Of a DNA stretch of 64,000 nucleotides, positions 1 through 64,000 are shown piece after piece (position 1 is the first letter of the stretch; each line of letters starts with the position of its first letter). Below the pieces are notes generated by a model that saw only the letters and a list, made by a program, of their open reading frames with translations, had not been told where the DNA came from and ran no database searches. Position numbers and translations under genes: made by a program. Origin of the DNA: Rhodobacter maris (GTDB lineage: Bacteria > Pseudomonadota > Alphaproteobacteria > Rhodobacterales > Rhodobacteraceae); contig NZ_OBMT01000001.1 of assembly GCF_900217815.1 (NCBI RefSeq), positions 248,001-312,000 of the forward strand. Direction: 5' to 3'.

Positions 1-587
1 CCTCGGCGCAAAGCACGCTTGATGATGCGACGAATGCGCTCAACAGCGCCAGAGCCACGGTCGAGATGGCGCGCGCGCAGATCAGCGATGCGGTGGCCTC
101 GATCGCCGCCGCCGAAGCCGATCAGCAGCAGGTCACGCTCGCGCTCGAGGATCTGACGATCACCGCGCCCTTGCGCGGGCGTGTGCTCTACCGGCTCCAT
201 GAGCCGGGCGAGGTGATCGCCGCGGGCACGCCGGTGATCACCATGCTCGACCTCTCCAATGTCTATATGAACGTCTATCTGCCCGCCTCGGTGGTGGGCA
301 CGCTCACCGTGGGCGACGAGGCGCGGATGATCCTCGACCCGGTGCCGCAATATGTGATCCCTGCAACTGTCACCTTCGTCTCGCCGCAATCGCAGTTCAC
401 GCCGAAGAACGTGGAAACCGCCGAACAGCGCGAAGAACTGGTGTTCCGGGTGAAACTGAGCGTGCCGCGCGCGCTGCTGGCGAAATTCGAGGCGCAGATC
501 AAATCGGGGGTGCGCGGCATCGGTTATGTGCGCACCCGCGCCGACACCCCCTGGCCTGCGCGACTGACCGTCAACCTGCCCGGGTGA
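1..587 (+). CDS. HlyD-family periplasmic adaptor subunit (3' part, start lies before the window)
   Basis: The reading frame is open from base 3 with no convincing start, so the gene enters from the left. The visible part holds an Ala-rich coiled-coil hairpin end, then the lipoyl/beta-barrel half of a membrane-fusion protein (LTITAPLRGRVLYRL, then VITMLDLSNVYMNVYLP), the usual HlyD/YhiI layout. It should link the inner-membrane ABC exporter encoded next to an outer-membrane channel. Its stop overlaps the GTG start of the next gene by 3 bases (GTGA), so the two are translationally coupled. The order adaptor / double ATPase-permease / permease matches the yhiI-rbbA-yhhJ arrangement of enterobacteria. 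Family confident, substrate unknown. Confidence 0.85.
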   Translation, partial: SAQSTLDDATNALNSARATVEMARAQISDAVASIAAAEADQQQVTLALEDLTITAPLRGRVLYRLHEPGEVIAAGTPVITMLDLSNVYMNVYLPASVVGTLTVGDEARMILDPVPQYVIPATVTFVSPQSQFTPKNVETAEQREELVFRVKLSVPRALLAKFEAQIKSGVRGIGYVRTRADTPWPARLTVNLPG

Positions 588-3307
588 GCGCGATGGGGGA
601 GCAGATCGCCGCGCGCATCGCAGGGCTGACGCATCGCTATGGCAAGCTGACCGCGCTCGACGATGTGGCGCTCGAGATCCCGGCGGGCTGCATGGTCGGG
701 CTGATCGGCCCCGACGGAGTCGGAAAATCCACGCTGCTGGGCCTGATTTCCGGGGTGCGCAAGCTGCAGAGCGGCACTTTGCAGGTGCTCGGCCACGATA
801 TGGGCTCGGTGCGCGAGCGCTCCGCGCTTGGGGCGCGCATCGCCTATATGCCGCAGGGGCTCGGGCGCAACCTCTACCCGACACTGAGCGTGCGCGAGAA
901 CCTTGATTTCTTCGGGCGGCTGTTTGGCCAGAGTGCGCGCGAACGCGAAGCGCGCATCGCCATGCTGCTCGAAGCGACCGGCCTCGCCCCCTTCCCCGAC
1001 CGCCCCGCAGGCCAGCTTTCGGGCGGGATGAAACAAAAGCTCGGGCTCTGTGCGGCGCTGATCCATGACCCGGAACTGCTGATCCTCGACGAGCCCACCA
1101 CCGGCGTCGATCCGCTCTCGCGGCGCCAGTTCTGGGATCTGATCGACCGGCTGCGCGGCGAAAACGGGCGCATGAGCGTGCTTGTCGCCACCGCCTATAT
1201 GGAAGAGACGGAGCGCTTCGACTGGCTCGCCGCGATGAATGACGGCAAGATCATCGCCACGGGCGCGCCCGCGGAGATCCGCGTGCAAAGCGGCGCCGCC
1301 ACGCTTGAGGCGGCTTTCATCCGCCTGCTGCCCGGCGCCGCGGACGAGGCGGGCGTGGAGTTGCGCCCGCGCGCCGCGCGCCCCGACGCCGTGCCCGCGA
1401 TCGTCGCCGAGGGGCTGACCAAGCGCTTTGGTGATTTTACCGCGGTCGATCATGTCAGCTTCACCATTCCCGAGGGCGAGATCTTCGGCTTTCTCGGTTC
1501 GAACGGCTGCGGCAAATCCACCACAATGAAGATGCTGACCGGGCTGCTGGAACCAAGCTCTGGGCGCTCGGAACTCTTCGGCGAGCCGCTCAAAAGCTCC
1601 GACATGACGGCGCGCCAGCGCATCGGCTACATGTCGCAGGGGTTTTCGCTTTATGGCGAACTGACGGTGCGGCAAAACCTCGACCTGCACGCGCGGCTCT
1701 ATGCGGTGCCGCCCGCGCGCCGCGCCGCCCGTGTGGCCGAGGTGCTCGCGGAATTCGACCTGGGCGAGGTCGCGGACAAGATGCCCGAAAGCCTGCCGCT
1801 CGGCATCCGCCAGCGGCTGCAACTCGCCGTCGCCCTCATTCACGAACCGCCCATCCTCATCCTGGACGAGCCCACCTCGGGCGTCGACCCGCTCGCCCGC
1901 GACGCGTTCTGGCGCAAGCTGATCTCGCTCTCGCGCGACCGCGGCGTGACGATCTTCATCTCAACCCATTTCATGAACGAGGCCGAGCGCTGTGACCGGA
2001 TCTCGCTCATGCATGCGGGCCGCGTGCTTGAGGTGGGCGCTCCCGCCGAGATCGTGACGCGCCGCGGTGCCACTTCGCTTGAGGCGGCTTTCATCGCCTG
2101 TCTTGAGGGGGAATTGCCCCCCGAGGAAGCCGCGTCCCCCCCACTCGCCACCATGGGCGCGCCGGAAACGCGCCCGCCCTCGGCCCTTGCTCGCGCGCTT
2201 GGCCGCGCCTGGGCCTACAGCACGCGCGAGACGCGCGAGCTTCTGCGCGACCCGATCCGGCTCTTCTTTGCCCTGATGGGTCCGGTGATCCTGCTTTTGA
2301 CGATGGGGTTCGGGATTTCCTTCGATGTCGACCGGATCACCTTCGCCGTCAACGATCAGGACCGCACCCCCGAGAGCCGGGCGCTGATCGAGGGCTTCTC
2401 CTCGATCCCGCAATTCGCGCGGCAGGAGGATTTCAGCGGCCCCGATGCGCTCAGCCGCCGGATGGAGCGCGGCACGCCCACTCTCGCGCTCGAAATTCCC
2501 GAAGGTTTCGGGCGCGATCTGCACCGCGGCACAGAGCCCCCCGAGGTCTCGCTCTGGCTTGACGGCTCGATGCCGTTTCGCGCCGAAACCGCCGAGGGCT
2601 ACGCATCCGGCGTGCTGGCGCTGCTTGAAAGCGAGATCACGCGCGGCAACGACAGCGCCGCCGGGTTGACCTTCACGCCGCGGTTCCTGTTCAATCAGGC
2701 GTTCCGCTCGGCCGATGCGATGGTGCCCTCGATGCTGATGCTGATCCTGATGCTGATCCCGGCCATCATGTCAGCGGTGAGCGTGGTCCGCGAGAAGGAG
2801 GCGGGCACGATGGCAAATTTTCATGCCAGCCCGGTGCGGCGGATCGAATTCCTGATCGGCAAGCAACTGCCCTATCTCGCGCTTTCCTGGATCGCCTTCT
2901 GGGTGCTGATCGGGCTCGCGCTCACCGTTTTCGGCCTTTCCATCACCGGCAGCCTCCCCGTTCTGGCCTTGGCCGGGCTCCTTTATGTCACCGCCACCAC
3001 CGCTTTCGGGCTCTTCCTGTCCGCCTTCACCCGCACCCAGGTTTCGGCCGTTTTCGCCACCGCAGTGATTGCCGTGATCCCCACGGTGAACTTTTCCGGC
3101 CTGATCGTGCCGGTGTCCATTCTGGGCGACAGCGCGCGGATCTTTGGCGAGGCCTTTCCGGCGGCGTGGTTCCAGCCGGTCACGGTCGGGGTGTTTCTCA
3201 AAGGCTTCGGTGCCGCGGATGTGGCGCGCCCGCTCGCCATTCTGTGCGCTTTCGCGGTGGGTTACGTGACCCTTGCTGCGGTTGCGCTGCGCAAGCAGGA
3301 GCGGTGA
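584..3307 (+). CDS. rbbA: RbbA-like ABC transporter: two ATPase domains fused to an ABC-2 permease
   Basis: A 907-residue fusion. The first nucleotide-binding domain has Walker A GPDGVGKST (residues 42-50), signature LSGGMKQ and Walker B LLILDEPTTGVDP. The second, from about residue 270, has GSNGCGKST and ILILDEPTSGVDP, but its signature reads LPLGIRQ instead of LSGGQ, so that site is degenerate. From about residue 555 an ABC-2 type membrane domain follows, with a large periplasmic loop and a C-terminal helix cluster. This is the architecture of E. coli RbbA (YhiH), once described as a ribosome-associated ATPase but in context half of an exporter. GTG start at 584 overlaps the adaptor stop; an internal ATG at 593 is an alternative. 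Operon with the flanking genes. Substrate unknown. Confidence 0.85.
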   Translation: MSAMGEQIAARIAGLTHRYGKLTALDDVALEIPAGCMVGLIGPDGVGKSTLLGLISGVRKLQSGTLQVLGHDMGSVRERSALGARIAYMPQGLGRNLYPTLSVRENLDFFGRLFGQSAREREARIAMLLEATGLAPFPDRPAGQLSGGMKQKLGLCAALIHDPELLILDEPTTGVDPLSRRQFWDLIDRLRGENGRMSVLVATAYMEETERFDWLAAMNDGKIIATGAPAEIRVQSGAATLEAAFIRLLPGAADEAGVELRPRAARPDAVPAIVAEGLTKRFGDFTAVDHVSFTIPEGEIFGFLGSNGCGKSTTMKMLTGLLEPSSGRSELFGEPLKSSDMTARQRIGYMSQGFSLYGELTVRQNLDLHARLYAVPPARRAARVAEVLAEFDLGEVADKMPESLPLGIRQRLQLAVALIHEPPILILDEPTSGVDPLARDAFWRKLISLSRDRGVTIFISTHFMNEAERCDRISLMHAGRVLEVGAPAEIVTRRGATSLEAAFIACLEGELPPEEAASPPLATMGAPETRPPSALARALGRAWAYSTRETRELLRDPIRLFFALMGPVILLLTMGFGISFDVDRITFAVNDQDRTPESRALIEGFSSIPQFARQEDFSGPDALSRRMERGTPTLALEIPEGFGRDLHRGTEPPEVSLWLDGSMPFRAETAEGYASGVLALLESEITRGNDSAAGLTFTPRFLFNQAFRSADAMVPSMLMLILMLIPAIMSAVSVVREKEAGTMANFHASPVRRIEFLIGKQLPYLALSWIAFWVLIGLALTVFGLSITGSLPVLALAGLLYVTATTAFGLFLSAFTRTQVSAVFATAVIAVIPTVNFSGLIVPVSILGDSARIFGEAFPAAWFQPVTVGVFLKGFGAADVARPLAILCAFAVGYVTLAAVALRKQER

Positions 3308-3310
3308 GCG

Positions 3311-4429
3311 ATGCTGAGAAGCCTGCGCAATATCGGCAACCTGACGCTGAAGGAACTCCGCGCGATCCGCGGCGATGCGGTGATGCTGGTGTTGATCGCC
3401 TATGTCTTCACCGCCGCGGTCTGGCTCGTCTCGCAAGCGGGCTCGACCGAGGTGCGCGATCTCACCGTCGCCGTGGTCGATGACGACCGCTCGCAGCTTT
3501 CCGCCCGGCTGATCGACGCGATCCGCCCGCCGCTCTTCCGCGCCCCCGACCTGCTGACGCCCGAAGCGGCGCAACGCGCGCAGATCGCGGGTAAGGAGGT
3601 GCTCGTGGTCTCGATCCCCCCCGATCTGGAAAAAGACCTGCGCGCGGGGCGCGGCGGCGCGGTGATGGTGCTCGTCGATGCCACCGCGGTGGCCTTCGCA
3701 GGCAATGGCACGAGTTATGTCACCCAGGCTCTGGCCGAAGCCGCAAGCGATTACCTCGCCCCGGGGACAGGCGCCGAGAGCCCGCTCAACGTGGTCGTGC
3801 GCAATCGTTTCAACCCGAACCTCAGCGCGACATGGTTCACCGCGGTGATGCAGATCATCAACAATGTCACGATCCTGATGCTGATCCTCTCGGGCGCGTC
3901 GCTGCTGCGCGAACGCGAGCGGGGCACGATCGAACATGTGCTGGTGATGCCGGTGCATCCGCATGAGGTGGTGCTCTCCAAGGTCTTCGCGAATGGCGGG
4001 GTAATCCTCATCGCCTCGGTGCTAAGCCTCGTCTTCGTGGTCGAGGGCGCGATGGGCGTGCCGATCGCAGGCTCGCTGCCGCTTTATGTCGCGGGGGCGG
4101 CAATCTATGTGGTCGCGGTCGCCTCGCTCGGACTGATGATGGCGAGCTATACCCGCAACATGGGGCAATACGGGCTGCTGGTGATCCCGGTGATGATCCT
4201 GATGCTGCTGTTGTCGGGGGGCATCACGCCGATGGAATCGATGCCGCAATGGCTGCAGATCCTGATGCGGACGGTAAGCCCGACACCGCATTTTGTCGCC
4301 TTCGCGCAGGCGGTGCTTTACCGCGGCGCAGGGCTGTGGCTCGTTGTGGCAGAGCTGGCGGCGATGGCGGCGATGGCGGCGGTGGCGCTGGCCCTCGTGT
4401 TGCGGCGGTTCCGCAAGCTTTTGAGCTAG
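3311..4429 (+). CDS. yhhJ: ABC-2 type permease, YhhJ-like
   Basis: 372 residues with one N-terminal membrane helix (about 25-45), a periplasmic domain of about 130 residues, and five more helices in the C-terminal half, including the ABC-2 family stretch LLRERERGTIEHVLVMP. It begins 3 bases after the RbbA-like gene and completes the exporter as the second permease, pairing with the permease half of the fusion. Same-strand spacing says one transcript with the HlyD-like adaptor. Drug or lipid export is commonly assigned to such sets, but nothing in this sequence identifies the cargo. Confidence 0.85.
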   Translation: MLRSLRNIGNLTLKELRAIRGDAVMLVLIAYVFTAAVWLVSQAGSTEVRDLTVAVVDDDRSQLSARLIDAIRPPLFRAPDLLTPEAAQRAQIAGKEVLVVSIPPDLEKDLRAGRGGAVMVLVDATAVAFAGNGTSYVTQALAEAASDYLAPGTGAESPLNVVVRNRFNPNLSATWFTAVMQIINNVTILMLILSGASLLRERERGTIEHVLVMPVHPHEVVLSKVFANGGVILIASVLSLVFVVEGAMGVPIAGSLPLYVAGAAIYVVAVASLGLMMASYTRNMGQYGLLVIPVMILMLLLSGGITPMESMPQWLQILMRTVSPTPHFVAFAQAVLYRGAGLWLVVAELAAMAAMAAVALALVLRRFRKLLS

Positions 4430-4450
4430 GCGCGGCGCAAGGAGATGAGC

Positions 4451-5299
4451 ATGACGCGGATCGGGGTGATCGGACTGGGGCGGATGGGCGCGGCGATGGC
4501 CGAGCGTTTTGTGGCACAAGGGGCGCAGGTCTGCGGCTGGACCCGCTCTGGCCGAACCGTCCCGGGTATCGACAGCGCGCCCGACATGGAAAGCCTTGTC
4601 GCGCAAAGCGAGGTGATCGCACTGAGCCTGCTCGATGACGCCGCAGTGGCCGCGGTGCTTGACGCGCTGCTGAAACGCGATCTTTCCGGCAAGCTTGTCG
4701 CGGATACCAGCACCGCCGATCCGCATCTGCTCTGCGACCGTGCGGCGGCCTTTGCGGCGCGAGGCGCGCAGATCGTCGATGCGCCGATCTCGGGCGGGCC
4801 CGAGCTTGTGCGGGCGGGCGCCTGTGGTGTGTTCATCGGGGGCGAAGACGCGGCCGCGGCGCAGGCGCAAGAGGTGATGGCGCTGCTGTCCGGGCGGGTC
4901 TTCCACACCGGGCCGCTTGGCACCGGCCTCGTGATGAAAGTGATCAACAATGGCATGTTGCAGGCCTATTTCAGCGGCCTCGCCGATCTGTTGCCAATGG
5001 CGCGCGCGGCGGGCCTGCCGCTCGAAACCGTACTGACGATCCTTGCAGGAGGCCCCGCGGGCCTGCCGATGCTGAAGGACCGGATGGCGAAGATCCTCGG
5101 GTCGGATCCCGGTGTCGGCTTTCCGGTGAGCGGTGTGATGAAAGACAATGCGCTCTTTCGCGCCATCCTCGCAAGCTACGGCCAGGCGGCGCCAACGCTC
5201 GAGCGCTTTGCCGCCCAGGCGCCCGCGGCCGCGGCGGCAGGGCTCTGGGAGGCCGATCTCGCCGCGCTGGTGCGGCTCGCCTATGCGGCGGAAGACTGA
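4451..5299 (+). CDS. NAD(P)-dependent beta-hydroxyacid dehydrogenase (3-hydroxyisobutyrate dehydrogenase family)
   Basis: The N-terminal Rossmann fold carries the GLGRMG nucleotide motif within the first 15 residues; DAPISGGPELVRAG is the substrate-binding signature of the family and KVINNGM holds the catalytic lysine. Length (282 residues) is normal. The ATG at 4451 is preferred because GGAG at 4441-4444 sits 6 bases upstream; the ATG at 4445 would have almost no spacing. Such enzymes oxidise 3-hydroxyisobutyrate, reduce tartronate semialdehyde or act on related short acids; the exact substrate cannot be told here. It follows the exporter operon by 21 bases and may be read through from it. 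Confidence 0.82.
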   Translation: MTRIGVIGLGRMGAAMAERFVAQGAQVCGWTRSGRTVPGIDSAPDMESLVAQSEVIALSLLDDAAVAAVLDALLKRDLSGKLVADTSTADPHLLCDRAAAFAARGAQIVDAPISGGPELVRAGACGVFIGGEDAAAAQAQEVMALLSGRVFHTGPLGTGLVMKVINNGMLQAYFSGLADLLPMARAAGLPLETVLTILAGGPAGLPMLKDRMAKILGSDPGVGFPVSGVMKDNALFRAILASYGQAAPTLERFAAQAPAAAAAGLWEADLAALVRLAYAAED

Positions 5300-5413
5300 G
5301 CCTGCCCGGCGCCGTTAACCCTCCCCCACGAAACCCCCGGATCGTAACGCTTGGGTAACTTTGAGCGCGCATCCTGATCATGGGGGTATCATTATTAGTG
5401 AGGAGAGTGGGAA

Positions 5414-5935
5414 ATGGACCTTATATCGGGGCTGATGCCCCAGACCGGATGGTCACCATTGTTCAGCCCGGCGACACCGAAAGTCGCTCCGGCAACGACT
5501 GTTGAACCGGCATCGACGGCTGCCAACACCAATTCGGGCCTCGGCGCCGAAACCGATGCGAAGTCCCAGCAGGACCGGATCGTGCAGCTTCAGGCGCGCC
5601 GCGACCTGGCGGTGGAAACCGCGGTGCTCGCGCAAAGCCGCAGCCAGGCCTCGCCGGATCCGGATGCGCCCACCGGCCCGCCGCCGACTTTCGACGTGAC
5701 GCCGCTGGAAGCGCGCGCAGTCGAATTGCGCAGCCCGACGCGCTCCGATGAGGCCGCAGCCACCGCATCCGAAGCGCAGGACTCCGGAGCCGAAACCGCC
5801 GAGCCGGCCACCGCGGAAGCGCGCGAACCGGTGAGCGAGCCCGCATCGTCCGAACCGACCGCGACCGCGGCCAGCGCGCAGTCCTGGCAAGCCGGCAGCG
5901 AAAGCGCCCCTCCGAGCCTCGACCTCATCCGTTAA
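5414..5935 (+). CDS. Hypothetical Ala/Glu/Pro/Ser-rich protein
   Basis: 173 residues, not recognised. The start has a good ribosome-binding site (GAGGAGAG, 5402-5406 region) and the codon use fits the neighbours, so it is probably translated. The protein is low-complexity: an N-terminal 20 residues with some hydrophobic character, then disordered Ala-, Glu-, Ser- and Pro-rich sequence with no membrane helix or cleavable signal. It stands alone between the dehydrogenase and accB. No function is proposed. Confidence 0.6.
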   Translation: MDLISGLMPQTGWSPLFSPATPKVAPATTVEPASTAANTNSGLGAETDAKSQQDRIVQLQARRDLAVETAVLAQSRSQASPDPDAPTGPPPTFDVTPLEARAVELRSPTRSDEAAATASEAQDSGAETAEPATAEAREPVSEPASSEPTATAASAQSWQAGSESAPPSLDLIR

Positions 5936-6256
5936 GCGGGGCGGCACCGCCCGCCCTGCTCCGCATCGGCCGGACCGGCCACCCCGCACGGCTTCGCGCC
6001 GGCGGGCGATGACGAGGTCATGCCCGAAGCGCCTTTTTACCGTGTGCTCCCCCGGAGCCCGCGCCCGCTTGCTTGCGCGTTTTCACGCGCGATCGCCGCC
6101 GATCTTCGATCGGGCGGCCTTCCGTCGTGGCCTTCCGGCACTTCCCCTGCGTCATCCGTTCACGCTTTCCTCGCCCGCCGGGCTCGCGTATAAGCGGCCA
6201 GGAGAAGATTGCCGCCGGCCTCCCCGCGTGGCGTACCGAGAGACCTCGAGGACCGC
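5936..6256. other. Gene-free 321-base stretch upstream of accB
   Basis: No open frame here has a ribosome-binding site or recognisable product. The first 100 bases are GC-rich and can fold locally, perhaps ending the preceding transcript. The last 75 bases hold CGTATAAGC at about 6187-6195, a possible -10 element for accBC, without a clear -35 box. I see no RNA gene. Confidence 0.35.
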
Positions 6257-6751
6257 ATGACCAAACAATCGCACGAGAACGACGTCGCCTTCATTCAGGC
6301 GCTGGCGGAGCTTCTCAACCAGAATGACCTGACCGAGATCGCCGTGGTGCGGGAATATGGCGAGGACGACAGCCTCGAGGTGCGGGTGGTGAAACAGGCG
6401 ACCGTCGTGGCCGCGGCGCCCGCCCCCGTCTATGCCGCCGCACCGATGGCCGCCCCCGTGGTGGCGGCGGCGGCGACCCCGACCGCTGTCGCCGTCGATG
6501 CCGATCCGGCGAGCCATCCGGGCGCTGTCACCTCACCGATGGTCGGCACGGCCTATCTGGCCCCCGAGCCGGGCGCCTCGGCCTTCGTGAAAATCGGCGA
6601 TGCGGTGAAGGAAGGCCAGACGCTCCTCATCGTCGAGGCGATGAAAACCATGAACCACATCCCCGCGCCGCGCTCGGGCACGGTCAAGCGCATCCTGATC
6701 GACGACGGCACCCCGGTCGAGTTCGGCGCGCCCCTGATGATCGTCGAGTGA
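6257..6751 (+). CDS. accB: Acetyl-CoA carboxylase biotin carboxyl carrier protein
   Basis: 164 residues. The C-terminal biotinyl domain carries the biotinylation motif EAMKTMNH, modified lysine about residue 130, inside a lipoyl-like beta-barrel. The N-terminal 60 residues are the AccB-specific segment, joined by an Ala/Pro-rich linker. The ATG at 6257 (MTKQSHEND) is chosen over an upstream in-frame ATG at 6209 because AccB proteins begin close to this point. AccB carries carboxybiotin between biotin carboxylase (accC, next gene, 7 bases downstream) and the carboxyltransferase, which is not in this window, for the first step of fatty-acid synthesis. Confidence 0.95.
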
Positions 6752-6758
6752 GGGCCAG

Positions 6759-8105
6759 ATGTTCGACAAGATCCTGATCGCCAACCGGGGCGAGATCGCG
6801 CTGCGCGTGATCCGGGCCTGCCGCGAGATGGGGATCGCCTCGGTCGCGGTGCATTCCGTCGCCGATGCCGATGCCATGCATGTGCGCATGGCCGATGAAA
6901 GCGTCTGCATCGGCCCGAACCCCTCCTCCGAGAGCTATCTCTCGATCCCCGCGATCGTTGCCGCCTGCGAGATCACCGGCGCGCAAGCGATCCACCCGGG
7001 CTATGGCTTCCTGAGCGAAAACGCGACCTTCGTGCAGGTGCTCGAGGATCACGGCATCACATTCATCGGCCCGAAAGCGGAACATATCCGCATCATGGGC
7101 GACAAGATCACCGCCAAGGACACGGCCAAAAAACTTGGCATCCCGGTGGTGCCGGGCTCGGATGGTGGCGTGCCCGACTTTGCCTCGGCCAAGAAGGCCG
7201 CGGCAGAGATGGGCTATCCGGTGATCATCAAGGCCACCGCGGGCGGCGGCGGGCGCGGCATGAAGGTTGCGCAATCCGAGGATGAGCTGGAAATTGCCTT
7301 CCGCACCGCGCGCTCGGAGGCCAAGGCCGCCTTCGGCAATGACGAGGTCTATATGGAGAAATATCTCCAGAAGCCGCGTCACATCGAGGTGCAGGTGTTT
7401 GGCGACGGGCGGGGCCGTGCGGTGCATCTGGGCGAGCGGGATTGTTCGCTCCAGCGCCGCCACCAGAAAGTGTTCGAGGAGGCCCCAGGCCCCTGCATCA
7501 CGCCCGAGCAACGCGCGAAAATCGGGGGCATCTGCGCGAATGCGATGGCCGAGCTTGGCTATTCCGGCGCCGGGACGATCGAATTTCTCTATGAGGATGG
7601 CGAGTTCTACTTCATCGAGATGAACACCCGCTTGCAGGTGGAACATCCGGTGACCGAGGGCATCTTCGGCGTTGACCTCGTGCGCGAGCAGATCCGCGTC
7701 GCGGCAGGCGAGGAGATGGAGTTCCGTCAGGAAGACCTGAAAATCCGCGGCCATGCGATCGAGGTGCGGATCAATGCCGAGCGGCTGCCGAACTTTGCCC
7801 CCTGCCCCGGCAAGATCACGCAATACCATGCGCCCGGTGGCCTTGGCGTGCGGATCGATTCGGCGCTTTATGACGGCTACAAGATCCCGCCCTATTACGA
7901 CAGCCTGATCGGCAAGCTGATCGTGCACGGGCGCGACCGGCAAGAGGCACTTGCGCGGCTCAACCGCGCGCTCGGCGAGCTGATCGTCGATGGCGTGGAC
8001 ACCACGATCCCGCTCTTCCGCGACCTGCTCGAGGATTACGACATCCAGCGCGGGGACTATTCGATCCACTGGCTCGAAAAGTGGCTCGCCCGCACCTACG
8101 GCTGA
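6759..8105 (+). CDS. accC: Acetyl-CoA carboxylase, biotin carboxylase subunit
   Basis: 448 residues, the normal size. It has the ATP-grasp fold with the glycine-rich loop [11 protein letters not shown], the [12 protein letters not shown] segment and the [14 protein letters not shown] active-site stretch. It carboxylates biotin on AccB using ATP and bicarbonate. It forms a two-gene operon with accB and is followed at once by a strong hairpin shared with the convergent methyltransferase gene. Confidence 0.97.
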
Positions 8106-8107
8106 GC

Positions 8108-8131
8108 AAACGCCCCCGCGAGGGGGCGTTT
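8108..8131. terminator. Bidirectional hairpin terminator between accC and the convergent methyltransferase
   Basis: AAACGCCCCC and GGGGGCGTTT pair perfectly around a GCGA loop, starting 3 bases after the accC stop and ending 6 bases before the stop of the opposing gene. The A/T ends give a short U run in each direction. Confidence 0.85.
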
Positions 8132-8136
8132 ACGTC

Positions 8137-8847
8137 TCACCAGAGCTTTGGCGTAAGGTAAGCGGTGGCGCGCCGCTTGGTTTCGGCGCGGAAATAATCC
8201 CCCACCGAACCGCGCTTGCCCCGCGGCACCTGTTCCCAATCCGCCCAGGTGACATCATAGCCGAGCACATCGGCCATGGCCTCCAGCGCGGCAGCACTCG
8301 GAATGCCGATCAGCGCCTTCTCCTGCCCTTCGGTCTGGGGCAGCGCATTGAGATCCTTGGCCGGATCCTCCCGCACCAGCATGATCATCTGGCCGGGGCG
8401 CAGGGCAAATTCGCTGTCGATCACGATCAGCTTCGGCGCGAAGCGGGTCACAAGCTGCATCAGCCGGAAGTGATCCATGATGTGGTAGAAGATGCCCAGC
8501 ACTCCCACAACATCATAGCGCTCGCCGCGTTTGAGCGCCTCTTCCATGCCTTCGAAGATATCGCCGACGCGCAGCGTCACCCGCTCCTTCGCGGGTCCGT
8601 CGGGGAATTGCTGAAAGCGTTCGACCAGATGCGGGCGCCCCTCGATGCCCACCACCTCGCGCGCCCCCGCCGCGGCAAAGGCGTAAGACCAGCGCCCGTC
8701 ATGTGCGGCAAGGTCGAGCACACGTGCGCCTTCAAGCGCATCGCGCAGCGGTTCAATCAGGAAATCATGGCGCAGGTTGAGCCGCGCAATCCCCGAGGCA
8801 TCCTCGGCGTAGCGCTCCAGCCCTTGCAGAAAATCGAAAAATCCCAT
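8137..8847 (-). CDS. Class I SAM-dependent methyltransferase, substrate unknown
   Basis: 236 residues. Motif I is VLDLAAHDGRWS (about residue 42), with the acidic GIEGRP at the end of strand 2 and VVGVLGIFYHI as the motif IV region. A DUF1698-like or small-molecule methyltransferase is possible; no specific substrate can be read. It runs convergently with accC and is divergent from aat, their starts being 66 bases apart. Confidence 0.75.
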   Translation of the reverse strand: MGFFDFLQGLERYAEDASGIARLNLRHDFLIEPLRDALEGARVLDLAAHDGRWSYAFAAAGAREVVGIEGRPHLVERFQQFPDGPAKERVTLRVGDIFEGMEEALKRGERYDVVGVLGIFYHIMDHFRLMQLVTRFAPKLIVIDSEFALRPGQMIMLVREDPAKDLNALPQTEGQEKALIGIPSAAALEAMADVLGYDVTWADWEQVPRGKRGSVGDYFRAETKRRATAYLTPKLW

Positions 8848-8911
8848 GGCATTGCCGCATTTTCCTGTCTATCTCGAAAAGACTAGGGGCAATGGTGGCG
8901 ATTGGCAACAA

Positions 8912-9550
8912 ATGGCAGTGAAGCTGAGCCCGGACCTGCTGCTCTCGGCCTATGCGCAGGGCATCTTTCCGATGGCCGCCGCGCGCGATGCCGCAGAGCT
9001 GCACTGGTTTGAACCGCGTTTGCGCGGCGTTATCCCCTTGCAGAATTTCCACATTTCTCGCTCGCTCGCACGCGAAATCCGCCGAGAAAGGTTCATTATT
9101 CGCACTGACACCGCCTTTCGTGCCGTGGTCGAGGGGTGCGCCGCGCGGCCCGAGACCTGGATCAACGACGCGCTTTTCGATCTTTATGATGCGCTCTTCG
9201 CGATGGGCGCCGCGCATGCGCTCGAAGTCTGGGACGGAGAGGAACTTGCCGGCGGCATCTTCGGTGTCACGCTCGGCGGGGCGTTCTTCGGTGAGAGCAT
9301 GTTCTCGCGCCGCGCCAATGCGTCAAAGATCGCGCTCGCCTATACGGTAGACCGGCTCATTCGCGCGGGCTTCGTGCTCTTCGATACGCAATATCTGACG
9401 GAGCACCTGAAAAGTCTTGGAGGGGTAGAGATCCCGCGCCATCTCTACCGCAAGCGGTTGGCCGAGGCGCTGCGGATCCGCGCCGATTTCGCGGCGCCCG
9501 CGATCCCGCCCGCTCAGTCGATCTTGCAGCGCAGAACCCAGACATCGTAG
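8912..9550 (+). CDS. aat: Leucyl/phenylalanyl-tRNA--protein transferase
   Basis: 212 residues from the ATG at 8912 (MAVKLSPDLLLSAY), the usual length and N-terminus; a longer in-frame start at 8846 would overlap the divergent methyltransferase start. Family blocks visible: QGIFPMA, WFEPRLRGVIPL, FGVTLGGAFFGESMFSR and LFDTQYLTEHLKSLG. It adds Leu or Phe to proteins with N-terminal Arg or Lys, marking them for ClpAP (N-degron pathway). Its 3' end overlaps the convergent DUF2155 gene by 37 bases. Confidence 0.95.
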   Translation: MAVKLSPDLLLSAYAQGIFPMAAARDAAELHWFEPRLRGVIPLQNFHISRSLAREIRRERFIIRTDTAFRAVVEGCAARPETWINDALFDLYDALFAMGAAHALEVWDGEELAGGIFGVTLGGAFFGESMFSRRANASKIALAYTVDRLIRAGFVLFDTQYLTEHLKSLGGVEIPRHLYRKRLAEALRIRADFAAPAIPPAQSILQRRTQTS

Positions 9551-9882
9551 CGCTGGTGATCAAGCGCGGAAAGCGCGGGGTTCTGGGCGATCATCCAGCC
9601 GCGGAACATCACTTTGTCGATCGTGGTATCGGTGATTTCGAGAAAGGCATAGGCATTGGAGGCCGGGTCATCGGCGGGGTAGCGGCAGTCGTCGAGCCGC
9701 ACCGAGAGCGCCCCGTAACGCACCGCCTCGCCCACAGACAGCGTGAGATCGGTCGAGGCCGCGGCGATCTTGTCAAGGCCGCGCAGATAGGCTCCGGGCG
9801 CTTCGGCCAGCCCTTCGGGCGCCTCCTGTGCGCTCGCGAGCCCCGTCGACAGCGCAAGCATCGCCAGCACTTTGCCAATCAT
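9514..9882 (-). CDS. DUF2155 domain-containing secreted protein
   Basis: 122 residues with a signal peptide (about 1-18, ending ASA) and a small beta-rich domain containing the family pattern LDDCRYPADDP, FLEITD and MFRGWM, plus two cysteines that could bridge. This family is typical of alphaproteobacteria and sits beside mlaD and an NDUFA12-type gene. The start overlaps the mlaD stop by 4 bases (ATGA). Role unknown; secretion and the mlaD link suggest the envelope. Confidence 0.85.
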   Translation of the reverse strand: MIGKVLAMLALSTGLASAQEAPEGLAEAPGAYLRGLDKIAAASTDLTLSVGEAVRYGALSVRLDDCRYPADDPASNAYAFLEITDTTIDKVMFRGWMIAQNPALSALDHQRYDVWVLRCKID

Positions 9883-10361
9883 TCACCGCTCTCCGAACCG
9901 CTCGTGCTGCTCGGCTTGCTGTCGCCGCCACCGGCGAATTTCATCAGCAGGCCCAGCGTCGAGATCGCGCCCTGGGTATCGACGATTTCATCGCCCGGGC
10001 CAAGATTGTCGAGGCTGCCGCCGGGCAGGATCTCGATGAAGGCACCGCCCAGAAGCCCCTCCGAGGCCACGATGATCTGCGAATCTTCGGGGATCTCGAT
10101 GCCCTCGCGTACCGTCACCGTGGTATCGGCAAAGAAGGTCTTGGGATTCAGCGCGATATCGGAGACGGCGCCGATCTTCACCCCGGCCATGCGGACATCG
10201 GTGCCCAGGCTCACCCCTTCCACCGAGCGGAAGGAAGCCTTCAGCGGATAGCTCGTCGTGCCCGCCGAGAGGCCATGCCCCTGCCCCGCCCAGACAAAAA
10301 AGCCCACCGCCACGGCCAGCACGGCCGCCCCGGTGAGCACTTCGACGCGATTCTCGCTCAT
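9879..10361 (-). CDS. mlaD: MlaD-family phospholipid-binding protein
   Basis: 160 residues: an N-terminal membrane anchor (about 8-25), one MCE domain (about 35-115, with GVSLGTDVRMAGVKIGAV and LLGGAFIEILPGG) and a short Ser/Gly-rich tail. MlaD forms the hexameric periplasmic ring of the MlaFEDB system, which moves phospholipids between the membranes. The other mla genes are not in this window, so this is an orphan copy or the rest of the system lies elsewhere. It is the middle gene of an operon: NDUFA12-like gene 21 bases upstream, DUF2155 overlapping downstream. Confidence 0.88.
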   Translation of the reverse strand: MSENRVEVLTGAAVLAVAVGFFVWAGQGHGLSAGTTSYPLKASFRSVEGVSLGTDVRMAGVKIGAVSDIALNPKTFFADTTVTVREGIEIPEDSQIIVASEGLLGGAFIEILPGGSLDNLGPGDEIVDTQGAISTLGLLMKFAGGGDSKPSSTSGSESGE

Positions 10362-10382
10362 GTCATACCTCGCCAGGCCGGA

Positions 10383-10757
10383 TCATTCCGGCTGCCAGGC
10401 CTCGTAATCGTGCCGCTCGACCGGCGCAAGACGGCGCTGCGAGCCCGGCGGGATATAGGCGGTGGCCAGCCCGGTCTGGTTTTCCTGATGCGGCAGTTCC
10501 CAGGGCTTGTGCGCGAGCGGTTGCGCGGTCGGCGGCGCGTCCCAGGTGTGATGGATCCAGCCATGCCAATCGGGCGGGATCCGGCTCGCCTGGCATTCAC
10601 CGTTGTAAATCACCCAGCGGCGCTTGCCGTCCTTGCTTTGAAAATAGCGGTTGCCCTCGGCATCCTCGCCGACCTTCACGCCGAAACGGGCGGTGTAGAT
10701 CTGGGTGCCGAGCGTCTGGTCGTTCCACCAGGTCAGCAGGCGCAGCAGGAATTTCAT
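10383..10757 (-). CDS. NADH:ubiquinone oxidoreductase accessory subunit, NDUFA12/B17.2 family
   Basis: 124 residues from the ATG at 10757, which follows GGGAGAG; a longer frame reaching 10832 lacks support. The core [17 protein letters not shown], then [13 protein letters not shown] and [13 protein letters not shown] are the NDUFA12 signatures. This accessory subunit of respiratory complex I is shared by mitochondria and alphaproteobacteria and is encoded away from the nuo operon. It is first in the mlaD/DUF2155 operon. Confidence 0.92.
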
Positions 10758-10850
10758 CTCATCTCTCCCAGCAGTCACCCCCTTATAGCGGGTGCGACAA
10801 TAAGGTCCAGTCTTTCGCGCAGCGCAAGGCACGGCGCGCGGACCAAAGGA

Positions 10851-10872
10851 AAGGGCGGGTCTCCCCGCCCTT
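10851..10872 (-). terminator. Rho-independent terminator of clpX
   Basis: On the minus strand AAGGGCGGG and CCCGCCCTT pair around a GAGA loop, followed by TCCTTTGG, about 18 bases after the clpX stop. Confidence 0.8.
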
Positions 10873-10889
10873 CATGCCCTCAACGGGGA

Positions 10890-12161
<1,272 letters not shown>

Positions 12162-12282
12162 CGTCATCCTCAAAATGCCCCTTTTGGGCGGTGGTGGGCT
12201 GTCCCGGACCAAAGTCTAGGGCAGCGCCGGGTTCATCTCAATCGCAAATTCCCCTTTCCGGTTAAGGGGTGTCATGCGGATG

Positions 12283-12912
12283 TCACTTGTCGCCGTCGAG
12301 ACCGGGCCGCGCGCTCAGAATTTCGTCGATATGACCCCATTCGAGCGCTTCCTCGGGCGACATGAAGCGATCACGCTCCAGCGCCTCGGCAACTTCCTCG
12401 ATGCTGCGGCCGGTATGTTTGACGTAGATTTCATAAAGACGTTGACGAATCTTCTCGGTTTCGCGGGCGTGGATCATGATGTCGGTCGCCTGGCCCTGGA
12501 ACCCGCCCGAGGGCTGGTGCACCATGATGCGCGAATTGGGCAGCGAGAAGCGCATCCCCTTTTCGCCCGCACAGGCGATCACCGAGCCCATCGAGGCGGC
12601 CTGGCCGATCACCAGCGTCGAGACCTTCGGGCGGATGTATTGCATCGTGTCATAGATCGCGAGACCCGAGGTGACGACACCGCCGGGGCTGTTGATATAC
12701 ATCGAGATTTCTTTCGAGGGGTTCTCGGCCTCAAGAAACAGAAGCTGCGCGCAGATCAGGCTCGACATGCCGTCGTGGAACGGGCCGGCCAGAAAGATGA
12801 TCCGTTCCTTCAGAAGGCGCGAGTAGATGTCATAGGCGCGCTCGCCGCGGGAGGTCTGTTCGACCACCATCGGCACGAGCGTGTTCATGTAAAGGTCGAC
12901 CGGATCTTTCAT
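12283..12912 (-). CDS. clpP: ATP-dependent Clp protease proteolytic subunit
   Basis: 209 residues. The catalytic Ser lies in GQAASMGS (S107) and the His in IMVHQPSGG (H132); the Asp is about 50 residues further on in the [11 protein letters not shown] helix region. Length and sequence match the housekeeping ClpP, which forms the tetradecameric barrel used by ClpX and ClpA. Upstream of clpX in the same direction; the 201-base gap on its other side is shared with the divergent secreted sensor gene. Confidence 0.97.
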
Positions 12913-13113
12913 CTGCTGCCTCTCCTGGTGATGTCCGCACAGCCTAAACGCGAGGTGCTTACCCGAGTCTTAGTGTCGCGCAGCCCCCCCTGCAAGGGCG
13001 GGGCATGGCAAAAGCGTTTTGGAACGATTCTTGAGGATTCACTCAGCGTAAAGAACTCGCGGCTAATGTTCGGGCAAATCGTCACAGAACACCCATCGTC
13101 CGGAGTATCAAAC

Positions 13114-13683
13114 ATGCGAGTGCCTGCCGCCCTGTTTTCCCTGATCCTTGCTGCCGTTCCGGCCCATGCGCAAGATCTCAATGCCCAGATCGCGGCCAAA
13201 GTCGAGGGCGAATTCCGTGCTTGGGCCGCCGATCCGGCGCTCGTCGCCGCGATCAAGGCCAGCAACGTCGCCCATCACGATCTGAGCGAAGAAGACATTC
13301 TCGCCCTCGACAAGACCTGGCGCGCCGAGATCGACGCCGCGACGCAGCCGACGGTCGATGCGATCCTCGGCACGCCGGAATCGAAGGCCCTGCATGAAAA
13401 GGTCGAAAGCTCGCTTGGCCGGATCTCGGAGATCATCGTGATGGACGACCGCGGCCTCAACGTCGCGCAAGCCAGTGCGACCTCGGACTTCTGGCAGGGC
13501 GACGAAGAGAAATATCAGGACACTTATCTCAAGGGCGCCGATGCGATCCACGTCAGCGCGATCGAATTCGACGAATCCTCGCAGACCTATCAGGTGCAGG
13601 CCTCCTTCACCGTGACCGACCCCGAAACCGGCGCGCCGATCGGCGCGATGACCGTCGGCCTCAACGCCGAAATGATCGAGTAA
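13114..13683 (+). CDS. Secreted Cache/PDC-like sensory protein, partner of the next chemoreceptor
   Basis: 189 residues from the ATG at 13114, with GGAG 8 bases upstream. Residues 1-19 are a clear signal peptide (cleavage after AHA). The rest resembles a free-standing Cache-type ligand-binding domain: DDRGLNVAQASATSDFWQGDEEKY is the PDC pattern, followed by TGAPIGAMTVGLNAE. There is no output domain. Only 21 bases separate it from the methyl-accepting protein downstream, so the two are probably co-transcribed and may act together, the soluble domain presenting a signal in the periplasm. That partnership is inference. Confidence 0.75.
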   Translation: MRVPAALFSLILAAVPAHAQDLNAQIAAKVEGEFRAWAADPALVAAIKASNVAHHDLSEEDILALDKTWRAEIDAATQPTVDAILGTPESKALHEKVESSLGRISEIIVMDDRGLNVAQASATSDFWQGDEEKYQDTYLKGADAIHVSAIEFDESSQTYQVQASFTVTDPETGAPIGAMTVGLNAEMIE

Positions 13684-13704
13684 TAGCAGTAGCAGAGGCC
13701 CGTC

Positions 13705-16371
13705 ATGAGCGCCAAATCGACCGGATCCGTCCGTTTCTTCCATTCGAGCTTCTTCAAGGCAGCGCTTCTGGTTCTGCTCTCGGCCTCTGCCATCGTCGTG
13801 GCGATGACCGCGCTGAACCTGCGCTCGACCACCGAAATCGCCATGAAGCAACTGCAAGATCAGGCACATGGCTCGAGCGAGATCATCATCAAGCAGCTCG
13901 CCGCGCCGGTGCGCTTTGGCGACAGCAAGGTGATCTCGCAGATCTTCAAGGATGTGATCGACGATCCGTCGAACCCGGCCAATGGCGTGATTGCCACCGA
14001 TACCGAGGGCAAGGAACTCGCCAGCTACGTCATCCACGATTCCGATCTGGCGCCGATGCATGCGCTGATCGAGCAGTCACGCGCGACGGGCGAAGAGGCC
14101 TATACGGATGACATGCTGACGCTCGTCCATCCGGTCAAAATGCCCAATGGCACCACGGTCGGCTATTTCGCCTCGACCTGGTCGGATGACCCGACCGTCG
14201 AAGCGATCGCGGCTTCGAACCGCAAGAGCCTGATCGTCGCCATCTCGATCCTGCTTGTCGCGATGGTCGTCACCTCGCTCGTGTTCCGCGCGATGATCGC
14301 CAAGCGCCTTACCCGGATCAGCGCCGCGATGGCTTCGATTGCCGGGGGCGCGCTGCAGACCGAGGTGCCCGAGACCAAGGGCAAGGACGAGATCGGCATG
14401 ATCGCGAAATCGCTCGAATCGTTTCGCGATCAGCTTGAGCAATCGGAGTTGGCGAGCCGCGAGGGGCTGTTCCGCGGCGCCGCCTATAATTGTTCTTCCG
14501 CGGCCATGATGCTGCTGAGCGCCGAAGGCAAAGTTCAGGCGGTGAACCCCTCGCTCGAAAAGCTCTATGCGGAGAATCTTGCCGATTTCCGCTCCGTGAA
14601 GCGTGATTTCGACCCGGAAACCCTGATCGGCCGTCCCTTCACCTATTTCCATCCCGAAGGTTCGAAGCAGGAGGCCACGCTCAATCCGGACCGGCTGCCG
14701 ATGACGAGCGAGTTCCAAATCGGCTCGGGCTTTTATGCGCTTTCGATCAGCGCGATCACCGATGCCAAAGGGGCTCCGATCGGTTTCGCGGTGGAATGGA
14801 AGAATGTCACTGGCGAGAAACGCAATGCCGCCGTGACCGAAGCAATCGACGCCACCCAGCTGCGTGCCGAATTCACCCCCGATGGTCGGGTCACCACGGT
14901 CAACCTGGCGATGGCGATGACGCTCGGCAGCGAGGAAACCGCGCTTATCGGGCAGGATTTCGCGGGCGCGATCACGGCGGAAGCGAGTGGCGAATCCTGC
15001 TTCGCGGCGATTGCCCGCGGCGAGAACATGATTGGTCGCATGGTGCTGAGCTTCAACGGTCAGACCCTGCTGCTGACGGGCGCAATGTCGCCGGTGCGCG
15101 ACCGCAAAGGCAGGGTGCAACGCGTGGTGATGATTGCCTCCGATGTGAGTGAGATGGAAGCCCGCGAGGCCCGTTCGCGGGCGGAACGCGACCGGGCCGC
15201 GGCCGAACAGCGCCAGGTGGTCGATGCCCTGCGGGCCGCGCTCAGTGCGCTTTCCGATGGCGACCTGACCCAGACCATCACCCAGCCCTTCCCGGGCGAT
15301 TACGAGACGCTGCGCGCCGATTACAACACCGCGACCGGCAAGCTGCGCGACGCGATGCAGATGGTGCTGGAAAATTCCGAGACGATCCACACCGAGTCGG
15401 GCAGTATCTCGCGCGCGGCCGAGGATCTGTCGCGCCGCACCGAACAGCAGGCCGCAACGCTTGAGGAAACCGCTGCGGCGCTCAACGAGCTCACCGCTTC
15501 GGTGAAATCGGCCGCCGAACGCACGCTCAAGGCCAATGACATGGTCACGACCGCGCGGCGCAACACCGAAGAAAGCGGCCAGGTGGTGCGCGAGGCGGTG
15601 CAGGCGATGGGCGAGATTGCCGACAGCTCGAACAAGATCTCCCGCATCACTTCGGTGATCGAGGAAATCTCCTTCCAGACCAACCTTCTGGCGCTCAACG
15701 CCGGGGTCGAGGCTGCCCGTGCGGGCGAGGCCGGGCGCGGCTTTGCCGTGGTCGCCTCGGAGGTGCGGGCGCTGGCGCAGCGCTCTTCGGAGGCGGCGCG
15801 CGAAATCGCCGGGCTCATCTCCGACAGCTCGGCGCAGGTCAAACGCGGCGTGGATCTGGTGGGCCAGGCGGGCAATGCGCTTGAAGGCATCCAGGGGTCG
15901 GTCGGCCAGATCGTCACCTTCATGTCGGACATCACCGCCTCGACCACCGAGCAATCGACCGGCCTGAGCGAAGTGAACACCGCGATCCTGCAACTCGATC
16001 AGGTGACCCAGCACAATGCCGCGATGTTCGAGGAAACCTCGGCCGCGAGCCAATCGCTGGTGCGCGAGGCAGACGGGTTGACCACGACGATGGGGCGGTT
16101 CCGTCTCGGTGCTTCTTCGGCAAAGCAGGGGGCAGCCGCAAAACCGACCCTCAAACCCGCCCCCGTGACGGCAGCGAAACCGGCACCGGCGGCAGCGCCG
16201 AAACCGGCGGCCCCCACGGCGGAGGCGCCGAAACCGGCGGCCCCGGCCCCCAAACCCGCGAACAAGGCGCCGGCGCCGATGCCTGCCCCGGCACGCCGCG
16301 CGGGGGGCGGCGGGCTGAGCGCAGCCGCGCTGAAAGCCGCGCCCACGCATGACGACTGGGAAGATTTCTGA
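13705..16371 (+). CDS. Methyl-accepting chemotaxis protein with PAS domains and C-terminal CheR-tether-like tail
   Basis: 888 residues. Membrane helices at about 17-37 and 174-196 enclose a periplasmic sensor of about 135 residues. Then HAMP (197-249), two PAS-like domains (about 255-370 and 375-490), a second HAMP-like segment (515-555) and the signalling hairpin, whose tip reads [22 protein letters not shown]. After it comes an 80-residue Ala/Pro/Lys-rich flexible linker ending exactly in DWEDF, like the NWETF-type pentapeptide that tethers CheR and CheB in enterobacterial receptors. It should sense both periplasmic and cytoplasmic cues. The signal is unknown. The gene is downstream of a secreted Cache-like protein. 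Confidence 0.93.
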
Positions 16372-16377
16372 TCCCGT

Positions 16378-16734
16378 TCAACTGCCGCGATAGGTTGAAT
16401 AGCCGTAAGGCGAGAGTAACAGGGGCACATGAAAATGTGCCCCTGCATCATTGATGCCAAAGCGGATCGGCACGTCATCAAGAAAGAGCGGCGCTGCCCC
16501 CGCCTGCCCGGACCCCCGCAGATAATCGCCCGCAAAGAAGGTCAGCTCATAGGTGCCGCAGGCGAAATCCGCCGCGGGCAGGATCGGGCTGTCGGTGCGC
16601 CCGTCTGCATTGGTGCGCATCTCGGCCAGCACCTCGGCCCCCTCCGGCGTGATCCGCGTGAGCACGATACGCAGCCCTGCCGCCGGGCATCCTTTCGCCG
16701 TATCGAGCACATGGGTTGTCAGATATCCGGTCAT
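16378..16734 (-). CDS. uraH: 5-hydroxyisourate hydrolase
   Basis: 118 residues from ATG 16734 ([17 protein letters not shown]). Transthyretin-like fold with the family marks: His in TTHVLD, Arg in the TRITPEG strand region, [18 protein letters not shown] with the diagnostic YRGS C-terminus. It hydrolyses 5-hydroxyisourate to OHCU in urate breakdown. It is divergent from the allantoinase/OHCU decarboxylase fusion, which takes the next two steps, and convergent with the chemoreceptor gene. Confidence 0.95.
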
Positions 16735-16855
16735 CGTCCCTCCTGCCGCGCCGCTGCAAGCGCGCGAAACTGTTGATTTCCTTTCCGAGAAAAACCTGAA
16801 ATCCTCGCCGCCACAAGACGGCCGGGCCGAAAGCGCCGCGGCGACGGAGGAAGCG

Positions 16856-18271
16856 ATGAAACGATACGACAGAGACATGCGCGGTTATGGCGCCACACCG
16901 CCCGATGCACGCTGGCCGGGCGGGGCGAAGGTGGCGATCTCGCTCGTGCTCAATTACGAGGAAGGCGGCGAGAATTGCGTCGCCCATGGCGATGCCGCGT
17001 CCGAAGCGTTTCTGAGCGATGTGGCTGGCGCCGCGCAATGGCCGGGCCAGCGCCACTGGAACATGGAATCGATTTACGAATATGGCGCGCGCGCCGGGTT
17101 CTGGCGGCTGCATCGGCTGTTCACCTCTATGGCGATCCCGGTCACCATCTACGGCGTGGCCACCGCACTTGCCCGCGGCCCCGAGCAGGTGGCCGCGATG
17201 AAAGCGGCGGGCTGGGAGATTGCGAGCCACGGGCTGAAATGGGTCGAGCACCGCGACATGCCTGAAGAGGAGGAGCGCCGCCAGATCGCCGAGGCGATCC
17301 GGCTCCATGCCGAAGTGGTGGGCAGCCGCCCGCGCGGCTGGTACACCGGGCGCTGTTCCTTCAACACCGTGCGGCTCACTGCCGAAGAGGGCGGTTTTGA
17401 CTGGATCTCGGACACTTACGACGATGATCTGCCCTATTGGAAGCAGGTGGGCGACCGCGACCAACTGATCATCCCCTACACGCTCGAAGCCAATGACATG
17501 CGCTTTGCCACCGCGCCGGGCTATATTGAGGGGGAGCAGTTCTTCACCTACCTCAAGGACGCGTTCGACACGCTTTATGCCGAAGGTGCGGCAGGCGCGG
17601 CCAAGATGTTCTCGGTGGGCCTGCATTGTCGGCTGATCGGGCGTCCGGGCAAGATTGCCGGGCTCAAGCGTTTCCTCGATTATGCCAAAGGGTTCGAGGG
17701 GGTCTGGTTTGCCACGCGCGGCGAGATCGCCGCACATTGGGCCGCGACCCATCCACCGAACAGGCGAAACCGGCCAAGCGAAATGCGCAAAGAGGCCTTC
17801 GTCGCGGCCTTCGGCAGCATTTACGAGCACAGTGCCTGGGTGGCGGAACGCGCCTGGGATCTGGAACTCGGCCCGGCTCATGATTGTCATGAAGGCGTGG
17901 CAAGCCTGCTCGCCCGAGCTTTCCGCTCTGCCTCCGAGGCAGAAAAGCTTGGCGTTCTGAAGGCCCACCCCGACCTTGCGGGCAAGCTCGCGCAGGCAAA
18001 GCGTCTCACCGCGGAAAGCACCGCCGAACAGGCCTCGGCCGGGCTCGACGCGCTCACCGATGTCGAGCGCGACACATTCGCGGCGCTCAACACCGCCTAT
18101 ACGGCAAAATTCGGCTTCCCCTTCATCATCGCCGTGCGCGACCATGACAAGGCGGGGATCCTCGAAGCTTTCTACCGCCGCCTCGAGCAGAGCCGCGAGG
18201 CAGAATTTGCCGAGGCCTGCGCGCAGGTCGAGCGCATCGGTTGGCACCGGCTTCAGGAGGTCTTCGCATGA
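16856..18271 (+). CDS. puuE-uraD: Bifunctional allantoinase (PuuE type) / OHCU decarboxylase (UraD)
   Basis: 471 residues from ATG 16856 with GGAGG 5 bases upstream. Residues 1-305 are the metal-independent polysaccharide-deacetylase-like allantoinase PuuE ([33 protein letters not shown]). From about residue 315 the OHCU decarboxylase UraD begins ([22 protein letters not shown]; the catalytic HPDLA of [12 protein letters not shown]). The product of UraH is decarboxylated to S-allantoin by the C-terminal half and opened to allantoate by the N-terminal half, so the fusion carries two consecutive steps. It overlaps the next gene (ATGA). Confidence 0.93.
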
Positions 18272-19098
18272 GCGGCTATTATACCCCCCCGGGCGGCCTG
18301 CCGCCGCAATCCGCGCTGATGACGGGCCGCGCGGTCTTCACCGAGGCCTATGCGGTGATCCCGAAGGGCTGCTTTTCCGACATCGTCACGAGCTGCCTGC
18401 CCGGCTGGGAGGCGACGAAACTCTGGCTTATCGCCCGGCCGATGAGCGGCTTTTCCGAGACCTTCAGCCAATATGTGATGGAAGTGGGCGCCGATGGCGG
18501 CTCGGATGCGCCGGAAACCGAGAAGGGCGTCGAGCATGTGCTCTTTGTCACCGAGGGGGCGATGTGGCTCTCGCTCGACGGGCAGGAGCATGAGCTTGCC
18601 GCGGGCGGTTATGCCTATATTCCGGCGGGCTGCGACTGGCGGGTGAAGAACGGCGCCGATACGGCCCTGCGCTTCCACTGGATCCGCAAGCGCTATGAGC
18701 CCGCGCCGGGGCTCGCCCTGCCCGAGGCTTTCGTGACGAACGAGCGCGAGATCGCCCCCGTCGCGATGCCCGAGACCCAGGGTCGCTGGGCCACCACCCG
18801 CTTTGTCGACCCCGAAGATCTGCGCCACGACATGCATGTGAACGTGGTCACCTTCCAGCCGGGCGGGCTCATTCCTTTCGAGGAGACGCATGTGATGGAG
18901 CACGGGCTCTACGTGCTCGAGGGCAAGGCGGTCTACAAGCTCAACCGCGACTGGGTCGAGGTGGAGGCGGGCGATTTCATGTGGTTACGCGCCTATTGCC
19001 CACAGGCCTGCTATGCGGCGGGGCCCGGGCCTTTCCGCTACCTGCTCTACAAGGACGTAAACCGCCACGCGAAGCTGGGCGGCGTGCTCGGGCGTTGA
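18268..19098 (+). CDS. allE: (S)-ureidoglycine aminohydrolase
   Basis: 276 residues, a bicupin. The start at 18268 overlaps the puuE-uraD stop by 4 bases. Family blocks: YYTPPGGLPPQ at the N-terminus, HVLFVTEGAMWLSLDGQEHEL in cupin 1 and the metal-binding EETHVMEHGLYVLEGKAVYKLN in cupin 2. It releases ammonia from ureidoglycine, the step after allantoate hydrolysis. Allantoate amidohydrolase and ureidoglycolate lyase are not in this window. Confidence 0.93.
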   Translation: MSGYYTPPGGLPPQSALMTGRAVFTEAYAVIPKGCFSDIVTSCLPGWEATKLWLIARPMSGFSETFSQYVMEVGADGGSDAPETEKGVEHVLFVTEGAMWLSLDGQEHELAAGGYAYIPAGCDWRVKNGADTALRFHWIRKRYEPAPGLALPEAFVTNEREIAPVAMPETQGRWATTRFVDPEDLRHDMHVNVVTFQPGGLIPFEETHVMEHGLYVLEGKAVYKLNRDWVEVEAGDFMWLRAYCPQACYAAGPGPFRYLLYKDVNRHAKLGGVLGR

Positions 19099-19103
19099 GC
19101 GAC

Positions 19104-19127
19104 CGGCCCGGGCCACCACCCGGGCCG
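19104..19127. terminator. Hairpin between convergent allE and the D-lyxose isomerase gene
   Basis: CGGCCCGGG and CCCGGGCCG pair around a CCACCA loop, 5 bases after the allE stop and 3 bases before the end of the opposing gene. There is little U-run on either side. Confidence 0.6.
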
Positions 19128-19130
19128 CAT

Positions 19131-19814
19131 TCACACCCAGCGATCGTAATCGGACACGAGCAGATGCAGCGGTGGCTCGTCTTCCTCGATCTTGGCGAAG
19201 CGCCCGATCGGATCTCGAAAGATATTGTCGGTCCGGTCGTCATTCACCGTCGAGACCTCGCCGATCAGCACATCTCCCCCCTCGCCCCAGAAGGCGTGCC
19301 AGTTGCCCGGCATCAGGGTGACGCTCTCTCCCGGAGCGAGCCGCAACACGCCGCCTGCGGGCAGTCGGCGCGTGAGCCCATCGGAGGTCACCACCACTTC
19401 AGCTGCGGGATCGAGCGCGCCCGAAGCATCCGATGAAAACATCTCGATCGCCAGCGTCGCCCCGCCGCGGTTGATGATGTCTTCCGCCTTGACGATGTGA
19501 CGATGCATCGGCGAAAGCTGGTTTTCGCGCGAAATCATCAGCTTCTCGGCATAGCACATGCCCGAACCCTGTATCAGGTCCGCCGCCCGACCGTTGCGCA
19601 GCGTGAAGAGGAAGAGCCCGAGACGGCGAAACTCCCCCTGCCCGTAATCGGTGATGTCCCAGCCGAGGCGGGCCGAAACGATCGCCTCGATGTCGCTCCG
19701 GCGCGCCCGCATCTCCTCGGGAGACCACCAGGCAAAAGGCGGCAGCACATGGCCAAAACCGGCGATGAACTCCGCCGCCTCGCAGATGATACGGTTGACC
19801 TCGGAACGCTTCAT
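19131..19814 (-). CDS. D-lyxose/D-mannose isomerase (cupin type)
   Basis: 227 residues. The cupin metal site is visible in SPMHRHIVKAEDIINRGG and a later His in LMPGNWHAFWGEGG; FAWWSPEEM near the N-terminus is typical of the D-lyxose isomerase family. It interconverts D-lyxose and D-xylulose, often with activity on mannose/fructose. It lies 4 bases downstream of the secreted 5'-nucleotidase gene on the same strand, so the two are an operon, although a common pathway is not obvious. Confidence 0.85.
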   Translation of the reverse strand: MKRSEVNRIICEAAEFIAGFGHVLPPFAWWSPEEMRARRSDIEAIVSARLGWDITDYGQGEFRRLGLFLFTLRNGRAADLIQGSGMCYAEKLMISRENQLSPMHRHIVKAEDIINRGGATLAIEMFSSDASGALDPAAEVVVTSDGLTRRLPAGGVLRLAPGESVTLMPGNWHAFWGEGGDVLIGEVSTVNDDRTDNIFRDPIGRFAKIEEDEPPLHLLVSDYDRWV

Positions 19815-19818
19815 CTCG

Positions 19819-21402
19819 CTATTTCCGCGTGATCCGCCCGTGTGTCATGGGCTGATAGGGGGAATGCGCGGCCAGATATTCTGCCGTCACATCGGCCAGA
19901 TCGGGGCCGAAGTCATAAGCGTTCGTGCCCTCCGTCGCAAACATCTTGTAGCCGTCGCCGCCCGCGCGCATGAAATTGTTGGTGACCACGCCATAGGTTC
20001 CTTCCGGGTCGAGCGGCGCCCAATCCTCCCCCGCCATCACGATCACATCGCTGACCCGTGCCCCCGGCGCGGCGGAGGGATCGAAGGTGAACTTCAGCCC
20101 CGCCACCTGCGGGAAACGCCCCGCGCCCTCCTCGATCTGGCTCACGCCGTTTTCGAGCGCGGCAAGGATCACCGAGCCTTTCGCATCAAAGGTCGAGAGC
20201 GTGTTCTGGAACGGCAACACGGTATAGACCTCGCCCATCGTCACCGGACCGGCGTCGATCGAGGCGCGCAGCCCGCCGCCGTTCGCGATGGCAATCGTGA
20301 TGCCTTGCTCCATCACCCGGTCGAGCATCGCATCGGCCACAAGATCCCCCATCGCACATTCCTGCTGGCGACAGACCTCGCGCGCGCCATTGATCTCGCC
20401 GGCGGACTCGGCCACCACCTTTTCGCGCACCGCGGCGATGGGCTTGGCCAGCTCCGCCACCCGCGCCGCGATCGCCGGATCCGGCGCGACCGAGGCATCG
20501 AGCAGGATCGGCGCCCCGGTCGCGGATTTCAAAGACCCGTCGTCGTCGAAGGTCAGCACGAGATGGCCAAGAAATTTCGAATAGGCATAGGCCGAGACGA
20601 CCGGCACGCCCCCCACCATCGTCGGATAATCCGCACCGCCGGGGCCAAAAAGCGTGTGGCTGTGCCCCCCCACCACGGCATCGAGCCCGGGCACGGCGGC
20701 CGCGATCTGCTGATCCTTCAGAAAACCCGTATGCGGCAGCGCGATGATCTTTGTCACCCCTTCGGCCTCAAGCTCCGCCACATCGGCCTTCAGGCTTTCG
20801 ATCTCGTCCTGAAAGACCACGTTCGGCCCGGGCGAGGAGGTCTCCACCGTGTCGGTCGCGAGCGCGGAAACGATGCCGATCTTCTCGCCGCCGACCGTCA
20901 GCACCACCGTTCCGTGCAGCTTGCCGTTCAGCTCGGGTGCGCGGCTTACATCGAGATTGCCGGACACGAGCGGAAAGGGCACAGCGCCGATGAAGGCGGC
21001 AAGCGCCCCGGGCCCGTCGTCGAATTCGTGGTTGCCCACCGCCATTGCATCATAGCCGATCGCCGTCATGAACTCGGCCGAGTCCTTGCCCTTATAGGTG
21101 GTATAGAACATCGACCCCTGAAACTGGTCCCCCGCATCGAGCAGGATCACATTTTCTCCGGCCAGATCGGCGCGCAGCTTCGCCACCTCGGCCGCGACCC
21201 GTGCGATGCCGCCAAAGCAGTTCCCCTCGGTCTCGTCTTCCGCCGAGCAGGTGCTGTCATATTTGTTGATCGATTCGATCCGGCTGTGCAGATCGTTCGT
21301 ATGCAGCACATGAAGCGTGTAATCGGCCTCGGCGCTGCCCGCAGACAAGGCGATGGCTGCCGTACCGAGCAGCAGACGGGGGGCGAAAAATCGGGCGGTC
21401 AT
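19819..21402 (-). CDS. Secreted bifunctional metallophosphatase/5'-nucleotidase
   Basis: 527 residues with a signal peptide (about 1-26). The calcineurin-like N-terminal domain has HTNDLHSR, the GDQFQG loop, VGNHEFD and GGHSHTLFG, which supply the two-metal ligands. The C-terminal substrate domain includes ITIANGGGLRASID and VVTNNFM. Such periplasmic enzymes hydrolyse 5'-nucleotides or UDP-sugars to nucleosides and phosphate. First gene of a two-gene operon with the lyxose isomerase. Confidence 0.92.
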   Translation of the reverse strand: MTARFFAPRLLLGTAAIALSAGSAEADYTLHVLHTNDLHSRIESINKYDSTCSAEDETEGNCFGGIARVAAEVAKLRADLAGENVILLDAGDQFQGSMFYTTYKGKDSAEFMTAIGYDAMAVGNHEFDDGPGALAAFIGAVPFPLVSGNLDVSRAPELNGKLHGTVVLTVGGEKIGIVSALATDTVETSSPGPNVVFQDEIESLKADVAELEAEGVTKIIALPHTGFLKDQQIAAAVPGLDAVVGGHSHTLFGPGGADYPTMVGGVPVVSAYAYSKFLGHLVLTFDDDGSLKSATGAPILLDASVAPDPAIAARVAELAKPIAAVREKVVAESAGEINGAREVCRQQECAMGDLVADAMLDRVMEQGITIAIANGGGLRASIDAGPVTMGEVYTVLPFQNTLSTFDAKGSVILAALENGVSQIEEGAGRFPQVAGLKFTFDPSAAPGARVSDVIVMAGEDWAPLDPEGTYGVVTNNFMRAGGDGYKMFATEGTNAYDFGPDLADVTAEYLAAHSPYQPMTHGRITRK

Positions 21403-21527
21403 GGAATCCTCCGGAGCGGTCGAAACGGGGGAAGTGTGGCGCGAAGCCGCGGTTCTGTCAAAACGGATCGGCGCTCCTTCGTACAGGCGGGATTGACGCG
21501 CCCCCGGCCCCGGGGCATGAACGGGCC

Positions 21528-21866
21528 ATGCTGATCTACAAGATCTTCCGCCGCCCCGAATGGGATGCGCTTTGCGCCGCGGGTGAAACCGCGGGGGCTC
21601 CGGTCGATCTAGCCGACGGTTTCATCCATTTTTCGACCGCCGCGCAGGTGGTGGAGACGGCGGCAAAGCACTTTTCCGCAGAGAGCGATCTCGTTCTGGT
21701 TGCCGTGGCCGTCGCGCGGCTGGGGGCCGAGCTGAAATGGGAAGTGTCTCGCGGCGGCGCGCTCTTCCCGCATCTTTACCGGCCACTGCGCCGGGCTGAC
21801 GTGGTGTGGGACACCGCGTTGCCGCTTGGCGTCTCGGGCCACATCTTTCCGGAGGCGCTGTTGTGA
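21528..21866 (+). CDS. DUF952 domain-containing protein
   Basis: 112 residues. Family pattern visible: [13 protein letters not shown] at the start, [23 protein letters not shown] in the middle, [16 protein letters not shown] near the end. DUF952 is a small soluble family often next to pyrD in Rhodobacteraceae. Its stop overlaps the GTG start of pyrD by 4 bases (GTGA), so the two are coupled. Function unknown. Confidence 0.9.
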
Positions 21867-22921
21867 GCGGGATCGAGTCCTTGGGTCTGAAGATCTTTCA
21901 TCGGCTCGATCCGGAGACCGCGCATGGGCTTGCGCTCTCGGGGCTGCGCATGGGGCTTGTGCCGCTGCCCGGTCCGGTGACGGGCGCGCGGCTTGCCACG
22001 ACGCTCGCCGGGCTCGCGCTGCCCAATCCGGTGGGGCTTGCGGCGGGGTTTGACAAGAATGCCGTCGCGCTGCCCGCGCTGATGCGCGCTGGCTTCGGCT
22101 TTCTCGAGGTTGGTGCGGCAACCCCGCGCCCGCAGGACGGCAATCCGCGACCGCGGCTGTGGCGGCTCACGGAAGACCGCGCAGTGATCAACCGCTTCGG
22201 TTTCAACAACGCGGGCGTCGATCCGATCGCGGCGCGGCTCGCGGCCAGGCCCCGGGGCATCCCGGTCGGGCTCAACCTCGGCGCGAACAAGGACAGCGTC
22301 GACCGCGCCGCAGATTTTGCCACGGTGCTCGCGCATGCTGGCGCCACGATCGACTTTGCCACCGTCAACGTGAGTTCCCCCAATACCGAGAAGCTGCGCG
22401 ACCTGCAGGGCAAGGCGGCCCTCGCAGCGCTTCTTGCAGGTGTGATGACCGCGCGGGCCGGGCTCGCAAGACCGATCCCGGTTTTCCTGAAAATCGCCCC
22501 CGATCTGAGCCCGGCAGAGCTTGAGGACGTGGCCGAAGTGGCGCTGGACGCCCGGCTTGACGGGATCATCGCGACGAATACGACACTTTCGCGCGAAGGT
22601 TTGAAAAGTGTAAATTCAGCGCAGCCGGGCGGGCTTTCCGGCGCGCCATTGTTCGAAAAGTCCACGCGTGTGCTCGCGCAACTTTCCCGGCTGACGGCGG
22701 GCAAACTGCCCCTTGTCGGCGTGGGCGGGATCTCCTCGGCAGAGGAGGCCTATGAGAAGATCCGCGCCGGCGCCACCGCGGTGCAGCTTTATTCCGCCAT
22801 GGTCTACCGGGGCCTCAGCCTCGCTGCCGATGTGGCGCGGGGCCTCGAGGCACTCTGCGCCCGTGATGGTTTCGCCCATGTCTCGGAGGCAGTCGGCACC
22901 GGTCGCGACCGCTGGCTCTGA
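21863..22921 (+). CDS. pyrD: Dihydroorotate dehydrogenase (quinone), class 2
   Basis: 352 residues from the GTG at 21863, which has GGAGG 7 bases upstream and overlaps the DUF952 stop; the frame runs further up to 21806 only by chance. [53 protein letters not shown] (catalytic Ser region) and the FMN-phosphate loop [19 protein letters not shown] are all present. The N-terminal extension that binds quinone and membrane marks class 2. It oxidises dihydroorotate in pyrimidine synthesis and passes electrons to the quinone pool. Confidence 0.96.
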
Positions 22922-22981
22922 ACTCCGGGAACGGCGGCGCTCCCTCCGCGCAGCCCTGCTTGATCTCGGAAGGGCGCGGGG

Positions 22982-24646
22982 TCAGGCTTCCGCCTCCCAC
23001 AGAATGCGCCCGCCGCAAATCGTGAGCGCAATGCCGAGATCGGGGATCACCTCGGGTCCGCAAGCCTCGATATCGCCCCCCAGCATCACCAGATCAGCCG
23101 CGAGGCCCGGGCGGAGCGTGCCGGTCACATGGTCGCGATGCGCGGCCCAGGCGCCGCCCGCGGTGTAGGCGTGGAGCGTCTCCATCAGGCTCAGCCGCTC
23201 GTCAGTGCAGCCCTCATAAGGCGCCCGTGTCACCCCGGCATGGATGCCGCGCAAGACCGAGACATCCGTCACCGGCCAGTCGCTCGAATAGGCGATATGG
23301 GCACCGCCCTCGGCCCTGAGCGTGCGCCACAGATAGGCATCGGGCCAGCGGGCGCGGCCGATCCGGCTCAGTGTCGGCTCCAGCGGAAACTCCATCGCGC
23401 CGGGCGGATGCGGCGGTTGCAGGCTCGCGGTGATGCCGAGCGCCCCGAGGCGGGCAATATCGGCGCGGTCGATCAACTCGATATGCTCGATGCGGTGGCG
23501 CGCATCCCGGACGCCATTGGCCTCCTGCGCCGCTTCGATCCCGTCGATGGTGGTGCGCACCGCCCCATCGCCAATCGCATGCACCGCGATCTGCAGGCCG
23601 CGCCGGTCGATCTCGGTGGCGATCGCCTTGAAGGTCTCGGTGGCGAAGAGCGGCTCCGAGCGATGCCCGGGCTCGTCGATATAGTCGTTGAGCATATAGG
23701 CTGTGCGGCTGTCGATCACGCCATCCATGAACATCTTCACGAAGCCCGAACTGAGCCAGTCGCTGTCAAAATCGCGCGTCATCGCCGTGGCGCGCTCAAG
23801 CGCCTCGAGCCCCATCTGCGGCTTGAAATGGAAGGGCACCTTGACGCGCAGGGGGAGCTGGCCCTCGGCCTGCATTTCGGAAAGCAACTCTAGCGTGTAG
23901 CGGTTGCCGTCCATATTGACGAGGCTGGTGACGCCGTGTTTGGCGCAATGCTCCATGCCCGCGAGCAGCATCGCCTTGTCGGCGGCGCGCTCCGCGGGCG
24001 TGGGGGCAGGCGAGGGTTCCTCGCCCGTGGCGATGCCGAGGTTGATCCGCGTCTCCCCGCCAAGTGCGATGATCGGCGCGAAGGCCTCGAACTCGCGCAA
24101 TTCGCCGGTGGCGAGGCCGGTGCCGTCCAGCACCACCTCATGCCCGTGCGGGGTGGGCGCGCCCCGCATGAGCCCGGTGGCCTCAAGCGCGGCAGTATTC
24201 GCCCAGACCGTGTGGTGGTCGTGTGACATCATCGCGATCGGGCGGTCAGCGATCATCGCGTCGAGGTCGTGGCGGGTGATCGGATGGCCGAGCATGCCGT
24301 AATCCGCCCCCTGCGCCATCAGGAGCGGCCGGTCAGGATGAGTGCTCGCAAAGGCACGGAAGGCCGCCGCGACCGCCTCGGTGCCGTGCAGATAGTCGAG
24401 ATGGAGATGCGAGAGCTCTGCCCCGCCAAGGCCCAGATGCACATGCCCCTCGAAAAAGCCGGGCAGGACACTGCGCCCCGCCGCGTCGATCACGCGGGTC
24501 TCGGCGCCGGCCAGCGCCAGCATCTCGGCCGTGGTGCCAAGCGCCAGCACATGCTCGCCCGCAAGCGCAATCGCCTCCGCTCTGGGGCAGGTATCATCCA
24601 TCGTCAGGATGCGGGCATTGGTCAGGATCAGATCGGGGCTCTGCAT
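22982..24646 (-). CDS. YtcJ-type amidohydrolase
   Basis: 554 residues from ATG 24646 (MQSPDLILTNARIL). The composite beta-sandwich/TIM-barrel fold begins with LILTNARILTMD and the metal-binding FFEGHVHLG; later HAIGDGAVRTTIDG, HRIEHIELID and YSSDWPV are the YtcJ/DUF amidohydrolase_3 marks. Probably hydrolyses an N-formyl or amide/imide bond; substrate unknown. No strong ribosome-binding site is visible and a terminator-like hairpin lies just upstream, so it may have its own weak promoter or depend on read-through from the transporter operon. Convergent with pyrD. Confidence 0.85.
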   Translation of the reverse strand: MQSPDLILTNARILTMDDTCPRAEAIALAGEHVLALGTTAEMLALAGAETRVIDAAGRSVLPGFFEGHVHLGLGGAELSHLHLDYLHGTEAVAAAFRAFASTHPDRPLLMAQGADYGMLGHPITRHDLDAMIADRPIAMMSHDHHTVWANTAALEATGLMRGAPTPHGHEVVLDGTGLATGELREFEAFAPIIALGGETRINLGIATGEEPSPAPTPAERAADKAMLLAGMEHCAKHGVTSLVNMDGNRYTLELLSEMQAEGQLPLRVKVPFHFKPQMGLEALERATAMTRDFDSDWLSSGFVKMFMDGVIDSRTAYMLNDYIDEPGHRSEPLFATETFKAIATEIDRRGLQIAVHAIGDGAVRTTIDGIEAAQEANGVRDARHRIEHIELIDRADIARLGALGITASLQPPHPPGAMEFPLEPTLSRIGRARWPDAYLWRTLRAEGGAHIAYSSDWPVTDVSVLRGIHAGVTRAPYEGCTDERLSLMETLHAYTAGGAWAAHRDHVTGTLRPGLAADLVMLGGDIEACGPEVIPDLGIALTICGGRILWEAEA

Positions 24647-24672
24647 GGGGGGCGCTTTCGCAAGGAAAAGGG

Positions 24673-24693
24673 CCACGCCCCCGGGGGGCGTGG
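24673..24693 (-). terminator. Terminator-like hairpin after the polyamine-binding-protein gene
   Basis: On the minus strand CCACGCC pairs with GGCGTGG around a C/G loop and is followed by CCCTTTTCC. It lies 22 bases after the stop of the binding-protein gene and 27 bases before the amidohydrolase start. Confidence 0.7.
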
Positions 24694-24714
24694 TTGGCAA
24701 GCGGTCGGGCAGAC

Positions 24715-25740
24715 TTACTTCTGCAGCTCGGTCCAGATCGCGTTCTGGTAGTCGAGTGCCTTGCCGGTGCAGATCGTCACGAACTGCCCGTTATTGGCAA
24801 ATTCCGCCGGCGGGTTCAGCTCGGGCGCGCCCTTCATGTCCTCGGGCAGGAATGCCTCCGAGCCGGTGATCCCGTTTGCGTAGCGCGCGAAGGCCGAGAG
24901 CATCGCCGCATTTTCCGGCTCCATGATGAAGTTCATGAAGAGATAGGCGTTCTCGACGTTCTTGGCGTCTTTCAGCAGCACCACGTTGTCCATCCAGAGG
25001 CCATAGCCTTCCTTCGGATAGCCGTAAGCCACATCGGGGTTGCCGAGCCGCGCGCGCATCGCCGAGCCGTTCCAGTCCACGGTCGCGCCATAATCGTTGT
25101 TCGTCATCTTCTCGACGGTCGAATAATCCATCGAGAGCCATTTCGGCTTCGCGGCGACCATCAGATCGCGCACCTTCTTCATCACCGCCGGATCGTCCGA
25201 GCAGACATTGCCGCCCGCATACATCGTGGCAAGCGCCATCACGTCGCCCATCTCGGGGATCACGTTGACCTTGCCTTCAAGCTCCGCCGGCGGGTCCATG
25301 AAGATCGCCGAGGTGTTGATGTCGCCCGTATAGACCTTGGTGTTGACGGTCATCCCGGTGGAGCCCCAGAGCCACGGGATCGACCATTCCCGGCCCTTGT
25401 CCCAGTCCACATTCATCCATTGCGCGGCGATATTGGCGTGATTGGGCAGCCGGCTCAGGTCGAGCTTCTCGATCAGCCCCTTGTCGGCATAGATCCCGAC
25501 AAACCCCGCCGAGGGCACCACAAGGTCAAAGCCCGAGGCCCCCGCCTCGACCTTGGCCAGCGCGGTATCGTTGCTGTCGAAATCGGTGATCGTGACCTTG
25601 ACGTCGTAGGTCTCCTCGAACTTCTTGATCAGTTCGGGGCTGGTGTAGTTGCCCCAGTTGTAGAGGAAGAGTTCTCCCTCGGCGGCGGCAAGGGTCGCGC
25701 TGCACAGAAGCATCGCGGAGGCGGCAAGCAGTCTTTTCAT
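24715..25740 (-). CDS. Polyamine-type ABC transporter substrate-binding protein (PotD/PotF family)
   Basis: 341 residues from ATG 25740, preceded by GGGAG. Signal peptide about 1-19. The mature start ELFLYNWGNYTSPELIKKFEE is characteristic of PotD/PotF, as are STGMTVNTKVY and the C-terminal hinge. It captures spermidine, putrescine or a similar polyamine in the periplasm. Last gene of a four-gene operon in the order ATPase, permease, permease, binding protein. The divergent SpuC-like aminotransferase supports putrescine as a substrate, which is inference. Confidence 0.9.
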   Translation of the reverse strand: MKRLLAASAMLLCSATLAAAEGELFLYNWGNYTSPELIKKFEETYDVKVTITDFDSNDTALAKVEAGASGFDLVVPSAGFVGIYADKGLIEKLDLSRLPNHANIAAQWMNVDWDKGREWSIPWLWGSTGMTVNTKVYTGDINTSAIFMDPPAELEGKVNVIPEMGDVMALATMYAGGNVCSDDPAVMKKVRDLMVAAKPKWLSMDYSTVEKMTNNDYGATVDWNGSAMRARLGNPDVAYGYPKEGYGLWMDNVVLLKDAKNVENAYLFMNFIMEPENAAMLSAFARYANGITGSEAFLPEDMKGAPELNPPAEFANNGQFVTICTGKALDYQNAIWTELQK

Positions 25741-25772
25741 TGTCAGTCTCCCGGTTGGTTCGTTCATGCGTC

Positions 25773-26579
25773 TCAGCTCTTGCGGCGGCTGAGCAGGAAA
25801 AATCCCGACAAAAGCACCAGCGTCAGCCCCAGAAGGGCCGCCGAGAGCGCGTTGATGTCGGGGGTCATGGCGCGGCGCAGCTGGCCGAGCATGTAGGTGG
25901 GCAGGGTGTCCTGCCCGGGGGATTTGATGAATTCGGTGATCACCACGTCATCAAGCGAGGTGACGAAGGCGAGCATCCAGCCTGCCAGAATGCCCGGCGT
26001 GAGCTGCGGCAGAGTGACGAAACGAAAGCTCTGCCACGGGCTTGCGTAAAGATCGGCTGCGGCGGTCTCGAGCGTCAGATCCATGCCTTCGAGGCGCGCG
26101 CGGATCGGCAGATAGGCGAAGGGGATACAAAAGGCCGTATGCGCGATCACCAGATAGCCCAGCCCCGCATAGCCGGTGGCGGCCTTGATCGCGGCAATCA
26201 CGATCAGAAGGGCCACGGCGGTGACGATCTCGGGCACCATCAAGGGCTGGTTGATCGCCGCATAGATCGCGGTGATGCCGAAAAAGGCGGGGCGGCGGGT
26301 GGTGCCGAGGGCTGCCAGCGTGGCCAGCGCGGTCGAAAAGAGCGCGGCCAGGGTGGCGATGATCAGCGAATTGGCGGCCGCATTCATCACCGTGCTGTTG
26401 TGCCAGGCCTTCAGATACCAATCGAAGGTGAAGCCATCCCAGGTGGCGACCGAGGGGGCGGCGTTGAAGGAATAGACCACCAGCGTCACGATCGGCGCAT
26501 AGAGCCCGGCAAAGACCAGAAGCGCGGTCGGGCCGACACCCGGCAGGTCGGCAACATCGAAGGAGCGCTGCTCAGACAC
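25773..26579 (-). CDS. Polyamine-type ABC transporter permease (PotC-like)
   Basis: 268 residues from the GTG at 26579, which overlaps the end of the preceding permease gene and has GGGGAG 7 bases upstream; the longer frame to 26609 would begin inside that gene. About six membrane helices and the inner-membrane permease EAA loop (EGMDLTLETAAADLYASPWQSFRFVTLPQLTPGI), which contacts the ATPase. Second permease of the transporter. Confidence 0.9.
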   Translation of the reverse strand: MSEQRSFDVADLPGVGPTALLVFAGLYAPIVTLVVYSFNAAPSVATWDGFTFDWYLKAWHNSTVMNAAANSLIIATLAALFSTALATLAALGTTRRPAFFGITAIYAAINQPLMVPEIVTAVALLIVIAAIKAATGYAGLGYLVIAHTAFCIPFAYLPIRARLEGMDLTLETAAADLYASPWQSFRFVTLPQLTPGILAGWMLAFVTSLDDVVITEFIKSPGQDTLPTYMLGQLRRAMTPDINALSAALLGLTLVLLSGFFLLSRRKS

Positions 26580-27480
26580 CGCGTTTCTCCCCGTTGATTG
26601 CCCGCACATAAATAAGAAGCGCCGCCATCACGATCACCAGCAGCACGATCGAGAGCGCCGCGCCGAGCGGCCAGTTCCGCCCCTGACCGAATTGCAGCTC
26701 GATGAAATTGCCGATCATCATCAGCTTGCCGCCGCCGAGGATGCGCGGCGTCACATAGGCGCCGAGGCAGGGCACGAAGACAAGGATCGAGCCCGCCACG
26801 ATGCCCGGCCGCGCAATCGGCAGCACAACGCGCAGGAGCACCTGCCAGCGCGAGGCGTAAAGATCATAGGCCGCCTCAAGGAGCCGCCGGTCGAAGCGTT
26901 CGAGTGCGGCGTAAAGCGGCAGCACCATCAGCGGCAGGTAGACATAGACCATGCCGATCAGAAGCGCGCCCTCGGTATAGGTCATCTGCAACGGCGCCGA
27001 AATGATCCCGAGCTTCAGAAGGATCGTGTTCAAAAGCCCCTCGTTACGGATGATCTGGTTGATCGCGAAGGTGCGGATCAACAGGTTCGTCCAGAACGGC
27101 AGGGTGATCAGGAAGAGCCAGAAGGCGCGCTGGCTTGCGGGGCGGGTCGCGATGAACCATGCGGTCGGAAACCCCGCAAAGAACGAGAGCAGCGTGGTCA
27201 CGAGCGACAGGCTGACCGAGCGCCAGAAGATCGTCAGATGCGCCTGCGCCAGATGCAGGGTCTCATCAAAAATGTCGCGCTCGACCACGACCTTTTGCCA
27301 GCCTTCGAGCGAGAAGCTCCAGACCACGTTGCCGTAATCGCCCGGCGTGAGGAAGGAATAGATCAACACCAGAACGAGCGGGCCGATTGCCGCGGCCATC
27401 AGCACGATCAGCGCGGGGGTGACAAGCGCCCAGGCGTTTCGGGTGGTGCGGGCGCGCTCAGCCTCTTCTGCGGCGCTCAT
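26572..27480 (-). CDS. Polyamine-type ABC transporter permease (PotB-like)
   Basis: 302 residues, six predicted membrane helices, with the EAA loop RRLLEAAYDLYASRWQVLLRVVLPIARPGI. The N-terminal 20 residues are a cytoplasmic Glu/Arg-rich lead-in before the first helix. Starts 1 base after the ATPase stop codon, so translation is coupled. Pairs with the following permease to form the channel. Confidence 0.9.
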   Translation of the reverse strand: MSAAEEAERARTTRNAWALVTPALIVLMAAAIGPLVLVLIYSFLTPGDYGNVVWSFSLEGWQKVVVERDIFDETLHLAQAHLTIFWRSVSLSLVTTLLSFFAGFPTAWFIATRPASQRAFWLFLITLPFWTNLLIRTFAINQIIRNEGLLNTILLKLGIISAPLQMTYTEGALLIGMVYVYLPLMVLPLYAALERFDRRLLEAAYDLYASRWQVLLRVVLPIARPGIVAGSILVFVPCLGAYVTPRILGGGKLMMIGNFIELQFGQGRNWPLGAALSIVLLVIVMAALLIYVRAINGEKRGV

Positions 27481-27481
27481 C

Positions 27482-28543
<1,062 letters not shown>

Positions 28544-28558
28544 ACCAGATCCCTTCGG

Positions 28559-28570
28559 ATTTGATCATAT
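28559..28570 (+). promoter_or_regulatory. Operator-like element, copy 1 (upstream of the pot operon)
   Basis: ATTTGATCATAT, with the palindromic core TGATCA. The same 12-bp sequence recurs at 28784 and, with one change on the other strand, at 30977. Each copy precedes one of the three transcription units of the polyamine block, so a shared site for the adjacent GntR-family regulator is likely. Confidence 0.6.
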
Positions 28571-28783
28571 TGAGTCGAGTTTTGTGGCGATCCGGCGTGC
28601 TGGCAAGGGTTTCTTGCGCCTGACGCGAAATCCTTGATCGAATGCACATAATTTCATCACTACCGCCCCGGGTCTGCGCAGCGTCACGGGCGAGAGCCGG
28701 GTCCGAAGCGGCGGTGGACGAATCGTCTGCGCACGAAACGCGGTTTTCCCCGCGATCCGGGATCGGATTGACGTTGCCTCTTA

Positions 28784-28795
28784 ATTTGATCATAT
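28784..28795 (+). promoter_or_regulatory. Operator-like element, copy 2 (upstream of the aminotransferase)
   Basis: ATTTGATCATAT, identical over 12 bases to copy 1, 46 bases before the aminotransferase start codon. Preceded by TTGACG at about 28769, a plausible -35 box, which would put the element over the -10 region, a position suited to repression. Confidence 0.6.
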
Positions 28796-28841
28796 CTTGA
28801 GAAGAGCCGCCCGGCGGCCTCCAGACCGGAAAGGACAGCCG

Positions 28842-30233
28842 ATGTTCGAGAACCACCTCCCCACCGCTGAACTGCAGGCGCTCGACGCTGCGCATCACAT
28901 GCACCCGTTCACCGATGGCGACGGGTTGGCGAAGAAAGGCGCGCGGATCATCACCAAGGCCAAAGGGGTCTGGATCACCGACAGCGAGGGCGAGGAAATT
29001 CTCGACGGCATGGCCGGGCTTTGGTGCGTCAACGTTGGCTATGGCCGCGAAGAACTGGCCGAGGTGGCCGCAAAGCAGATGCGCCAGCTCCCCTTTTACA
29101 ACACCTTCTTCCAGACCTCGCATATCCCCGCGATCCAGCTGGCGAAGCGGCTGGCCGAACTCGCGCCGGGCGATCTCAACCATGTCTTCTTCAACGGCTC
29201 GGGCTCGGATTCGAACGACACCAATCTCCGCATGGTGCGCCGCTATTGGCAGGTGCTCGAAAAGCCCGAAAAAAATGTGATCATTTCACGCTGGAACGGC
29301 TATCACGGCTCGACCATGGGCGCGGCCAGCCTCGGCGGCATGAAGGGGATGCATGCGCAGGGCGGGTTGCCGATCCCGGGCATCGTCCATATCGACCAAC
29401 CCGACTGGTGGTCTGAGGGCGGCGAGATGAGCCCGGAAGAGTTCGGCCTCACCCGCGCCCGTCAGCTTGAGGAAAAGATCCTCGAAATCGGGGCCGAGAA
29501 CGTCGCGGCTTTCATCGGTGAGCCGGTGCAGGGCGCAGGCGGCGTGATCATTCCGCCCGCGAGCTACTGGCCCGAGATCCAGCGCATCTGCCGCCAATAT
29601 GACATCCTTCTGATTGCCGACGAGGTGATCACCGGGTTCGGGCGTACCGGCAACTGGTTCGGCTGCCAGACCTTCGGCATCACCCCCGACATCATGACCG
29701 TCGCGAAGGGGCTGACCTCGGGCTATATCCCGATGGGCGCCTCGATCGTTTCGGACAAGGTCGCGGCGGTGATCAATGGCTCGGATGAATTCGCGCATGG
29801 TTACACCTATTCGGGCCATCCGGTCGCGGCGGCCGTGGCGCTTGAGAACCTGCGGCTTCTCGACGAGGAGGGCATCGTCGCCCGCGTCGGCGCCGAGACC
29901 GCGCCCTATCTCAAGGCGAAATGGGAGAGCCTCGCCGCGCATCCGCTCGTGGGTGAGGCCAGGATCATCGGCATGATGGGCTCGATCGCATTGACGCCGA
30001 ACAAAGAAACCCGCGCAAAGTTTGCCGCGAAATCGGGGACGGTGGGCTATATCTGCCGCGAGCGCTGCTTTGCCAACAACCTCGTGATGCGCCATGTGGG
30101 CGACCGCATGATCATCTCGCCGCCGCTTGTCATCACCCCCGCCGAGATCGACATTCTGATCGAGAGAGCCTTGAAATCTCTCGATGAAACGCTTGAGCGC
30201 ATCACTGAGGAAGGGTTGAACAAGAGCGCCTGA
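28842..30233 (+). CDS. spuC: Class III aminotransferase, putrescine/polyamine--pyruvate type (SpuC-like)
   Basis: 463 residues from ATG 28842, with GGAAAGGA upstream. PLP-dependent fold type I: GSDSNDTNLRMVRRYW, SRWNGYHGSTMGAASLGG, the Asp of LLIADEVITGFGRTG and the PLP lysine in MTVAKGLTSGYIPMG. These blocks resemble SpuC of Pseudomonas, which transfers the amino group of putrescine or cadaverine to pyruvate. It is divergent from a polyamine transporter and followed by a convergent GntR regulator. Other omega-amine donors, such as beta-alanine or taurine, remain possible. Confidence 0.82.
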   Translation: MFENHLPTAELQALDAAHHMHPFTDGDGLAKKGARIITKAKGVWITDSEGEEILDGMAGLWCVNVGYGREELAEVAAKQMRQLPFYNTFFQTSHIPAIQLAKRLAELAPGDLNHVFFNGSGSDSNDTNLRMVRRYWQVLEKPEKNVIISRWNGYHGSTMGAASLGGMKGMHAQGGLPIPGIVHIDQPDWWSEGGEMSPEEFGLTRARQLEEKILEIGAENVAAFIGEPVQGAGGVIIPPASYWPEIQRICRQYDILLIADEVITGFGRTGNWFGCQTFGITPDIMTVAKGLTSGYIPMGASIVSDKVAAVINGSDEFAHGYTYSGHPVAAAVALENLRLLDEEGIVARVGAETAPYLKAKWESLAAHPLVGEARIIGMMGSIALTPNKETRAKFAAKSGTVGYICRERCFANNLVMRHVGDRMIISPPLVITPAEIDILIERALKSLDETLERITEEGLNKSA

Positions 30234-30246
30234 GGCAAGGGCGGCG

Positions 30247-30265
30247 GCCCGGCCCTCAGCCGGGC
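30247..30265 (-). terminator. Hairpin overlapping the end of the GntR regulator gene
   Basis: GCCCGGC and GCCGGGC pair around CCTCA; the hairpin covers the regulator stop codon and lies 13 bases after the aminotransferase stop, so it could serve both convergent genes. Confidence 0.45.
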
Positions 30266-30918
30266 TGCGCCGCGGCGAGAAGCTCGCGGACGTTTTCCAT
30301 CCCCTGCAGAATGTCGAGCCGGATCGCCTCGGCCACGCCCGCCGGGTCGTTCTCCCGCATCGCGGCAAGCGCCGCCTGATGCATGTCGGGCAGGTTCGAG
30401 GTGCCGAACCGCCCGCACATCACCCGCAGCGCCGGGGCCGAGCGCAGCCACAAAGCCTCGACCACTGGCAAAATGACTTCGGTCCCCGCCAGCGCATAAA
30501 GCGTCATGTGAAAGCGGTGGTTTTGCACCATGTATTGGCGCGTGTTGCCCTCAGCGATGGCGGCAGTATGGGCCGCGTCGATACGCGCGAGCAAAGCGAT
30601 GTCTGAGGCCGCGGCCCGCAGGGCACCACGCCGCGCGAGCTCGGGTTCCAGCGCATTGCGCGCGAAGATCAGCTCGTCCACCTGCGCGACGCTCAGCACC
30701 GGCACGGTGACGCGGCGGTTATCATGAAACTGCAGCGCCCCCTCCGAGGTCAGCCGCCGGATCGCCTCGCGCACCGGCGTGACCCCGGCATCGAGCCGCG
30801 CCACAAGCCCCTGAATCGTGACCGGATGCCCCGGCGCCAGATCGCCCGACAGGATCAGGTCGCGGATACCGCGATAGACGCTCAAATGCGCGGGCTCTCG
30901 TACGACAAGGTTGTCCAC
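30256..30918 (-). CDS. GntR-family transcriptional regulator (FCD domain)
   Basis: 220 residues from the GTG at 30918, preceded by AAAGGAC. N-terminal winged helix (YRGIRDLILSGDLAPG, GVTPVREAIRRLTSEG) and an all-helical FCD effector domain (DELIFARNALEPELARRGA, then HRFHMTLYALAG with likely metal/ligand histidines). Family members bind organic acids or amino-acid derivatives. The operator-like ATTTGATCATMT sequence lies upstream of this gene, of potA and of the aminotransferase gene, so it likely regulates all three units including itself. Confidence 0.88.
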   Translation of the reverse strand: MDNLVVREPAHLSVYRGIRDLILSGDLAPGHPVTIQGLVARLDAGVTPVREAIRRLTSEGALQFHDNRRVTVPVLSVAQVDELIFARNALEPELARRGALRAAASDIALLARIDAAHTAAIAEGNTRQYMVQNHRFHMTLYALAGTEVILPVVEALWLRSAPALRVMCGRFGTSNLPDMHQAALAAMRENDPAGVAEAIRLDILQGMENVRELLAAAQPG

Positions 30919-30976
30919 CTGTGTCCTTTCGGGCTGTTGATCACCTGCAGAGTAGCCGTTTTTGCCGCTTGGCGAA

Positions 30977-30988
30977 AGATGATCAAAT
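30977..30988 (-). promoter_or_regulatory. Operator-like element, copy 3 (upstream of the GntR regulator)
   Basis: On the minus strand ATTTGATCATCT, 11 of 12 bases identical to copies 1 and 2, 59 bases before the GTG start of the regulator. Consistent with autoregulation. Confidence 0.55.
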
Positions 30989-31139
30989 TTTGCGCGCCCG
31001 CCCCTGAACGTCCGACTATACGGGCCGGAGGAACCGGTGCAGCCCCTGTGTACCGGCGCGCCGCAGCGGGCGCGCGGCGCGCCTCCGAGCCCGCTGCGAG
31101 TCGAGTTGAATTCAGCGCAAGCACAGCTTAAAAAGGGCA

Positions 31140-33170
31140 ATGATCACTTCCTCTGAAAATTCCCCCCTCCGGTCGCGCGAATGCGCGCCTTCCTGTGGCG
31201 CGGGAGCGGCGCCGTTCCTGCCGATGAGCCGCGCCGAGATGTCGGCGCTTGGCTGGGAAGATTGCGACATCATCCTTGTCACCGGCGATGCCTATGTCGA
31301 CCACCCGAGCTTCGGCATGGCGATCATCGGGCGTCTGCTCGAATCCCGGGGGTTCCGTGTCGGTATCATCTCGCAGCCCGACTGGCAGTCGGCCGAGCCG
31401 TTCCGGGCACTGGGCCGTCCGCGGCTCTTCTTTGGTGTCACTGGCGGCAATATGGATTCGATGGTCAACCGCTACACCTCGGACCGCAGGCTGCGCCATG
31501 ACGACGCCTATACGGCGGGCGGCGAAGGCGGCAAGCGGCCGGACCGCTGTACCATCGTCTATACCCAGCGCTGCCGCGAAGCCTACAAGGATGTGCCGGT
31601 GGTTCTGGGGGGCATCGAGGCCTCGTTGCGCCGCATCGCCCATTACGACTACTGGTCGGACAAGGTCCGCCGCTCGATCCTTGCCGATGCCAAGGCGGAT
31701 CTGCTGATCTATGGCAATGCCGAGCGGGCGGTCGTCGAGGTCGCAAATCGTCTGGCTGCCGGCGAGGCGCCGCGCGATCTGTGCGACATCCGGGGCATTG
31801 CCCTGTTCCGCCCCGTGCCCGAAACGGTCACCGAACTGCCCGCCGACGATCTTGATTCCGCAGACGAGGGCGCCAGCCGCACCTCTGGCGACACGGTGAT
31901 CCGGCTGCCCTCCTTCGAGCAGGTCGAGACCGATCGCGAGGCCTATGCGCGCGCCTCGCGGGTGCTGCACCGCGAGGCCAACCCGGGCAATGCCCGCCCG
32001 CTGGTGCAACGTCATGGCGACCGCGACCTCTGGCTCACGCCGCCACCGATCCCGCTGAGCACCGAGGAAATGGACGCGGTCTACGACCTGCCTTATGCCC
32101 GCGCACCGCACCCCTCCTATGGCGCGGCAAAGATTCCCGCCTGGGACATGATCAAGACCTCGGTCACGGTGATGCGCGGCTGTTTTGGCGGCTGCACCTT
32201 TTGCTCGATCACCGAACATGAGGGCCGTAAGATCCAGAGCCGCTCCGAGGCCTCGATCCTGCGCGAGATCGAACAGATCCGCGACAAGACGCCCGGCTTT
32301 GCGGGGGTGATTTCCGACATCGGCGGCCCTACCGCCAACATGTACCGGATGGCCTGCAAGGATCCGAAGATCGAGGCGGCCTGCCGGCTGCCCTCTTGCG
32401 TTTTTCCCGAGATCTGCCCCAACCTCGACACCTCGCATGACGACCTGATCCGGCTTTACCGCAAGGTGCGCGAGGTGAAGGGGGTGAAGAAAGTGATGGT
32501 TGCCTCGGGCGTGCGCTATGATCTCGCCGTGCGCAGCCCCGAATATATCCAGGAACTCGTCACGCATCACGTGGGCGGCTACCTCAAGATCGCGCCCGAA
32601 CATACCGAGCGGGGCCCCCTTGACGTGATGATGAAGCCCGGCATCGGCACCTATGACCGGTTCAAGGAAATGTTCGATGCGGCAGCCAAGCAGGCGGGCA
32701 AGAAATACTATCTGATCCCCTATTTCATCGCCGCCCATCCGGGCACGACCGACAAGGACATGCTCAACCTCGCGCTCTGGCTGAAAAAGAACCGCTACCG
32801 CGCCGATCAGGTGCAGACCTTCCTGCCTTCGCCGATGGCGACGGCGACGGCGATGTATCACACTGGCGTCAACCCGCTCAAAGGGGTGCGCCGCGGCGCC
32901 TCCGAGCCGGTGGGCACGGTGCGGGGTGGACGGCAGCGGCGGCTGCACAAGGCCTTTTTGCGCTACCATGACCCCGAGAACTGGCCGCTTCTGCGCGAGG
33001 CTCTGAAAGCGATGGGGCGCGCCGACCTGATCGGCCCGGGCGCTCACCAGCTGGTGCCCGCCCATCAGCCGCCCGGAACCGCAAAGGCGGCGCCCAAGCG
33101 CAGCTCCTCGCGCCCCGGCCCGGGGGGGAAGACTTTCACCACGAAGGGCGTGCCGTTTCCGAAGAAATGA
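31140..33170 (+). CDS. YgiQ-family radical SAM protein
   Basis: 676 residues. An N-terminal B12-binding-like domain ([25 protein letters not shown]) precedes the radical SAM domain with the iron-sulphur motif CFGGCTFC at about residue 347, then [13 protein letters not shown] and [15 protein letters not shown]. The C-terminus ([20 protein letters not shown], then a basic tail) is typical of YgiQ. The family's reaction is not established. Start taken at ATG 31140, after AAAAAGGG; a later ATG at codon 29 (MSRAEM) is close to the homologous N-terminus and could be the true start. Confidence 0.9.
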
Positions 33171-33181
33171 GCTCCGGCGGA

Positions 33182-34501
33182 TCAGGCAGGCCCGGCCTCG
33201 GGCTGCACCTGCCGGCTCAACACCGCGGCGAAGAAGCCATCGGTATCGTGGCGGGCGGGCGTCAGCGACAGATAGTCCGGATGCGCCGAGCCTCTGATCT
33301 GCGGCGCGGCCTCCGACAGTGGCACGACCCGAAATTCCGGATGCGTCGCGAGAAACGCAGCCACCTGGACCTCGTTCTCCTCCGACAGCAAAGAACAGGT
33401 CGCGTAAACGAGCCGCCCGCCCGACTTCACGAGGCGCGCCGCGCTGGCAAGGATCCGGGCCTGCAAGGCCGCGAGCCCGTCGAGCCCCTGCTCCTGCGGA
33501 GTGCTCCAGCGGGCATCGGGATTGCGCCGCCAGGTGCCGGTGCCCGAGCAGGGAGCATCGACCAGAACGCGGTCGAAACTGCCCTTGTGGCGCTTCACCC
33601 AGCGGTCTGTCTCGCTCGTCAGAAGCCGGGTCTCGGCATTTTGCAACCCGGCCCTCCGGGCGCGTTCGGCACAGCGTTTCAGCCGACCCTCGTTGATGTC
33701 GCAGGCGATGATCCGGCCCTTGTTCGTCATCTGCGCCGCCATCGCCAGCGTCTTGCCGCCCGCTCCCGCACAAAAATCCACCACGCGATCGCCGGGCCGG
33801 GCATCAACCAGAAGCGCGACCAGCTGCGAGCCCTCGTCCTGAATTTCGATCTCGCCGTTCTTGAGCGCGACAAGACGCGCGAGAGAGGGGCGCTCCCGCA
33901 CCCGAATGCCATGGGGGGCCCGCTGCGAAAGCTCGGCGCTCAGGCCAAGCTCCTGCAAGCCTCGCAGCGCCGCCGCGCGCGTCGATTTGAGCGTATTGAC
34001 ACGCAGATCGAGCGGCGCCGGGGTCAACAGCGCCGTCATCTCGGCCGCGAAATCCTCTCCGAAACGCCGCCGCAGCGCCTCGGCCGCCCAGTCCGGGCAT
34101 TCGAGGCACACCTCTTCAGGCATGGCCGGGTGGTTGATCGTGCCGCCATGCAGCTTGACCATGAGCGTCTGTTCCGGCTCCGTCAGCGCGGCGGGCGCGA
34201 ATTTCGCGCCGGAAAAGAGCCGCTGCATTTGCGTGAGCGACCTGCGCTCGGCAAGCGTCAGCCATGTCAGAAGGCGGTTGCGGGGCGTGTCCCGGCGCCC
34301 GTGTCTCTCAAGCCACCAGCCCAGCCGCGCATGATGGCGTAGCAGCGCCTGCAGCAAGGCGATGATCTCACCCCGGTCTCGTTCGCCAATCTGGCGGCGT
34401 GCCCGGAACCAGGCAGAGACGACAGCATCCGCGGGGCGCGCGGTCAGGCCGATTTCAGACATCAGATCAAGGGTGGCTTGGAGCTGGGCAGCAGGGGTCA
34501 C
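33182..34501 (-). CDS. rsmB: RsmB/NOP-family rRNA (cytosine-5) methyltransferase
   Basis: 439 residues from a GTG start. The SAM-binding VVDFCAGAGGKTLAMAA, motif IV VDAPCSGTGTWRRNPD with the TCP/PC-type cysteine, and motif VI VYATCSLLSEENE with the catalytic cysteine are all present. The N-terminal region is a NusB-like/RNA-binding helical part. It methylates a cytosine of 16S rRNA in the RsmB model; other RNA:m5C targets are possible. Convergent with the YgiQ gene, 11 bases between stops. Confidence 0.9.
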   Translation of the reverse strand: MTPAAQLQATLDLMSEIGLTARPADAVVSAWFRARRQIGERDRGEIIALLQALLRHHARLGWWLERHGRRDTPRNRLLTWLTLAERRSLTQMQRLFSGAKFAPAALTEPEQTLMVKLHGGTINHPAMPEEVCLECPDWAAEALRRRFGEDFAAEMTALLTPAPLDLRVNTLKSTRAAALRGLQELGLSAELSQRAPHGIRVRERPSLARLVALKNGEIEIQDEGSQLVALLVDARPGDRVVDFCAGAGGKTLAMAAQMTNKGRIIACDINEGRLKRCAERARRAGLQNAETRLLTSETDRWVKRHKGSFDRVLVDAPCSGTGTWRRNPDARWSTPQEQGLDGLAALQARILASAARLVKSGGRLVYATCSLLSEENEVQVAAFLATHPEFRVVPLSEAAPQIRGSAHPDYLSLTPARHDTDGFFAAVLSRQVQPEAGPA

Positions 34502-34766
34502 GGGGCAGACGATCGAATTGAAAACACAGGGAAAGGGCGGGAAGAACTCTGGTCACCGGACGGATCCGCGGCCGGTGACCAGTGGCCTTGCGGCACCTGT
34601 TGCGTATTTACGGGGAACAACCGCTTTTGGAAACCGGCATTCGTACCCCGGTGGGGAAGGCTCTGTCGCGAGACCGCGGCCACATGAAGAGGCTACGACC
34701 GGGCAAGACCCGGAAGCTCCGGCCTTGACCTCTCAGGGGCGCACACTGCCGCCAGCGACCGGCCCC
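34502..34766. other. 265-base intergenic region with a strong hairpin
   Basis: No gene recognised. A perfect 9-bp stem, GGTCACCGG with CCGGTGACC, spans 34551-34580. The rest can form further GC-rich helices (for example CCGGGCAAGACCCGG near 34705). A terminator for the exonuclease gene or a small structured RNA is possible; I found no match to tRNA, tmRNA or RNase P signatures. Confidence 0.3.
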
Positions 34767-35642
34767 TCACCCGTTGAGATCTTTGAGCAGCCGCCCGTGC
34801 TGGCGCACTTCTGCCACGACATCGCCAAAGGTCACGAGCCCGCGCGCCTTGAGCGCGGGGAGCAGTTTCAGGAAGGCATCCGCCGTGGCCACCGTATCGC
34901 CGATCGCGGTATGGCGGGCCTCTTCGGGGATGGTGATGCCGAGCCGGTGGGTGAGCGCGTCAAGGCTGTGACCTTCGGACTGCCCGAAAACCACGGCCGA
35001 AAGAAGCACCGTATCGAGCACCGGATGGTCGAAGCTGAGCCCGATCACCCCCTCCTTGCGGCGCAGGAATTCCAGATCGAAGGGCGCGTTATGGGCGACG
35101 AGCACCGCCCCTTCCGCGAATTTGTGAAACCGTCGCCCGACCTCGACGATACCGGGCGCCTCGGCCACCATCGCTTCCGAGATCCCGTGCACCGCAGTCG
35201 AGACCGCGGGGATCGGCCGTCCCGGATTGACCAAGGTGTCGAACACCTCACTCTCCACACGCCGGCCATTGACGATGCGCACCGCGGCGATCTGCACGAT
35301 TTCATCGCCTTCGGAGGGCAAAAGCCCCGTCGTCTCGGTGTCGAAGACAACGAAGGTGAGCCGGTCGAGCGGGGTCTGGGCCACCTCGCCCTCGCGCGCC
35401 CGGCCCAGCAGGTCGAAATCATAGACCACCGCGCGCGGTACCGGCGGCGGCCGTTTCGAAGCGCGGCGTGCCTCGCGCAACGGAATGCAGATCCGCCCGC
35501 GGCCCGGCCCCAGATCCTCGGGCCAGATCTCGGAGGCATGGCCGCAATCACCCGCCGCCCGGTCACATCTTCCATCCCGACTTCGAGCGGCTGGTCGAGC
35601 CAGCGCTCGAGAACGGAGATCGGCACCCGCTCGCCCCGCCAT
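34767..35642 (-). CDS. DEDDh 3'-5' exonuclease domain (3' open frame of the frameshifted gene)
   Basis: The frame is open from an ATG at 35642, but its first 35 or so residues are the out-of-frame reading of the upstream sensor part. Genuine homology begins about 35540 (SEIWPEDLGPGRGRICIPLREA). The exonuclease has all three motifs: Exo I DTETTG, Exo II HNAPFDLEFL and Exo III HTAIGDT with His and Asp. If translated alone it would need an internal start and would be soluble. Listed separately for readers who treat the two halves as separate genes. Confidence 0.5.
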   Translation of the reverse strand: MAGRAGADLRSRALARPAARSRDGRCDRAAGDCGHASEIWPEDLGPGRGRICIPLREARRASKRPPPVPRAVVYDFDLLGRAREGEVAQTPLDRLTFVVFDTETTGLLPSEGDEIVQIAAVRIVNGRRVESEVFDTLVNPGRPIPAVSTAVHGISEAMVAEAPGIVEVGRRFHKFAEGAVLVAHNAPFDLEFLRRKEGVIGLSFDHPVLDTVLLSAVVFGQSEGHSLDALTHRLGITIPEEARHTAIGDTVATADAFLKLLPALKARGLVTFGDVVAEVRQHGRLLKDLNG

Positions 35643-36868
35643 TCAAGCGCGATCAGCGCCCCCGCCCCCTCCTCGATGATCTCGAGCCGTTTTTCATGCC
35701 GCTCGGGGCCAAGTTCGCGCCCGAGCATTGCCAGCAGCGAGACCATCTCGAAGCCTTCAATGCGCAGGATGAGCGGCGCGGTGACCGGCGTGATCTCCTC
35801 GCCCGAGGCGGCGAGCCGCGCCCGCACCGCCTCGCCCAGATCGGAGGCGCGCACCATCGAGAGCGCGCCCCAGTCGCTGCGCATGGCCTCGTGGCGCTCG
35901 AACAGCGTATGGATCGCCGCGCCGAGATTGGCCGCCTCCTCACGCGCGGCACCGCGCAACCGGGCCCGCGCCGCGGGTTCGCTCGGCCCGTCATCAGCGA
36001 TGAGCACCCCGGTGAGCGATTGCAGCGCCGCCGCCGGGCGGCGGATGCGGTCGAAAAGCTCGTCCATCAGCGCCTCACGCCGGGCGTGCGCGCGCATGTC
36101 GGCCGACACGTCGCGCAGCGTGAGCACATAGCCCGCGCGGCGCGTGACGTGGTGATCCTCGCCCTCGGAGATGAGCCGCATCCGCGCCGCGAGCGTCTTG
36201 CCATCGGCGGTGGTGGCGCAGAGAAGATCGGAGGCAGCGTCGGGGTCGTCGGTCTCCAGAAGCCGCGCATAGGCATGCAGGATCGGCGCCGGGTGGAGAT
36301 AATCGAACACCCGCCGGTCAAGCCCCGGCGCATGGGTGCCGCCCAGAAGATCGGTCGCCTGACCGTTATAAAACACAAGTTGATGCGCCGCGGTGCAGAG
36401 CAAAACGCCCACCGGCACATCGCTGAGCAGGGTTTCGAGCCGGTCTTTTTCCTGCGCAAGCCGGGTGGTCTCGCGTTGCACGGATTCAGTGAGCGCGGAG
36501 CGGGTCTCGTTCAGATGGCGTGTGATCGCGGCGGCGGCGGGGGCAAGATCGCCCAGATAGCGCCCCGCCTCGGCGTCGAGATCGGTCTCGATCTGGGAAT
36601 GCGTGCGCGCCCGGATCCCGCCTGCGAGCCGCTCGATGGGTTTGGCCACGTTTTCGTCGAAGAGAAACCAGACCGCCGTGATCAACCCGGTGATGACGAA
36701 GCCCGCAACCACGCCGCCGATGATGAAGCCATCGAGCGCTTCGGGCTCTCCCAGTTTCTCGAAGCCGAACACAAGCCCCGCTACCAGCGCGACGATATTG
36801 CCCAGAGCCAGCGCCGCGAAAAACAGGAAGACGCGCAGGCGCAGGCTGAGACGGGCAAGGCGCATCAC
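34767..36868 (-). pseudogene. Membrane sensor (pseudo-histidine-kinase) fused to a DEDDh 3'-5' exonuclease, interrupted by one frameshift
   Basis: The 5' part has two membrane helices (11-33, 47-70), HAMP-like segment (71-125), PAS domain (about 142-260) and a region resembling a histidine-kinase core in which the phospho-His is absent (DELFDRIRRPAAALQSL). It leaves frame near 35537. The other minus-strand frame continues with SEIWPEDLG and then a DEDDh exonuclease of the DnaQ/PolC epsilon type: VVFDTETTGLL, VAHNAPFDLEFL, EEARHTAIGDTVATA. Restoring one G after the ATG of GCCATGCC (minus strand) gives an uninterrupted protein of about 700 residues. It is either a true frameshift or a sequence error. 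The start overlaps the receiver gene (ATGA), so a sensor/receiver pair is implied. Confidence 0.75.
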
Positions 36869-37257
36869 GCCCCTCCCGCGTCGAGCAGCCGGTGCACCTC
36901 GTCGCGCAATTCCTTCAATTCGAAAGGCTTGGCGATGAATCCATCGGCGCCGAGCGCCAGCCCCTTGCGCCGCTCCATCGCCGAGCCGCGCGCTGTCATC
37001 ATCAGGATCTTCACTTCGGAAAGGCCGCGGTCGGCGCGAACCTCCTGGCAGATCTCATAGCCCGAAACCTCGGGCAACATCACGTCCAAAAGCACGAGGT
37101 CGGGTTGTTCGGCGCGGATCCGGTCAAGCGCTCCGCGGCCGGTCGCGAGACGGTCATGGTCGAACCCTTCGCGGCTCATCAGATAGTCGAGCGCGATGGC
37201 GATATTGTCCTCGTCCTCGATGATCAGCACGCGCCGCTTTCTGCCCGGCTCATTCAT
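36865..37257 (-). CDS. Single-domain response regulator (CheY-like receiver)
   Basis: 130 residues from ATG 37257, with GGGAGG upstream. One receiver domain only: acidic pair in VLIIEDEDNIA, phospho-acceptor Asp in DLVLLDVMLPEVSG, conserved Thr in MMTARG and Lys in FIAKPFELKEL. There is no DNA-binding or enzymatic output. Its stop overlaps the start of the sensor-exonuclease gene, so it may receive phosphate from a kinase elsewhere and bind the adjacent sensor. Part of the acetate-transport signalling cluster. Confidence 0.93.
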   Translation of the reverse strand: MNEPGRKRRVLIIEDEDNIAIALDYLMSREGFDHDRLATGRGALDRIRAEQPDLVLLDVMLPEVSGYEICQEVRADRGLSEVKILMMTARGSAMERRKGLALGADGFIAKPFELKELRDEVHRLLDAGGA

Positions 37258-37258
37258 C

Positions 37259-37765
37259 TCAACCTCCCGCACAGGCGGCCTGGAGCCCGGCATCGTTCTG
37301 GGACGAGGCCATCCAGTTGGCCGCATCCAGCCCGCCCCCCCCCAGGATCGCCTGCCGGCGCCCCGCACAATCGTAAACAACGGCAACCGGTTGCACGGGC
37401 TGCCAGCGCGCCACAAGATAGAGGTTGACCGCAACAAGATCAGGTTCGGGCCGGGTGGCGGCCCCGGTGTCGAGCGCAACAAACCGGTTCGTCACCGGCC
37501 AGAGATAAGTCCAGGGGCGCCAGGCCTCCGCCTCGGCATTGGCCTGCACCACCACCGCCCCTTCGGGCAAGCGCGATTTTGCCTCGGCAAACCAGGCATA
37601 TTCGCCCCAGATCGTCACGCCGAGCATCGCAAGCCCCGCCGCCGTCGGCATCAGCCAGCGCGGCAACTCGCGCCCGGAGAGCTTGCGCGTGGCGTGGCGC
37701 AACACGAAAACCATCAGCCCGGCCAGCAGGCCTGCCGCGATCATCGTGATGAAGTCATTGACCAT
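37259..37765 (-). CDS. Conserved hypothetical inner-membrane protein
   Basis: 168 residues with two N-terminal membrane helices (about 5-25 and 38-58) and a periplasmic domain of about 100 residues that contains two cysteines (YDCAG, QAACAGG). Not recognised beyond its setting. It abuts the DUF294 protein gene with no gap and the receiver gene 1 base downstream, so it is co-expressed with the signalling proteins of this cluster. Confidence 0.75.
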   Translation of the reverse strand: MVNDFITMIAAGLLAGLMVFVLRHATRKLSGRELPRWLMPTAAGLAMLGVTIWGEYAWFAEAKSRLPEGAVVVQANAEAEAWRPWTYLWPVTNRFVALDTGAATRPEPDLVAVNLYLVARWQPVQPVAVVYDCAGRRQAILGGGGLDAANWMASSQNDAGLQAACAGG

Positions 37766-39592
37766 TCAGCTCACCACCGCCTTGCTGTGCCCAACCGCCG
37801 ATTGCATCGTGCGCACCACGACGAAAGCGTCGCGCAGATGCGAGCGCTCGAAATCGCTCAGATCGGAGGGGGCGAGGAAATTGTCGGGCTTGCGGCCCGC
37901 GCGGATCAGCGTGGCCTGATTTTCAAGCCGCATCGTGGCAATGAGATCATAGGCCTCGATCAGATCGCGCGCGCCGGAGGGCGAGATCACGCCCGTCTCC
38001 TCGGCGGCCTTCAGCCGGGCACGGGTGTTGGCGGGGGGCAGTTTGCCCTGCAGCGCATAGATGCGCGCCAGATCGGCCACCGGCACCACGCCGTTCATCT
38101 TCAGGTCGATATGGTTGCGGTGCTCGCCCGAACGGATCGTGGCGAAGCCGCGAATGAGGCCAAGGGGCGGCGTGTGCTTGAGCGAATTCGAGATCATATG
38201 CGCCACGAAGATCGAGTTTTTCGCAGCCATGGCGAGGGTTTCGGCATGGAGCGCCTCGAACATGGCAATGCCACCTCCGCCAATCGGGCGCAGGTCGAAC
38301 ATCACCGAGGCGAGCATCTGCGCCTCCGGGTTGGGCGTGTTGATCCAGCCGAGGAAATAGTCACGCCAGACACGCGCCGGCTGGCACCAGCGCGGGCTCA
38401 TCGCCATCATCTCGCCGGGGCAATAGACGTAGCCACATTCGTTAAGACCGTCGCAGACGATCTTGGCCAGCGCCTGAAAATAGGCCATGTCTTCCGCTGT
38501 CGCGGCATCGTCGAAAATCAGGCAATTGTCCTGATCGGAAACGCCGGTCTGTTCCTGCCGGCCCTGCGAGCCGCAGGCGAGCCAGAGATAGGGCACGGGC
38601 GGCGCGCCCAGTTCGCGTTCCGCCATCACCAGAAGGCGGCGGGTGACCGCATCGGCGATATCGGTGACAAGGCGGGTGACGACTTCGTGGCTGTGATGCC
38701 CGCCGACAAGCTGAGTGAGCAGTTGCGGGATCCGCGCGGTGACGGCGGCCATCTCGGCCACGGTCTCGGCGCTCACCACGTCGCGGATGAGCACCGCCGA
38801 GGAGACCGCCTGAAAGCGCGTCAGATCGGTCTGGGTGATCATGCCGACAAAGCGGCCCTGCTCGGTGATCGGCAGATGGCCGATGCGCCGCTCAAGCATG
38901 ATATGCAAGATATCCGAGCCGAGCGCGGTGGGCGGCAGGCTCACCGGATCGGCGGTCATCACCTCGGCCACCGGGGTGGTGCCGGGCATCTCGGAGGCGA
39001 GCACCTTGTTCGCCAGATCGCGCACGGTGATGATGCCCAGAAGTCGCTCCGCCTCCGCCACCACGCCCAGCGAGGAGACATGCGCATCGCGCATCATCTG
39101 CGCGGCGCTCACCACCGTGGTTTCCGGCCCGCAGAACAAGGGCTTGCGGGCAATCAGATCGGCCACTTTCTGGGTGGCGATGTCATTGGAGACCTTCTCG
39201 CCGCGCTTGCGGTTGAAGAAGCGCTCGAACGACGGATAGGTCTCGATCAGCCGCTTGAAGGTGGGCGTGGGCAGGACGAGGCAGATCGTCTGCTCGCTTG
39301 CCTTCGCCTGCGTGGCGGCAAGCCCGTCGCGCAAAATCCCGCGCTCGCCAAAGGAGTTGCGCGGACCGAGGAGGGAGACCAGCCCGCCATTGCCATCGGT
39401 GATTTCCACCGCGCCCTGCTTGATCAGGTAAAGCCCCCCGATCGGGGTCTGGTAGACATAGATCAGCGCCTCGGGGCGAAATTCCATGCGGCGGAAGGAA
39501 CTGGCCACATCGGCCAGCTCGTCACGCGGCAGGGTGTCGTAGGGGTGCACCGTTTCCAGAAAGGCGATGATGGCCTGACGATCGGTTTCCAT
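37766..39592 (-). CDS. Cyclic-nucleotide-binding / CBS / DUF294 nucleotidyltransferase-like protein
   Basis: 608 residues. An N-terminal cNMP-binding domain (about 10-130: GGLYLIKQGAVEITD, GERGILRD), a CBS pair (about 150-285), the DUF294 nucleotidyltransferase-like domain with GSQGRQEQTGVSDQDN (about residue 345) and its substrate-binding domain to the C-terminus. It resembles GlnD-like uridylyltransferases in its catalytic motif. It typically accompanies VC_2705-type acetate symporters together with a DnaQ-like exonuclease, as here. It probably reads energy or nucleotide state to control transport; that is inference. Confidence 0.88.
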   Translation of the reverse strand: METDRQAIIAFLETVHPYDTLPRDELADVASSFRRMEFRPEALIYVYQTPIGGLYLIKQGAVEITDGNGGLVSLLGPRNSFGERGILRDGLAATQAKASEQTICLVLPTPTFKRLIETYPSFERFFNRKRGEKVSNDIATQKVADLIARKPLFCGPETTVVSAAQMMRDAHVSSLGVVAEAERLLGIITVRDLANKVLASEMPGTTPVAEVMTADPVSLPPTALGSDILHIMLERRIGHLPITEQGRFVGMITQTDLTRFQAVSSAVLIRDVVSAETVAEMAAVTARIPQLLTQLVGGHHSHEVVTRLVTDIADAVTRRLLVMAERELGAPPVPYLWLACGSQGRQEQTGVSDQDNCLIFDDAATAEDMAYFQALAKIVCDGLNECGYVYCPGEMMAMSPRWCQPARVWRDYFLGWINTPNPEAQMLASVMFDLRPIGGGGIAMFEALHAETLAMAAKNSIFVAHMISNSLKHTPPLGLIRGFATIRSGEHRNHIDLKMNGVVPVADLARIYALQGKLPPANTRARLKAAEETGVISPSGARDLIEAYDLIATMRLENQATLIRAGRKPDNFLAPSDLSDFERSHLRDAFVVVRTMQSAVGHSKAVVS

Positions 39593-39637
39593 GACAATCT
39601 CCTCGCAGGGGATCCCCGCAGCTGTAGCGGGCGGGGT

Positions 39638-39662
39638 GCGGGCGGGAAAGATCCCCGCCCGC
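39638..39662. terminator. GC-rich hairpin after the symporter gene
   Basis: GCGGGCGGG pairs with CCCGCCCGC around a 7-base loop in the 87-base gap between the symporter stop and the DUF294 gene. No U-run follows on the minus strand, so it may only attenuate the transcript. Confidence 0.45.
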
Positions 39663-39679
39663 GGTTTTCAGGATTTGGC

Positions 39680-41551
39680 TCAGTGGCCAGTCGCCGCACC
39701 GGCACCTTTCGGCACACGGATCGACTCGACGAGCGAGACCACGTTCGCCGGAACCGGCCGGGTCATCGCCGTCACCGTAAAGGCCACGGCGAAGTTGATC
39801 AGCGCGCCCACGGCCCCGAAGGCGGTCGACTTGATGCCGAGGAAGAGCGGCGCCGAGTCCGAGAACGAGGCGGTCGAGGCGACGAAGAACCAGCCCTTGT
39901 GCAGGAAGATGTAGACCACCGTCGCGATCAGACCGGCGAGCATGCCCGCGATCGCACCAGTCGAGTTCACCTTCTTCGAGAAGATGCCCATCATCAGCGC
40001 CGGGAAGATCGACGAGGCGGCCAGACCGAAGGCGAGCGCCACGGTTTGCGCGGCAAAGCCGGGCGGGTTGAGGCCGAGCCAAGTCGCCACGCCGATCGCC
40101 ACCGCCATCGAGATCCGGGCGGCCATCAGCTCGCCTTTTTCCGAGATGGAGGGGTTGATCTGGCCCTTGATCAGGTCGTGCGACACGGCGGACGAGATCG
40201 CCATCAGAAGGCCCGCAGCGGTCGAGAGCGCGGCGGCCAGACCACCGGCGGCCACAAGCGCAATCACCCAGGACGGAAGCCGCGCGATCTCGGGGTTGGC
40301 AAGCACCATGATGTCGTTGTTCACGGTGAGCTCGTTGCCTTTCCAGCTCGCAGCCTGCGGGTTGGTGGCGGCAAGTTTCGCAGCGCCAGCGGCGGCAGCT
40401 TCGTCGAACGCAGCTTGCGCAGCGGCGATCGCGGCTTCATCCCCGGCTTTCTTGGCATCGGCCAGAGCGGTCGCCTGTTTGGTGGCACCGTCGTTGTAGT
40501 ACTGGATCATGCCGTCGCCGTTCAGGTCGGTGACCTTCAGCAGCCCGGTCTTGGTCCAGTTGTCCACCCATTCCGGCGTGTCCGCCATCGCGAGCGGCGC
40601 GTTTTGCGGGCCGTTCGGGAAGAAGGTGTTGATCAGGTTCACGCGCGCCATCGCCGCCACCGCAGGCGCGGTGAGGTAGAGAAGCGCGATGAAGACGAGC
40701 GCCCAGCCGGCCGAGGAACGGGCATCCGCCACTTTCGGCACGGTGAAGAAGCGCACGATCACATGCGGCAGACCCGCGGTGCCGATCATCAGCGAGACGG
40801 TGAACAGGAACAGGTTCAGCGTGTTGTCCGACTGCGCGGTGTAGGATTTGAAGCCCAGATCGGCGAGCAGACCATTGAGCGTTTCCAGGAGCGGCGTGCC
40901 GGTCGCGGTCGCGTCGGAGAACAGGCCGAGCGGGGGGATCGGGTTGCCGGTCAGGTTGAGCGAGATGAAGATCGCCGGGATCGTGTAGGCGATGATCAGC
41001 ACGACATATTGCGCCACCTGCGTGTAGGTGATGCCCTTCATGCCGCCGAGCACGGCATAGGCGAACACGATCGCCGCACCGATATAGAGGCCGGTCGAGG
41101 CTTTCACCTCAAGGAAGCGCGAAAAGGCCACGCCCACACCCGACATCTGACCGATCACATAGGTGATCGAGATGATCAGGAGCGCGATCACCGCGATCAC
41201 GCGGGCCGTGCCCGAGTAGAAGCGGTCGCCAATGAATTCCGGCACAGTGAACTTGCCGAACTTGCGCAGATAGGGGGCGAGCAGCATGGCAAGGAGCACA
41301 TAGCCGCCGGTCCAGCCCATCAGATAGGCTGAGGTGTCATAACCGCCGAAGGCGATGATCCCGGCCATCGAGATGAAAGAGGCGGCCGACATCCAGTCCG
41401 CGCCGGTGGCCATGCCGTTCAGAACGGGGTGGACGCCACCGCCCGCGGCATAGAACTCTGCGGTCGAGCCCGCGCGGGCCCAGATCGCGATGCCGAAGTA
41501 GAGCGCGAAAGTGGCGCCCACAACGATCAGGTTGAGGGTAAATTGATCCAT
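39680..41551 (-). CDS. actP: Sodium:solute symporter, VC_2705/ActP-like (probable acetate uptake)
   Basis: 623 residues, about 13 membrane helices. Family marks: ADWMSAASFISMAGIIAFGGYD, GYVLLAMLLAPYLRKFGKFTVPEFIGDR and AGGLAAALSTAAGLLMAISSAVSHD. A soluble Ala/Lys/Asp-rich insert of about 60 residues lies near residues 345-405, which is found in the VC_2705 subfamily. The partner small subunit DUF4212 is encoded just upstream, and acsA is in the same cluster, so acetate or another short monocarboxylate is the likely cargo. Confidence 0.88.
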   Translation of the reverse strand: MDQFTLNLIVVGATFALYFGIAIWARAGSTAEFYAAGGGVHPVLNGMATGADWMSAASFISMAGIIAFGGYDTSAYLMGWTGGYVLLAMLLAPYLRKFGKFTVPEFIGDRFYSGTARVIAVIALLIISITYVIGQMSGVGVAFSRFLEVKASTGLYIGAAIVFAYAVLGGMKGITYTQVAQYVVLIIAYTIPAIFISLNLTGNPIPPLGLFSDATATGTPLLETLNGLLADLGFKSYTAQSDNTLNLFLFTVSLMIGTAGLPHVIVRFFTVPKVADARSSAGWALVFIALLYLTAPAVAAMARVNLINTFFPNGPQNAPLAMADTPEWVDNWTKTGLLKVTDLNGDGMIQYYNDGATKQATALADAKKAGDEAAIAAAQAAFDEAAAAGAAKLAATNPQAASWKGNELTVNNDIMVLANPEIARLPSWVIALVAAGGLAAALSTAAGLLMAISSAVSHDLIKGQINPSISEKGELMAARISMAVAIGVATWLGLNPPGFAAQTVALAFGLAASSIFPALMMGIFSKKVNSTGAIAGMLAGLIATVVYIFLHKGWFFVASTASFSDSAPLFLGIKSTAFGAVGALINFAVAFTVTAMTRPVPANVVSLVESIRVPKGAGAATGH

Positions 41552-41568
41552 TTTTTCAATAACCTCCC

Positions 41569-41826
41569 TTACTCATCCACGCCGTGTTCGCGGTCGAGTT
41601 TGTTCATGCGGAACGCGTAAGCGAAGATCAGCACGAGAAAGACGAGGATCGACCCTTGCTGGGCGAACCAGAAGCCGAGATCGGTGCCGCCGATGCCGAT
41701 GCCAGCCAGCATCGGACGCAGCAAGATGCCGAAACCGAACGAGCAGACAAACCAGATCACGAGAAAGATCAGGATCGTCTGGATGTTCGCTTTCCAATAG
41801 GCATTGGACGAAGAATTGTCCGCCAT
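41569..41826 (-). CDS. DUF4212 small subunit of the sodium/solute symporter
   Basis: 85 residues with two membrane helices (about 17-37 and 50-70) and the family pattern YWKANIQTILIFLVIWFVCSFGFGILL. DUF4212 proteins pair with VC_2705-type symporters. Located 17 bases before the symporter, same strand, preceded by GGGAG. Confidence 0.93.
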   Translation of the reverse strand: MADNSSSNAYWKANIQTILIFLVIWFVCSFGFGILLRPMLAGIGIGGTDLGFWFAQQGSILVFLVLIFAYAFRMNKLDREHGVDE

Positions 41827-41854
41827 GAGCGTTACTCCCTGTTTGTTTTTCTCC

Positions 41855-41882
41855 GAACGGGCCCCCCTCCAGAGGCCCGTTC
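41855..41882 (-). terminator. Hairpin between adk and the DUF4212/symporter unit
   Basis: GAACGGGCC pairs with GGCCCGTTC around a 10-base loop, 8 bases after the adk stop. The following minus-strand sequence is A-rich, so termination is uncertain. Confidence 0.5.
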
Positions 41883-41889
41883 CTCCCCT

Positions 41890-42591
41890 TCAGGCCGAGA
41901 CGCGCGAGACGATCGACCCGAGATCGGAAGCGACCGCATCGATGGAGCCCATCGCGTCGACCGTCTCCAGAACGCCGAGCGCCCGATAATGGGCAATCAG
42001 CGGCGCCGTCTGCGCGTGGTAGGCCTCCAACCTGGCCCGCGCCGTATCGGCAGTGTCGTCGGCGCGGCGCTTGAAGGCCGTGCCGCCACATTTGTCGCAA
42101 GTGCCCGAGGTTTCGGGCAGCTTGAAGGCATCGTGATAGCCCTCGCCGCAGTCGGCGCAGGTATAGCGGCCTGCGACGCGCGCGATCATCGCGAGGTCAT
42201 CGACCTCGAGGCTGATCGCGGCGGTGACGCGCTGGCCCGCTTCGGCCAGAAGCGCATCCAGCGCGGCAGCCTGGCCTGCGGTGCGCGGAAAACCATCAAG
42301 GATGACACCCGCCTTCACATCGGGCGCGGCCATGCGGTCTTTCAGGATCGCCAGCACGATCTCGTCGGAGACGAGCCCGCCCGCTTCCATCACCGCCTTG
42401 GCGGCAAGGCCCGCTTCGCTGCCCGCGGCGACGGCCGCGCGCAACAGATCGCCGGTGGAGAGCTGGATCAGCCCGAAGCGCTCTTCCAGCATCCGCGCCT
42501 GCGTGCCCTTGCCCGCGCCCGGAGGCCCGAGCAGGATCAGCACGGCGGGGATGGTGGCGGCGCCCTGTTGACGGTCAACCAGGGCTTCCAT
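41890..42591 (-). CDS. adk: Adenylate kinase, zinc-lid type
   Basis: 233 residues from ATG 42591. P-loop GPPGAGKGTQ near residue 22, STGDLLR, DGFPRT, and a LID with four cysteines (CADCGEGYHD ... CDKCGG) that binds zinc. A GTG at 42543 would give the usual 217-residue length but has no ribosome-binding site. It begins 3 bases after the acsA stop. Acetyl-CoA synthetase makes AMP, and this kinase converts AMP plus ATP to two ADP, so the pairing makes metabolic sense. Housekeeping adk usually lies in the ribosomal operon, so this may be a second copy. Confidence 0.92.
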   Translation of the reverse strand: MEALVDRQQGAATIPAVLILLGPPGAGKGTQARMLEERFGLIQLSTGDLLRAAVAAGSEAGLAAKAVMEAGGLVSDEIVLAILKDRMAAPDVKAGVILDGFPRTAGQAAALDALLAEAGQRVTAAISLEVDDLAMIARVAGRYTCADCGEGYHDAFKLPETSGTCDKCGGTAFKRRADDTADTARARLEAYHAQTAPLIAHYRALGVLETVDAMGSIDAVASDLGSIVSRVSA

Positions 42592-42594
42592 CGC

Positions 42595-44565
42595 TCACGC
42601 CCGGTTCATGCGGTTGTCGATCAGCTCCTGCACCACCGAGGGGTCGGCCAGCGTGGAGATGTCACCCAGCGCGCCGTAATCGTTCTCGGCGATCTTGCGC
42701 AGGATGCGGCGCATGATTTTGCCCGAGCGCGTTTTCGGCAGGCCCGGCGCCCATTGGATCAGGTCGGGCGAGGCGATCGGGCCGATTTCGGTGCGGACCC
42801 ATTTGACGAGATCTTTGCGCAGTTCCTCGCTGGGTTCGACCCCGTTCATCAGCGTGACATAGGCGTAGATGCCCTGCCCCTTGATGTCATGCGGGTAGCC
42901 CACCACGGCGGCCTCGGCCACTTGCTGATGCGCGACAAGCGCACTTTCGACTTCCGCCGTGCCCATCCGGTGGCCCGAGACGTTGATCACGTCATCGACG
43001 CGGCCGGTGATCCAGTAGTAGCCGTCCTTGTCGCGGCGGCAGCCGTCACCGGTGAAGTAATAGCCGCGATACTGGCCGAAATAGGTCTCCTGGAAGCGGT
43101 CATGGTCGCCCCAGACGGTGCGCATCTGGCCCGGCCAGCTGTCGGAGATGCACAGCACCCCCTCGCATTCCACCTCACCGATACGGACCGCCGTTTGCGG
43201 GTCGAGCACGACGGGCTTGACGCCGAAGAACGGGTTGGTGGCCGAGCCCGGTTTCGTCGGCGTCGCACCGGGCAGCGGCGTGATCATGTGGCCGCCGGTC
43301 TCGGTCTGCCAGAACGTGTCGACGATCGGGCATTTGCCCTTGCCGATATGTTTGTCATACCAGACCCAGGCTTCGGGGTTGATCGGTTCCCCCACGGAGC
43401 CGAGCACCTTGAGGCTCGAGAGATCATATTTCTCGACCCATTCGGTGCCCTGCCCCATAAGCGCGCGGATCGCGGTGGGGGCGGTGTAGAACTGGTTGAC
43501 CTTGTGCTTTTCACACACGGCCCAGAACCGGCCCGCATCCGGGTAGGTCGGCACGCCTTCAAACATCAGCGTGGTCGCGCCATTCGCAAGCGGGCCGTAG
43601 ATGATGTAGCTGTGGCCCGTGACCCAGCCCACATCCGCGGTGCACCAGAACACATCGCCGTCCTGATAGTCGAAGGTGTATTGATGCGTCATCGCCGCAT
43701 AGCAAAGATAGCCGCCGGTGGTATGCACCACGCCTTTCGGTTTGCCGGTCGAGCCCGAGGTGTAGAGGATGAAGAGCGGATCTTCCGCGTTCATCGGGCG
43801 CGGCGGGCATTCGGGCGAGACGTGTTCCATGAGGTAGAGCAGGTCGACGTCGCGGCCATGCACCCAGGAGATCTGGTCGCCGGTGCGCTTGACGACGAGG
43901 CAGCGCACCTTGTCCGAGCAGTGCAGCAGCGCGGCATCGGTATTCGCTTTCAAGGGCGTGCGGCGGCCACCGCGCGGCGCGGTATCGGCGGTGATGACAA
44001 GCTTCGCGCCGCAGTCGTTGATGCGGTTGGCGAGCGCGTCGGGCGAGAAGCCGGCAAAGACGATCGAATGGATAGCGCCAATACGGGCACAGGCGAGCAT
44101 CGCATAGGCCGCTTCCGGGATCATCGGCAGATAGATCACCACCCGGTCGCCGCGCATGATGCCTTGGCTGAGCAGCACGTTCGCCATCCGGTTCACCTTC
44201 TCGGAGAGCTCCTTGTAGGTGATGTGCTGGGCGGGTTCGCTCGGATCATCGGGCTCGAAGATGATCGCGGTTTGCAGCGCGCGGTCGCGCAAATGGCGGT
44301 CGATGCAGTTGACCGAGGCGTTCAGAACCCCGTCTTCGAACCATTTGATCGAGACCTTGCCAAAGGTGAAATCGGTGTTCTTGACCTTGGTGTAAGGCGT
44401 CATCCAGTCCAGACGCTTGCCCTCGCGGCCCCAGAACGCATCTGGGTTCTCGATCGATTCCCGATACATCTCCAGATATTTCTGGTTATTCGCATGCGCG
44501 TTTTCAAAGCCCGCGGGCACGTCACGCATTTCCGGCGCGGCAACAGGTTGCGACTGGGTGTTCAT
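42595..44565 (-). CDS. acsA: Acetyl-CoA synthetase (acetate--CoA ligase)
   Basis: 656 residues from ATG 44565, with GGGAGGAGAGG upstream; normal length. Adenylate-forming motifs [11 protein letters not shown] and WWQTETGG-type segment ([17 protein letters not shown]), [20 protein letters not shown] hinge, and the acetylatable lysine in [11 protein letters not shown]. It activates acetate to acetyl-CoA through acetyl-AMP. With the neighbouring symporter it provides acetate uptake and use. An AT-rich 100-base regulatory stretch lies upstream. Confidence 0.97.
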
Positions 44566-44912
44566 GGCCTCTCCTCCCAAGATCATCGCGGCTCCCGGCC
44601 GCCTCTCGCCGCGAAGTCACCCCCGCAGCACTCTACCCCGAAGACAGTGTAAACCATTTGTGAGGCACCTGATAACCCCCTATTTGTAATGGATTTTTTT
44701 GTAAATTACTTTACTCTGGGGGCGATAACTATGTAAATTTCCTGACAGAGGCGGGGATTTGGCGCATGGTTTCAATTGCTTGGGGCGGGCCCGGCAGGCG
44801 CGTTAGCGCCATCAGGCGCGGCGGCCCGCCCGGCTGCGGCAGCGCACCGCACCTGCCCCGGCTTTCGGAGGCGGCACATGCTGCAAAGCAGCGAAATCGG
44901 GTGATTCGAGCC
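44566..44912 (-). promoter_or_regulatory. acsA upstream region (347 bases, no gene)
   Basis: The part from about 44645 to 44745 is strikingly AT-rich for this genome and contains four TGTAA words (44648, 44685, 44700, 44732), including the palindromic GTAAATTAC at 44701-44709. This looks like a regulated promoter for acsA. The remainder (44760-44910) is GC-rich with complementary GCGGGC/GCCCGC segments that could end the SulP transcript arriving from the right. Confidence 0.5.
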
Positions 44913-46556
44913 TCAGGCGTCGAGGCTGGCCAGCGCCGCGGCGGTATCGGCGCAATAGGTCAGCGCCGGGGGGGTGAGCCCCTGCGCGCGCATCGCCGCC
45001 TCAAGCGGCGCCGTCGCGCCGACCACGATCAACCGCCCCCCCTTGCGCGTCATCTTCTGCGAAAGCTGCAAGATCATCCGCGCGCCGGTCGAATCGACAA
45101 AGCCCACCTCGGAGACGTCGAGCAAGATCGCGCGGGGGCTCTGTACGATGTGATCGAGCACCGAGCCAAGCCGGGCGACCGAGCCGAAGAAGACCGCACC
45201 GCGCAGATGATAGGTGACGACATCGGCGCGCTGCGCATCCGCCGCTCCGACCGGCGCGCCGGGCGCGAGCCGCGTCATCTCCGCCATGCGGCGGATGAAG
45301 ACGAGCCCGCCGAGCGCAAAGCCGATCACAATCCCCTCGGCGAGATCGCGGAAAGTGACGACGAGGAAAGTGACGATGAGCACCAGCGCATCTCCGCGCG
45401 AGGCGCGGATCAGGGCCGCCATCTCGTGCCGCTCGACCATATTCCAGGCGACGATGCCCAAAAGCCCCGCCAGCGCGGCAAGCGGGATATAGCCCGCCAG
45501 CGGCGCGGCCACGAGCAGGAAGGCCAGCACGAAGAGCGCATGCAACATCCCTGCCGCCGGTCCATGCGCGCCCGCGCGCACGTTGGTGGCGGTGCGCGCG
45601 ATCGTGCCGGTGACGCAAAAACCGCCGAAAAGCGCCGCGCCCATATTGGCCACGCCTTGCGCCACGAGCTCTGTGTTGGAGCGGTGCTGGCTGCCCGACA
45701 TGCCATCGGCCACCATCGCGGAGAGAAGCGATTCAATCGCGCCGAGCAACGTGAAACTCGCCGCCCAAGGCAGCGCCGCGCGGATCGCTTCAAGGCTGAA
45801 GGTGGGCAGATGCGGCGCGGGCAGAAGCCGCGGCAAGGCCCCAAAGCGCGACTGGATCGTCTCGACCGGAAGATGCAGGAGCGTGGCAAGAGCCGTGATC
45901 AGCGCAATCCCCAGAAGCAGGCTGGGCCAGCGCGGCGCAAAGCGCTTGAGCGCCTCGATCACCCCCACCGTCGCCAGCGCCACGGCGACGGCGGCCGGGG
46001 AGAGCGTATCACGTGCGGCCCAGAGTGCGGCGAGTTTCTCGATAATCGGTCCGGGCTCGGCACTGGCGAGATGCAGCCCCATCATGTCCTTGATCTGGCT
46101 CGCAAAGATGATCACACCAATGCCCGCGGTGAACCCCACCGTAACCGGGTAGGGCATGTAGCGGATCGTCTGGCCGAGGCGCAAAAGCCCCAGAACGGCG
46201 AGCATCGCCCCCGAGAGGAAGGTGGCGAGCGCCAGCCCGCTCACACCCGTTTGTTGCACGCAGGCGAGCACCAGCACGATGAAGGCGCCCGCGGGCCCGC
46301 CGATCTGGAACCGCGAGCCCCCGAGCGCCGAAACGAGAAAGCCGCCGACGATCGCGGTATAAAGTCCCCGCTCCGGCCCGACCCCCGATGCGATGGCGAT
46401 GGCCATCGACAGCGGCAGGGCAACAATGGCAACAGTGAGCCCCGCGAGCAGATCGGCGCGGAGCCCGGCGAGGCCGTAGCCCTCACCCAGTACGGTGGCG
46501 GACATCGGCAACAGGGGCTCGCTCCCCTCCCCCTTGGGCAGGCGTGCTTCGCGCAT
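44913..46556 (-). CDS. SulP-family anion transporter with STAS domain
   Basis: 547 residues. The SLC26/SulP core of about 12-14 helices shows VAIVALPLSMAIAIASGVGPERGLYTAIVGG and GGPAGAFIVLV; a cytoplasmic STAS domain follows from about residue 435 (HLRGAVFFGSVARLGSVLDHI, ILLDVSEVGFVDSTGARMI). Family members carry sulphate, bicarbonate or dicarboxylates. No neighbour suggests which. Stands alone between the acsA promoter and the beta-helix gene. Confidence 0.92.
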   Translation of the reverse strand: MREARLPKGEGSEPLLPMSATVLGEGYGLAGLRADLLAGLTVAIVALPLSMAIAIASGVGPERGLYTAIVGGFLVSALGGSRFQIGGPAGAFIVLVLACVQQTGVSGLALATFLSGAMLAVLGLLRLGQTIRYMPYPVTVGFTAGIGVIIFASQIKDMMGLHLASAEPGPIIEKLAALWAARDTLSPAAVAVALATVGVIEALKRFAPRWPSLLLGIALITALATLLHLPVETIQSRFGALPRLLPAPHLPTFSLEAIRAALPWAASFTLLGAIESLLSAMVADGMSGSQHRSNTELVAQGVANMGAALFGGFCVTGTIARTATNVRAGAHGPAAGMLHALFVLAFLLVAAPLAGYIPLAALAGLLGIVAWNMVERHEMAALIRASRGDALVLIVTFLVVTFRDLAEGIVIGFALGGLVFIRRMAEMTRLAPGAPVGAADAQRADVVTYHLRGAVFFGSVARLGSVLDHIVQSPRAILLDVSEVGFVDSTGARMILQLSQKMTRKGGRLIVVGATAPLEAAMRAQGLTPPALTYCADTAAALASLDA

Positions 46557-46628
46557 GGCATCTCTTTGGTTCAGGATGAGGAGACAAGACGCCCCGCTCC
46601 CCCCCTTGTCAAGCGTCTGCCCGCCGGG

Positions 46629-48920
46629 TCAGTTCGGCGTGTCCATGCGCAGCCTCACATTCACCTTGCCCTTCACCGCCTCGGACCAGCTCAGCGTGAT
46701 CTGATCCTTGGTCGCGCCCTGTTCGACTGTGGCGTAGGGCAGCGTATAGACCTTGCCGCCGCCGCTGTTGGTGATTGCCCCCACTGTCACCACGCTTTCG
46801 ACATTGCGCGCCCAGCCGCCAAAGGGCAGGAAGGCTGCGCCATCCACGGTCCAGACCGATTGCGCGCTCGAGATTGTCGCCTGCACCATCACCGGGTTCA
46901 CGGTCATCTGGTTGACGGCATTGAACATGTTGTTTTCGAAGACGACATTGCGCATGCGCGCATTGTCGAGCGCGGCGAAAGTGGTATCGACCTTCTCGAT
47001 GCGCTCGATCGACCCGTTGAGCGATTTGAACACATTGCCCGTCACGCTCAGCCCATGCAGGAAATGCCCCGAGCCATAGGGCTTGACCGAGAACCAGGTC
47101 ACCCAGGGCGCGCAGTTGATATGCACGAAGGTGTTGCCGGTGACGCTCAACCCGCCGAAGGAATAGCCGGTGCCGAAATCGGGGTCGGGGGAATATTCAT
47201 TCGTCCATTCGATGATGTTGTCGTCGATGTAATTCCCCGTCACCGCCGATTGCACATTGGTCTGGCAAAAGACGAGGCCGGGCATCCGCGTGGCGGCGCT
47301 TTCATCATCGCCCTGAAACCAGTGATTGCCGACGATGAGATGCCCCGAGCCGTTGAAGATCATGGTCAGGCCGAAGCGCACGAAGATCGACTCGCGGATC
47401 TTGGCGTCATTGGCATTGACGTTGAGGCAAACCGAGCTGCGATCCTGCGCCCGCACCGTCATTTCATTCGAGAGGAAGTTGCACCGGTCCACCGTCAGGT
47501 TCTGGCAGCCGCGCCCGGGCGAGGTGATCCCCCGGTCCTTCGGCTTCACCACCCAGCAATCGCGCATCTGGAAATTCTCGCCCGCAGGCGCCAGCATCAC
47601 CACACTGGCATAGCCGTTGCAGAGGAACTCGATATTATCGACCGTGAAGCGAGAAAGCGCCTCAAAGCCCGAGAAATCAAGAATGTAACGGTCGCGAGTG
47701 AAGGTGAGGGTCCGCGTGCCCGAGCCGCCATAGAACGGCTCGGAGAGGGTCAGCGAGCCCGCGCCGAGGTTTTTCGCCCGCACATAGACCTCGCGACCCA
47801 CGCCCGTTCCGGTGATCCGCGCGCCCACCGGGATATTGGCGATATTCGCGACGCCGGTGAGCTGGTAGGGCTGCGCCACCGCATAAGTCGCTTGCGAGGT
47901 GACGACCGCGCTTGTCCAGGCGCTGCTCGCGATCACGTTGATCTGCCCGTTCGTCAGCACCCGACGGTTGGAAAAGCTTGTCACATCGGGAGAAATCGCC
48001 GCCACGTCGATCGGGCCGGAAAGCTCGACCCGCCGCCCGCAAAGATCGAAGCTGTTGTGATCGGTATAGCCCAGAAGCGCCTGAAGCCCCTTCTTCAGCG
48101 CCAGTTCCTCGTCGCCAAAGGCGCGCGTATAGCTCGGAAAGTCGAAATTCCCCTGCAACGCGAGCCGGGCGGCAACGGGCATGGTGAGCGTGCCGGTGAA
48201 GCGGATGGGCGATTCGATCAGGATCGAGGAACCAATGAGATACCGCCCCTCCGGCACCACGATGGTACGCCCCGCGGCGGCCGCGTCGGCAGCGGCGAAG
48301 GCGGCGCGGTCGTCCGTCACCCCGTCGCCCACTGCGCCAAAATCGCGCACATCGACACTGTCCATCATCTCGCGCAGGAAGGCCTCGGTGATGTCGATGA
48401 TCTCAAGATCCTCGATCCGCACCACGCCGCCGGTCTGCCCGGTCAGATCGAGGCCGAAATGGCCATAGGCGGGCGCGGTGCCCCAGACCATGTCGACCCC
48501 GCCGCGCGGGCCCGAACCGACGATGGCGGTGATCGTCTCGACCTTGCCGTAAGCGCTCAGAGCCACGCTCGGCCCCCCCTCGACGAGCCCGCCCACATGG
48601 ACATTCGCGGCGCTCATCGCGTAACCCGCGATCCGCACCGCCGGCAGATTGCCCGCGATGGCCTTCACCCTTGCGCGGATCTGCAGATAAATGCCGGGCC
48701 GGATCGGTGTCTGCCCCATGGAGCGCAGCTTTTGCGTCGTTTGCGTCTTCGTCATCTCAAGACAGGCGCCGAAATCGGCATCCGCCGGAACCAGCGCCGC
48801 GTTGCTCGCGCCGTCATAGCTGGCCGATCCCGCCGTGCCGTTCTCGCTCGACCACAGATCGAGCCCATCCTCGAAGGCGGGCGGCATCAGGCTCACCCCG
48901 TCGGTAATTGCGATGTTCAT
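46629..48920 (-). CDS. Large right-handed beta-helix protein, pectate-lyase-superfamily (possible phage/gene-transfer-agent fibre)
   Basis: 763 residues without a signal peptide or membrane helix, start ATG 48920 with GGAGG. Residues 1-190 form an N-terminal beta-rich domain that resembles a carbohydrate-binding or fibre head. The phage-fibre-like pectate-lyase motif DVRDFGAVGDGVTDDRAAF follows at about 195, then a long beta-helix with Asn/Val/Gly repeats to about 680 and a small C-terminal beta domain. This layout occurs in phage tailspikes and fibres. From memory, Rhodobacter capsulatus has a solitary fibre gene outside its main gene-transfer-agent cluster that looks similar; I could not verify this. 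An exported polysaccharide lyase is less likely because no signal peptide is present. Confidence 0.65.
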   Translation of the reverse strand: MNIAITDGVSLMPPAFEDGLDLWSSENGTAGSASYDGASNAALVPADADFGACLEMTKTQTTQKLRSMGQTPIRPGIYLQIRARVKAIAGNLPAVRIAGYAMSAANVHVGGLVEGGPSVALSAYGKVETITAIVGSGPRGGVDMVWGTAPAYGHFGLDLTGQTGGVVRIEDLEIIDITEAFLREMMDSVDVRDFGAVGDGVTDDRAAFAAADAAAAGRTIVVPEGRYLIGSSILIESPIRFTGTLTMPVAARLALQGNFDFPSYTRAFGDEELALKKGLQALLGYTDHNSFDLCGRRVELSGPIDVAAISPDVTSFSNRRVLTNGQINVIASSAWTSAVVTSQATYAVAQPYQLTGVANIANIPVGARITGTGVGREVYVRAKNLGAGSLTLSEPFYGGSGTRTLTFTRDRYILDFSGFEALSRFTVDNIEFLCNGYASVVMLAPAGENFQMRDCWVVKPKDRGITSPGRGCQNLTVDRCNFLSNEMTVRAQDRSSVCLNVNANDAKIRESIFVRFGLTMIFNGSGHLIVGNHWFQGDDESAATRMPGLVFCQTNVQSAVTGNYIDDNIIEWTNEYSPDPDFGTGYSFGGLSVTGNTFVHINCAPWVTWFSVKPYGSGHFLHGLSVTGNVFKSLNGSIERIEKVDTTFAALDNARMRNVVFENNMFNAVNQMTVNPVMVQATISSAQSVWTVDGAAFLPFGGWARNVESVVTVGAITNSGGGKVYTLPYATVEQGATKDQITLSWSEAVKGKVNVRLRMDTPN

Positions 48921-49107
48921 CCGTGTCCTCCGTTCGGCCCGCCGGTCGCCGCCGGACAGGCCCCCTCGCGAAGGGTCAGAGCTAGCCCGGATCGCTGAAG
49001 AACCGCTGAGAGGGCCGCGCGCTGCTTCGGGTTGCGGCTTTCGCGGATCTTGTCACATCGCTGTCGCATCCCCATGCTGCAGATGCATCATCGTCAAAGG
49101 AAGAGAC

Positions 49108-49986
49108 ATGGCGTTCATGCTGCCCCCCGACACGCTGCCCGTCACCTCGGCGATCCGCGCGCTCGCCCAGACCGAACTGACCGCCGCGCTGCATCTTGCG
49201 CGCGCACCCGCAGCCGATCTCTCGCCACTCCACGCCCTGCGCAAGCGGATCAAGAAAACCCGCGGCCTGCTGCGGCTCGTGGCCCCAGTATTTCCGGATT
49301 TCGACTCTGAAAACATAGCCTTGCGTGAGGCGGCTCTGGGTATTTCGGGGCTACGCGATGCCGAGGTGCTGCATGTGACACTGGCGCGGCTCACCGGCGA
49401 AAATGCGGCAGGCGATGCCGCGCGCACCCTGGCCGCCGCGCTTCCGCCGCCGGTTGTGCAGCCCGATCCGCAGGCGCTCGCGGAGTTCGCGGCCAAGATC
49501 GAAGCGGTGCTCGCACGGCTCCCGCAGTGGCGGTTCGAGGCCGAGGGCTGGGAGGCGCTCGCCCCCGGCCTCACCCGGACGCTGCATCAGGCGCAGCGCC
49601 GGATGAAGACCGCGGCGAAGAAGCCGAGCCCCGAACATCTGCACGCCTGGCGCTCGCGGGTGAAGCATCACTGGTACCATGCGCGGCTGCTCACGCCGAT
49701 CTGGCCCGAGGTGATGGGCGCCCATGTCAGCACCGCCGATGCCCTGGGCGAAATGCTCGGTGATCACCACGACCTGTGCGTACTTCAGGCAACGCTCCCC
49801 GGCCCGCTTTCGCCGGAGGCGGCGCAGGCGCTCGGCGCGGCGATCGCCACGCGCAAGGCCACGCTCGAAGCGCGCGCCTTCGCGCAGGGCGCGCGCCTTT
49901 TGGCCGAGCCGCCCGAGGCGCTCGCGACGCGCTGGGGCAAATGGTATGCGCTCTGGCGCGAAGACTGCCTGAAGGGTGGGCTTTGA
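49108..49986 (+). CDS. CHAD-domain protein
   Basis: 292 residues from ATG 49108, with AAGGAAGAG upstream. The conserved histidine-containing helices are visible: LHALRKRIKKTRGLLRL near residue 50 and HAWRSRVKHHWYHARLL, then LGEMLGDHHDLCVL. CHAD proteins bind inorganic polyphosphate, often at polyphosphate granules. No CYTH/triphosphatase domain is fused here. Its stop abuts the convergent lysK stop with no gap. Confidence 0.93.
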   Translation: MAFMLPPDTLPVTSAIRALAQTELTAALHLARAPAADLSPLHALRKRIKKTRGLLRLVAPVFPDFDSENIALREAALGISGLRDAEVLHVTLARLTGENAAGDAARTLAAALPPPVVQPDPQALAEFAAKIEAVLARLPQWRFEAEGWEALAPGLTRTLHQAQRRMKTAAKKPSPEHLHAWRSRVKHHWYHARLLTPIWPEVMGAHVSTADALGEMLGDHHDLCVLQATLPGPLSPEAAQALGAAIATRKATLEARAFAQGARLLAEPPEALATRWGKWYALWREDCLKGGL

Positions 49987-51591
49987 TCAGCCCTTCACAA
50001 GTTCGCCCGCCAGCGCGCGTTTCATCAGCGCGATGGTCTCGGCAAGCCCGTAAAGCGCGATGAAGCCACCAAACCGCGGCCCCTGGGATTGGCCAAGGAG
50101 CACCTCGTAAAGCGCGGTGAACCAGCTGCGCAGGGGCTCGAACCCGTGCTCATTGCCCACGGCAAAGACAATGGTTTGCAGCCCCTCGGAGGGATCTTCG
50201 AACTGCTCGTGCAGATCGGTCGCGGGCAGCGCCTCGAGTCGGGCGAGCAGGTCTTCCATTGCCGCGCGTTCCTGATCAGAGGGCAGCCGGAAGGTCAGCC
50301 CCGGCGCCACGAAATCCTGGAAATAGCGCACAGCGAAGCCCGCCGCGGCGTCGAGATCGGGATGAGTTTCGGGGCTCGCCTCGGGCGCATAGCGCTTGAT
50401 GAAGCCCCAGAGCCCGGCCTTGTCGGTGGCGCCGGCCACCGAGGCGAGATTGAGCAGCATCGCGAAGGGCACCACCATGTTCGAGACCGGGGGTTTGCCG
50501 CCATGGATATGCCAAACCGGGTTGTCGATCTGTTTTTCCACCGGTTGATCGGGGAAGGCACGCAATTGCTGGTGGTATTCATCCACCGCCTTCGGAATCA
50601 CGTCCCACCACAACCGCTTCGCCGTTTTCGGCTTTTGATACATGAAGTATCCGAGGCTCTCGGTGGCAGCATAGGTCAGCCACTCGTCGATGGTGAGGCC
50701 GTTGCCCTTCGATTTGGAGATCTTCTGGCCCTGATCGTCGAGGAAAAGCTCGTAGGTGAAATGCTCGGGCGCCCGCCCGCCCAGCACCCGGCAGATGCCA
50801 TCGTAAATCGGCGTATTCGTCGAGTGATCCTTGCCATACATCTCGAAATCGACATCGAGCGCGGCCCAGCGCATGCCAAAGTCGGGCTTCCATTGCAGCT
50901 TCACCTTGCCGCCGGTGACCGGCAGCGTCCATTCGCGCCCGTCCTCGTCGTCAAAGGTGATCTCGCCGTTTTTCGCGTCGACATTCTTCATCGGCACATA
51001 AAGCACACGCCCCGTTTCGGGGTGGATCGGCAGGAAGCAGGAATAGGTCTGCTGGCGCTCCTCGCGGAGCGACTTCAGCATGATTGCCATGATCTGCTCG
51101 TAGCGTTCGGCGCAGAGCATCAGCATGTCGTCGAACTTGCCGGATGTGTAGTATTCGGTGGCAGACGCGAATTCATACTCGAACCCGAAAGTGTCGAGGA
51201 AGCGGCGCAGCATGGCGTTGTTGTGATCGCCAAAGCTCGGGAATTCGCCAAACGGGTCCGGCACAGCGGTCAGCGGCTTCTGGATATTGGCCTTCAAAAG
51301 ATCCTGCTGGGGCACGTTTTCGGGCACCTTGCGCATCCCGTCCATATCGTCGGAGAAACACAGAAGCTTCGTCGGAATGTCCGAGATGATCTCGAAGGCG
51401 CGGCGGATCATCGTGGTGCGCTGCACCTCGCCGAAGGTGCCGATATGCGGCAGGCCCGAGGGACCGTAGCCTGTCTCGAAGAGCACATAGCCCTTCTTCG
51501 GCGGCTCCTTTTCATAGCGTTTGAGCACCCGGCGCGCTTCCTCAAAAGGCCAGGCTTTGGAGTTCATCGCAGCGTCGCGCAGGGTGGTCAT
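49987..51591 (-). CDS. lysK: Lysyl-tRNA synthetase, class I
   Basis: 534 residues, start ATG 51591 (GAGGACCAATC upstream). It is the class I enzyme, unlike the class II LysS of most bacteria: HIGH-type [11 protein letters not shown] and KMSKS-type KISKSKGNG are both present. Class I LysRS is common in archaea and in alphaproteobacteria such as Rhodobacteraceae. It charges tRNA-Lys. Confidence 0.96.
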
Positions 51592-51693
51592 GATTGGTCC
51601 TCATCCGGGCGCCCCATGCGCCCCGCGCCTGACCTATTGAACGGGCGCGCCAAGGTCAATAATTCTTGGTGGCACAGTAAAAGGAACCCAACC

Positions 51694-52116
51694 GTGTCCG
51701 ACACCCTTCCCTCGCTTTCGCCGCAAGATGCGCTCGTCGCCGTGATGGTGGCGGTTTCGGCCTCAGACGAGACGATCCGCACCTCGGAACTGGTCGCGAT
51801 CGAGCGCATGGTCAACCACATGCCGATTTTCGCCAGCTACGACATCGACCGCATCGCGGTGGTGGCGCAGACGGTCTATGCTTTGTTCGAGGAGGAAGAG
51901 GGGCTTGAAGCGCTTTTCGGCCTCGTGCGCGAGGCGCTGCCCGCGAAATATTTTGAAACCGCCTATGCGCTCGCCTGCGATGTGGCGGCAGCAGACGGGA
52001 TCCTGCATCAACCGGAATTGCGGATGCTCGAGGAAGTGCGCTCTGAACTGGCGATCGACCGGCTGCATGCCGTGGCGATCGAATGGGGCGCGCGGGTGCG
52101 CCATGTGACCCTCTGA
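51694..52116 (+). CDS. TerB-family protein
   Basis: 140 residues from a GTG at 51694 with AAAAGGA upstream. All-helical TerB-like fold: LSPQDALVAVMVAVSASDETIRTSELVAIERMV and the acidic AYALACDVAAADGILHQPELRML, which holds the putative metal-binding aspartates. Genuine TerB proteins belong to tellurite and stress (Ter) systems, but single copies of this family in alphaproteobacteria are uncharacterised. It is divergent from lysK. Confidence 0.82.
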   Translation: MSDTLPSLSPQDALVAVMVAVSASDETIRTSELVAIERMVNHMPIFASYDIDRIAVVAQTVYALFEEEEGLEALFGLVREALPAKYFETAYALACDVAAADGILHQPELRMLEEVRSELAIDRLHAVAIEWGARVRHVTL

Positions 52117-52125
52117 TTATGCGGC

Positions 52126-52150
52126 GTCGCCTCGGCAGGGCCGAGGCGAC
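52126..52150. terminator. Hairpin between the TerB-like and chemoreceptor genes
   Basis: A perfect 11-bp stem, GTCGCCTCGGC with GCCGAGGCGAC, around an AGG loop, 9 bases after the TerB-like stop and shared with the convergent chemoreceptor gene, whose stop is at 52193. Confidence 0.75.
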
Positions 52151-52192
52151 GGACCCCGCAGCTCGGCCCCGGACTCAGCCGCGCGGGGTGGC

Positions 52193-54379
52193 TCACGCGG
52201 CGCGGCGCGCGGAAACAAGCTGGAACCGCGCGATCGCCTGCGAAAGCGCCTCGGCCGCCCCCAGCAACCCGCGGCCGGATTGCGCGGTGCGCTCCACCAT
52301 CTCGGCATTCTGCTGCGTCGTCAGATCGAGTCCCTCGGTGGCGGCGGTCACCTCGGCGATGCTCGTCGATTGCTCACGGCTCACCTGCGCCAGCTCAGCG
52401 ACATGAGCGGCGATCGTATCGATCACCGCCACTGCCGCATCTAGCCCGCGATCGGCCGCGCTCACCAGCTTCTCCCCCTCGCCCACATTGCCGCGCGACT
52501 GTGCGATCAACCCGGTGATCTCGCCCGCCGCGGAAGCGGTGCGCTGCGCAAGCTCGCGCACTTCCGAGGCGACAACGGCAAAGCCGCGCCCCGCCTCGCC
52601 CGCCCGCGCCGCCTCCACCCCGGCGTTCAGGGCCAGAAGATTGGTCTGAAACGAGATCTCGTCGATCACATCAATGATCCGGGCGATCGCCTCGGAGGAG
52701 GTGGAGATCCGCCCCATCGCCTCGACCCCGCGTTGAACAGCGGTGCGCGCGGCAAGGATGTCGCGCCGCATCGCCTCGGTGTTCTGTGCCGTGGCGCCCG
52801 CGCGTTCGGCGCCGGTACAGGCAGAATCGGCAAGCTCGGTCATCGCGGCCGCGGTCTCTTCGAGCGTGGCCGCTGCACGCGCCGATTGCGCCGACATCGC
52901 GGCGGCATTGCCATCGAGCGCGGTCGCGGTCGCGAGAATGCCCTCGGTATTGTCGCGGATCGTGGCAACCAGCGCGGCCAGACCGGAAAGGGCCGCGTTG
53001 AAATTGGCCCGCAACCCCTCGTATTGCGGCGGGAAAGCCACACGAATTTCGGCCGTCAGATCCCCGGTGGCCAGCCGGTGCAGCCCGGTTTCGAGCGCCG
53101 CGACCACCGCCTGCTGCGCGGCGATCTGATCTGCGCGCTCCGCCGCCATCGCCTGATCGGCGCGGGCACGGTCCGCCTCGGCGGCGCGTTCGGCCGCAAG
53201 CTCGGCTGCACGCCGCTCCGCCTCGACGCGCTCGACCGCGCGCTCTTTTTCCAGCCGGGCCAGATGTTCGGCCTCGCGCGCTGCGGCCGCTTCCTGTGCC
53301 GCCTCCGCAAGCCGGTCGTTTTCCTCCATATTGGCGCGGAACACCCGCAAGGCATCCTGCATCGCGCCGATTTCGCCGTGCCGGTGGCGCATACCGTCCA
53401 GCGCCGTGCGCCCGCCCTGCGAGAGCGCATGGGTGCGCTCTGCAAGTCGGCGCAGCGGCAGAACGATCATTTGTCGCAGGTAAAACAGCACCACCACGAG
53501 CGCGCCTCCGGCAAGGCCGAGAAGCGCGCTGAAGAGCCGGTTCGTGCGCGCCGCGGTGGTGTCGAGCCGGTCGATCCCGCCCTTCACCGTCTCGAGTACG
53601 GCGAGCCCGTTCTCCGAGACCGTGGCAGTGATCTTCTGCGTCGTCTGCAGCGCCTCGGCCGAGAGCGCCTCGCCCGCCTGCGCCGTTTCAAGCTCGCGCA
53701 GCCGGAGCGCCACCAACCCGGTTTCGGGCTCTGCCAGCGCCAGAAGCCGCGCCTGCCCGTCCGCATTGCGCTGCGGCACCGAGGCGGCCACCCGTTTCGC
53801 GGCCTCGGCAAACTTGCGTTGCCGCGGCCCGAACGCGGTGGGGTCGGTCTCTGTCAGGATGCGGATGATCTCCGAGCGCAGCCGGATCACATCTTTAGGC
53901 TCGTAAGTGTTGAAGCCGGTCACTACCGTGGCGAGCACCTTGTCGACATCCGTGAGTGCGGCTTGCAGATCTGCCTTCGCCTGCATCTGTGCGCCGAGCG
54001 TCTGTGCCAATGCATCAAGCTCGCCGTGCAGCGCCGCAAAAAGTGCGCCCATCTGCCCCCCGTCACCCTGCCCGTTATCCGCGGCGAAGCGGTCGATCCG
54101 CGCGGCAAGCGCGGCCTGCGCCTGACGGAGCGCCGCCGGGTTCTCCGACTGCAAAAGCCGCGCAAAGCCCAGCGGCAGCTCGGAAATCTGCGCCACTATC
54201 GCAGAGCTGCGCCGCAACTCGGGCACCTGAACCTCCGCCAATACGGCGCTCTGGTGCTTGAGCCCGGCAAAGCCGTCATGCGAAGTCCAGCCAAGCACGG
54301 ACAGCAGCACCGCGAAAAGCGCGGCGCAGAGCCCGACCTGAACCCCGATCTTGCCGAAGAAATGTTGCACAGCCGACAT
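52193..54379 (-). CDS. Methyl-accepting chemotaxis protein
   Basis: 728 residues. Membrane helices about 11-31 and 283-304 flank a 250-residue helical periplasmic sensor, probably a helical bimodular type. HAMP 1 (about 305-357) is followed by an unusually long Ala/Glu/Arg-rich coiled coil (about 357-425), a second HAMP-like segment (425-475) and the signalling hairpin with tip [21 protein letters not shown] near residue 580. No C-terminal CheR-tether motif is seen (the end is SARRAA). Divergent from the radical SAM cassette. Ligand unknown. Confidence 0.93.
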
Positions 54380-54543
54380 GGCAATCCTTGCACGGTTGAA
54401 GACAAAGAAGGGAAAGTGTCGCTCGCGCGCAGGGTGACGGCGAGCCGTAAACCAAGATTGAACGGGATAAGGATGTCATGAAAACTTCATCTTCCAGTTA
54501 CCTGGCGCGAAGTGCAGGATCACGCTTGCCTCGGGGGTGATCA

Positions 54544-54558
54544 GAACATAATGTGAAC
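54544..54558. promoter_or_regulatory. SOS box (GAAC-N7-GAAC) at the start of the radical SAM/DUF4130 cassette
   Basis: GAAC at 54544-54547 and GAAC at 54555-54558 are separated by exactly 7 bases. This is the complement of GTTC-N7-GTTC, the LexA site of alphaproteobacteria. It lies 2 bases before the ATG of the radical SAM gene, so LexA would cover the start of transcription. No Shine-Dalgarno sequence fits in the gap, which suggests a leaderless transcript. Confidence 0.7.
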
Positions 54559-54560
54559 AT

Positions 54561-55790
54561 ATGGCCCCGCGAACACTCTCCGAAAAGCTTGCTTTGCTCG
54601 CCGATGCGGCGAAATACGATGCGTCCTGCGCCTCGTCGGGGGGCGAGCGGCGGCAGTCGCGCGATGGCTCGGGGCTCGGCTCTTCCGGTGGCGCCGGGAT
54701 CTGCCACGCCTGGGCCCCCGATGGGCGCTGTATATCGCTTCTCAAGATCCTGCTGACGAACTTCTGCATTTACGACTGCGCCTATTGCATCAATCGCGCC
54801 TCAAGCGGGGTGGCCCGCGCGCGGTTCACGGTTGATGAGGTCGTCACGCTGACGGTCGAGTTTTACCGCCGCAACTATATCGAGGGGCTCTTTCTCTCCT
54901 CGGGCATCCTGCGTTCGCCTGACGAGACGATGGCCGAAATGGTGCGGGTGGCGCGCACCTTGCGCGAGCGCGAGCATTTCCGCGGCTATATCCATCTCAA
55001 GACCATCCCCGATGCCGCTCCCGAACTGATTGCCGCGGCGGGCAAATGGGCCGACCGGCTCTCGATCAATGTCGAGCTGCCGACCGAGACGGCGCTCACC
55101 CGGCTCGCGCCTGAAAAGTCGTTGCGAACGATCCATGGCGCGATGGCCGAGGTGAAGGCGCGCGGCGAGGCGGCGAAAGACTGCACCGCCCGCGGCACCC
55201 GTGCGCCGCGCTTTGCGCCTGCCGGGCAATCGACACAGATGATCATCGGCGCCGATCCCGCGACCGATGGCCAGATCCTGCGCCGTTCGGCCCGGCTTTA
55301 TGGCGATTTCGCGTTGCGCCGGGTCTATTATTCCGCTTTCTCGCCGATCCCCGATGCCGCCCGCACACTGCCGCTCATCCGCCCGCCGCTGATGCGCGAG
55401 CACAGGCTTTACCAGGCCGATTGGCTGATGCGGAATTACGGCTTTGCGGCCGACGAAATCACGCCCGAAACGGCGATGCTCGACCTCGAAATCGACCCGA
55501 AGCTGGCCTGGGCTTTGGCCCATCGCGCGCTCTTTCCGCTCGATCTGAACCGGGCGCCACGCGAATTGCTCTTGCGCGTGCCCGGGCTTGGCCCGCGCAG
55601 CGTGGCGCGGATTTTGGCCGCGCGTCGCTACCGGAGCCTGCGCTACGAGGATCTCAAGGCGATCGGTTGCGTGATCGGCAAGGCCGAACCGTTCATCAGC
55701 CTGCCGGGCTGGTCCCCCCGCGCCTTGCCCGATGCCGAGAACCTGCGGGCGCGCTTTGCGCCACCGCCGGAACAGTTGAGCCTGTTCTGA
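54561..55790 (+). CDS. Putative DNA modification/repair radical SAM protein with helix-hairpin-helix domain
   Basis: 409 residues. The 4Fe-4S motif CIYDCAYC lies at 69-76 in LLTNFCIYDCAYCINRASS, preceded by two further cysteines (ICHAWAPDGRC). The C-terminal third has a helix-hairpin-helix, PRELLLRVPGLGPRSVARILAARR (about 332-355), a DNA-binding element. This is the TIGR03916-type family that occurs paired with a DUF4130 protein, as here (overlap TGATG). Function is not experimentally known to me; the HhH and the partner suggest DNA lesion repair or base modification. A SOS box abuts the start codon. Confidence 0.88.
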   Translation: MAPRTLSEKLALLADAAKYDASCASSGGERRQSRDGSGLGSSGGAGICHAWAPDGRCISLLKILLTNFCIYDCAYCINRASSGVARARFTVDEVVTLTVEFYRRNYIEGLFLSSGILRSPDETMAEMVRVARTLREREHFRGYIHLKTIPDAAPELIAAAGKWADRLSINVELPTETALTRLAPEKSLRTIHGAMAEVKARGEAAKDCTARGTRAPRFAPAGQSTQMIIGADPATDGQILRRSARLYGDFALRRVYYSAFSPIPDAARTLPLIRPPLMREHRLYQADWLMRNYGFAADEITPETAMLDLEIDPKLAWALAHRALFPLDLNRAPRELLLRVPGLGPRSVARILAARRYRSLRYEDLKAIGCVIGKAEPFISLPGWSPRALPDAENLRARFAPPPEQLSLF

Positions 55791-56626
55791 TGCAGGTGGT
55801 TTTGCCTCGCATCGGCACTGTGGCCGCTTGGCGAGCAGAGGCACGTCGGCTGGCTGCCGCAGGCGTTTTGCCCGAGACGGTGCTCTGGTCGGTGGGCGAG
55901 GCCGCACCCGATCTCTTTGCAGCGAGCCCTGCCCCGCGCGCCGCCTCGGTCGCGTTCCGGCTGCCCCGGGTAGCGGTGGAGAGCATCGAGACCGCACTGA
56001 TGCATGCCGACCCGGAGCGTTTCGCACGCGCTTATGTGCTGGTTCTGCGACTGGCGCGGCAGGAGGCCATCTGGGGCGACCGATCCGACCCGGCCCTGCA
56101 CCGCCTTCTGGAACAGGAGAAGGCCGTCCGACGTGACATTCATCAGATGCATGGCTTTGTGCGGTTTCGCGAGGTGACCCCGCCGGGGGCGAACCGGCGC
56201 GCCTTCGCCGCGTGGTTCGAGCCCGCGCATCACATCCTTGAGGCCGCAGCCCCCTTCTTTGCGCGCCGCTTTGGCGACATGGATTGGCTGATCGCCACGC
56301 CCACGCTTACCGCGCGTTTCGAGGCGGGAGAACTCGAAATCCTTGAAACCGCAAACCGCGCCACACCGCCCGTGGATGCGACAGAGGATCTGTGGCGGGT
56401 CTATTTTGCCAATATTTTCAACCCGGCGCGGCTGATGGTGAACGCGATGACATCGCATATGCCGCGCAAGACATGGAAGAACCTGCCCGAAGCCGCGTTG
56501 ATCCCGGATCTCATCCGCACCGCCCCCGAGCGCGTGGCGGCGATGCGGGCCGCCGAAGCGGCCGCTCCGGGGCCAAAGCTGCAACGTCGCCTTCGGGCAA
56601 TTTCGGCGCAGCGGGAGGGCCGTTAG
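55790..56626 (+). CDS. DUF4130 (TIGR03915-type) probable DNA-metabolism protein
   Basis: 278 residues from an ATG that overlaps the radical SAM stop. Family blocks: RREIHQMHGFVRFRE-type segment (RRDIHQMHGFVRFREV), EPAHHILEAAAPFFARRFGDMDW, and the C-terminal YFANIFNPARLMVNAMTSHMPRKTWKNLPEA. In many bacteria this domain is fused to a uracil-DNA-glycosylase-family domain; here it stands alone. It is always next to the radical SAM partner, so the two probably act in one DNA process. Its end overlaps the convergent mntR gene by 4 bases. Confidence 0.85.
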   Translation: MQVVLPRIGTVAAWRAEARRLAAAGVLPETVLWSVGEAAPDLFAASPAPRAASVAFRLPRVAVESIETALMHADPERFARAYVLVLRLARQEAIWGDRSDPALHRLLEQEKAVRRDIHQMHGFVRFREVTPPGANRRAFAAWFEPAHHILEAAAPFFARRFGDMDWLIATPTLTARFEAGELEILETANRATPPVDATEDLWRVYFANIFNPARLMVNAMTSHMPRKTWKNLPEAALIPDLIRTAPERVAAMRAAEAAAPGPKLQRRLRAISAQREGR

Positions 56627-57060
56627 CGGCGCGCCAGAAACGCTTCGAACGCGCGCAGGGTCACGTCCGACACATGATGCTCGAGCCCCTCGGCGTCGAT
56701 CTCGGCTGTGTCCTGCGGCACGCCGACGGCGACCAAGAGATCGACCACGACCCGGTGGCGCATTCGCACGCGCGCGGCGAGCGCCGTGCCCGCCTCGGTC
56801 AGGAACACGCCGCGATAGGGTCGCGAAACGGCGAGCCCCTCGCGCTTGAGCCGCGCCACGGCTTTGGTTGCGGTCGGATGCGTCACCCCCATGCGCGCGG
56901 CAATATCGGTAATCCGCGCCTCACCCATCTCCTGCGCGAGGTCATCGATCATCTCGGCATAATCCTCCAGCACCGCCACGCTCTGCGCCGCGCGTGCCTG
57001 GCAGAACCGCTCCGCAGTCGGTCCGTCATTCGGCCCCTCGAGCGGGGTGTCCTCAGTCAT
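56623..57060 (-). CDS. mntR: Manganese-responsive transcriptional regulator MntR (DtxR family)
   Basis: 145 residues from ATG 57060 with GGAGG upstream. Winged-helix DNA-binding domain (ITDIAARMGVTHPTATKAVARLKREG) and the metal-binding dimerisation domain (ALAARVRMRHRVVVDLLVAVG, AEIDAEGLEHHVSD; ligands in ..MxHR, E..HH). Divergent from mntH, with a matching operator between. It represses Mn uptake when Mn is sufficient. Confidence 0.93.
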   Translation of the reverse strand: MTEDTPLEGPNDGPTAERFCQARAAQSVAVLEDYAEMIDDLAQEMGEARITDIAARMGVTHPTATKAVARLKREGLAVSRPYRGVFLTEAGTALAARVRMRHRVVVDLLVAVGVPQDTAEIDAEGLEHHVSDVTLRAFEAFLARR

Positions 57061-57144
57061 CTTGCGTCCTCCGGTGGCCTTTCTACAACTTTGCCGATGT
57101 TTTGCAAACTGTTCACAAAGATGCGTTTCGATGCCGTTTGACAG

Positions 57145-57166
57145 AAATGTAGCCAAGGCTATAAAT
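57145..57166. promoter_or_regulatory. MntR box upstream of mntH
   Basis: The palindrome TAGCCAAGGCTA (57150-57161) with AT-rich flanks matches the E. coli MntR site, whose core reads ATAGCAAAGGCTAT. It lies 27 bases before the mntH start, so it would overlap the mntH promoter. Confidence 0.8.
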
Positions 57167-57192
57167 CTGGGGCAGACACGAAGGGAACCGGC

Positions 57193-58488
57193 ATGAACGA
57201 CGATCGCACAATGAGCGGACGCACCCGCGCCACGATGGCGGCGGTGATCGGCGGCGAACGTCGGGGGCCGCTCGCCTTCCTGGCTTTCGTTGGTCCGGCG
57301 GTGATCGCCTCGGTCGCTTACATGGACCCGGGGAACTACGCGACGAACATCCAGGCGGGCGCGGGTTATGGCTACACGCTGCTCTGGGTCGTGCTTGTCG
57401 CCAACATGATCGCGATGCTGTTTCAGGCGCTTTCCGCCCGCCTCGGCATTGTCACCGGCCGCAACCTTGCCGAACTCAGCCGCGACCATCTGCCCTTCCC
57501 GGTCGTGCTGGCGATGTGGTTTGTCAGCGAGATCGCCGCGATGGCAACGGATCTGGCCGAATTTCTCGGCGGCGCGATCGGGCTTTCGCTGCTGCTTGGC
57601 ATTCCGCTCGTCTGGGGCATGGCGATCACCGCGGTGATCACCTATGCGATCCTGATGATGGAGCGTGGGGGCTTTCGGCCAATGGAGATCGTGATCGGTG
57701 CGCTCGTCGGGCTGATCGGGCTGTGCTACATGGCAGAGATCTTGATTGCCCCGATCGACTGGGAAGCTGCCGGGATCGGCCTTGTGAGCCCCGACCTCCC
57801 CGATGCACAGGCGCTCACGATTGCAGTGGGGATCATCGGGGCGACCGTGATGCCGCATGCGATTTTCCTCCATTCCGGCCTGACGCAAAACCGCGCCGTG
57901 CTCCATAACGACGAGGAACGCCGCCGGGTAGTGAAGATCTCCAACACCGAGGTCGTCGTGGCGCTCGCTGTGGCGGGCATGATCAATATGGCCATGGTGA
58001 TGATGGCCGCCTCTGCCTTCCACAACGGCCATGCCGAGGTGGCCGAGATCGAGACCGCCTATCACACGCTCACCCCCCTTCTGGGCGCGGCTGCCGCGGG
58101 GGCCTTCCTTGTCTCGCTGATCGCCTCGGGGATCTCGTCTTCAGTCGTTGGCACGATGGCGGGGCAGTTGATCATGCAGGGGTTCCTGCGCTTCACCATC
58201 CCGCTCTGGATACGCCGCGCGGTGACGATGGTGCCCGCCTTCGCGGTGGTGCTCGCAGGCGTCAATGCCACGCAGGCGCTGGTGATGAGCCAGGTGGTGC
58301 TGTCCATCGCGCTGCCGGTGCCGATGCTGGCACTTCTGTGGCTCATTCGCAAACCCGAGGTGATGGGCAGTTTCGTGCCCCGACAGGCGACGCTTGCGGT
58401 GGCCGGGATCGGCGCGGCGCTGGTGCTCAGCCTCAATTTCGTGCTGCTGGCGAGCGCTTTTGGCTTTGCGCTCCCTTTCCTCGGCTGA
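57193..58488 (+). CDS. mntH: Nramp-family manganese/divalent metal transporter
   Basis: 431 residues, about 11 membrane helices. The two metal-site segments are present: MDPGN in helix 1 and MPHAIFLHS in helix 6. AAGGGAA upstream. It imports Mn2+ (and other divalent metals) with protons. Controlled by the divergent mntR through the box in the promoter. Confidence 0.96.
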   Translation: MNDDRTMSGRTRATMAAVIGGERRGPLAFLAFVGPAVIASVAYMDPGNYATNIQAGAGYGYTLLWVVLVANMIAMLFQALSARLGIVTGRNLAELSRDHLPFPVVLAMWFVSEIAAMATDLAEFLGGAIGLSLLLGIPLVWGMAITAVITYAILMMERGGFRPMEIVIGALVGLIGLCYMAEILIAPIDWEAAGIGLVSPDLPDAQALTIAVGIIGATVMPHAIFLHSGLTQNRAVLHNDEERRRVVKISNTEVVVALAVAGMINMAMVMMAASAFHNGHAEVAEIETAYHTLTPLLGAAAAGAFLVSLIASGISSSVVGTMAGQLIMQGFLRFTIPLWIRRAVTMVPAFAVVLAGVNATQALVMSQVVLSIALPVPMLALLWLIRKPEVMGSFVPRQATLAVAGIGAALVLSLNFVLLASAFGFALPFLG

Positions 58489-58553
58489 CCCGCGCGCCTC
58501 CCTCTTGCATCGGCGCGCCCCGCTTGCGAGGCTCGCCTCAAACGGAGGGCAGC

Positions 58554-58949
58554 ATGGCCAGAATGATCCACTCGATGATCCGCGTTCTCGACGAGGCGCG
58601 GTCGCTCAGCTTCTATGAAACCGCTTTCGGGCTCACCGTCGCGGACCGGCTCGATTTTCCGACCTTCACGCTGATCTATCTTTCCAATGAAGAGACGAGC
58701 TTCGAGCTGGAGCTCACCGTGAACAAGGACCGCACCGAACCCTATCCGCTCGGTGAGGGTTATGGGCACCTTGCGGTCTCGGTCCCCGATGTGGCCGCAG
58801 AGCATGCGCGGCTGGAAGCCGCGGGCCTCAGCCCACGCAAGATCGTCGATTTCGCGCCTGCGGGCGCGGTGATCGCGCGGTTCTTCTTCATCGCCGACCC
58901 AGACGGTTACCAGATTGAGGTGCTCGAACGCGGCGGGCGCTATCTCTGA
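58554..58949 (+). CDS. VOC-family protein, glyoxalase I-like
   Basis: 131 residues from ATG 58554 with CGGAGGG upstream. One glyoxalase/VOC domain: HSMIRVLDEARSLSFYETAFG, YGHLAVSVPD and FFFIADPDGYQIEVLERG with the terminal metal Glu. These match lactoylglutathione lyases, which detoxify methylglyoxal, so gloA is possible. The next gene on the same strand starts 142 bases away. Confidence 0.85.
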   Translation: MARMIHSMIRVLDEARSLSFYETAFGLTVADRLDFPTFTLIYLSNEETSFELELTVNKDRTEPYPLGEGYGHLAVSVPDVAAEHARLEAAGLSPRKIVDFAPAGAVIARFFFIADPDGYQIEVLERGGRYL

Positions 58950-59018
58950 ACCCGATTGGCGCGGTTCTTGCTGCGCCCTCCGCGGGATGCGACACCTCCC
59001 CCCAATGCGCGGGGAAAT

Positions 59019-59034
59019 TGTCGCGGAGCCGACA
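59019..59034. promoter_or_regulatory. CooA-like dyad upstream of cowN
   Basis: TGTCG and CGACA, a perfect inverted repeat with a 6-base spacer, 57 bases before the cowN start. The CO sensor CooA of Rhodospirillum rubrum binds TGTCA-N6-CGACA, so 9 of 10 bases agree. Centred at -41.5, transcription would start near 59068. Confidence 0.55.
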
Positions 59035-59091
59035 GAATCCGCGCCCGCACCGCGACAACCGTGGCCGGGCCGAGCATGACAGGACTGCGAG

Positions 59092-59370
59092 ATGAACGAC
59101 GAGACGCCCGACCGCTATGTGACCTTTCTCGGCCTCGATTGCGACGCCAAGGCGGACCGCCTCTATCAGATGCTGCAAGCGCGAATGGCGGGAAACGACT
59201 CGCGCTGGGTCGCCTATTTCGAGAAGAAACTGACCGAGAACGAGCGCATGGGGCATGATATGCTGCGTTTTGTCGGCGCGCAGGTGAATGCGCTGATGAG
59301 CTTTTTCGAGGAAGAGGACGACGAAGAGGCCTTGGCGCTGCTCTATCATCTCGAACATCACTGCTGTTGA
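59092..59370 (+). CDS. cowN: N2-fixation sustaining protein CowN
   Basis: 92 residues. The family pattern is clear: RYVTFLGLDCDAKADRLYQML near the N-terminus, an acidic segment EEEDDEEALALLYHLE and a terminal CC pair. CowN protects nitrogenase from inhibition by carbon monoxide and lets R. rubrum and R. capsulatus fix nitrogen in its presence. No nif genes are in this window, so this copy is outside the main cluster. A CooA-like dyad in its upstream region suggests CO-dependent expression. Ribosome-binding site weak (AGGA). Confidence 0.85.
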   Translation: MNDETPDRYVTFLGLDCDAKADRLYQMLQARMAGNDSRWVAYFEKKLTENERMGHDMLRFVGAQVNALMSFFEEEDDEEALALLYHLEHHCC

Positions 59371-59491
59371 GGCGCGGCAAGACCCGGTGCACCACGGTAT
59401 GCAAAAGCGCCGCAGCGCGCCGCTCCGCCGTTGCCCCGCCCCGGTTTCTGTGGCAAAACCGCGCAACGCAACCCAATGAGAGAGTTGACCC

Positions 59492-60142
59492 ATGCAGGAT
59501 TTCGCCACCCGCCGCACCATGATGGTCGACACCCAGGTGCGTCCGAACGACGTGACCAAATTCCCGATCATCGAGGCGATGCTGAGCGTGCCGCGCGAAG
59601 AATTCGTGCCCGCGGCGCGGCGTGAGGCGGCCTATGTGGGCGAGACCCTGCCGCTCGAGGGCGGGCGGGTGCTGCTTGAGCCGCGCAACTTCGCCAAGAT
59701 GCTCGACGCAATCAATATTCAGCCCGGCGATCTGGTGCTCGATATCGGCGCCGGCATGGGCTATTCGGCGGCGGTGATCGCACGCATGGCCGAGGCGGTT
59801 GTCGCCGTCGAGAGCGCCGAGATGGCGCCCAAGGCCGAGGCGCAGCTTGCCATCCACGATGTCGACAACGCCGCGGTGGTGGTAGGTGCGCTCGCCGAAG
59901 GCGCGCCCAAGCACGGCCCCTATGACGCGATCGTGATCGAAGGCGGCGTCGAGCAGGTGCCGGCCGCCCTCGCGGCGCAGCTCAAGGAAGAGGGCCGGAT
60001 CGTTGCAATCTTCATGGAAGGCGCGCTTGGCACCGCCCGGCTCGGTCGCAAGATCGACGGCGTGGTAGTGTGGCGCGATATCTTCAATGCGGCAGCACCT
60101 GTGCTCGAAGGCTTCACTTTGGCGAAAGAATTCGTACTCTGA
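59492..60142 (+). CDS. pcm: Protein-L-isoaspartate O-methyltransferase family protein
   Basis: 216 residues. [16 protein letters not shown] and [22 protein letters not shown] are the PCMT N-terminal blocks; the SAM motif is [23 protein letters not shown] repairs isoaspartyl residues in damaged proteins. In Rhodobacteraceae this gene directly precedes a tolC-like gene, as here. Some members may not be true isoaspartate enzymes. Confidence 0.88.
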
Positions 60143-60250
60143 TTGCAAAACGGTGTTATCCGGATCACATCGACGGAACTGAATATCTCTCCGTGGCACC
60201 GGGGCAAAGCCGGCCGTAACGCGGCACAGGCAACAGAGCGAGGACCGAGC

Positions 60251-61645
60251 ATGACGCGCAAGACTTTGAAACCCCTTCTCCTGGCCTCGGTGGCGGGGCT
60301 TGGGCTGATTGTGGGCCCGGGTGCGGCAAGCGCCGAAACGCTGGCCGATGCGCTGGTTTCGGCCTATCGCAACTCGCATCTGATCGAGCAATACCGCGCC
60401 ACGCTGGCCGCAGCGGATGAGGATGTCGCCCAGGCAGTCGCCGATCTGCGCCCGGTGGTGCAATGGGGCCTCGAATTCGCCTCGCAGCGCTGCGATTATC
60501 AGACCACCTCCTGCGCCTATATGCGCGACTGGACGGATATCGAGACTACGCTGACGCTTTCGGCCAGCTGGACGCTTTATGATTTCGGCCGCACCCAGTT
60601 CAACATCGGTATCCAGAAAGAGACCGTGCTCGCCACCCGCGAGGCGCTGCGCTCCACCGAGCAAAGCGTGTTGCTGTCCGCCGTCGCGGCCTATGCCGAC
60701 GCCAAGGCCACGGCCGAGCAGGTGGCGATCAACGAGAATTCGGTGCGGGTGATCGGCGAACAGCTCAAGGCCACGCAGGACAAGTTCGACGTCGGCGAGG
60801 TGACGCGCACCGATGTGGCGCAGGCGGAAGCGTCGCTCGCGGGGGCTCGCGCCTCGCTCTCGGCCGCGCAGGGCAATTACAAAGCCGCCCGCGAGTCCTA
60901 CAAGGCTGCGATCGGCCATTACCCGGACCGGCTCTCGGGCCTGCCGCGCGCGCCGAAGCTGCCCAAATCCGCCGACGAGGCCGCGCAGACCGCGCTGCGG
61001 CTGCACCCCGCGATCAAACAGGCGCAACACCAGGTCGCCGCCTATGACCTCGGCGTGGCGCTCGCCGATGCGCAGCGCAACCCGACGATCACCGGCTCGC
61101 TCGGCTATGGCAATATCGACGGTTATGGCCATTCCGGTGCGGCCAGCGTGACGATGAGCCAGACGATCTATTCGGGGGGCGCTATTTCCTCCGCGCGCCG
61201 TCAGGCGATCGTCAACCGCGAGGGCGCGCGCGCGACCTTGCGTCAACAGGGGGTGACCGTGGCGCAAGCGGTCGCCAATGCCTATGCGATGATCGATGTC
61301 TACCGCGCCCAGATCGGCGCCTATCAGGAACAGATCCGCGCCGCCGATATCGCCTATCGTGGCGTCAAGGAAGAAGCGACACTCGGCGCACGCACCACGC
61401 TTGACGTTCTTGATGCCGAACAGAACCTTCTGGATGCCCGCGCCTCGCTGATTACGGCGGAAGCTGATCTGCAGGTAGGATATTATCAACTTTTATCCGA
61501 TATGGGACTCTTGACGGTAGAAGACCTCAAGCTCGGGATCCCCACCTATGACCCCGCAGCCTACTACAATGCGGTGCAGAAAGCGCCTCTGAGCGTCCAG
61601 GGCGAACGCCTTGATCGCGTTTTGCGAGCCATCGGCAAGCAGTGA
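60251..61645 (+). CDS. tolC: TolC-family outer membrane efflux protein
   Basis: 464 residues from ATG 60251 with a signal peptide (about 1-26, ending ASA). Two repeats of alpha-helical hairpin with coiled coils (RTDVAQAEASLAGARASL; TTLDVLDAEQNLLDARA) and outer-membrane beta segments. It forms the trimeric exit duct of type I and RND/ABC exporters. Downstream of the PCMT-family gene. Confidence 0.92.
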   Translation: MTRKTLKPLLLASVAGLGLIVGPGAASAETLADALVSAYRNSHLIEQYRATLAAADEDVAQAVADLRPVVQWGLEFASQRCDYQTTSCAYMRDWTDIETTLTLSASWTLYDFGRTQFNIGIQKETVLATREALRSTEQSVLLSAVAAYADAKATAEQVAINENSVRVIGEQLKATQDKFDVGEVTRTDVAQAEASLAGARASLSAAQGNYKAARESYKAAIGHYPDRLSGLPRAPKLPKSADEAAQTALRLHPAIKQAQHQVAAYDLGVALADAQRNPTITGSLGYGNIDGYGHSGAASVTMSQTIYSGGAISSARRQAIVNREGARATLRQQGVTVAQAVANAYAMIDVYRAQIGAYQEQIRAADIAYRGVKEEATLGARTTLDVLDAEQNLLDARASLITAEADLQVGYYQLLSDMGLLTVEDLKLGIPTYDPAAYYNAVQKAPLSVQGERLDRVLRAIGKQ

Positions 61646-61773
61646 TGCTTGCGCGGAGGTGCGCATCATGGGTGCCGACCTGGGCCGATCGGGCAACTGC
61701 CCGAATCTGAGGGATTCTGCTTTCATCAACGGGCTGGACAGAAGTGCAGCCAGATCGCAGGATTGAGGGCATG

Positions 61774-63522
61774 ATGTCGGAAACCGAGACGAATATCGAA
61801 ATCGAAGATGTGCTGGCGTCGATCCGGCGGCTGGTGTCGCGAGACGCGCCCCGCGCTGCGGGCGCTACAACCCATCGCAGCGCGCTCGCCGTGGCCCGGC
61901 GCCCGCTCCCCGAGGAGATCGCCCCCGATCTCGCGCCAGGAGCGGCGCTGAGCGGGGTTCTGCTCGCCGAGCGGCCGGTGTCCGAGGCGCCCGTTTCCGA
62001 AATGATCATGCCCGCGATGCCGGTTCCCGAAGCCCCGGCTCCCGAGGCCGCGGCGCTGGAAGCTTCGGCCCTGATGGATGCCCCTGCCGATCCGGATCTC
62101 TCCGACGCCGCTCCTGCCGAGGTGGCGCCCGTCGTCGCTCCGCAGGCGGAAGAGATCGAGGAGACCGGCGCGGCCATGAATCTGGCCGGTCCGGCGCTCT
62201 CCGAACCGGCCGAAACCGACGCCGAGCCGGAAGCGGAAGCGGACGCGAAGCCCGAGGCGGAAGCGGACGCCGAAATCGAGATGGCCGCCGAATCGGATGA
62301 AATTGCGGATGATGACGGTGCGGATGACGAAAGCGCCGAAGCGGTGACCGCCCCGCCCGCACCTGATCATTTCCTGGTTCTGACGCCTTCGCTGCGCGTC
62401 GAGGCAGCGCCCGAAGCGGCGCGGCCCATGACCGAGGCGGAGCAGCTGCTGGCCGAGGCGGAAGCCGCTTTGGCCGAAACCGGTGCGGTGCTCGAAGATG
62501 CCTCGAGCGCGCTCGACGCCGAAGCGGCCGCGCCGGAGGAAGAGCCCGAGGCCGGGCCGCTCGATCTGGGTGACGAGCTGAGCCGGCTCGAAAACACCAT
62601 CGCCGAGCTTGAAGCGGCCGTTGCCGAGAGCGGCATCGACTTCGAGCCCGAGGAAGGGCATCCCTTCGTCGCCGAGGGGGCGGCGCCGCTGACAGAACTG
62701 CCCGAGGCTTTCGACGAGGAGGTGTTGCAGGTCAGCGCCCAACCGGAGCCGGAAGATGCGGATTTGGCGGCTGTGGTGGATGATTTGCCGACCGAGACGG
62801 AGGCCGAGGCGATGCTCGTGGCGCTGGCCGAACAGACCGCTGCCGAAGAGGAGGCGCAGGCTGCTTGGGCCGTCGAAGAAAGCGCCGAAGAGGCCGCGGT
62901 AACGACAGAAGAGCTTGAAGTGGAAGCGGTCGAGACAGAAGAGCTTGAGATCGAGGACTGCGCCGCCGAGGCCGATGCCGAGACCGAAGGCTGCGTCGAC
63001 CCGGATCTGCGCGATGCGGCCTGGGGCGCGGAAACCTCGGTTGGCATGGACTGGGCGGAAGCGACACTGAACCTTGCGCGCGGCGCGGCGGGGCCTCTGC
63101 ACGCGCTCGAAGAGGCGGAAGTGCTGGATCAACAAGTCACAGACCCGTCGCACTATGACGATCTCGACGAAAGCCTGGAGGCGGACGGCTCAGACGAGAT
63201 CTACGCCGAGGTAGAGGCGGAGATCGCCGCCGAGGCGGAGTGCGCCCGCGAGATCGCGGAGGAGCAGACGCTTTCGGAAGCGACGCTTTCGGTCGACGAA
63301 ATTACTGCCGAAGAGATCGCGGCGGATCCCCCGACGCACGAAGCGGAACCGGCGCCGGCGGCCATTGCCCCCCGGCTCGACGAGGCGGCGCTGCGGGCGA
63401 TGGTCGGGCAGCTGGTGCGCGAGGAATTGCGCGGAACGCTCGGCGAACGCATCACCCAGAACGTGCGTAAGCTCGTGCGCCGCGAAATTCAGCGCGCGCT
63501 GACGGGTCAGGCCTACGACTGA
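61774..63522 (+). CDS. Long acidic low-complexity protein with PopZ-like ends
   Basis: 582 residues. Residues 8-22 (IEIEDVLASIRRLVS) resemble the short helix at the N-terminus of PopZ/DUF2497 proteins, consensus EILASIRRI. The middle 480 residues are Glu/Ala-rich, strongly acidic and likely disordered. The last 45 residues (LVREELRGTLGERITQNVRKLVRREIQRAL) are a basic amphipathic helix region like the PopZ oligomerisation helices. That three-part design is that of PopZ, a cell-pole organiser. The product is not otherwise recognised. ATG 61774 is chosen (GAGGG 4-8 bases upstream); 61771 and an upstream ATG at 61744 are alternatives. Confidence 0.7.
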   Translation: MSETETNIEIEDVLASIRRLVSRDAPRAAGATTHRSALAVARRPLPEEIAPDLAPGAALSGVLLAERPVSEAPVSEMIMPAMPVPEAPAPEAAALEASALMDAPADPDLSDAAPAEVAPVVAPQAEEIEETGAAMNLAGPALSEPAETDAEPEAEADAKPEAEADAEIEMAAESDEIADDDGADDESAEAVTAPPAPDHFLVLTPSLRVEAAPEAARPMTEAEQLLAEAEAALAETGAVLEDASSALDAEAAAPEEEPEAGPLDLGDELSRLENTIAELEAAVAESGIDFEPEEGHPFVAEGAAPLTELPEAFDEEVLQVSAQPEPEDADLAAVVDDLPTETEAEAMLVALAEQTAAEEEAQAAWAVEESAEEAAVTTEELEVEAVETEELEIEDCAAEADAETEGCVDPDLRDAAWGAETSVGMDWAEATLNLARGAAGPLHALEEAEVLDQQVTDPSHYDDLDESLEADGSDEIYAEVEAEIAAEAECAREIAEEQTLSEATLSVDEITAEEIAADPPTHEAEPAPAAIAPRLDEAALRAMVGQLVREELRGTLGERITQNVRKLVRREIQRALTGQAYD

Positions 63523-63551
63523 TCCGGCTCCGAACCTCTTCCCCGAAAACA

Positions 63552-63580
63552 CGAATGGCGCGCCTGAGGCGCGCCATTCG
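63552..63580. terminator. Strong bidirectional hairpin terminator
   Basis: A perfect 13-bp stem, CGAATGGCGCGCC with GGCGCGCCATTCG, around a TGA loop, 29 bases after the PopZ-like gene stop and 22 bases before the convergent gene's stop. Confidence 0.8.
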
Positions 63581-63602
63581 TCTGTTGAGATCCGAGCAGG
63601 CC

Positions 63603-63923
63603 TCAGGCCGCCTCGGCCTCTTCGGCCGCAATGCGCCGTTCGCTTTCCTCGCGCGAGAGCGCCACAGAGGTGCGCACGCCCTTCGACACGAATTCCATCA
63701 GGCCTTTCACCACGCGTTCGTTCGGATCGATCCCGGCGCAGGAGAGCACCTCGCGCCCATCGCGCGAGCGCGCCCAGCGGGCGATCTGCTCCGGTCCGTT
63801 GCCGTATTTCTTGTCATCGGCAATCGCATCATCGAGCGCGGCCAGAACGACGGCGGCGAAGAGCTTTCGCGCCCGCTGTCCTTGCTCATAGTTGAATGCG
63901 GAGCCGTCAACGAAATCGCGCAT
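63603..63923 (-). CDS. Conserved hypothetical protein (possibly DUF6280)
   Basis: 106 residues, start ATG 63923 with AAGGACGAAAA upstream. Soluble, helical: FNYEQGQRARKLFAAVVLAALDDAIADDKKYG, RWARSRDGREVLSCAGIDPNERVVKGL, and a Glu/Arg/Ala-rich C-terminal helix. It resembles a small family conserved in Rhodobacteraceae, which I remember as DUF6280. Function unknown. Confidence 0.75.
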   Translation of the reverse strand: MRDFVDGSAFNYEQGQRARKLFAAVVLAALDDAIADDKKYGNGPEQIARWARSRDGREVLSCAGIDPNERVVKGLMEFVSKGVRTSVALSREESERRIAAEEAEAA

Positions 63924-64000
63924 TTTTCGTCCTTCTTATTGCTCTTGCGTTTCCTGGCGTGGCGGCCATGTAGGGCGCTTGGGCGCCGATTCGATATGCC

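Follow-up and report, generated by a model that had tools for sequence, protein, structure and literature searches.

The analysed stretch of Rhodobacter maris DNA, 64,000 nucleotides in length and hereafter called the window, contains a radical SAM gene and a DUF4130 gene arranged as a two-gene cassette behind a LexA-type box. Such an arrangement raises the question of what this pair does when DNA is damaged, and which of its features point to the place and the partners of its action.

A catalogued gene pair

A preliminary description of this locus reported a radical SAM protein, bearing the motif CIYDCAYC, whose gene overlaps one for a DUF4130 protein. This observation is borne out by the open reading frames and their family matches (Table 1). 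The two frames encode 409 and 278 amino acids, respectively, and share a single base (TGATG). The radical SAM protein matches TIGR03916 (rSAM_link_UDG) with 571.1 bits over residues 6-386, where the curated cut-off is 343.5, and this is its sole NCBIfam match. Its partner matches both TIGR03915 (SAM_7_link_chp; 181 bits, curated cut-off 112.25) and PF13566 (DUF4130; 124.1 bits, cut-off 27). With both proteins well above the curated cut-offs and the gene order the same as in other copies, the window cassette is a member of the TIGR03916-TIGR03915 pair and shows no difference in kind. DUF4130 follows the radical SAM gene in the same orientation in 79 of 80 named loci, which are the best 80 profile matches and are skewed to close relatives, all being alphaproteobacterial or unclassed by title except for one from Xanthomonas.

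The pair is already catalogued as a family, albeit without an assigned reaction. The names found in the records, "putative DNA modification/repair radical SAM protein" and "TIGR03915 family putative DNA repair protein", state none, in keeping with the preliminary description, which had nonetheless missed that the pair is catalogued. In the relevant portion of PMC8307549, a table of reconstructed and minimal genomes contains a 'putative DNA modification/repair FeS-containing radical SAM protein' with its pathway given as unknown; we read this entry as the TIGR03916 family, placed in the LUCA set. The family is widespread in the phylum, with a TIGR03916 match in 66 of 299 sampled genomes, 53 of them above the cut-off. 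Within the genus, 10 of 18 genomes have no match and one more has the gene in two pieces; thus, the function of the cassette is dispensable.

Table 1. Features of the cassette, in coordinates of the window
Feature	Position	Strand	Basis or remark
-35-like element TTGCCT	54526..54531	+	strongest upstream signal in aligned loci; same place in window
LexA-type box GAACATAATGTGAAC	54544..54558	+	sequence; conserved at gene start in relatives
-10-like element TAATGT, inside the box, 17 bases from -35	54549..54554	+	majority pattern in aligned loci
Predicted transcription start, A of ATG	54561..54561	+	inference from promoter geometry
Radical SAM protein, TIGR03916 (rSAM_link_UDG)	54561..55790	+	ORF, profile match
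Codons of extra conserved cysteines C23, C48, C57	54627..54731	+	candidate auxiliary Fe-S cluster ligands
Radical SAM CX3CX2C motif CIYDCAYC, residues 69-76	54765..54788	+	translation
Helix-hairpin-helix region, residues 325-371	55533..55673	+	weak profile matches
Sliding-clamp-binding-type pentapeptide QLSLF, residues 405-409	55773..55787	+	conserved in loci; published consensus
DUF4130 protein, TIGR03915, lacking the UdgX domain that most relatives have	55790..56626	+	ORF, profile matches

The LexA-type box and the promoter

The perfect LexA-type site noted in the preliminary description is present at 54544-54558, and GAACATAATGTGAAC ends two bases before the ATG at 54561. The bare motif is not significant alone, because its counts are near chance both in the window (2 against 1.39 expected, a number reached by 38 of 100 shuffles) and in the genome (86 against 73 for the reversed control), and it was rejected as evidence in that form. 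Its placement in relatives is far more telling. When other copies were searched, as had been proposed, 25 of the 26 family cassettes above the cut-off, the window copy counted, proved to have a perfect box near the gene start, between -120 and +20 relative to where the profile match begins, while mononucleotide shuffles of the family loci gave a mean of 0.115 loci with a box and a highest value of 2. All seven intact cassettes from the 18 genus genomes, again with the window copy counted, carry the box exactly 2 bases before the ATG. Among the best 80 named loci, 72 have a perfect box at the gene start and eight have none, versus 10 of 327 background ORFs chosen as non-overlapping and with coding-like GC periodicity. 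Additionally, the same box type precedes lexA (two boxes) and recA of the window genome, as well as its UvrD/PcrA-like, ImuB-like and PA0069-family radical SAM genes. The GTTC/GAAC-N7 direct repeat is conserved at the promoter in orthologues, as in members of a LexA regulon, and the cassette is probably an SOS-response operon, repressed by LexA and induced by DNA damage. Comparison of loci thus lends good support to the LexA control proposed earlier.

Across the phylum, 5 of 27 loci lack the alphaproteobacterial-type box, and 3 of these 5 also lack CTGT-N8-ACAG, which we take to be another LexA motif. Two copies outside the class of the window (L094 and L097) have this motif in place of the direct repeat, so LexA control seems to outlast a change of LexA motif. 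The TIGR03916-type radical SAM family is presumably that listed as COG4277. An SOS-regulated COG1573-COG4277 operon is described for Bacteroidetes in a section of PMC8565304, which reports it also for Verrucomicrobia and, via a Caulobacter paper, for Alphaproteobacteria, and which cites Paes da Rocha 2008 and Erill 2016 for SOS control. The prediction of SOS control in the preliminary description is supported, but this printed precedent had escaped it. LexA control is reported for that operon and predicted for the window cassette; the operon is presented in the same section as a UDG-based base excision system, whereas the window cassette has no UDG.

The box covers the -10 element of the predicted promoter. 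In 65 aligned named loci of the best-80 set, positions -18, -17 and -16, counted from the start of the box, are T, T and G in 40, 33 and 40 loci, respectively, and the whole TTG is present in 23. The majority pattern at +5 to +10 of the box in the same loci is TAT..T (T 57, A 56, T 37, and T 39 at +10). By this aligned geometry transcription would begin at the A of the ATG, and the cassette mRNA is therefore probably leaderless, a suggestion of the preliminary description that is well supported by the comparison. The leaderless gap is not universal, as the distance from box end to start is 0-7 bases in 52 of the 65 loci and 13-28 bases in 13.

The radical SAM protein and its C-terminal tail

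The three cysteines of the CX3CX2C motif are invariant in 67 of 67 sequences. Three extra cysteines precede it: C23, C48 and C57 are all invariant in 17 of 17 sequences, and in the larger set C48 and C57 occur in 67 of 67 and C23 in at least 90%. All three are also present in the Acinetobacter and Spirosoma copies. Extra N-terminal cysteines of this sort resemble those of auxiliary-cluster radical SAM enzymes in general plan. The stretch containing them is mostly modelled with low confidence, with segments 25-47 and 49-58 below pLDDT 50. The C-terminal part of the protein contains VPGLGPRSVARIL, and the helix-hairpin-helix region is suggested by faint profile similarity to a ComEA-related chain (residues 325-371, E 0.007) and to RuvA (residues 293-356, E 0.02-0.04).

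The protein ends in QLSLF, which conforms to the bacterial sliding-clamp-binding consensus QL(S/D)LF as given in the part of PMC9690074 consulted. A strict form of this tail is conserved in 113 of 139 loci, a loose form in 138 and the exact QL(S/D)LF in 45, the window gene being entered once and the 139 tails sharing ancestry; among 349 background ORFs the strict form is found in none. Residues 405-409 are below pLDDT 50 in the model, and a tail motif this short may mislead. A conserved C-terminal motif of this type is expected of sliding-clamp clients, and it is probably by this tail that the radical SAM protein attaches to the replication sliding clamp. To our knowledge no other radical SAM enzyme is clamp-tethered, and this one would be the first if the tail works. 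A non-exhaustive literature search for radical SAM enzymes with sliding-clamp terms met none among the papers listed, which does not establish absence from print. The clamp-type tail, the near-invariant cysteines and the lack of UdgX, the uracil-DNA cross-linking glycosylase, are additions to the preliminary description, which missed both the tail and the UdgX usual in relatives.

Proposed role

On balance, we favour a reading in which the cassette encodes a radical SAM enzyme that is induced in the SOS response, tethered to the sliding clamp and active on damaged DNA at replication forks; DUF4130 would be its core partner and UdgX an optional one. A dnaE2-type gene near 11 of the best 80 named loci also speaks for this reading, and the scarcity of repair-gene neighbours, seen at 12 of the 80, against it. 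LexA would repress the cassette by occupying the -10 element of its leaderless promoter, and DNA damage would lift this repression, as the conserved sites suggest. The QLSLF tail would then bring the radical SAM protein to the clamp, its helix-hairpin-helix region would bind DNA, and together with DUF4130 it may use 5'-deoxyadenosyl-radical chemistry on nucleotides that are damaged or wrongly made, in stalled or just-replicated DNA, perhaps aided by a second Fe-S cluster bound to C23, C48 and C57. In most sampled relatives UdgX would contribute uracil excision and covalent capping of the abasic site, an option absent from the genus copies. We infer for the pair a role in repair or base modification. 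More tentative is the fuller proposal of a clamp-riding, SOS-induced radical enzyme, possibly with a second Fe-S cluster, that repairs or edits a lesion at the fork by chemistry so far assigned to no repair pathway; DUF4130 would be its dedicated partner, and the covalent UdgX would be optional. Two features make the family tractable, its clamp-type tail and a natural variant lacking UdgX: they hint at the enzyme's site of action and at the two proteins that would be enough.

Alternative roles

The enzyme could instead serve mutagenesis, either by altering bases or by aiding the ImuAB-DnaE2 mutasome. Base alteration, of thymine, is suggested for DUF4130-linked enzymes in a section of PMC3765255, and the clamp-type tail would suit such a role, as would the presence, within the fetched flanks, of a dnaE2-type gene at 11 of the best 80 named loci, or at 12 when imuB- and imuA-type genes are included. 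Such repair neighbours are the exception, however, with 68 of the 80 loci showing none in fetched flanks, some of which end at contig ends, and many genomes have no cassette at all; a role in mutagenesis rather than repair is accordingly unlikely.

It is less likely again that the protein is an SplB-like enzyme, directly reversing UV thymine dimers. It shares with SplB the radical SAM motif and its chemistry, a DNA-damage context and probable SOS control; DUF4130-linked enzymes are called SplB-like in the section of PMC3765255 noted above, and PMC3323433 reports splB as a member of alpha/beta LexA regulons. Identity with SplB was nonetheless rejected: TIGR03916 is the only NCBIfam match, and spore photoproduct lyase is absent from the 20 PDB sequence matches (E up to 1) and from the 50 fold matches listed out of 1151. 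Moreover, it is the window protein that has a helix-hairpin-helix region, extra cysteines, a DUF4130 partner and a clamp-type tail. A better fit as the splB-type regulon member is the PA0069-family radical SAM gene of the window genome (445.7 bits over 360), which shares with the window gene a perfect direct-repeat box, here 12 bases before the start, but belongs to another NCBIfam family, one that we presume is linked to COG1533. No clamp-type tail occurs in the stretch of this protein that was read, the fetched region cutting it.

An RNA or other non-DNA target, with induction by damage for some secondary reason, is improbable. Fold neighbours of the radical SAM core do include MiaB, LipA, BioB and viperin (among the 50 listed of 1151 matches), and the three extra N-terminal cysteines recall auxiliary-cluster enzymes. 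DNA is nevertheless preferred as the target because of the clamp-type tail, the weak helix-hairpin-helix match, the fusion to UdgX in relatives and the probable LexA control.

DUF4130 and UdgX

Most relatives fuse DUF4130 to UdgX, and the UdgX half is seen in them with its loop. The window cassette shares the radical SAM gene and the DUF4130 half with these longer cassettes (named "UdgX family uracil-DNA binding protein"), and the box starts most of their copies, as it does in the window, but the window copy ends after DUF4130. The UdgX motifs given in a section of PMC10359453, namely GEQPG, a KRRIH-type loop and HPS, are absent from the window DUF4130 protein, and a search downstream found no remnant. 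The best TIGR03914 (UDG_fam_dom) match in the window genome reaches 125 bits, under the cut-off of 189.95, and has GEAPG and no KRRIH-type loop. UdgX is likewise absent from seven intact genus copies, the window copy counted.

Given that 120 of 134 classifiable loci have a UDG either after DUF4130 or fused to it, and that the genome distributions of the pair and the UDG agree closely within the family, the pair might be thought to resolve or regulate the covalent UdgX-DNA adduct. Yet without UdgX the pair keeps a low dN/dS in the genus, at 0.10-0.12 for the radical SAM gene and 0.15-0.25 for DUF4130 in pairs with the window copy, and the UdgX-less label requires 7 changes on a quick tree, at least 5 of them on well-supported branches. 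On these two grounds a pair serving UdgX alone was rejected, and with no TIGR03914 match above the cut-off in the window genome a role at the adduct is very improbable. The best reading of these comparisons is that DUF4130 would be the core partner and UdgX optional. Hardly credible is a decaying remnant left after UdgX loss: the UdgX domain is gone, and in two of the relatives sampled (G147 and G157) the radical SAM gene is split in two, but both window genes are open and retain the conserved cysteines and the box, and decay is rejected by a dN/dS well below 1.

As to DUF4130 itself, a PDB sequence search returned 0 matches, and fold searches pointed only faintly to DHH phosphoesterases (best E 0.0044, TM 0.29), a likeness that serves as a lead. 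Against viral folds there were some DHH-type matches, none at E 0.001 or better. DUF4130 had no match in phage records, and a radical SAM relative is present on two viral contigs, on one of them in part only.

Identity and layout of the gene pair

Both genes of the cassette match curated families above cut-off. They overlap, as the preliminary description had read them, and do so by a single base. Because of these matches, and because relatives on plasmid records are already annotated as "putative DNA modification/repair radical SAM protein" and "UdgX family uracil-DNA binding protein", the pair belongs to a known, uncharacterised kind. In a figure legend DUF4130 is predicted to be a mutagenesis-related enzyme, together with SplB-like radical SAM proteins and UDGs (PMC3765255), one passage places COG1573-COG4277 under SOS regulation (PMC8565304), and a table lists an unknown-pathway "putative DNA modification/repair FeS-containing radical SAM protein" (PMC8307549). 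The UDGX paper (PMC10776899) makes no mention of DUF4130, operon, fused, SOS, LexA or genomic context, and the literature search found no paper joining "UdgX" and "radical SAM"; co-mention of "radical SAM" and "DUF4130" was rare, as was any mention of "COG4277". Already known, then, are the kind of system and, in print, SOS control of that kind. Added here are a clamp-type tail, a UdgX-less core and a cysteine trio, which together provide a concrete, testable model.

Features of the cassette and its downstream neighbours in the window
Feature	Position	Strand	Remarks
-35-like TTG	54526	+	fits 65-locus alignment
LexA-type box GAACATAATGTGAAC	54544-54558	+	ends 2 bases 5' of ATG at 54561
-10-like TAATGT	54549-54554	+	inside box; fits 65-locus alignment
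Radical SAM gene	54561-55790	+	409 aa; TIGR03916 rSAM_link_UDG, 571 bits, above curated cut-off
DUF4130 gene	55790-56626	+	278 aa; TIGR03915, 181 bits, above curated cut-off
MntR-like regulator gene	56623-57141	-	converges on DUF4130 gene end, four-base overlap; name from sequence
NRAMP/MntH-like transporter gene	57193-58488	+	adjoins MntR-like gene; name from sequence

Probable SOS control and the predicted promoter

The bare box motif occurs twice in the window versus 1.39 expected, and 86 times genome-wide versus 73 for a reversed control pattern; as a lone motif GAACATAATGTGAAC proves nothing, and position and conservation decide. Among 149 family genomes, 26 cassettes (own copy counted) scored above cut-off, and in 25 of these a perfect box stands where the gene begins; the remaining one, L057, has a box with a single mismatch, farther upstream. 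Shuffled upstream DNA gave a mean of 0.115 loci with a box. In the genus, all seven intact cassettes place it exactly 2 bases before ATG. A perfect box lies within 150 bases in 22 of 27 further phylum loci; CTGT-N8-ACAG, the LexA motif found in gammaproteobacteria and some other groups, takes its place in two from outside the window's class (L094, L097), and three (L071, L090, L092) have neither. The 80 named loci include 68 whose perfect box lies no more than 100 bases upstream and four (L100, L103, L143, L159) with one only inside the script-chosen start, 72 in total; eight have none. The background in the same loci, 21 of 628 open frames with 250 codons or more (many spurious) or 10 of 327 non-overlapping coding-like ORFs, gives only an approximate contrast, because cassette starts followed a rule, background starts were the first Met, and the background had no leeway inside the start. 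SOS control of the pair is well supported by this sequence comparison, and the perfect box claimed 2 bases before the start codon is both confirmed in the window and present in other copies. A passage on Caulobacter gives the LexA motif as GTTCN7GTTC (PMC12700426), and one on Dinoroseobacter gives both GTTC and GAAC forms (PMC6473078).

Alignment of the 65 named loci with GAAC-N7-GAAC no more than 45 bases from the start places the strongest upstream signal in T, T and G at -18 to -16 from the box (40, 33 and 40 loci; the whole TTG in 23), and box positions +5 to +10 read TAT..T. These elements form a predicted sigma-70-type pair with a 17-base spacer. In 52 of the 65 the box-to-start gap is 0-7 bases, with 31 of them at exactly 2; in the other 13 it is 13-28 bases. 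Because of this geometry, transcription in the common layout would begin at about the A of ATG, which lends good comparative support to the leaderless mRNA proposed earlier, as an inference, for the common layout and for the window's own sequence; it does not hold for copies with longer gaps. Six loci (L082, L083, L085, L086 and the Bradyrhizobium loci L169 and L174) have GTTCATGATATGTTC in common, 81-84 bases ahead of the start, which is not the leaderless layout.

A core without UdgX

Of the 26 family cassettes, 25 encode a second protein of 464-485 aa that joins DUF4130 to a UDG domain, nine of the 25 running past the end of the fetched stretch; the sole exception is the window's own. In nine of the fused proteins the loop is K[RT]R[IL]H or nearly so (RRRIH in L039), and R-[ILM]-H stands at the same place in all 69 of the 80 named loci where the loop is readable. 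The histidine of the UdgX loop makes the cross-link. One abstract defines UdgX by KRRIH, GEQPG and an HPS motif (PMC10359453).

Of the 149 family genomes, 26 have a UDG domain above the TIGR03914 cut-off, 25 of them with an intact radical SAM gene; in the 26th, the incomplete assembly G147, the radical SAM gene is split in two. The window's genome is the one reverse case in this sample, radical SAM without UDG. The six other intact genus copies also lack UdgX, as do two from other genera of the family (L074, L075). Across 139 loci, 120 have UDG and 16 do not; with L089 and L092 (no DUF4130 in the fetched stretch) and three loci too short to judge left out, UdgX-less copies number 14 of 134. 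A quick FastTree tree includes the window's gene twice and has long branches that leave some placements unsure; on it the UdgX-less label needs seven changes, at least five on well-supported branches; these may be gains or losses of UdgX. No UdgX remnant was found by tblastn downstream of DUF4130 (best in window, E 0.004 at 32940-33071). Window-to-genus pairs have a dN/dS of 0.10-0.12 in the radical SAM gene and of 0.15-0.25 in DUF4130, values that are rough since synonymous differences are near 0.5 per site. Given the UdgX-less copies and these low ratios, the pair seems to work without UdgX.

Clamp-type tail, cysteine trio and predicted structures

The radical SAM protein of the window ends in EQLSLF. 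Graded by match to the clamp-binding motif, tails across the 139 loci are strict (Q[LM]xL[FL], last 16 residues) in 113, loose in 138 and exactly QL(S/D)LF in 45; among background sequences, strict and loose matches number 0 and 14 in 649 open frames, and 0 and 6 in 349 coding-like ORFs. The strict motif is found in none of the 26 second proteins of the family cassettes. Non-strict tails include QLSLAL, QMALAL and QLGFGF, which resemble the hexapeptide form of the motif. The tail glutamine is invariant in all 67 aligned radical SAM proteins. Distant copies end in QLSLF (Spirosoma) and QLSLGF (Acinetobacter), and a Gemmatirosa relative has QLSLW some 20 residues before its end. According to a passage in a review, bacterial clamp-binding proteins have the C-terminal pentapeptide QL(S/D)LF, and more variation may be accepted (PMC9690074).

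In addition to the radical SAM cysteines, C23, C48 and C57 are conserved, also in the Acinetobacter and Spirosoma copies, whose DUF4130-type partner has 255-265 aa. The Gemmatirosa relative, a single case, is without the trio, and its next open frame looks like a sensor kinase rather than DUF4130. The radical SAM model has a mean pLDDT of 82.9, with the N-terminal cysteine stretch as its unsure part and tail residues 405-409 below 50; the solved folds closest to it are HydE, viperin, PFL-activating enzyme, HydG, biotin/lipoyl synthases and MiaB (TM 0.32-0.44 by query length). The DUF4130 model (pLDDT 91.1) has no convincing match among solved folds. A weak but repeated resemblance to DHH-family phosphoesterases appeared in two structure libraries.

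Other LexA-type boxes and neighbouring genes

Elsewhere in the same genome, boxes precede lexA (two, 32 and 43 bases before the start), recA (58 bases), a UvrD/PcrA-like gene (42 bases; the protein is a fragment at the end of the fetched stretch) and an ImuB-like gene (14 bases), named from reading, whose product matches DNA polymerase IV models weakly, below the curated cut-off. A PA0069-family radical SAM gene (L193, contig C35 near 13737) has a perfect GTTC-N7-GTTC 12 bases before its start; of the UvrD-like, ImuB-like and PA0069-family proteins scanned, only the last exceeds its curated cut-off, and the gene is probably a separate SOS member. This list is not a full regulon, because surroundings were covered for 48 of the 86 genome sites (30, plus 18 in 15 further regions chosen by eye for spacers); other box-adjacent ORFs among the 48 are probably chance. 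Part of one source places splB in alpha/beta LexA regulons (PMC3323433).

At 79 of the 80 named loci, DUF4130 lies 3' of the radical SAM gene in the same orientation; the remaining one, L160, is close to a contig end. Clustering of flanking ORFs by blastp, within the fetched flanks, yielded DnaE2-type genes at 11 loci, ImuB-like at 10 and ImuA-like at 7, together 12 loci. One representative of each was scanned, and all fell below cut-off: the DnaE2-type (a 420-residue piece) best matched an error-prone DNA polymerase model, the ImuB-like matched DNA polymerase IV weakly, and the ImuA-like matched the ImuA model. The dnaE2-type loci are L126, L133, L140, L148, L158, L159, L165, L167, L169, L171 and L174, mostly with imuA/imuB-like genes.

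At L153, L157, L162 and L172, titled Sphingomonas, Stakelama and an unclassed MAG, a hemerythrin-like gene of 158-163 aa (name from reading) stands between the two genes; the L153 protein has a weak NCBIfam persister-protein match, below cut-off. The convergent MntR-like gene recurs in L067 and L068; the shorter stretches of L063-L066 did not show it. Relatives of the radical SAM gene occur on 158 plasmid records, led by Phaeobacter (58) and Paracoccus (15); of the 158, 142 are predicted non-mobilizable.
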